Source of the DNA: a virus
Strand: one strand, 5' to 3'
DNA: 23,278 nucleotides
Virus record (IMG/VR): IMGVR_UViG_3300037427_004936
Coordinates: 1-23,278 of that record
The notes beneath the pieces are model-generated. The model saw only the letters and a program-made list of their open reading frames with translations, was not told the DNA's origin and did not search any database. Position 1 is the stretch's first letter, and each line of letters begins with the position of its first letter. This document shows positions 1 through 23,278 of this stretch, in pieces. The position numbers and the translations under genes are program-made.

Positions 1-1137
1 GTGGATGTTGTGCTCGATTCGCTCGCTGCGAACAAGCGGTATTATTATCGGCTCGTTTTTCGTAAGCCGGGCGAGGATTCGAACAGAACCAGCGACGAGT
101 TCACCTTCCATACTCAACGCGCCGCGGACAGTTCGTTTACGTTCACGGTGCAAGCGGATTCGCATCTCGACGAAAATACCAGCGGCGAGGTTTATTTGCG
201 AACGCTCGCCAACGCCCTGGCCGATCAACCAGACTTCCACTTTGGATTGGGCGACACGTTCATGACGGGCAAATACGTCAGGCCCGAACTCTCTCATCCA
301 CAGTATCTCGCTCAAAGATACTACCTCGGCCATCTTTGCCATTCGGCCGGGTTCTATTTCGCTCTGGGTAACCACGATGGTGAAGCAGGCAACCGTGGCT
401 CGAATCTGTGGGCCACGACGACTCGAAAACGGTACTTCCCGAATCCGATGCCAGACGGCTTCTATACTGGTAACGACCAACGAGAGCCTGGAATCGGTCT
501 GCCTGAAAACTACTACCAGTTCCACTGGGGCGATTGCCAGTTCATTGTGCTCGATCCCTTTCGGCATACGACGACTCGGAATCGCGGTGGTAGCTCGACA
601 GACAACTGGTTCTGGACGTTGGGCGAGAAGCAGTACCAGTGGCTCAGGAAGGAGCTGGCGGACAGCGATGCGACGTTTCGATTTGTTTTCCTGCACCACC
701 TGGTTGGAGGCTCCGACCGGAACAGTCGTGGCGGTGCGGAGGCCGCTCCGTTCTGGGAATGGGGTGGCACAGGGACATCAGGCGAATACGAATTCGATGA
801 GCGTCGCCCCGGCTGGGGCAAGCCGATTCACCGGTTGCTGTCCGAACACGGCGCGAGCGTTGTCTTTCATGGTCACGACCACATGTTCATCAAACAGGAC
901 CTTGACGGAATCGTTTACCAGCTCGTTCCGCAGCCTGGGCATCCTCGATCAGGGACGAAAAGCGCGGCAGAGTACGGCTACCTCGGCGGGGAAATTCAGG
1001 GGAGCAGTGGTCACGTGCGTGTTCGCGTTAGTGGCGACTCGGCCCGAGTGGACTATGTTCGAGCATACCTGTCAAAGGCCGAAACGGGAGGCCGCATGAA
1101 CGGAGATGTATCGTATTCGTACCAGCTCAGACCGTAG
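1..1137 (+). CDS. Metallophosphoesterase, 5'-partial (host flank)
   Basis: This is a calcineurin-like phosphoesterase whose gene starts before the window. The first ~40 residues resemble the end of the fibronectin-III-like domain that precedes the catalytic domain in purple-acid-phosphatase-like enzymes. The metal-binding blocks appear in the usual order: DSH near residues 53-55, GLGD at 82-85, GNHD at 123-126, the FLHH block in the middle, and the GHDH block near residue 292. All expected ligands are present, so the enzyme is probably an active phosphomonoesterase or phosphodiesterase; its substrate cannot be told. The GTG at position 1 is only the first codon in the window and should not be taken as the start. 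The gene ends in TAG at 1135-1137 and is followed by a sulfatase remnant on the same strand. It is read as chromosomal sequence left of the island. Confidence 0.88.
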   Translation: MDVVLDSLAANKRYYYRLVFRKPGEDSNRTSDEFTFHTQRAADSSFTFTVQADSHLDENTSGEVYLRTLANALADQPDFHFGLGDTFMTGKYVRPELSHPQYLAQRYYLGHLCHSAGFYFALGNHDGEAGNRGSNLWATTTRKRYFPNPMPDGFYTGNDQREPGIGLPENYYQFHWGDCQFIVLDPFRHTTTRNRGGSSTDNWFWTLGEKQYQWLRKELADSDATFRFVFLHHLVGGSDRNSRGGAEAAPFWEWGGTGTSGEYEFDERRPGWGKPIHRLLSEHGASVVFHGHDHMFIKQDLDGIVYQLVPQPGHPRSGTKSAAEYGYLGGEIQGSSGHVRVRVSGDSARVDYVRAYLSKAETGGRMNGDVSYSYQLRP

Positions 1138-1188
1138 ATGGTGGCATAGTAGACGATCAGTCGTGTCATCTACGTGCTTGTTCTATAG

Positions 1189-1554
1189 GACTCCGGAATC
1201 ATCATTCGAGACGCCGTCTTCTGGCACTTGCCCAGCTACGTCGGCCGAGCCGCCCCCTGCAGCGCAATCCGCATCGGCGACTGGAAACTGATCGAACACT
1301 TCGAGGACCGCCGCATCGAACTCTACAACCTCGCCGACGACATCGGCGAGTCCCGTAACCTGGCGACGTCCAATCCAACGAAAGCCGAGGAACTTCACGC
1401 TCGCCTGACCTCCTGGCAGAAATCAACATCCGCTGCGATCCCCACCGAAGCAAACCCAGCCTTCAACCCATCCGCTGTCCGCAGCAAAGGTTGGGGAGGC
1501 CAGAAGGGTGGCAACAAACGAGACGGCCAGCGGCCAAAGCCGACACGAGATTGA
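1189..1554 (+). pseudogene. Sulfatase C-terminal remnant
   Basis: The frame is open from just after a TAG at 1186-1188. It encodes residues typical of the end of a type I arylsulfatase: AVFWHLPSYVG, then AIRIGDWKLIEHFED, then RIELYNLADDIGESRNLA, and a helical tail. The N-terminal two thirds, which would hold the formylglycine CxPSR site and metal ligands, are missing, and the frame is closed upstream. The fragment is therefore dead. The metallophosphoesterase stop lies only about 50 bp upstream, so the missing part was deleted, not just moved out of the window. Planctomycetota carry many sulfatases, which fits the host inference. The remnant marks rearranged host DNA beside the left end of the island. 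A short downstream tail rich in Gly, Lys and Arg precedes the TGA. Confidence 0.8.
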
Positions 1555-1946
1555 ATCGACGATAATGCTCGCTGCCAGTCGGTGTTTCGATTTCCGTGTC
1601 CCAGAGTCGATGGCACTCAACGCTTGGGTTTCAGTACCACCCATCGCACACGGCGACTCGAGTTACCTGCGGAGGTCCGGCACACCGGACGCAGGTAACA
1701 ATGTGATTCACAGTGCAACGAGAACGGGCCTGCGGAGCGCAGTCAAACTGATCTGCCCTCGACGTCGTTCTTGCCTCCGGTGGTTGCGACGTGGTTGCGA
1801 CCGCATGGACGAACGGGCTGTCAGGATGATCGCAGCCAAAATGTGGTGGTCTGAGTGGCGCGCAACTGAAGCTCGCACTTCGATGGAAGCATTCGAGAAA
1901 TCCAAGACTTGCTTGAGGACATTCAGTCGAATGCATTCCGAAGTTC
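1555..1946. other. Gene-poor junction region
   Basis: This stretch of about 390 bases holds no reading frame that looks coding on either strand. The open frames seen are rich in Arg, Ser and Cys with no recognisable domain. It contains a strong hairpin at 1663-1698 and probably the left boundary of the island. Nothing else was recognised. Confidence 0.5.
1663..1698. repeat. Inverted repeat near left island end
   Basis: The arms TTACCTGCG and CGCAGGTAA are perfect 9-base complements. Inside them TCCGG pairs with CCGGA around a CACA loop, with an unpaired GAGG on the left side. No T-run follows on either strand, so it is a poor terminator. Its position beside the host remnant and its resemblance to a sequence at the right end (23017-23031) make it a candidate recombination site or recombinase-binding site. 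Confidence 0.5.
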
Positions 1947-2132
1947 TCAAGCCTGATTTCCCAGAATTGTCTCGGTCGTCGTAACACGCCTGCCGCAGTT
2001 CCGGCATCCCTTCCGCCGCACAATCTTCTGGCTTCGTGGCCGCGTGTAGACAACATAGAAGTGGCGGCAGCCGCAGCACGGACATTCGATGCCGCGTTGA
2101 GTGCTTTTCGATTCCGAAGATGCTTCGCTCAT
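1947..2132 (-). CDS. NrdR-like zinc-ribbon protein
   Basis: This 61-residue protein carries the pattern CPCCG, then about 20 residues including VVYTRPRSQKIVRRKGC, then CRNCGRRVTTTETI. That closely mirrors the N-terminal zinc ribbon of the repressor NrdR (CPxCG, basic stretch ending in RRRRxC, CGxRFTTxE). The ATP-cone domain of true NrdR is absent, so this is not a ribonucleotide reductase regulator. Small phage zinc ribbons of this kind are probably DNA-binding or regulatory. The start ATG at 2132 overlaps the terminase stop by four bases (ATGA), so the two are translationally coupled. It is the last gene of the packaging cluster. Confidence 0.75.
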   Translation of the reverse strand: MSEASSESKSTQRGIECPCCGCRHFYVVYTRPRSQKIVRRKGCRNCGRRVTTTETILGNQA

Positions 2133-4396
2133 GTCCGACGGCTCCGCTGCAGTTCGGACAGGCGGATGCGGCGGCGCTGCGGGACAGGTGCCGTGTCGGT
2201 CCCGAACAGGACGGCCCCCTGAATTGAGGCGCCGACGGCGCTGCCAACCAGACAGTCCAGCCAGTGGTTGTCGGACTGCTCGGGGCGGAGTTTCCACTCG
2301 TCGACCGTGCGACCACGACCGGATGTCTTCACGAAGTACTCGGCGGTGACCTGCTCGGCGAAGAGTCGGTGTGTTTCGGGCTTCGAGCCGAACAGCGACA
2401 GACAGCCCCGGTCGCCCATCGATACCGCCAGCCGGGCATGCACGAAGGACTTCCACCAGTTCGTGTCGTAGACCACATGCCGCACGGCCCGCTTGCCGCG
2501 AACGTTGGGGATCCGCCAGTTGAGGCCGACGCGGTCGCCCTGCTTCCGCTTGTACTCTGAGAAGGGAATGCTCGACGCGCCGACAAAACGACCGTGCGAG
2601 GGCATCAGAATCGTCGAGTGACTGCTCTGCCTACAGAACTGGTAGACGACGTCGGTCGAGTGGCCCCAGTTGGCATCGATCAGGCAACGGTCGATCTTCA
2701 GCGCCGCTCCGTCGTCACGTTTCCACTCCCGGCTGAGATACTGCTGCGTCAGTGATTCGAGGCCCGCATAGATCGAGCCTTCCAGCCCGCTCCCCGGTGC
2801 CGCCGTCGCCAGCGTGTGACGGGCGTCCCGCAGCGTGAAGTACTGCCGCTTCTGGTCGGGGAACGAACCGTAGTCGACGATGTAGCCGGTGAAGTCGTCT
2901 TCCCACGCGCACACGCAGTAGAACAGCAGTTTCTGCTGCACGTCGATGAACATCGTCAGGTGGTTGCACGCGATTGGGATTTCGGCTCGCTGCCGGTTGT
3001 TGATCTTCGCGGCGATCTCGTCGGCCGTCAGGAGATCGTCGTCGACGGTCTCTTCGGGCAGCGGTTCGTTCTGGTACTCCGCAAAGAAGGCTGCCTCGTC
3101 CTGCAGCTTGAGATTCATCGCGTGCTGGATCGCTGACAGTTCGTCGTGATTGTGCCGCTCGGGCCACGCGACGTTTGCTCCAGCATCCATTGCCTCGCGG
3201 TGCTGGGCGTAGAACTCGGTCGCAGTCTTGCCGCTGTCACCATTGCGCAGGCCTTCAGCGCGGAGTTCCGCGTAACGAGCCCATAGCTTCTCGTCGGCTG
3301 GGAACGAGTAGACCATGCGGGTCCGCTCGCCGTTCCATTCAGGATGCCGATCGCGGTCGAGAATGCTGTCGGCCATGTCGCCTGGCCGAATCACCGTGCA
3401 CGGCATGATGCCGCTGATCTTCTTCCCCGGTCCGGCGAGACCGAGGACCGCTCCAGCCAGAATGCTTTCACGGTTCGCACATTGAGACAGCGACCGCGCG
3501 GACTCGTCGGTTTGCGGGTCGTCGAGCACAACCAGCGACGGACGCACGGTTTGACCATCGGGCCGCTTGAATTTCATCCCACGAATGCGACCAGTGATTC
3601 CGGCGACTTTGATGATTGCTCCGCTGGCGAACGAACCAGGCATCGTCGGCAGAACGACTTCGCGGGCCGTCCAGCCGATGTGAGTCCGCTCACCCTGATG
3701 AAGCTGCCCGCTGCAGCGGTTGGCGATGCCGTCCAGGCACTGAATCGGGAAGACGACCTCGGGGAAGTCGGCCAGCAACAATTCGTTGCCGTCGAGTTCC
3801 GTCTTGATGGAATCCAGCATGTCCATCGCGTGGCCTTCGTCAGACCCAATCAGACAGACGAACTCTCGGTGGCCGTTGAGTACGGCCCAGATGCAGGCGC
3901 ATTCGCAGATCGTCGTCTTGCCGCTGCCGCGCGGCATTGCCATTGCGAACAGGCCGCCTTCGAGCACCGCCTCTTCGATCTTCGCGATCACCTTCAGATG
4001 GTCCGGTGACCAGGCCAGGTGAAACGTCAGCGGGAAGTAGGCCTCGCAGAAGAAGCGGAAGTCACGCTCGGCCTGATGGCGTCGATCGGGATCAGCGATC
4101 GCCGGCAGTTCACCGATGTCCCTCCCCGACTGCGCAATCGCCGCGTTCCGCGCACGGGATCGCTCCTTGAGAGTCGCATAGGGATCGGCGTTCGGTTCCG
4201 GCTTCGGCTCGTGAAAGACATCGACCAGCCAGGCGACGTAGCGCAGCAGATCGACGTGGCGTCCATCTCCAACGCGAAAGCCCGCGCGCATGCGGTGGCG
4301 ATAGAGCTGCCGCTCGCTGATGACTTCGCCCAAGGGCGTCGAGTTCAGCAGCCGGCACAGTTCGCCTGGTCTGAGCTTGCGCGGGTCAATCGCCAC
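2129..4396 (-). CDS. Phage terminase large subunit, GpA-like
   Basis: This 755-residue protein would package DNA: an ATPase motor plus an RNase H-fold nuclease. The Walker A block MPRGSGKT lies near residues 154-161, and a Walker B-like LVVLDDPQ near residue 285. The nuclease half has the FIDVQ beta-strand with its acidic residue, followed by YIVDYG, then a CLIDANWG segment with STDVVYQFC, matching the order seen in lambda gpA-type enzymes. The C-terminal region is basic. Residues 1-62 form an extra module (ISERQLYRHRMRAG..., then DLLRYVAWLVD) that resembles the neighbouring small protein at 4386-4598. The GTG start at 4396 has AGGGA 8 bases upstream and overlaps the preceding gene by 11 bases. 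No portal or capsid gene follows, which is unusual for a terminase locus. Confidence 0.85.
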   Translation of the reverse strand: MAIDPRKLRPGELCRLLNSTPLGEVISERQLYRHRMRAGFRVGDGRHVDLLRYVAWLVDVFHEPKPEPNADPYATLKERSRARNAAIAQSGRDIGELPAIADPDRRHQAERDFRFFCEAYFPLTFHLAWSPDHLKVIAKIEEAVLEGGLFAMAMPRGSGKTTICECACIWAVLNGHREFVCLIGSDEGHAMDMLDSIKTELDGNELLLADFPEVVFPIQCLDGIANRCSGQLHQGERTHIGWTAREVVLPTMPGSFASGAIIKVAGITGRIRGMKFKRPDGQTVRPSLVVLDDPQTDESARSLSQCANRESILAGAVLGLAGPGKKISGIMPCTVIRPGDMADSILDRDRHPEWNGERTRMVYSFPADEKLWARYAELRAEGLRNGDSGKTATEFYAQHREAMDAGANVAWPERHNHDELSAIQHAMNLKLQDEAAFFAEYQNEPLPEETVDDDLLTADEIAAKINNRQRAEIPIACNHLTMFIDVQQKLLFYCVCAWEDDFTGYIVDYGSFPDQKRQYFTLRDARHTLATAAPGSGLEGSIYAGLESLTQQYLSREWKRDDGAALKIDRCLIDANWGHSTDVVYQFCRQSSHSTILMPSHGRFVGASSIPFSEYKRKQGDRVGLNWRIPNVRGKRAVRHVVYDTNWWKSFVHARLAVSMGDRGCLSLFGSKPETHRLFAEQVTAEYFVKTSGRGRTVDEWKLRPEQSDNHWLDCLVGSAVGASIQGAVLFGTDTAPVPQRRRIRLSELQRSRRT

Positions 4397-4598
4397 GTCC
4401 GAGTCCCTTCACCAGCCACGCGGCATACATCACGAGATTGATCGTCCCATCCGCGTTGGTCGGAGCGCCGGCCTCGATGTCCGCCCGGAGCGTATCCTCG
4501 CGCACAGGCTTGCCACCGACCTTCGACAGCAGCTTCGCTGCGGCCGGGATCGCCAGCGCGGTCGGATTCAGGCTGCGATCGTGGTCATCCGACGACAT
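4386..4598 (-). CDS. Small protein, possible terminase small subunit
   Basis: This 70-residue protein lies directly upstream of the large terminase and overlaps it by 11 bases, the position normally taken by a DNA-recognising small terminase. Its sequence has AIPAAAKLLSKVGGKPVRE, then LRADIEAGAPTNADGTINLV, then MYAAWLVK, which resembles a short winged-helix or Nu1-like module that reads DNA. The same pattern appears at the N-terminus of the large terminase. The ATG at 4598 was chosen because GAGG lies 6 to 7 bases upstream; a TTG one codon earlier is less likely. The small-subunit role is inferred from position and module similarity only. Confidence 0.6.
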   Translation of the reverse strand: MSSDDHDRSLNPTALAIPAAAKLLSKVGGKPVREDTLRADIEAGAPTNADGTINLVMYAAWLVKGLGRGD

Positions 4599-4714
4599 CA
4601 AAGAACCTCGGAAAAGATGCAGGAATCGCTCGCAAACTCGCTGGAGTTCGTCCGCGTCTCATGGCTCCATGTGTCCCGTTGTTGAATCGACCACGAGATA
4701 CGGAGACGCGAACG

Positions 4715-5014
4715 ATGAACGCCACGCACGACATGCCGGAAATCCTCGCCACGCGGAACGAAGCGTGGGGTTTCTTCGGGACGACGCTTTCGAACACCGG
4801 CTGCAGCGACGCCGACGCCCGCGACATCTGGGACGACGTGAACTGCGAACTGATTCACGAATTCGGGCTGACCAGCGAGCAGGCCCGCGATTTCCTCGAC
4901 AGCCGGGACGGACGCCACCTCGCTGACGCGATGACGCACGACGGCTGGATCAGCGGCCCGCTGCCCACCTGGACGCGACGCTCGATCATCCGCTTCCTCA
5001 AGCCCCGCAACTGA
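4715..5014 (+). CDS. Small acidic hypothetical protein
   Basis: This is a 99-residue protein of unknown function and first gene of a rightward block, divergent from the packaging cluster (116 bp between starts). It is acidic and helical, with two conserved-looking segments: EAWGFFGTTLSNTGCSDADARDIWDDV and GLTSEQARDFLDSRDGRHLADAM, the latter like a helical bundle with a UBA-like turn. It ends in a basic RRSIIRFLKPRN tail. The ATG at 4715 was preferred over an in-frame upstream ATG at 4661 because CGGAGA precedes it at a suitable distance. No catalytic motif is visible. The following gene begins 13 bases later. Confidence 0.65.
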   Translation: MNATHDMPEILATRNEAWGFFGTTLSNTGCSDADARDIWDDVNCELIHEFGLTSEQARDFLDSRDGRHLADAMTHDGWISGPLPTWTRRSIIRFLKPRN

Positions 5015-5026
5015 AAGGCTCATGCA

Positions 5027-5287
5027 ATGAAGAACGCGAACACAACTACCTGGCTGGTCGCGACCGTCACGGGGTACGTGCTGGTCGACGCCGAGAACGA
5101 AACGCTGGCACGCGAGCAGGCCATGCCGCTGCTCGAGGATCTCTAAGCCGACTTCCGCGAGAAGTACGGCAACCATCCGATCGTGATTCACACGGTGCGA
5201 CCCGCGACCGAGGACGAGATCGAACTCTGGAACTGGCATCACGAAATGCTCGCCCGGGAACACCGGGCAAACACGACGGACTCCTGA
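5027..5287 (+). pseudogene. Small hypothetical gene interrupted by TAA
   Basis: From the ATG at 5027 (AAAGG about 7 bases upstream) the frame reads MKNANTTTWLVATVTGYVLV and onward to LLEDL at codon 39. It then meets TAA at 5144-5146 and continues in the same frame as ADFREKYGNHPIVIHTVRP and onward to a TGA at 5285-5287. Both halves look coding: acidic, with a Trp-rich NWHHEMLAREH stretch near the end. A single base change is enough to explain the break. The intact product would be about 86 residues, with no recognised family. A perfect hairpin terminator starts at its final stop, supporting a former complete gene. The upstream half could still be made as a 39-residue peptide. Confidence 0.65.
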
Positions 5288-5311
5288 GCCGGCCATGTTG
5301 GCCGGCTCTTT
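5286..5311 (+). terminator. Rho-independent terminator or attenuator
   Basis: A perfect 10-base stem (GAGCCGGCCA against TGGCCGGCTC) with a TGT loop is followed by TTT. It begins inside the stop codon of the interrupted gene and lies about 37 bases before the HARE-HTH start. It should end or attenuate transcription from 4715 onward, so the next genes may have their own promoter. Confidence 0.8.
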
Positions 5312-5347
5312 CAGTTTCTGGACCCGCTTTACGAAGGGGAACGAAGA

Positions 5348-5683
5348 ATGGCTGCAAAGAAGACCACGACAAAGAAGGCGACCACGCGGAAGGCCACGAC
5401 TCGCAAGAGCGCAGCGACGAAGCCGGCTGCGAAGAAACAGCCGGCGAAGAAGAAGCTTAGCGCCCTGGACGCGGCGGCGAAGGTGCTCGGCGAGGCGACC
5501 GAACCGATGGCCTCGAAAGAGATGATCGAGGCGATGGCGACTAAGGGCTACTGGACGAGCCCCGGAGGCAAGACGCCTCACGCCACGCTCTACGCCGCGA
5601 TCATTCGCGAGATCAACACAAAGGGCGACAACGCTCGGTTCGTGAAGACGGATCGCGGCCGCTTTGCCCTGAAGACTGCCTGA
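5348..5683 (+). CDS. HARE-HTH domain protein with lysine-rich tail
   Basis: Residues 1-36 of this 111-residue protein are a low-complexity Lys/Ala/Thr tail like the tails of histone H1 or of bacterial H1-like proteins. Residues 37-110 form a HARE-HTH winged-helix domain: SALDAAAKVLGEATEPMASKEMIEAMATKGYW, then SPGGKTPHATLYAAIIREI, then a beta wing ending RFVKTDRGRFALK. This domain is known from RNA polymerase delta, restriction enzymes and eukaryotic chromatin proteins such as ASXL. The tail suggests non-specific DNA binding. The protein probably acts as a nucleoid or transcription-associated factor of the element or as a counterpart of host proteins of the same build. The ATG at 5348 has AAGGGG upstream. 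It lies just after the terminator at 5286-5311. Confidence 0.8.
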   Translation: MAAKKTTTKKATTRKATTRKSAATKPAAKKQPAKKKLSALDAAAKVLGEATEPMASKEMIEAMATKGYWTSPGGKTPHATLYAAIIREINTKGDNARFVKTDRGRFALKTA

Positions 5684-5697
5684 AGGAGCCACCAAGC

Positions 5698-5880
5698 ATG
5701 ATCGCCGAACGACGAACCAGCGACGTCCCGCCCGGCTGTGAATGTCCGCGCTGCGGTGAACGTGACGCGGACCGGCTGGTCTGGCAGGACGACTTCGAAA
5801 CCGTCCGCTGCGAGAGCTGCGGGCATCTTTACGAACCCGATGCGGAGTACGAATACGATGACGACGGCAACGCGAACTGA
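5698..5880 (+). CDS. Small zinc-ribbon protein
   Basis: This 60-residue protein is built almost entirely of one zinc ribbon: CPRCG near residues 16-20 and CESCG near residues 38-42, with an acidic tail (PDAEYEYDDDGNAN). The knuckle spacing fits a rubredoxin-like or phage zinc ribbon. A good ribosome site (AAGGAG) precedes the ATG. It overlaps the next gene by 23 bases, so the pair is likely coupled. Function is unknown; a protein-protein adapter in transcription or replication is possible but unproven. Confidence 0.75.
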   Translation: MIAERRTSDVPPGCECPRCGERDADRLVWQDDFETVRCESCGHLYEPDAEYEYDDDGNAN

Positions 5881-6043
5881 AGTGGCGGACGCCATCCGCG
5901 ACGTGACGGCTGCTGTGCAGACGGCCCTCGACCAACGCCGGCGTTCCACACGCATCGACGCCTGGGATCTGGTCGAGGCCCTGCTGGCGATTGCCGACCG
6001 CCTCGACCCACTCGTGCCGGACAACGACGATCCCGGCAACTGA
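5858..6043 (+). CDS. Small hypothetical protein
   Basis: This 61-residue protein begins inside the end of the zinc-ribbon gene. It is mainly helical: EVADAIRDVTAAVQTALDQR, then TRIDAWDLVEALLAIADRLD, then an acidic end. The frame could be extended upstream, but the N-terminal extension is antisense-like and the ATG at 5858 gives the coherent part. No family was recognised. The terminator at 6070-6100 lies about 25 bases after its stop. Confidence 0.55.
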   Translation: MTTATRTEVADAIRDVTAAVQTALDQRRRSTRIDAWDLVEALLAIADRLDPLVPDNDDPGN

Positions 6044-6067
6044 CCACCCGACGCGCTCCGTAGCGCG

Positions 6068-6150
6068 TGACGCCCCACGTTCGCGACGTCGGGGCGTTTT
6101 CTCGTTGGTCCATAGAACGTTCAAAGCCCGCCCTCCGTAGCCACAGGCGC
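6068..6150 (+). repeat. 83-bp direct repeat, copy A
   Basis: This segment matches 6776-6858 with no gap and six mismatches by eye. It contains a terminator hairpin and the stretch CAAAGCCCGCCCTCCGT. Read on the minus strand it also encodes PVATEGGL followed by a stop, the same C-terminal tail as the gene that ends in copy B. It flanks the toxin-antitoxin pair on the left. Confidence 0.9.
6070..6100 (+). terminator. Terminator in repeat copy A
   Basis: ACGCCCC-ACGT and ACGT-C-GGGGCGT form a stem with one bulged base around TCGCG, followed by TTTT. It ends the rightward transcript of the 5348-6043 genes. Confidence 0.75.
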
Positions 6151-6248
6151 CAACACGGGCGAACCGGTTGCGACGAGATTCTTCGCCGTTGCTGCAACTT
6201 GCCGCACGCCGGTAGAATGGGGCCTGATGGCAATACAGGGAGATTTGA

Positions 6249-6476
6249 ATGTCGACGTCACGTGAATCCGTTCTGAAGGCGGCAATGGAACTGGGAGAGG
6301 GCGAACGTCTTCTGCTTGCGTCCGAATTGATGGATTCTGTCGCTGACGAGCTTCCCGGCTGGTCGATTGACGATCCCGGATTCCTGGACGAGTTGGAACG
6401 ACGAAGCGCGGATGGCTCACCGGGTATCCCGTGGGAGCAGGTTAAGGCGGAACTGCGGGCGGACCTCGGCCAGTGA
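6249..6476 (+). CDS. Antitoxin, addiction module component family
   Basis: This 75-residue acidic protein matches the unstable-antitoxin family that partners RelE/ParE toxins. It starts with a helical segment (ESVLKAAMELGEGERLLLASELMDSV) and ends with the characteristic FLDELERRSADGSPGIPWEQVKAEL, in which the GIPWEQV stretch binds the toxin. AGGGAG lies upstream of the ATG. Its end overlaps the toxin start by four bases (GTGA). Antitoxins of this family usually repress their own promoter with the toxin; no clear operator was seen in the 98 bases after repeat copy A. Confidence 0.9.
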   Translation: MSTSRESVLKAAMELGEGERLLLASELMDSVADELPGWSIDDPGFLDELERRSADGSPGIPWEQVKAELRADLGQ

Positions 6477-6763
6477 TCGAGTTTCATCAACTCGCCCGCA
6501 GCGAACTTCGTGAAGCAGTGCTGTGGTACCGTGAACGGTCGCCGGCAGTGGCTGAGCGGTTCGTCGACCAGGTTAATCACGCCGTCGAACGAATTGAACA
6601 CGATCCGGAATCGCATCCCGTGATTGGCCGAAATCATCGGTACGTCCGGGTCTCTCGGTTTCCTTACCTGCTGGTCTTCCGAATGACTGATACCGACGCG
6701 GTGTTGATCACGGCGGTTGCTCATACCAGTCGACGATCCGGTTACTGGCGACATCGCCAGTGA
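6473..6763 (+). CDS. RelE/ParE-type toxin
   Basis: This 96-residue protein has the compact ParE/RelE fold: IEFHQLARSELREAVLWYRE at the start, a long helix (AERFVDQVNHAVERIEHDPE), then RYVRVSRFPYLLVFRMTDTDAVLITAVAHTSRRSGYW. The terminal RFPYLLVF and AVAHTSRRSGYW strands carry the basic residues typical of the family. It would act either on translating mRNA (RelE) or on gyrase (ParE); the sequence does not decide which. The GTG start overlaps the antitoxin stop. The pair sits between two 83-bp repeats and probably stabilises the island in the host. Confidence 0.9.
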   Translation: MIEFHQLARSELREAVLWYRERSPAVAERFVDQVNHAVERIEHDPESHPVIGRNHRYVRVSRFPYLLVFRMTDTDAVLITAVAHTSRRSGYWRHRQ

Positions 6764-6775
6764 CAGTGCTTTACA

Positions 6776-6858
6776 TGACGCCCCACGTTCGCGACGTCGG
6801 GGTGTTTTCTCGTTGGTCCGTTGATCGCTCAAAGCCCGCCCTCCGTGGCCACAGGCGC
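6776..6858 (+). repeat. 83-bp direct repeat, copy B
   Basis: This is the second copy of the repeat at 6068-6150, offset by exactly 708 bases. It covers the terminator and the last ten codons of the minus-strand gene ending at 6829. Confidence 0.9.
6778..6808 (+). terminator. Terminator in repeat copy B
   Basis: This is the same stem as in copy A with one arm change (GGGGTGT), followed by TTTT. It ends the toxin-antitoxin transcript, which converges on the leftward gene ending at 6829. Confidence 0.7.
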
Positions 6859-7425
6859 GAACGTCGGGGAACTGGTCGTTTCCGGCGCTGGTAAAGAGAA
6901 CTTGACTACCCTGTCCGCTGGTAAAGACTTCTTTACCAGGAGAACCCGTTGGTAATAGAGCGTAGATCGCGCTGGCACCTCCAGTTCGCGTGCAGTCGTT
7001 TCGACAACGTAAGTCGCCTGCTTCGGGACGCGTTTGTCCCACTTTCGATGACACGAGATACAAAGCCATCGCACCCTTAACGGTTCGTCATAGTTGAAGT
7101 GTGCGCCCTCAATCTGGCGATTCTCCGCGCCACACTCCTCGCACATGGTCGGTCGGGCAATGTTCCCAGCCCGAACGTGGTACCGAAGCAGGCTCTGCGC
7201 GTTTTTCGCCTTTGTTGTCGTCTTGCGTGTGGATCGGCGTCCAGTTGACTGAGCTTTGACTTTGCAGGGATACGAGCAGAATCGGCGGGACAATCGGTCC
7301 ATCACAAACACGTTGAGGCAGACCGGACAGATCGTCCATGACCGAGGCCGGCGATTACCCCCGACTTTGCGCCGTCCCAGCGAGCACTTGCGACCGTGGG
7401 ATTTGATTTCCTTCAGAATCAACAC
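6829..7425 (-). CDS. HNH-like zinc-binding protein
   Basis: This 198-residue basic protein has two metal sites. Near residues 32-52 is a treble-clef-like CPVC with FCSYPCKVKAQ. Near residues 93-123 is CEECGAENRQIEGAHFNYD followed by LRVRWLCISCHRKWD, the pattern of small phage HNH/zinc-finger proteins in which the His of GAHFNYD is catalytic or structural. It could be a nuclease helping packaging or a DNA-binding regulator. The start was placed at the GTG at 7425 because AAAGGAG lies seven bases upstream. The frame is open further upstream, but the extension lies inside the methyltransferase gene. Even so it overlaps that gene's end by 71 bases. Its last residues lie in repeat copy B. Confidence 0.7.
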   Translation of the reverse strand: MLILKEIKSHGRKCSLGRRKVGGNRRPRSWTICPVCLNVFVMDRLSRRFCSYPCKVKAQSTGRRSTRKTTTKAKNAQSLLRYHVRAGNIARPTMCEECGAENRQIEGAHFNYDEPLRVRWLCISCHRKWDKRVPKQATYVVETTARELEVPARSTLYYQRVLLVKKSLPADRVVKFSLPAPETTSSPTFAPVATEGGL

Positions 7426-8710
7426 GAAACGGCTCCTTTCCTGTAAATGTGCTCCAACGCTCACAGATCACATCGCAATACAGGCAATCGAGTTCCATCA
7501 GGAACGCTTTGCGGCCCGTCTGCTCGGCGGCCATAAGCGTCGAGCCGGAGCCGCCGAACAGGTCGAGCACGTTCTCGCCGGTCCGTGATGAGTACTGCAT
7601 GGCCCGCACGGCCAGTTCGACCGGCTTCTCGGTCAGGTGAATCATCGACTGCGGATTGACCTTCTTGACCGCCCACAGATCGGTCGCGTTATTCGGGCCG
7701 AAGAACTGATGAGCTGCACCTTCCCGCCATCCGTAGAAGCACCACTCGTGCGCTCCCATGTAATCCTTGCGGGTCAGCACGGGATGCTGCTTGTCCCAGA
7801 TGATTGCCTGCGAGAAGTACAAACCATGCTTCTTCAGGAACGGCGGGTAGTTGGCACAGTTCGCATAGCCGCCCCAGATATAGAACGCCCGACCAGGCTC
7901 AAGCACTCGCGCCGCGTTTCCGAACCACGCGTCGAGCAGCCGGTCGAACTCTTCGTCGGACACGAAGTCGTTTGCCAGAGGACGATCTTTGGCACGCAGC
8001 TTCTTCTGCGTCGGCCTGGCTTTCCCCGGATGCCGTTCAACGTCCAGCTTCTGGTGATGCTTTGCGCCCTCGAACGAGGACAGGCCCGCCGCGATCGCGT
8101 TGTTCGACCGCGGCTCGACCTTCACGTTGTAGGGCGGATCGGTATTCACCAGGTGAATCGACTGACCGTCGAGCAGCCGATCCACGTCCGCTGGCTTCGA
8201 GCTGTCCGCACACAGCAATCGGTGGTCGCCAAGGATCCACAGGTCGCCCGGCTGTGTGATGGCTTCGTCCGGTGGCTCCGGAACCGCGTCCGGATCGGTG
8301 AGCCCTTCCTTCACGCCCGGGTCGAGCAGCTTTGCGAGGTCATCTTCCGTAAAGCCAAGCATACCGAGGTCGAAGTCCATCTCGCCCAGCTGCGAGAGTT
8401 CGATGGGCAGCAGGTCGTAATCCCACTCCGCGATCTCGCCCGTGCGGTTATCGGCCAGGCGGTACGCCTTCACCTGTGCCGGCGACAGCCCCTTCGCCAC
8501 ATGGACCGGCACCTTCTCCAGCCCCAGCTTCTGAGCCGCCTTGAACCGCGTATGGCCGACGATGATCACGCCGTCCTCATCGACGACGATCGGCTGCCGG
8601 AATCCGAACTCCTGAATGCTCCGCACGACAGCTTCAACCGCACCATCATTGATCCGCGGGTTCTGCTCGTAGGGATTAACGTCCGCCAGCTTCCGCTGCT
8701 CGATTCTCAT
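7355..8710 (-). CDS. ParB-domain DNA methyltransferase
   Basis: This 451-residue fusion starts with a ParB/Srx nuclease-like domain (VNPYEQNPRIN, SIQEFGFRQPIVVD, VIIVGHTRFKAAQKLG; residues ~8-70). It continues with an amino-methyltransferase: motif IV DPPY near residue 190 and motif I FGGSGSTLMAAEQTGRKAFLMEL near residue 405. The order DPPY then FxGxG places it in the beta class of N6-adenine or N4-cytosine enzymes. The target-recognition region lies between them (Lys/Arg-rich, residues ~200-260). Such fusions are common in phages and islands as orphan methylases that protect or regulate element DNA. No dedicated partner nuclease gene is beside it, although two HNH proteins flank it. The ATG at 8710 was chosen for GGAG at 7 bases. 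Confidence 0.9.
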   Translation of the reverse strand: MRIEQRKLADVNPYEQNPRINDGAVEAVVRSIQEFGFRQPIVVDEDGVIIVGHTRFKAAQKLGLEKVPVHVAKGLSPAQVKAYRLADNRTGEIAEWDYDLLPIELSQLGEMDFDLGMLGFTEDDLAKLLDPGVKEGLTDPDAVPEPPDEAITQPGDLWILGDHRLLCADSSKPADVDRLLDGQSIHLVNTDPPYNVKVEPRSNNAIAAGLSSFEGAKHHQKLDVERHPGKARPTQKKLRAKDRPLANDFVSDEEFDRLLDAWFGNAARVLEPGRAFYIWGGYANCANYPPFLKKHGLYFSQAIIWDKQHPVLTRKDYMGAHEWCFYGWREGAAHQFFGPNNATDLWAVKKVNPQSMIHLTEKPVELAVRAMQYSSRTGENVLDLFGGSGSTLMAAEQTGRKAFLMELDCLYCDVICERWSTFTGKEPFRVDSEGNQIPRSQVLAGTAQSRG

Positions 8711-8792
8711 GATTTGACTCCGTTCAGAATTCGGTCCGGACACAAAGAAAACTCTCATCAGTAGTGCGGCTGTTCCCGCGGGGATCTCAATC

Positions 8793-9083
8793 TCAGTTTC
8801 CCGGAGAAGGAACCACTCCCTCTGCATGCTCAATGTTGCCGACGACATCCCTGCACAGTTCGACGAACTCCTCCACGGTCAACGACCCTTTGGCTGTGTT
8901 TGCCTGATAATCGAGGACCTGCAGGTTGCTGATGTCGTGGGCGCCGCCGCGGGACAGCGGCAGGGTGTGGTCCAGTGATGCTGTTTCAGGAGTCAAAGCT
9001 CGTCCGGTCAGTGCGCACCGGTAGTCTTGCTGCCTGATCAGATTGAGAATCTGCTGTCCCGTTACGGTGGGCGGTTTTTGCAT
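8793..9083 (-). CDS. Small HNH endonuclease
   Basis: This 96-residue protein carries a complete HNH signature: CALTGRALTPETASLDHTLPLSRGGAHDISNLQVLDYQAN, with the Asp-His pair, the Asn, and a modified last position where the usual final His is replaced (the segment reads VLDYQANTAKGSLT). This matches small HNH nucleases of the phage/CRISPR HNH_5-like type that keep AKGxxT. It would cut or nick DNA with a divalent metal. The ATG at 9083 is fixed by a near-perfect ribosome site (AGGAGG, 5 bases away). The start lies inside the end of the upstream gene (98-base overlap). HNH genes beside terminases often aid packaging; here it sits beside a methyltransferase. Confidence 0.8.
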   Translation of the reverse strand: MQKPPTVTGQQILNLIRQQDYRCALTGRALTPETASLDHTLPLSRGGAHDISNLQVLDYQANTAKGSLTVEEFVELCRDVVGNIEHAEGVVPSPGN

Positions 9084-9555
9084 AACGTCCTCCTGACTTC
9101 TTGTTGTGATTGTTGGAAACCGTGTAAGACCAGCGGTTCCAGCCAGAACGGTTGAAGTAGCGGAACCGATTGTGTCCCTGTTGCCAGAGACGGCGCACGG
9201 CTTCATCCCAGGTCGTGGTGCGGTATTGTTCGAAGCGGCCACGGTCCTTCGGTCGAACGTTGTCCAGCGACCGACGCCGAAAACTGGCTGCGAGATTTTC
9301 GGCTTTTCTTTTCCATGGGTCTTTCTCGGCAAGTCGCCTGTTCGTGCGACGGGCGAGTGACTGCTGCATGCGCCGGGCTGCAGTGATCCACTGCATTGCG
9401 TCAAGGAGTTTTCGCTCGTTTTCCAGCGGACGAAGCCGGTCGAGGACGATGTCGCGTGCCAGCACTCGCCCATCGCGGTCTACGATCGTTCCGCGGTCAT
9501 CGCAGACGACCACCGAAACAGCGAATACCCGAACAGTGACTTCCGAACGACTCAT
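8986..9555 (-). CDS. Basic hypothetical protein
   Basis: This 189-residue Arg-rich protein has no recognised family. Residues 1-45 look like a beta-rich domain (EVTVRVFAVSVVVCDDRGTI, then VDRDGRVLARDIVL). Residues 50-110 are helical and strongly basic (QSLARRTNRRLAEKDPWKRKAENL), and a Trp/Arg-rich segment follows (WDEAVRRLWQQGHNRFRYFNRSGWNRWSY). This suggests nucleic-acid binding. The last ~33 codons overlap the HNH gene in another frame and look non-native, so the true end may have been lost by a frameshift. The ATG at 9555 follows a GGAG. It lies downstream of the prim-pol gene, beyond a strong hairpin at 9729-9773. Confidence 0.5.
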   Translation of the reverse strand: MSRSEVTVRVFAVSVVVCDDRGTIVDRDGRVLARDIVLDRLRPLENERKLLDAMQWITAARRMQQSLARRTNRRLAEKDPWKRKAENLAASFRRRSLDNVRPKDRGRFEQYRTTTWDEAVRRLWQQGHNRFRYFNRSGWNRWSYTVSNNHNKKSGGRYAKTAHRNGTADSQSDQAARLPVRTDRTSFDS

Positions 9556-9680
9556 CAATGATTGCTCCGCTTTGATGGACCACCTTGCATCGTCGTTTCA
9601 CCTCATCCCTCACGTGCCTCGGGCATACCTGATCGACATGGGGTTGGCTTCGCCTGACCGGGTCCATCCCTGAGCACCGA

Positions 9681-9773
9681 CACCGGGGCACTGGGACAAA
9701 TCCGTCAATGCTCCACCGGGGCACTGCACACACAGTGGGGACACCCCCTTATAGGGGTGTGTCCCACTGTGTG
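9681..9773. repeat. Direct repeats plus large hairpin next to prim-pol
   Basis: CACCGGGGCACTG occurs twice, at 9681-9693 and 9714-9726. Directly after comes an inverted repeat at 9729-9773: CACACAGTGGGG on the left, a CCCC-TTATA-GGGG core, and TCCCACTGTGTG on the right, with a two-base bulge. The sequences CACTGGGAC and GTCCCACTG recur around it. No T-run is present, so it is not a classic terminator. Direct repeats and a hairpin directly after a replication gene fit a replication origin or operator; this is an inference. Confidence 0.55.
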
Positions 9774-9779
9774 ATCCGG

Positions 9780-11777
9780 TCACTGGACCGTGTTGGTGTC
9801 CCGGTCTGTCCCAGTCGTCCCAGTGACGTCTTCGAGTCGATAACCCGAGTACTTCTGACCGTTCGACTTGGTAATTTCGCATTCGCTCACAACCCTGTTC
9901 GAAACGAGTTCGTTGATCGCCGGGTTGAACCGGCGTGTGCTGAGACCGGTGGCTTCCCGGATGGCTCGCGCGGTTTCGCCGTCCGGAAAGCGCGGCAGGA
10001 CATCGACGATCGTCTGCTGATCCTGATCGACCCGAGCGGCGTCACGACGTTCACGACGCTGGCGCGTGACGGTCTCTGAGGCTTCATCGCGAGCCGCGTA
10101 AGCCTCGGCGGCAGTCATGATCTGTACATCCCACCGACGCCCGTCCGAGTCCTGACGCGTGCCTTCATCGACGTCGATCCCCCAGAGCCCGCTGTGACCG
10201 GCACTGCCACCTGCAGACATCCAGAGTTCGTGGTGACCGCCCAGATCCGGGTCATAGCGCACGCGACGATTGAGCAGCAGCCACTGCCGCACGAACTCCT
10301 GAAATCCGGCCCACGCGATATTGTCGAGTTCCGCGGGTTCGTACGGATCCGCAATTCCTTTCTTCAAGTGATGGCACAGGAGCGGCGTGCATCCCGTCTC
10401 TTGAGCCAGTTCGCCGAGCGACTTCAGATACGACCCGACGATGAAAAGGTTGCCGGCGTTCTCACCAAGGCCGAGCATCATGAGATACGTCGGATCGAGA
10501 ATGAGAACATCGAGTCGATGCGCCTCGATGAATGCCTTGAGTGCCCGAATCTGCTCGGCCTGCCCGAGTTGCGGTACTTCGAACGACCAGATGACGTTAT
10601 CGCACTCCGCAAGCCTCAGGCCTTTGGATGTGGCAATGCGGCGTGCCGTTTCCTGAATCGTTGCCGCGCCGGATTCACCACTCATCAGCCCAACGCGGGA
10701 TGCGGTGGCGACGGGATGCGCACCGAGGAAGGGTTCGCACTGACCGAGCGAGATTGCCAGGTCGACACTGATGTTCGTCTTGAGCGTTTTCTTTGGACCG
10801 GCGATGACGCCGGGCTGGCCGCGAACCAGAAGTCCCGGAATCAGGTATTCCAGGCTGTACTCGTTGGCGTCGAGTTCGGCCGACGTGACCCCCGTGAAAC
10901 GGGGGCCGGAATCGCTCTCCCGCATCTGCTCCCAGTGATTCTCAACCAGGGCGACAGAAATCTGATCGGGTTCGTATCGGGCGACGCTGTCGGCGACGCG
11001 ATCCACTTCGGGCGGATTGAGCGGCGGGGAACAGCGTTCGGAGTTTGCCCGCTCCAGCGCCGCGAGGATTTCGCTCCGGGACATCCCGACACGACGCATC
11101 GTGCCCGCCAGTCTCGCCAGTGTCGCGTTCCTCTGGCCGGACGGTATTGCGTTCGCCACGGTCGAACCGGTTGCGACACGGGCGACCGTGGGCGACGTGG
11201 ATGGCGATCGTGGCGTCTCGTTCCGGCTGTTTAATCTGGTCTCAGTGGCGAGTGCGTCGAGTTCACGACAGAGCCAATGCGGCGGTTCCGGCAATTGGTC
11301 GTATGGCTGGTCGAGTTCCCGGCCCTCGTCCCAGCGGTAGCGACGACCGCCCTGCAGGATCGATGGCGGCACGACGATGTAACCGCCGTCGCCGCGCGTA
11401 TCGACTCGATCGGCAAGTCGCCCGGCTGTGTTTCGCCAGTGCGTTTCCGCCGGCTGCCGAAAGACGTATTGCTGGCCACCGTTCGCGGTCAGCGACAATG
11501 GTGCCGCCGCCAATTCATCAGCTCGATCTTTATCCTCGGACAGCCACGTGCTGCCGGAATCCACGTCGATGACAATCAGGCCCTGTGTTGCCAGACCGAT
11601 GTTGGCATTCGGACGCTGAGCCCACCATTCATCGATCTGCGACCGGACCGTCGTCGCATCGCGATTTCCGTGCTTCGTGAGCGGAGCCTTGGTTCCCGGC
11701 GCGCACGGAAATACCGGATAGCCGAGTTCGCCGTATTGGCGGGCTGCTTCCAGCAGTGTTCCTTCAGGACTTACCAT
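9780..11777 (-). CDS. Bifunctional prim-pol and RepA-like helicase
   Basis: This 665-residue replication protein joins three parts. Residues ~5-170 are an archaeo-eukaryotic-type primase/polymerase: YPVFPCAPGTKAPLTKHG, the catalytic IVIDVD at 69-73, and GDGGYIVVPPS near 129-138. Residues ~210-265 are a helical linker of the primase C-terminal type. Residues ~315-480 are a RecA-fold ATPase with the variant P-loop AGPKKTLKTN at 326-335 (Leu in place of the second Gly, usual for this family) and Walker B LILDPTYL near 425. A winged-helix segment ends the protein (ETARAIREATGLSTRRFNPAINELV). It would prime and unwind the element's DNA, letting it replicate on its own. The ATG at 11777 follows GGAAG. 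It lies next to candidate origin repeats at 9681-9773. Confidence 0.88.
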   Translation of the reverse strand: MVSPEGTLLEAARQYGELGYPVFPCAPGTKAPLTKHGNRDATTVRSQIDEWWAQRPNANIGLATQGLIVIDVDSGSTWLSEDKDRADELAAAPLSLTANGGQQYVFRQPAETHWRNTAGRLADRVDTRGDGGYIVVPPSILQGGRRYRWDEGRELDQPYDQLPEPPHWLCRELDALATETRLNSRNETPRSPSTSPTVARVATGSTVANAIPSGQRNATLARLAGTMRRVGMSRSEILAALERANSERCSPPLNPPEVDRVADSVARYEPDQISVALVENHWEQMRESDSGPRFTGVTSAELDANEYSLEYLIPGLLVRGQPGVIAGPKKTLKTNISVDLAISLGQCEPFLGAHPVATASRVGLMSGESGAATIQETARRIATSKGLRLAECDNVIWSFEVPQLGQAEQIRALKAFIEAHRLDVLILDPTYLMMLGLGENAGNLFIVGSYLKSLGELAQETGCTPLLCHHLKKGIADPYEPAELDNIAWAGFQEFVRQWLLLNRRVRYDPDLGGHHELWMSAGGSAGHSGLWGIDVDEGTRQDSDGRRWDVQIMTAAEAYAARDEASETVTRQRRERRDAARVDQDQQTIVDVLPRFPDGETARAIREATGLSTRRFNPAINELVSNRVVSECEITKSNGQKYSGYRLEDVTGTTGTDRDTNTVQ

Positions 11778-11811
11778 TCAGGGCTTCCAACTTCCATCAA
11801 GGAGCAACCGA

Positions 11812-12033
11812 ATGGCAACACACAAAGTGACAATGGAACTACCTCCTCGCACCATTACGAAGGCAGATGCAGTATTCAAAGTGCGACAAGACGGCGATCT
11901 ACTCGGTACGTTGACTGTTTCACGTGGTTCGCTCGTGTGGTTCCCGCCTGGCACAACGTACGGCCATAAGATCGGGTGGAAGAAATTCGCTCGACTGATG
12001 GAGGAGCAAGCCCCTCGATTCGAAACTCGATGA
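11812..12033 (+). CDS. Small conserved hypothetical protein
   Basis: This 73-residue protein reads as a compact beta-rich domain: THKVTMELPPRTITKADAVF, then VRQDGDLLGTLTVSRGSLVW, then PPGTTYGHKIGWKKFARLME. The GTLTVSRGSLVWFPxGTTYG pattern is familiar from widespread bacterial hypothetical proteins. No function is known; single-protein regulatory or DNA-associated roles are possible. A strong AAGGAG lies seven bases before the ATG. It is the only plus-strand gene inside the 6829-22919 leftward run and sits in reverse orientation between the helicase and prim-pol genes, 34 bases from the prim-pol start. Confidence 0.75.
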   Translation: MATHKVTMELPPRTITKADAVFKVRQDGDLLGTLTVSRGSLVWFPPGTTYGHKIGWKKFARLMEEQAPRFETR

Positions 12034-12043
12034 GTAAGCGACA

Positions 12044-13696
12044 TCAAAACGGCACCTCGTCATCGTCGAAGCTCGGAGCGTGAAAGACCGACTCGGGAAG
12101 CTCGCCAAGTTCATAACCTACGATTCGGTCATACCGCTCACCGGCAACGCAGCGGACAGTGACTCCTTCCGCCAGAGCGACACCGCCGGCGTTGGCGATG
12201 TCGACTGCGTCCTGTGCTGTTTCGGGTACATGGTCCGGCGAGCGGCGTTTCCACCACTGCTCCGCTTTCCACCGGGCGTATCCGGTGTGCTCGAAGCAGA
12301 CCCACTCAGACTGCCAGTGATCGAGACCCAGTCGGTACTCGACTCGCATCGTGCGTGGCGTGCCTTTATCGGCATCGCGTTTCAGATGGACGCTGTAGCG
12401 GACGTCGAGCACGTCGTAGCGGACGTCGGTTGCTTCGCCTGACAGTACTCCGACCTGACTGGCCTTCGCTTCGTGCTTCCGACGATCAGGCGGCGGGAAC
12501 TCGAATCCACATTCGGGACATACGCTGTAGCCTGCGGCGATCAGCGACCGGCATTCCGGACACATCTTTGCCGGGGATTCACCGAGTGTTTCTGCAGCCT
12601 CCGAAATCTGAATCGCGTCCACTGGACCATGACGCAGCACGTTGCCGCCGAAATCCAGCACGAGGCAGTTCTGCTTCCCCGGATGGCAGCGGAACCCCCT
12701 GCCGACCATCTGGTAGTAGAGGCCCGGCGAGAGCGTCGGCCGGAGCAGTGCGACGCAGTCGATGTGCGTGGCGTCGAAGCCGGTCGTCAGCACGTTGACG
12801 TTGGCCAGATACTTGAAGTTGCCGTCACGGAATCTTTGCAGCGTCGTGTCCCGTTCCTCAGTTGAGGTGTCACCACTGACGAATCCGCATTCGAAACCAT
12901 GACGCTCGATGACAGAGGCAACGTGCTCACCGTGCTGGACGCCGGAAGCGAAGATCAGCACTGCTTTGCGATCCCGCGTCGACTCGATGATTTCGCTGCA
13001 GGCGGATTCGACGAGTTCGTCGGTATCCATCAGCGCTTCGACTTCGCCGGCGACGAATTCACCAGCCCGAACATGCAGTCCGTCGGTGTCGGCCTGCTGC
13101 ATGCCAGCTTTCGCAGTCAGCGGTGAGAGGTAACCGTCACGGATCAGTTCCCGCACCCCGACTTCATAGCAGACGTGATTGAGAAAATGGTCCGGCGTGC
13201 AGATCGGGCCGTCCTTCATCCGGAACGGCGTCGCTGTGAACCCGATGAGCCTGACGTTGGGATTCTCATCCTGTGCATCGCTCAGGAACTGTCGATACAT
13301 GCCTTCGCCTTCAGGCGGCAGCATGTGCGCCTCATCAATCATGATGAGGTCGAACGCCCCAAGTTCCCGGGCCCGGCGATGAACGCTCTGAATGCCGGCG
13401 ACGATGACGCCGCTGCCTGTATCCCGTCGATTGAGCCCGGCCGAGTAGATGCCGAACTCAAGTTCCGGCGAAACAACACGCAGCTTGTCGGCAGCCTGTT
13501 CGAGCAGTTCCTTCACGTGCGCGAGGATCAAAACCCGGCCCTGCCAGAGCGCCACGGCGTCGTGGCAGATCGAAGCGATGACTGGTGTCTTGCCACCGCC
13601 TGTGGGAATCACGACGCACGGGTTATCGTCCCGTGATCGAAGATGCTCGTAGACCGCTGCCCGGGCAGCTTCCTGATAAGCGCGAAGAGTCAGCAT
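12044..13696 (-). CDS. DEAD/DEAH-type superfamily 2 helicase
   Basis: This 550-residue helicase has both RecA domains. Motif I is PTGGGKT at 31-37, motif II DEAH at 121-124, motif III TAT at 154-156, and motif VI QMVGRGFR at 329-336. A zinc ribbon (CPEC then CPECG, residues 379-397) and a C-terminal domain follow, ending in an acidic DDDEVPF tail. This is the phage SSL2/RAD25-like helicase type that lies with recombination genes. The acidic tail resembles the peptides with which single-strand-binding proteins recruit partners. It probably opens replication or recombination intermediates. It starts one base downstream of the RusA stop and follows the DUF669 and Sak4-like genes, forming one transcription unit. 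Confidence 0.9.
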   Translation of the reverse strand: MLTLRAYQEAARAAVYEHLRSRDDNPCVVIPTGGGKTPVIASICHDAVALWQGRVLILAHVKELLEQAADKLRVVSPELEFGIYSAGLNRRDTGSGVIVAGIQSVHRRARELGAFDLIMIDEAHMLPPEGEGMYRQFLSDAQDENPNVRLIGFTATPFRMKDGPICTPDHFLNHVCYEVGVRELIRDGYLSPLTAKAGMQQADTDGLHVRAGEFVAGEVEALMDTDELVESACSEIIESTRDRKAVLIFASGVQHGEHVASVIERHGFECGFVSGDTSTEERDTTLQRFRDGNFKYLANVNVLTTGFDATHIDCVALLRPTLSPGLYYQMVGRGFRCHPGKQNCLVLDFGGNVLRHGPVDAIQISEAAETLGESPAKMCPECRSLIAAGYSVCPECGFEFPPPDRRKHEAKASQVGVLSGEATDVRYDVLDVRYSVHLKRDADKGTPRTMRVEYRLGLDHWQSEWVCFEHTGYARWKAEQWWKRRSPDHVPETAQDAVDIANAGGVALAEGVTVRCVAGERYDRIVGYELGELPESVFHAPSFDDDEVPF

Positions 13697-14041
13697 TCAG
13701 ACCTCGATAATCTGCACGAGCGTTCTGCCACCTTCGACGGGATCGGCTTTCCGGATTCGCAGGTCGACGATCTGGCTGTCGTCGATGTAGACACCGCCGT
13801 GCTGCAGGGCATCGAGGAGTGCCTTCGGAATGTTGTCGATGTCACGCCGACGACGATCAGGCGGTGAGGCCACGATCAGCATTTCGAGTTCTTCCGTGAG
13901 AGGCACAATCGATGTCTCCGCGAGGATCGCCAGCACGGTTTCCCGAAACCGGCGACCCTCGCGGCTGATCAGCGTGCGTGGTCCGACCCGTCGCCAGTAG
14001 TGGTTAATCGACGGTGGCCACGGCAGTTTCAGTTCCACCAT
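13697..14041 (-). CDS. rusA: RusA-like Holliday junction resolvase
   Basis: This 114-residue endonuclease resolves four-way junctions. The start LPWPPSINHYWRRVG is the RusA signature, and the core RRRDIDNIPKALLDALQHGGVYIDDSQI contains the catalytic acidic residues (the two Asp of DIDN and the DD pair). The family acts as a dimer at CC dinucleotides. The ATG at 14041 overlaps the DUF669 stop in TGATG, and an alternative start five codons upstream is less likely. It completes a set with Sak4-like ATPase, DUF669 protein and helicase typical of phage recombination. Confidence 0.88.
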   Translation of the reverse strand: MVELKLPWPPSINHYWRRVGPRTLISREGRRFRETVLAILAETSIVPLTEELEMLIVASPPDRRRRDIDNIPKALLDALQHGGVYIDDSQIVDLRIRKADPVEGGRTLVQIIEV

Positions 14042-14499
14042 CAGGCACGACTCCACGGAGGCGTCCTGACTGATGTTGCTGCGGCCGCAGCGACCGGCGC
14101 AGACTCTTTCCGGGAGTAACCGCGGATCTCATTCGTAATGTCACCCGTGTCGTCACGCCGTCGGCAGCGTACGTGGATCACGAGTGGCAGGTTGTGAAGT
14201 TCCACCGAGTCCTTCGGAGCCATGACACCGACGGCTCGACACACAGCCGACAGTTCCGCCTTCGCGATGGCGACAGCCGTCGCGTTCGGGTTATCCAGAT
14301 TCAGGCGAGCCCACAGAATCCGATTGCTGTGAGGTCCCTCGATGATCTGAAACGTCAGTTGCAGATACTGGCCCGTGCCAGCCTTCGTCGGTTTCTTTTC
14401 CGACTCAGTGATGACGGCCACGTACTTGCCGGCTGGAATCGCTTCGAAGTCTGATGTTGGTTCCACTTCGTTCGCGTCGAATCCTTGCAGGTCAGCCAT
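14041..14499 (-). CDS. DUF669 protein, probable ssDNA-binding
   Basis: This 152-residue protein has the DUF669 hallmarks: FEAIPAGKYVAVITESEKKPTKAGTGQYLQLTFQIIEGPHSNRILWARLNLDNPN, then KAELSAVCRAVG and a C-terminal beta section. The family is phage-encoded and co-occurs with Sak4-like ATPases, where it is thought to act as a single-strand DNA-binding partner. An Ala-rich linker (APVAAAAATSV) leads to a short PPWSR end, similar in plan to SSB proteins with a flexible tail. It starts 6 bases after... that is, it overlaps the end of the ATPase gene by eight bases and precedes RusA with a TGATG overlap. Confidence 0.85.
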   Translation of the reverse strand: MADLQGFDANEVEPTSDFEAIPAGKYVAVITESEKKPTKAGTGQYLQLTFQIIEGPHSNRILWARLNLDNPNATAVAIAKAELSAVCRAVGVMAPKDSVELHNLPLVIHVRCRRRDDTGDITNEIRGYSRKESAPVAAAAATSVRTPPWSRA

Positions 14500-15277
14500 T
14501 GTTTTCTCCTATTGATGGTTTGGTTGATGAGAGTGCGTTGATGAAAGCCGTCCACGAGAGGTCGATTTCCTCGTCGATGCCGTAGCGGTTCTTTGCGATG
14601 CACGACGGTCCGCCAACGCAGCGCAGAATGCGTTCGCCGCCAGCGTTACCGATTTCTTTGGCGATCGAACGTTTGCGGCCGAAGCCGGCGTCTTCCGTCT
14701 GAGTGCGGAACTTACGCGTGGCGAACAGCACGGCATCCGACCATTCATTGACGAGTGCACCAGCATGCTTGTGCAGCCGAGGCGAATAGCGGTCGTAAGC
14801 GGCGGTTTCCGGGTCTTCGAACTTCTCGACCTTCGCATGAGCGATGCAGATCACCACCATGCCACGTTCGGTTCGAAGTCCGTTCAATGCGTCGAGCACT
14901 TTGCGCCAGAGTGAGACAGCGTGCGTGTAGCCCTTGGCATAACCGCCATCGACCTTCTCGATCGATGAGACGTTGTACTGCTGGCAAAGGTCGTCCCAGA
15001 TCAGACGCTCCAGCCAATCCAATGAATCAATCACGACCGTCTGGTAGTCGTGCTGCTCCATTGCGAGCTCGGCCAATGCCGTCTCGACGTCTTCGAAAGT
15101 GGTGGAAAGCGGGAATCGGTCGCAGTCGATCTCCGCGAGCCCATCTTCAGTCTGGATGAAGACGGGTTTCGGAGCCTGCGCCGCAAACGTGCTTTTTCCG
15201 ATGCCCTCCGTCCCGTACACCACCAGCCGTGGTGGCATGGGTTGCCGCCCCTTCTGGACTTGGTTGATCAATGCCAT
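14492..15277 (-). CDS. Sak4-like RecA-fold ATPase
   Basis: This 261-residue protein is a phage nucleotide-binding recombinase of the AAA_24/Sak4 type. The P-loop is VYGTEGIGKST (near residues 20-30), followed by FIQTEDGLAEIDCDRFP, then Walker B VVIDSLDWLERLIW near residue 75, and VVICIAHAKVEKFEDPE near 140. Sak4 proteins are single-domain Rad51/RecA relatives that promote annealing and exchange with a DUF669-like partner, which lies next here. The ATG at 15277 (MALINQ) was chosen because the family begins this way; ATG at 15298 is an alternative. The upstream gene's reading frame overlaps this one by about 130 bases. Confidence 0.85.
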   Translation of the reverse strand: MALINQVQKGRQPMPPRLVVYGTEGIGKSTFAAQAPKPVFIQTEDGLAEIDCDRFPLSTTFEDVETALAELAMEQHDYQTVVIDSLDWLERLIWDDLCQQYNVSSIEKVDGGYAKGYTHAVSLWRKVLDALNGLRTERGMVVICIAHAKVEKFEDPETAAYDRYSPRLHKHAGALVNEWSDAVLFATRKFRTQTEDAGFGRKRSIAKEIGNAGGERILRCVGGPSCIAKNRYGIDEEIDLSWTAFINALSSTKPSIGENNG

Positions 15278-15581
15278 TCGCTGTTTTTCTTTCGTCATCA
15301 GGTTCGTTTTGTGGATTGGTTCGTTGGATCGAGAAGGCTTCCTCGCCGAATTCACGGATCAACAGGGCAGTGAAGACGCGGACAACCACCGCTCCGACTT
15401 CCGTGCCGGCGTCCACGCCAATGACGTGGTGGTCCTCATCGAGTTCGTATTCCGCTTCGAGTCGGACGAGTGCCCGACCGAAGAGGCCCTCCGTGGCAAT
15501 GAGTGCGAGATGCAGCGACATCTCTGCGTCCTGCAACGGCACTTCTGAATCGAACTCAAAGCGAATGGCGTCCGCGTTCAT
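15147..15581 (-). CDS. Small acidic hypothetical protein
   Basis: This frame encodes 144 residues with no recognised family. The first ~90 look coding: DAIRFEFDSEVPLQDAEMSL, then LALIATEGLFGRALVRLEAE, then VDAGTEVGAVVVRVFTALLI. They suggest an alpha/beta fold. The last ~50 overlap the Sak4-like gene in another frame and have an unlike composition (rich in Ala, Gly, His, Thr). The third frame has TGATGA at the 15298 ATG of the ATPase, the arrangement expected for a native stop. A late frameshift may thus have extended this gene. It is the first gene after the promoter-like element at 15605-15643, with AGGGAG before the GTG/ATG start. Confidence 0.55.
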   Translation of the reverse strand: MNADAIRFEFDSEVPLQDAEMSLHLALIATEGLFGRALVRLEAEYELDEDHHVIGVDAGTEVGAVVVRVFTALLIREFGEEAFSIQRTNPQNEPDDERKTANGIDQPSPEGAATHATTAGGVRDGGHRKKHVCGAGSETRLHPD

Positions 15582-15604
15582 CACTGCTGCTCCCTGTGTG
15601 ACTC

Positions 15605-15643
15605 CTCAGGTCACATATGCCGAAACTCACCGAACTGTCCGCT
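15605..15643 (-). promoter_or_regulatory. Promoter-like element, copy 1
   Basis: On the plus strand this reads CTCAGGTCACATATGCCG, ten variable bases, then AACTGTCCGCT. The same two blocks at identical spacing occur at 22974-23012. On the minus strand it offers a -35-like CGGACA, a 16-base spacer and a -10-like CATATG, about 33 bases before the start codon at 15581. It would drive the recombination and replication genes. Confidence 0.6.
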
Positions 15644-15649
15644 TGAGTT

Positions 15650-16225
15650 TCAGAATCCGGCGTCTTCGAGATGCTCACGGGCTTCGGCGATGGCGTTGCG
15701 GACCTGACGCCGCGACGTGCCAAGATCTCGAGCGGCGCTGGAGATCGAGCCGTTCATCAGGGCACGGCACACGTCGACGGTTTTCGGAGTCATCGAGTCG
15801 AATGCCGAATCGAGTGCTTCTTCGTTGTCACAACGAACTTCGTCACTGACCCAATCACGCTGGTGATGACGCGCTCGCTCGGACTCGGCGATGGTGTTTC
15901 CAAACGGTTCAACGTGGTTGTCCTGTTTGACAAGCACATCGAGCGAACGGGCACAGCAGCCGGCAGCGCGTTTTCGTCGCAGTTGCTCCCGCAGCATCAT
16001 GCGGGTCGCGGTGTTCACAACACGATTGATGAACGTGTTGACCGAGGCGCGATCGGGATTGAAGTTCGGGACCTGTTGCAGCAGTGCAAGGCAGAGTTCC
16101 TGCTGCAGGTCCTTCATGTCGTAATGGCGAAAGACGCGGCGACGGGACAGCGATCGGGCCTTGAAGCGAATCAGATCGCGGGCGTATTTCGTGAAGAAGC
16201 GGTCGCAGTTTTTCTCATGGGGCAT
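15650..16225 (-). CDS. Sigma-70 family RNA polymerase sigma factor
   Basis: This 191-residue protein has the two-domain plan of small sigma factors. Region 2 is seen as FRHYDMKDLQQELCLALLQQ, then FNPDRASVNTFINRVVNTAT, then RMMLREQLRRKR, with the helix that contacts the -10 element. Region 4 is a helix-turn-helix (SISSAARDLGTSRRQVRNAIAEAREHL). The linker is Cys/His-bearing (AAGCCARSLDVL). Region 1.1 and region 3 are absent. The ATG at 16225 was chosen for an upstream GGAGTCAGGA; an in-frame start at 16300 is possible. Its stop lies next to the promoter-like element at 15605-15643, so it may direct RNA polymerase to the island's own promoters. No anti-sigma gene is apparent. Confidence 0.8.
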   Translation of the reverse strand: MPHEKNCDRFFTKYARDLIRFKARSLSRRRVFRHYDMKDLQQELCLALLQQVPNFNPDRASVNTFINRVVNTATRMMLREQLRRKRAAGCCARSLDVLVKQDNHVEPFGNTIAESERARHHQRDWVSDEVRCDNEEALDSAFDSMTPKTVDVCRALMNGSISSAARDLGTSRRQVRNAIAEAREHLEDAGF

Positions 16226-16424
16226 TCCTGACTCCGTGGCCGGAGACAGGCACCCGGGATGTCGCAGAGTGCGACAAGCGTCGTGCTGCGGTGACGCCAC
16301 CGCTTATCCATCACGAACGCGACTGACTGCCGGGTTATGCCCCATCGGCCTTCAGTCGGCTGCTGCGGTGTCGCGTTTTGAGTGAGCTGCGATGCTCGAT
16401 TCGTAGACCTCGCCCTGCGTTAAC

Positions 16425-17282
16425 TCATTGGAAATCCATTGCTTCGGGACGATTCGGGATTTTCTTTCGACTGTCGCGGCGTTGCGACGCGACAGTGCGT
16501 CGCACGGATTCACTGTCCTGACCGGAAGCAACCGCCGACTGGCCGCCGGCTCGCTGCAGCGCACGCTGTACTTTGTCTTTGGAGATGCGACTCCCGGTCT
16601 GCTCGCTCAGGAAATCGGCGGCCTTCCGAACGGAACCCGCCTGCCGATACGCGGCGACGAGCACATCATCCGTCAGACTCGACTTCTCTTCGGCCTTCAC
16701 CTGTTGGCGAACAACAAGTTTCAACTGCCGTCGATCGATGACCTGCTCAATGGCCGTACGCGATTCGTCGGAAGCACTCACCCATGAGAAGACCGCGTCG
16801 AGATCGATTTCCAAACCACTTGATCCGAAGTGCGACACCTGCGACAGCGGAACGACGGCCGGAGCGTCTCTGGACCAGACCGAGTCTCCTGGAACCCGAT
16901 CGGGAACGAGGATGATCGCCTGCGAAAAACGCTCAATCTGATTGATCACCGTGGCTGCATCGGTGTCGTACAGCCTTCGTGCGAAGAACACGTCACGAGT
17001 GCTGCTGCCCCATTTCGCTCGCCCAAGTTGCCAGAGCCGGCCGGGAAGGATGGACGTCAGGCGACCGGTGAGCCCCAGTTGCTGCGTGACCGCGCCGATG
17101 GCCGGTTCGATCCTGATTGTCCATCGCTGCAGATCCTCTGGTTCGAGTTCGACCCGTCCGTGCGCAGAACATGGAATGAAGATGCGAGAGTTGCCGTCAG
17201 GCCCGGTCAGAACGATCGGCTCCTCATAGTGCTTTTCGCCGCAGTCGGGGCATGGGATCAGGCCCGCCTGTTCTGCGAGCAA
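16425..17282 (-). CDS. Unknown protein with zinc knuckle and C-terminal HTH
   Basis: From the TTG at 17282 this gives 285 residues. Near the start is CPDCGEKHYEEPIVL with a further Cys-His pair (IPCSAHGRVELE), a likely zinc site. The middle (RLTSILPGRLWQLGRAKWGS, DVFFARRLYD) is unplaced. Residues ~210-245 form a helix-turn-helix (DVLVAAYRQAGSVRKAADFLSEQ). The native N-terminus is probably longer: 38 sense codons upstream (ELLDALDVDAVRLSADQLRA and onward) look coding up to the upstream gene's TGA at 17397. An ATG at 17400 overlaps that stop but is one base out of frame; dropping one C from the CCC at 17394-17396 would join it. It pairs with the 398-residue gene upstream. Confidence 0.6.
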   Translation of the reverse strand: MLAEQAGLIPCPDCGEKHYEEPIVLTGPDGNSRIFIPCSAHGRVELEPEDLQRWTIRIEPAIGAVTQQLGLTGRLTSILPGRLWQLGRAKWGSSTRDVFFARRLYDTDAATVINQIERFSQAIILVPDRVPGDSVWSRDAPAVVPLSQVSHFGSSGLEIDLDAVFSWVSASDESRTAIEQVIDRRQLKLVVRQQVKAEEKSSLTDDVLVAAYRQAGSVRKAADFLSEQTGSRISKDKVQRALQRAGGQSAVASGQDSESVRRTVASQRRDSRKKIPNRPEAMDFQ

Positions 17283-17396
17283 CAGCCAGCCACGGTCCGC
17301 CAGCCACGCGACGACGTCGGCGGGCCACGCACGAAGCTGATCGGCTGACAGCCTGACCGCGTCGACGTCTAAAGCGTCCAGAAGCTCGGCGTCGGG

Positions 17397-18593
17397 TCAT
17401 TCATCGCAGATCCCCCAGAGACGCAGGCAGCGTTCTCCGATCGCCCGCAGCCGGTCAGACTTGCTCTTAAGATCGCATGCATTCGGACTGCTCACCGTGA
17501 ACGAGAGCGTCTTCGCCTTTCGACCGTCGCCGAGAAACTGCAGCTGAAACCGCGCCTGCCGGACGCGAAGCAGGTCGGACGAATAACCACGATCTGCCAG
17601 ACGCTCGCGGATTTCACTGGCGACCATCTCCAGCGACGCATGAGGCGAAAACCCAAGTTCTTCATACGTCACGCAATCCAGATCGCACTGTGGAGCGATC
17701 CGAATACGCGTGAGCCGCACTGCTGCGATGTGGTCACCCGGATCCGTCGGCAGCGTCAGATGCGGATCCAGCAGGTGGTCGAGGTGATAAGCCGGTAGAA
17801 CGGGTTCGCCGTCAGGGACGTTCATTCTCAGCACGGACCGGCAGAAAGCCTGCCGCAACCGTAAATGCACGGCGCGTCCGCCTTTCGCCACGAGATCGAT
17901 ACATCCGCCTTGTGGGTCGTAGGCAAAGACATTGGTGAAGGCGTACCGTTCCGAACGGGTGGCCATTTCACCGTCGTCGTCAAATGCCATCAGACGATCG
18001 GGCCAGTCGTCGAGGTAGGCAAAAAAGAAGTCCACTCCGTTGCAACGTGGATAGTGATGCACACGGCAGTGCCGACCTCGCAGTTCTCTCGGCCAGTAAT
18101 ACTTTCGCAACTCGTTCTCGAGGGCTTGCAGTTGCTCTGGTTCGACCGCGATGGACTCATGCGGAAGTCCATTCCATCGATTCCAGTAACGCCCGGTCGT
18201 CAAGGTGTCGGCACACGCGAAGATCGAGGCCTGGTCGAAGACGTCGCGAGCAAACAGGTACGCCCACAACGCCTTGTCGAACCGGCCTTCCCGGGCAGAG
18301 TATTCGTCGGTGCCTTCCGGCTGCTGCCACTCCAGCTGCTGCGCCAGTACCTTGAGGCCTCGCTCGCAGGCCATGCTCTGAACTTCCTGCAGAATGACAT
18401 GCACGCGACGGCGTTCCGCTTCCGGCATGGTCTCCCACAACAAAACGATCGGTGCGACATCCCGGTGCTTAAGATCGTCCCACGGAACGTTCAGCCGGGC
18501 CCCGAGCCGCGTGAACAGTTCGCGGAGCAGATCGTTGGATGTTTCTTTCAGCAGTCTCAGTGGATCGAATGGCTTCACGTCTGGTTTTCTCAA
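17397..18593 (-). CDS. Large unknown protein, partner of downstream gene
   Basis: This 398-residue protein has no family I recognise. The N-terminal 130 residues are helical (DPLRLLKETSNDLLRELFTRL, APIVLLWETMPEAERRRVHVILQEVQ). The middle has Cys/His/Trp-rich segments (YYWPRELRGRHCRVHHYPRCNG, then VDFFFAYLDDWPDRLMAFDDDG) and a segment on protein-like beta structure (CIDLVAKGGRAVHLRL). The C-terminal part mixes helices and strands. The start is uncertain: TTG at 18593 lacks a clear ribosome site, and GTG at 18578 is an alternative. It ends at 17397, where the next gene overlaps it or is interrupted. Two large unknown co-oriented genes between a sigma factor and a restriction gene could be a defence or control pair; this is a guess. 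Confidence 0.6.
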   Translation of the reverse strand: MRKPDVKPFDPLRLLKETSNDLLRELFTRLGARLNVPWDDLKHRDVAPIVLLWETMPEAERRRVHVILQEVQSMACERGLKVLAQQLEWQQPEGTDEYSAREGRFDKALWAYLFARDVFDQASIFACADTLTTGRYWNRWNGLPHESIAVEPEQLQALENELRKYYWPRELRGRHCRVHHYPRCNGVDFFFAYLDDWPDRLMAFDDDGEMATRSERYAFTNVFAYDPQGGCIDLVAKGGRAVHLRLRQAFCRSVLRMNVPDGEPVLPAYHLDHLLDPHLTLPTDPGDHIAAVRLTRIRIAPQCDLDCVTYEELGFSPHASLEMVASEIRERLADRGYSSDLLRVRQARFQLQFLGDGRKAKTLSFTVSSPNACDLKSKSDRLRAIGERCLRLWGICDE

Positions 18594-18753
18594 AGTAGTC
18601 TGATCAAAAACGCCTCCGTGCCGTCATGATGCGCAGCCCGCGCGCACCGGAATCATGCCGCAGCCAGGCTGCTCGGCGCACAGTTCAGTGCGCACAGCGA
18701 ACCCGACTGGGTATCAAAGGATGTGGCGGACAGCAGGTCCGCAAAGACGGTGA

Positions 18754-18981
18754 TCAGACCACGGGCGGAGGCAGTTCGTGCTCTTCGAATCGCCCCTCGC
18801 GATCGCGGGCAAGGAACGACCAGCCGGACCAACTGCCCCAGGCACAGAGAAAGATTGCTGCGTCGGTCAGCGGTCGGGATTTGAGCGAGTCAAACATCCA
18901 ATGCGTCCTGCACCAGAGAGTGCTGCAAACGTCGTGCAGCAGGTTGTTGATGAATTGGTCAATGAGGCGAAATGTACGCAT
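18754..18981 (-). CDS. Small hypothetical protein with hydrophobic segment
   Basis: This 75-residue frame has a coherent composition: RTFRLIDQFINNLLHDVCST, then MFDSLKSRPLTDAAIFLCAW and GSWSGWSFLARDREGRFEEH, ending ELPPPVV. The stretch LTDAAIFLCAWGSWSGWSFLA could be a short membrane span, though it is weak. No family is recognised. It lies about 160 bases upstream of the 398-residue gene and 150 bases downstream of the HNH restriction gene. The flanking gaps hold nothing recognised. Confidence 0.4.
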   Translation of the reverse strand: MRTFRLIDQFINNLLHDVCSTLWCRTHWMFDSLKSRPLTDAAIFLCAWGSWSGWSFLARDREGRFEEHELPPPVV

Positions 18982-19129
18982 CAAAACCGGACTGTCAATG
19001 TCCGAGACGTCGCAAAAAACGACGGAACATCACGATTCGATCGCAACTTGTTTGACTGTCAGCACGTGCGATTTTCGACGACTTTCTACCGTACATTTCG
19101 ATGGTCAGACCGGCCGGTTTGTTACGGAT

Positions 19130-20020
19130 TCAGTTGCCAAGAAACCGATGCTTTCGGTGCCATCGCAGGTGTCTTTGATCTGGCCACAGTTTCTCGTTTC
19201 GCGGTAGTCGAAGACGTTCCCCCGCGAAATCCAGCAGCGATCGCTGGTTTGGACTCGATTCCGTGAACTCCTCGGCCGCGACGAGGATTCGGTAGTCGTT
19301 GTCGATTGACCAGAGCCCGGAATCGAACAACCAATGGGCGTTCTTGCTGAGGGCCATCCCGTTCTGCGGATCATTATTGAGCGAGTCCGCAAACTGATGG
19401 ATGTGTGCCGCATCAACGATCGCCCCGGCGGCCACCGTATTGACTCGATATCCGGTCAGAGCGCATGTGTAGTCATACGCAGCTGCGACATCGAGGCGAA
19501 ATCGACCAGTGCGCCCGGCCTGACTGGCGTCATCTGGAGTCTCAAACATCGCGTGCCGGGCGATCTCGTCGTCGGTCGGCACATCGAGACCGACGAGGCT
19601 GTAGAGAGCATTGCGTTCAGCCGGCTCAAAGTGTTTCGCGATCAGAATCTGCCGGGCTGCCATTCGAAAGTCCGAATCCCGACATGCAGCAGCGAATTCG
19701 GGATCGACGACAATGAACCGCGTCACCGATCGATGCGTGGATGGCTCGCCAGAATCTGTTCGAGCCGACCAGAACCCTTGAGTCTTCAGATGATGAAATG
19801 GCATTCGCACATCGAGACGCTGAGTTCGGCGATGCTGCACGACGCTGGCAAACGTCTCGAACTGAAATGCCAGCTCAGGAGTCAGGAACTGGCCGTCCCA
19901 ATCGACCTCACCCCGTTCGGCCATTTCCAGAATCACGAGCAACAGCAAGGGCTTGTGCGGCGCGTTGCCCCTCGCCTTGTTGAGCTTTGTCAGTTTGCCA
20001 AGCCAGTGTTCGTGAGACAT
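19130..20020 (-). CDS. Type IV-like restriction endonuclease (SBD-like + HNH)
   Basis: This 296-residue protein fits the family of phosphorothioate-DNA-dependent McrA-type enzymes. The N-terminal half holds the conserved APHKPLLLLVILEMAERGEV (residues ~20-40) and the MPFHHLKTQGFWS pocket segment (~73-85) seen in sulfur-binding domains. The C-terminal half is an HNH nuclease: CALTGYR at 187-193, VDAAHIHQFADS at 202-213, DPQNGMALSKNAHWLFDSGL at 217-236, with the His, Asn and final His of the motif in place. It would cut modified foreign DNA; which modification it senses is unproven. The ATG at 20020 was preferred over one at 20068 (an N-terminal basic extension). It lies immediately downstream of the recombinase module. 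Confidence 0.75.
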   Translation of the reverse strand: MSHEHWLGKLTKLNKARGNAPHKPLLLLVILEMAERGEVDWDGQFLTPELAFQFETFASVVQHRRTQRLDVRMPFHHLKTQGFWSARTDSGEPSTHRSVTRFIVVDPEFAAACRDSDFRMAARQILIAKHFEPAERNALYSLVGLDVPTDDEIARHAMFETPDDASQAGRTGRFRLDVAAAYDYTCALTGYRVNTVAAGAIVDAAHIHQFADSLNNDPQNGMALSKNAHWLFDSGLWSIDNDYRILVAAEEFTESSPNQRSLLDFAGERLRLPRNEKLWPDQRHLRWHRKHRFLGN

Positions 20021-20083
20021 CGTTCTTTGCCGTCCGAGCGTACTATTCCGCATGGGAATCGTAGCCACAGTCAGCGTGGCAAG

Positions 20084-20479
20084 TCATGTCTCCAGACGTT
20101 GCTGCCATTCACGCCGCTGTTCACTCCAATCGATCAGCATTGTCAGCGGTCTCAGGCCCTTCTCATGGATTTGAGCGCGTCCTGTTCTGACCACGGGAAG
20201 AAACAACAGTTCTTCCTGAATGTCGGGAGCCAGATGCAGCAGGTTCATGATCTGGCTGATGCGAGGTTGGGTGACGCTCGAGATCCGCGCCAGTTCCGAC
20301 ATGTCTGACACGACTCCGTCTCGCAGGAGACTGTCGAAGCGAATGGCGAGAGCCATCAGGCGGGACACACGCGGGATCCGATATTCTGGCAGTCCGGCAG
20401 TTGGCGGTGGTTCCGGCTCGATGCGTTTGCGGCCTTGTGCGGATCTGGTGAAGTGAATCTTTCGTTTGACCTCAATCAC
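20084..20479 (-). CDS. HTH protein of recombinase module (KorB/ParB-like HTH)
   Basis: This 131-residue basic protein contains a helix-turn-helix that resembles the DNA-reading segment of ParB/KorB proteins: ALAIRFDSLLRDGVVSDMSE, then LARISSVTQPRISQIMNLLH, then LAPDIQEELLFLP. The N-terminus is basic (VKRKIHFTRSAQGRKR). The GTG start overlaps the recombinase stop by four bases (GTGA), so both are translated together. Similar small HTH proteins follow DUF2924-associated recombinases in Planctomycetota. It may act as an excision or directionality factor, or as a regulator of the module; neither role is shown. Confidence 0.75.
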   Translation of the reverse strand: MIEVKRKIHFTRSAQGRKRIEPEPPPTAGLPEYRIPRVSRLMALAIRFDSLLRDGVVSDMSELARISSVTQPRISQIMNLLHLAPDIQEELLFLPVVRTGRAQIHEKGLRPLTMLIDWSEQRREWQQRLET

Positions 20480-22041
20480 GCGGCGTCCTCCTGTTCGTTG
20501 CTCGCAAGGGCCTTGATGCCCGAATCGTGGAATTGCAGCGACAGGCTGCTGTCCGAAACATCGAACTCGACGCGTTCGATGAGCAGCGTGAGAAGCTGCG
20601 ACTGTTCCCGCGGACTGAGCGCCGTCCAGAGTTCGTCGAAGTCTTCGAAGGCGGCATCGACGTCCTGCCGACTGAGCCGCTGTTTTTCGATCTCAGCGAT
20701 TTTTGTCCGCAGTTCGCGGATGCGGGTGCCTGACTTGTCGATTCGGTCATGGAGATCGGCAATCAATGCAGTCGTGGCTGCGCCTTGCTCAATGCCTGTG
20801 GCCAGCCGCTGAATGTCGGCGTGGTGCCGGCCAAGTTCCCGCTCGAGGCCGGACAACTCCTGACGGAGCCGCTTCAGTTCGATGTCGTCCTGCGACTGCC
20901 CCTGTTTCAGCACTTCTTTGCGAAGTGCCCGGTCAGACCCGATGCAGCGAATCGAATCGACGACCGTTGCCTCGATTTCACCGGCGGGAAGTGATGGGGA
21001 TGGACACCGTTTGCGGCCCTTGCTGATTGCCGCCGTGCAGACGTAGTAGCGGTAGCGTCGCGCCCCCTTACCGGTGAAGGTGTGGGTCATTGTTCGCCCG
21101 CACGCTTTGCACTTCAGAAGTTGCTTGAGCAGTGCTCCGTGCCGGTTACGGACTTCGATGCCACCATTCCGTCCATTCTGACGCAGCCGCGATTGGACCT
21201 TGCGAAACACTTCGGTAGTGACGATCGGTTCGTGCTCGCCATCGAACAAATCTTTGTGGTGACGGAGTTTGCCGATGTAGAGCGGGTTGGTGAGCAGCAA
21301 GTAAAGGCTGCCTTTGTCGAACGGACGGTCGCCTTTCGGGGCTCCCTTCAGGGTCCGCCACGCTTTGTTCCGCCAGTCGCGTTGAGCCAGATCGTCCACA
21401 ACCGGCAGGATTGATCCGTAGTGCAGATACAAATCGAAAATCGTCTGCACGCGGCCAGCCTCAGTCGCGTTGACGACCAGACGGGGGCTCGCGTTAGTTC
21501 GGTCGACATCGTAGCCAAGGATTGGAGTCCCGCCCGTCCATTTCCCGCGTCGCCGCTGAGCCCCGATTTTGTCGCGAATCCGCTCGCCAATGATCTCGCG
21601 TTCAAACTGGGCGAAAGACAGCAGAATGTTGAGCGTCAGCCGCCCCATCGAATGCGTCGTGTTGAACTGCTGCGTGACGGAGACAAACGAGATGTTGTGC
21701 TTCTCGAAAGTTTCCATCAGCCGAGAGAAATCCATCAGCGAGCGGCTGAGACGGTCGACCTTGTAGACCACCACGCAGTCGACCTCGCCCTTCTCGATGT
21801 CGTCCATGAGACGCTTGAGCGCCGGGCGCTGAATGTTGCCGCCCGAGAATCCGCCATCGTCATAACGCTCCGGGAGACAGACCCAGCCTTCGCATTTCTG
21901 GCTGGCGATGTAGGCCTCGGCGGACTCGCGCTGTGCGTCGAGCGTGTTGAATTCGAGATCGAGTCCTTCCTCGGTCGATTTCCGCGTGTAGATAGCACAT
22001 CGAATCTTCGTGCTGGTATTGCGTGCGTCCCTGCGGCTCAT
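20476..22041 (-). CDS. Large serine recombinase (site-specific integrase)
   Basis: This 521-residue enzyme integrates and excises the island. The resolvase domain (1-170) has the nucleophile in YTRKS (Ser22), the conserved DGGFSGGNIQRPALKRLM, VVYKVDRLSRS near 91-101, and SFAQFEREIIGERIRDK. A recombinase domain follows (GYDVDRT... to NPLYIGKLRHHK). The zinc ribbon uses C311, C314, C335 and C346. A coiled coil at ~375-450 and a C-terminal dimer-like segment complete the large serine recombinase plan. The protein is of usual length and intact, so the element may still be mobile. The ATG at 22041 overlaps the DUF2924 stop (ATGA). Its place near the right end fits an integrase next to its attachment site. 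Confidence 0.9.
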   Translation of the reverse strand: MSRRDARNTSTKIRCAIYTRKSTEEGLDLEFNTLDAQRESAEAYIASQKCEGWVCLPERYDDGGFSGGNIQRPALKRLMDDIEKGEVDCVVVYKVDRLSRSLMDFSRLMETFEKHNISFVSVTQQFNTTHSMGRLTLNILLSFAQFEREIIGERIRDKIGAQRRRGKWTGGTPILGYDVDRTNASPRLVVNATEAGRVQTIFDLYLHYGSILPVVDDLAQRDWRNKAWRTLKGAPKGDRPFDKGSLYLLLTNPLYIGKLRHHKDLFDGEHEPIVTTEVFRKVQSRLRQNGRNGGIEVRNRHGALLKQLLKCKACGRTMTHTFTGKGARRYRYYVCTAAISKGRKRCPSPSLPAGEIEATVVDSIRCIGSDRALRKEVLKQGQSQDDIELKRLRQELSGLERELGRHHADIQRLATGIEQGAATTALIADLHDRIDKSGTRIRELRTKIAEIEKQRLSRQDVDAAFEDFDELWTALSPREQSQLLTLLIERVEFDVSDSSLSLQFHDSGIKALASNEQEDAA

Positions 22042-22523
22042 TTTCCGTCTCCCAGCTTGAAGAATCGAAACCCGTTGCAGTGCGTTCCGGTTATGGCTTT
22101 CGCTACGGCCGACAGTGTCTTGAAACGCTCGCCTTCGAACTCGAATCCGTCAGAAGCCACGAGAACGTGGATCGTCCGCCGCTTGTACGTCCGGATCAGC
22201 ATCGTGCCCGGTATTGGGATGCGAGGATCGTGGAATGGCTGCACAACTTTCCTCTTTACCGACGGTTTGAATTCCGACTTCCCCTGCTTCGGTGGAGTGA
22301 CACGGACGTCGGCGTCATCCGCGAGTGCCGCAGCACGCTGCAGTGCCCGTTGGGTCAGCCCGCCTTCCGCCTGAGCCTGAATCCGCCAGGCGATCCTTCG
22401 AATCAGATACTGCCGATGTCGGCTGCTGGTTATCTCGCCGCATCGCTCGGCGTATTCCTCGCGAAGTTCCCGGACGGGCAAGTGCTCGAGCCTCTCGACT
22501 TCAGCCTCGATGTCGATCGTCAT
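22038..22523 (-). CDS. DUF2924 protein
   Basis: This 161-residue basic protein is a DUF2924 member: EVERLEHLPVRELREEYAERCG, RRIAWRIQAQAEGGLTQRAL, then a beta-rich second half IPIPGTMLIRTYKRRTIHVL, VASDGFEFEGERFKTLSAVA and KAITGTHCNGFRFFKL. The second half resembles an RDF/RAMA-like DNA-contacting domain. Genes of this family nearly always precede a large serine recombinase, so the protein is probably an accessory factor of integration or excision. Starts and stops overlap on both sides in ATGA, so the module is translated as one coupled unit. Confidence 0.85.
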   Translation of the reverse strand: MTIDIEAEVERLEHLPVRELREEYAERCGEITSSRHRQYLIRRIAWRIQAQAEGGLTQRALQRAAALADDADVRVTPPKQGKSEFKPSVKRKVVQPFHDPRIPIPGTMLIRTYKRRTIHVLVASDGFEFEGERFKTLSAVAKAITGTHCNGFRFFKLGDGK

Positions 22524-22708
22524 TGGTTCGCCTCCCGGTCTATGCGAGCGCCATTTGCCTGGGCGCTTTCGTGCGCTGCGTGGTCCGTCTCGTCGCGACG
22601 GATGGGCACGGGTTCAGACTTGGAGATGACGCTGGCGGCGCAGCGATTGACGCGCATCACGCCAATCGCCAGCAGCCGGGCAACGTTCGCCGTGTGGTCA
22701 TTGGACAT
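22520..22708 (-). CDS. Small protein of recombinase module, second paralog
   Basis: This 62-residue protein starts at the ATG at 22708, set by a GGAG about 9 bases upstream. Its core TANVARLLAIGVMRVNRCAA resembles the core of the neighbouring small protein (VAALLAAGVIRLVRSRI), so the two are likely tandem paralogs. The family is unnamed as far as I know. It overlaps the DUF2924 gene by four bases and the preceding small gene by 11 bases. The tail is charged (VPIRRDETDHAAHESAQ). Confidence 0.6.
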   Translation of the reverse strand: MSNDHTANVARLLAIGVMRVNRCAASVISKSEPVPIRRDETDHAAHESAQANGARIDREANQ

Positions 22709-22919
22709 CTTGTGTCTCCGGTGAATGGTCAGGTTCCGGCCCCGAAGTTGGGGCCCGCGAGACACTGAGGCTCGATCCACCGGAGAACTCAAGGCATGTC
22801 GCGTCTTCGGGAATACGCGACCGGACAAGACGGATCACACCTGCAGCCAGCAGGGCAGCGACTTTCGATCGACGATCTTCGCGCAGATCGTCGGCGATGG
22901 ACGACGGGGTTCGTGGCAT
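22698..22919 (-). CDS. Small protein of recombinase module, first paralog
   Basis: This 73-residue protein begins PRTPSSIADDLREDRRSKVA and shares the VAxLLAxGVxRxxR core with the next gene. Starting at ATG 22919 (AAGGA six bases upstream) is preferred to ATG 22925 or GTG 22943. Its core is a short amphipathic helix and the rest appears disordered. It is the first gene of the module, about 57 bases downstream of the predicted transcription start of the element at 22974-23012. Confidence 0.55.
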   Translation of the reverse strand: MPRTPSSIADDLREDRRSKVAALLAAGVIRLVRSRIPEDATCLEFSGGSSLSVSRAPTSGPEPDHSPETQDVQ

Positions 22920-22973
22920 CGGCATCCTTCGAAACTGAGTCACGGAAGACGCCTTTCCGTTGTGGCGTCCGTA

Positions 22974-23012
22974 CTCAGGTCACATATGCCGTGCGAATGC
23001 AAACTGTCCGCT
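22974..23012 (-). promoter_or_regulatory. Promoter-like element, copy 2
   Basis: It repeats the two blocks of the element at 15605-15643 at the same 28-base offset, and points leftward at the recombinase module. The shared -35-like CGGACA and -10-like CATATG lie 16 bases apart. The GACCTGAG that follows the -10 on the minus strand is also conserved. Confidence 0.6.
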
Positions 23013-23116
23013 CATAACCTGCGGGTCCGGCGACCGAATCCGTTCTGCGGCACGATCCCAGACCTTGCTTCGTCCACATGGCACGACGACGAGCAGTTGG
23101 GAATCCAGAGTCTGAC

Positions 23117-23278
23117 TCAGAGAAGTGTTGCCGGGTGGCGATCCGTCATGGCATCGTGAAGACGCAGCAGCACCTCGGCATCGGTCGCGGCATAATCGAT
23201 CTGCGAATCAGTCAACGGCCGACGCTTCCAGTTCGAAGTTTGCTCACCTTTGTCGATCAACTCGTCAAGTTCACGTTG
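23117..23278 (-). CDS. Ribonuclease D-like 3'-5' exonuclease, 3' end only
   Basis: The minus strand encodes the last 53 residues of a gene that continues beyond the window: ELDELIDKGEQTSNWKRRPL, then TDSQIDYAATDAEVLLRLHD. The segment YAATDAEVLLRL is the Exo III motif of DEDDy exonucleases such as RNase D, with the catalytic Tyr and Asp. The HRDC domain of true RNase D is absent; the gene ends soon after the motif, so it is the shorter single-domain type. It is complete at its 3' end (TGA at 23117-23119). It is read as host DNA next to the island's right end. Confidence 0.8.
   Translation of the reverse strand, partial: QRELDELIDKGEQTSNWKRRPLTDSQIDYAATDAEVLLRLHDAMTDRHPATLL

Follow-up and report, generated by a model that had tools for sequence, protein, structure and literature searches.

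Two co-oriented genes lying between a sigma factor gene and a restriction-type gene in a virus-collection record raise the question of whether they constitute a defence pair, as a preliminary description proposed from their location in apparently accessory territory, or an integral part of the phage that carries them. The record (IMG/VR IMGVR_UViG_3300037427_004936), analyzed here over its whole length of 23,278 nucleotides and hereafter referred to as the window, encodes a large serine integrase, a primase-polymerase, a helicase, a single-strand DNA-binding protein and a GpA-type terminase nuclease. The combination of a serine integrase with replication genes and a terminase nuclease therefore points to a temperate phage, of which the window is most likely a fragment.

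Conservation and genomic context of the ORF1-ORF2 pair

Both genes lie on the minus strand and have the sizes originally described (~398 and ~320 residues). ORF1 (17397-18593) starts with a TTG codon and encodes a 398 aa predicted DNA-clamp protein, while the open frame of ORF2 between stops spans 16425-17396 (about 320 aa). The description of ORF2 needs one correction, a frameshift in this contig. The conserved ATG start lies at 17404-17402, across the ORF1 stop codon, as in relatives with an intact ORF2 start (e.g. L002, L033, L009 and L079), and from this ATG the window reads MNDPTPSFWTL followed by TAG, with the conserved frame resuming one base out of phase. Comparison with these relatives places a single-nucleotide frameshift at 17365-17378 (minus strand; CTTTAGAC), which may have arisen in assembly or by recent mutation, or may mark a recoding site; if it is ignored, ORF2 spans 16425-17404 and encodes about 325 aa.

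The absence of a recognized family for either gene was confirmed with Pfam, NCBIfam and PADLOC, none of which provided a curated family for ORF1 or ORF2, and a PADLOC search with representatives of both at E-values up to 1 yielded no match. The pair is thus not described in these curated libraries. The sole family label obtained was phrog_37634, a PHROG with no recorded function that matches ORF1 over nearly its whole length (residues 34-397, E 1.7e-33); ORF2 has no comparable PHROG match. Searches of named phages via tblastn with ORF1 from the window, from the Tenderia plasmid discussed below and from the divergent locus L048, and with ORF2 from L002, returned no match.

Profile searches revealed ORF1 in 45 of the 347 genomes of a Planctomycetia class sample, several of which harbor more than one copy, and in 17 of the 343 genomes of a phylum-wide Planctomycetota sample. 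An ORF2 profile, run independently against this class sample, covered the N-terminal part of the protein at 46 places. Counted against the ORF1 places, 44 of these fall directly behind a co-oriented ORF1 match; the two others are a partial match in G650 and one in G385. The ORF1 stop and ORF2 start codons usually overlap in relatives. The maintenance of both genes in a fixed order across dozens of genomes indicates that they are more than chance open reading frames, and co-occurrence across genomes upholds their description as a two-gene unit. The pairing also extends to distant homologs. A set of diverged ORF1-like genes (L107 to L111 and L113) is homologous to ORF1 over its full length (hhalign probability 99.7%, E 1e-26), and the gene that follows them is a diverged ORF2 (97%, E 9e-11). 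A distant full-length pair is likewise present on the Candidatus Tenderia electrophaga plasmid CP013100.1 (hhalign probability 99.8% for ORF1 and 86% for ORF2), and the only other hit in the plasmid search was a weak partial match in Roseicitreum (L014), which was left out of later alignments. The preliminary description had named a housekeeping match and a constant separation of the two genes as outcomes that would speak against it; no housekeeping match was found, and the 44 paired places together with the homologous distant pairs therefore exclude constant separation.

On the Tenderia plasmid (L008, 8004-12685) the pair lies directly upstream of a multiubiquitin/Prok-JAB-like/ThiF (E1-like) gene set. 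Among the 343 Planctomycetota genomes no Multi_ubiq place was detected near ORF1 places, and we judged this association to be a local coincidence.

The genes surrounding the pair in the window are all encoded on the minus strand and were assigned mainly through Pfam, PHROGs and synteny. As previously described, the pair sits between an ECF-like sigma factor gene (15650-16300; Pfam Sigma70_r2, E 1.8e-8), which comes after ORF1-ORF2 in most loci, and a restriction-like HNH gene (19130-20068; Pfam HNH_2, E 3.3e-11). The latter matches the phosphorothioate-DNA restriction model NF045808 of NCBIfam with an E-value of 4.5e-36 and a score of 124 bits, below the cut-off of 180, and was the sole PADLOC match when ORF1/ORF2 representatives and this neighbor were searched. 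Beyond the sigma factor lie genes for an AAA_24/Sak4-like ssDNA-annealing ATPase (14492-15355) and a DUF669 single-strand DNA-binding protein (14041-14499). On the opposite side, a small HTH gene (20084-20479; phrog_14161) overlaps the end of the large serine integrase gene (20476-22041).

In loci with enough flanking sequence, the usual gene order comprises integrase, small HTH gene, variable slot, ORF1, ORF2, sigma factor, a small gene, Sak4-like AAA_24 ATPase, DUF669 single-strand DNA-binding protein, helicase and primase. Of these genes, the sigma factor could be identified at 44 of 61 loci, the Sak4-like ATPase at 35 and the integrase at 29; some of the loci are nearly identical, and the counts are limited by short contigs. 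The contents of the slot, identified in part by eye from the sequences, vary from the HNH gene of the window to type I restriction genes, an SNF2-type helicase with an ATPase, or a gene pair for an XRE regulator and an ImmA/IrrE-like protein. Immediately upstream of ORF1, 17 loci have the ImmA/IrrE-like gene and its XRE partner on the same strand, a position comparable to that of cI ahead of rexA in lambda; this XRE/ImmA pair is absent from the window and from most loci. In three rearranged loci (L103, L104 and L117) the sigma factor and replication genes are on the opposite strand, and ORF1-ORF2 and the integrase remain together on the other side, indicating that the pair stays near the integrase. 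Five further loci (L088, L090, L091, L092 and L105) carry ORF1-ORF2 outside the usual module; the Sak4 module was not found in their flanks, and primase-like genes lie beside the pair in L088, L090 and L091. The accessory genes therefore change between phages and the pair does not, identifying ORF1-ORF2 as phage core rather than cargo: the pair belongs to a conserved early module, between the cargo slot and the sigma/replication operon. The argument from location for a defence pair is not supported, since it is the cargo that varies and the pair that is constant.

Inspection of the region upstream of ORF1 revealed, post hoc, a single pair of inverted 12-mers, GTAGTCTGATCA and TGATCAGACCAC, at 18595-18606 and 18751-18762, flanking the ORF1 start and the upstream gap. 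These 12-mers have no other exact copies in the window, and matches with up to two mismatches occur there at the number expected by chance, so the repeats were rejected as an operator. No clear operator was identified in this region, the one promoter-like site (18998-18971) being at chance level, and the gap contains no direct repeats (iterons). An Rfam search returned nothing.

Predicted fold of ORF1

The preliminary description suggested profile searches and structure prediction for both proteins. The profile searches gave no curated family for either gene, and structure prediction suggested a RexA/RdgC/CENP-N clamp-type fold for ORF1. An AlphaFold2 model of ORF1 based on 19 sequences (pLDDT 84, pTM 0.72) consists of an all-helical N-terminal domain followed by two alpha/beta domains. 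The helical domain spans residues 11 to 131 approximately (18201-18563, minus strand), with residues 63-131 falling within the region aligned to CENP-N/Chl4. The first alpha/beta domain (residues 134-266; 17796-18194) is TBP-like and contains a conserved RG..C motif (172-176), and the C-terminal alpha/beta domain (residues 287-398; 17400-17735), a candidate dimerization domain, carries the conserved motif P-N-x-C-D-L-K-x-K ... I-G-E-R-C-L-x-x-W. The Cys/His/Trp-rich center noted in the preliminary description is present (LRGRHCRVHHYPRC), but it does not constitute a conserved metal site, because Arg172, Gly173, Cys176 and Arg183 are its only widely kept residues.

Comparison of the model with the PDB using Foldseek returned CENP-N or its yeast counterpart Chl4 as all nine best matches (best E-value 3.8e-4; probability 1.00 for 6eqt_B). 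Structural alignment with VIA-align yielded Z-scores of 8.2 to 6.8 for CENP-N/Chl4 (model residues 63-266), 6.7 for RdgC (204 residues; model 131-398), 6.7 for CENP-L (224 residues; model 76-398) and 5.7 for Iml3 (model 134-398); ORF1 was compared as a whole model, for which Z-scores of 6.7 to 8.2 are borderline, values of 7 to 8 being often met for models without clear relatives, and small alpha/beta domains, for instance from phosphoglucomutase and RnlA, make up the other rows near these scores. RdgC from phage JS26 was also among the BFVD matches, with a probability of 0.47. RexA itself was absent among the structural matches listed by Foldseek against the PDB and by VIA-align; these listings fall short of a full search, and the absence excludes nothing.

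Lambda RexA, RdgC, Iml3 and Chl4 have a common fold with which they grip DNA as dimers (PMC11077077). The assignment of ORF1 to this fold class is credible because several separately solved relatives of one superfamily top the list and because the domain order fits: the CENP-N/Chl4 alignment takes in the first alpha/beta domain and a portion of the helical domain before it, in the order seen in CENP-N; CENP-L and Iml3 align through to the ORF1 C-terminus; and RdgC presents the same two alpha/beta domains. On the basis of the model, ORF1 is therefore probably a DNA clamp of the RexA/RdgC/CENP-N type.

Sequence comparison did not link ORF1 to any of these proteins. With hhalign, the probability of a relation was 0.1-0.4% for lambda-type RexA, 0.3% for Sbash gp30 and 0.06% for E. 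coli RdgC. Pfam searches with the 19 ORF1 members returned no match to RdgC (PF04381) at E-values up to 10 and none to CENP-N, and CENP-N was not found by searching PDB sequences with the ORF1 profile at E-values up to 10. A RexA alignment placing the conserved ORF1 C-terminus on the RexA dimerization domain was set aside because its probability was just 0.1-0.4%. Compared with RexA, ORF1 has an extra N-terminal helical domain; compared with CENP-N and CENP-L, it resides in prokaryotic mobile elements, and no CENP-L-like match is listed for its ORF2 partner; and RdgC, in contrast to ORF1, is encoded by a housekeeping gene that stands alone, with no ORF2 partner. That ORF1 might be a true prokaryotic homolog of CENP-N carried by phages and plasmids is a doubtful proposition, as common descent would rest on one predicted ORF1 model. 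Our literature search for a kinetochore or TBP-like link to prokaryotes found no paper on such genes.

Predicted domain architecture of ORF2

Analysis of ORF2, modeled from 30 sequences (pLDDT 87), points to three regions on the minus strand. The zinc knuckle of the preliminary description corresponds to a putative zinc ribbon, CPDC-x3-H ... C (17169-17252), in which Cys39, Cys42 and Cys66 (model residues) do not vary among 30 relatives and His46 reaches 76% conservation. This pattern fits a zinc ribbon, and RNA polymerase zinc ribbons also match weakly at the profile level (E 0.2).

The middle domain (16806-17111) has a PD-(D/E)XK-like topology, with the alpha-beta-beta-beta-alpha-beta order of secondary-structure elements predicted as in PD-(D/E)XK nucleases. 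Structural matches to this core are weak, the best being the CRISPR ancillary nuclease Can2 (Z 5.6), but many of those listed are PD-(D/E)XK proteins, and Bax1, EndoMS and HindIII are also among the weak matches. A weak profile match over 43 residues (E 0.1) was obtained to XAC2396 (PDB 2g3w), a YaeQ family protein. The D/E/K triad expected in strands 2 and 3 is not conserved, the residues kept there being Arg110, Trp112, Gly115, Arg116, Arg124 and Arg130. This lack of conservation at the catalytic positions in the 30 relatives led us to reject an active nuclease as a reading of ORF2. Unlike PD-(D/E)XK proteins and YaeQ, ORF2 combines a core without conserved catalytic acids or lysine with a zinc ribbon and exchangeable DNA-binding ends.

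The third region is a C-terminal HTH-type domain (16515-16733), which matches resolvase-, Fis- and LuxR-type HTHs in structure comparison. The HTH proposed for the second gene is thus backed by the model and by weak HTH matches in relatives. This domain differs between relatives: at least five classes of C-terminal part without mutual similarity are found on one N-terminal part, and proteins up to 43% identical over their first 190 residues carry different classes. ORF2 from L079 and L003, for instance, are 43% identical in the N-terminal part and unrelated in the C-terminal part. Judged from these sequences, the C-terminal differences represent domain exchange of what would be the targeting end. 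Two loci encode ORF2 forms of about 480 aa in which a 'PAGxxWxDV' C-terminal domain occurs twice in tandem (L088, 9166-10599; L091, 9196-10647); the L088 form has no Pfam match.

Neither ORF1 nor ORF2 is membrane-like by hydropathy. ORF2 has no hydrophobic segment, its maximum 19-residue hydropathy being 0.91 versus 2.39 for the lambda RexB control.

A putative DNA-bound control unit and its alternatives

The reading that we favor, with a probability of roughly one half, is that ORF1-ORF2 serves a family of temperate phages of Planctomycetota, and mobile elements related to them, as a DNA-bound control unit, and the pair looks like part of the phage control region rather than a bolt-on defence. 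The pairing, codon overlap, synteny, lack of conserved catalytic residues and domain exchange are observed and the folds predicted; that the two proteins bind DNA, touch each other and act on the lysogeny switch is our inference. In this proposal ORF1 would be a non-enzymatic clamp, with its first alpha/beta domain gripping DNA, as in RexA, RdgC and Iml3-Chl4, and its C-terminal alpha/beta domain dimerizing or pairing with another clamp. ORF2 would serve as an adaptor, in which the zinc ribbon and the inactive nuclease-like core contact ORF1, DNA or both, and the exchangeable HTH-type domain chooses the DNA site; exchange of this DNA-binding end suggests retargeting to new operators. Given its position between integrase/repressor-type genes and the sigma and replication operon, the complex would most likely adjust the balance of lysogeny and early gene expression, a part played in lambda by RexA, which biases the switch towards lysis (PMC11077077).

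Among the closest known counterparts are lambda RexA/RexB and RexAB-type systems, likewise co-directional two-gene units of prophages in an immunity-type region; the counterpart of their first gene, ORF1, has a predicted fold of the same RexA/RdgC/Iml3/Chl4 DNA-clamp class. The arrangement parallels cI-rexA-rexB and the partner differs: whereas RexB is a four-helix membrane protein, ORF2 is a soluble zinc-ribbon/HTH protein. ORF1-ORF2 differs from RexAB in having no detectable sequence similarity to RexA and no membrane partner, and in the favored reading the pair would work like RexA with a sequence-specific adaptor in place of RexB.

Three other explanations were weighed and ranked, with Rex-like exclusion first, a role at the origin or in segregation second and RdgC-like recombination control third. 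Under the first, the pair would be a prophage-carried defence in which ORF1 detects the DNA of an invading phage or intermediates of recombination and sets off ORF2, leading to cell arrest or a block of the invader. RexA takes part in superinfection exclusion besides biasing the lysis-lysogeny switch, so that an exclusion role for ORF1, and with it a defence role of the pair, is possible. The predicted fold class of ORF1 (PMC11077077), the protection of hosts by prophage RexAB-type pairs (PMC12894663, PMC6426596) and the slot bordering the pair, which holds restriction genes in many relatives, are all consistent with it. However, without a membrane segment or conserved nuclease residues ORF2 offers no obvious effector, PADLOC recognized neither gene, and the pair is kept with the replication module instead of being swapped like cargo. 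Exclusion is the leading alternative to a control unit, and an unlikely one.

The second explanation, somewhat less probable again, is that ORF1-ORF2 binds the origin or a centromere-like site of the element and aids replication start or segregation. Its location directly upstream of the sigma factor, Sak4, SSB, helicase and primase genes, the primase-like genes adjoining it in three other elements, its presence on a plasmid and a predicted fold common to the centromere-binding CENP-N and CENP-L would all agree with such a role. Yet the window already encodes a helicase and a primase-polymerase, the three rearranged loci keep the pair by the integrase on the strand opposite the replication genes, and the gap upstream of ORF1 lacks iterons. 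The third, in which ORF1 would coat phage ends or restrain host RecA so that the phage Sak4/SSB pathway prevails, with ORF2 targeting ORF1, draws on the RdgC alignment (Z 6.7), the JS26 match and the Sak4 and SSB genes downstream, but it leaves the exchange of HTH-type domains unexplained and is hard to reconcile with the five loci that keep the pair with no Sak4 module found in their flanks; it is very improbable.

With ORF1 present in about one in eight of the sampled Planctomycetia genomes, the pair is a common and so far unexplained component of planctomycete phages, and it provides a testable handle on lysogeny control by phages of a poorly studied phylum. It would also extend the RexA/RdgC/CENP-N clamp fold to a system in which the partner exchanges its DNA-binding end and keeps the rest. 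Should the CENP-N likeness reflect descent, it would bear on the origin of part of the eukaryotic kinetochore: a mobile-element clamp with a helical N-terminal domain, addressed to DNA by a modular HTH partner, would then be the bacterial side of the lineage behind the DNA grip of CENP-N/CENP-L in the inner kinetochore.

Two further genes encountered during this analysis have unusual architectures. The Sak4-like AAA_24 gene of L003 (7593-9428; 611 aa) contains an apparent intein-like insertion inside the nucleotide-binding motif, and a minus-strand gene of the window (7355-8848) joins the N-terminal domain of ParB (Pfam E 2e-8) with an N6/N4 DNA methylase (Pfam E 1.7e-25) in one protein.
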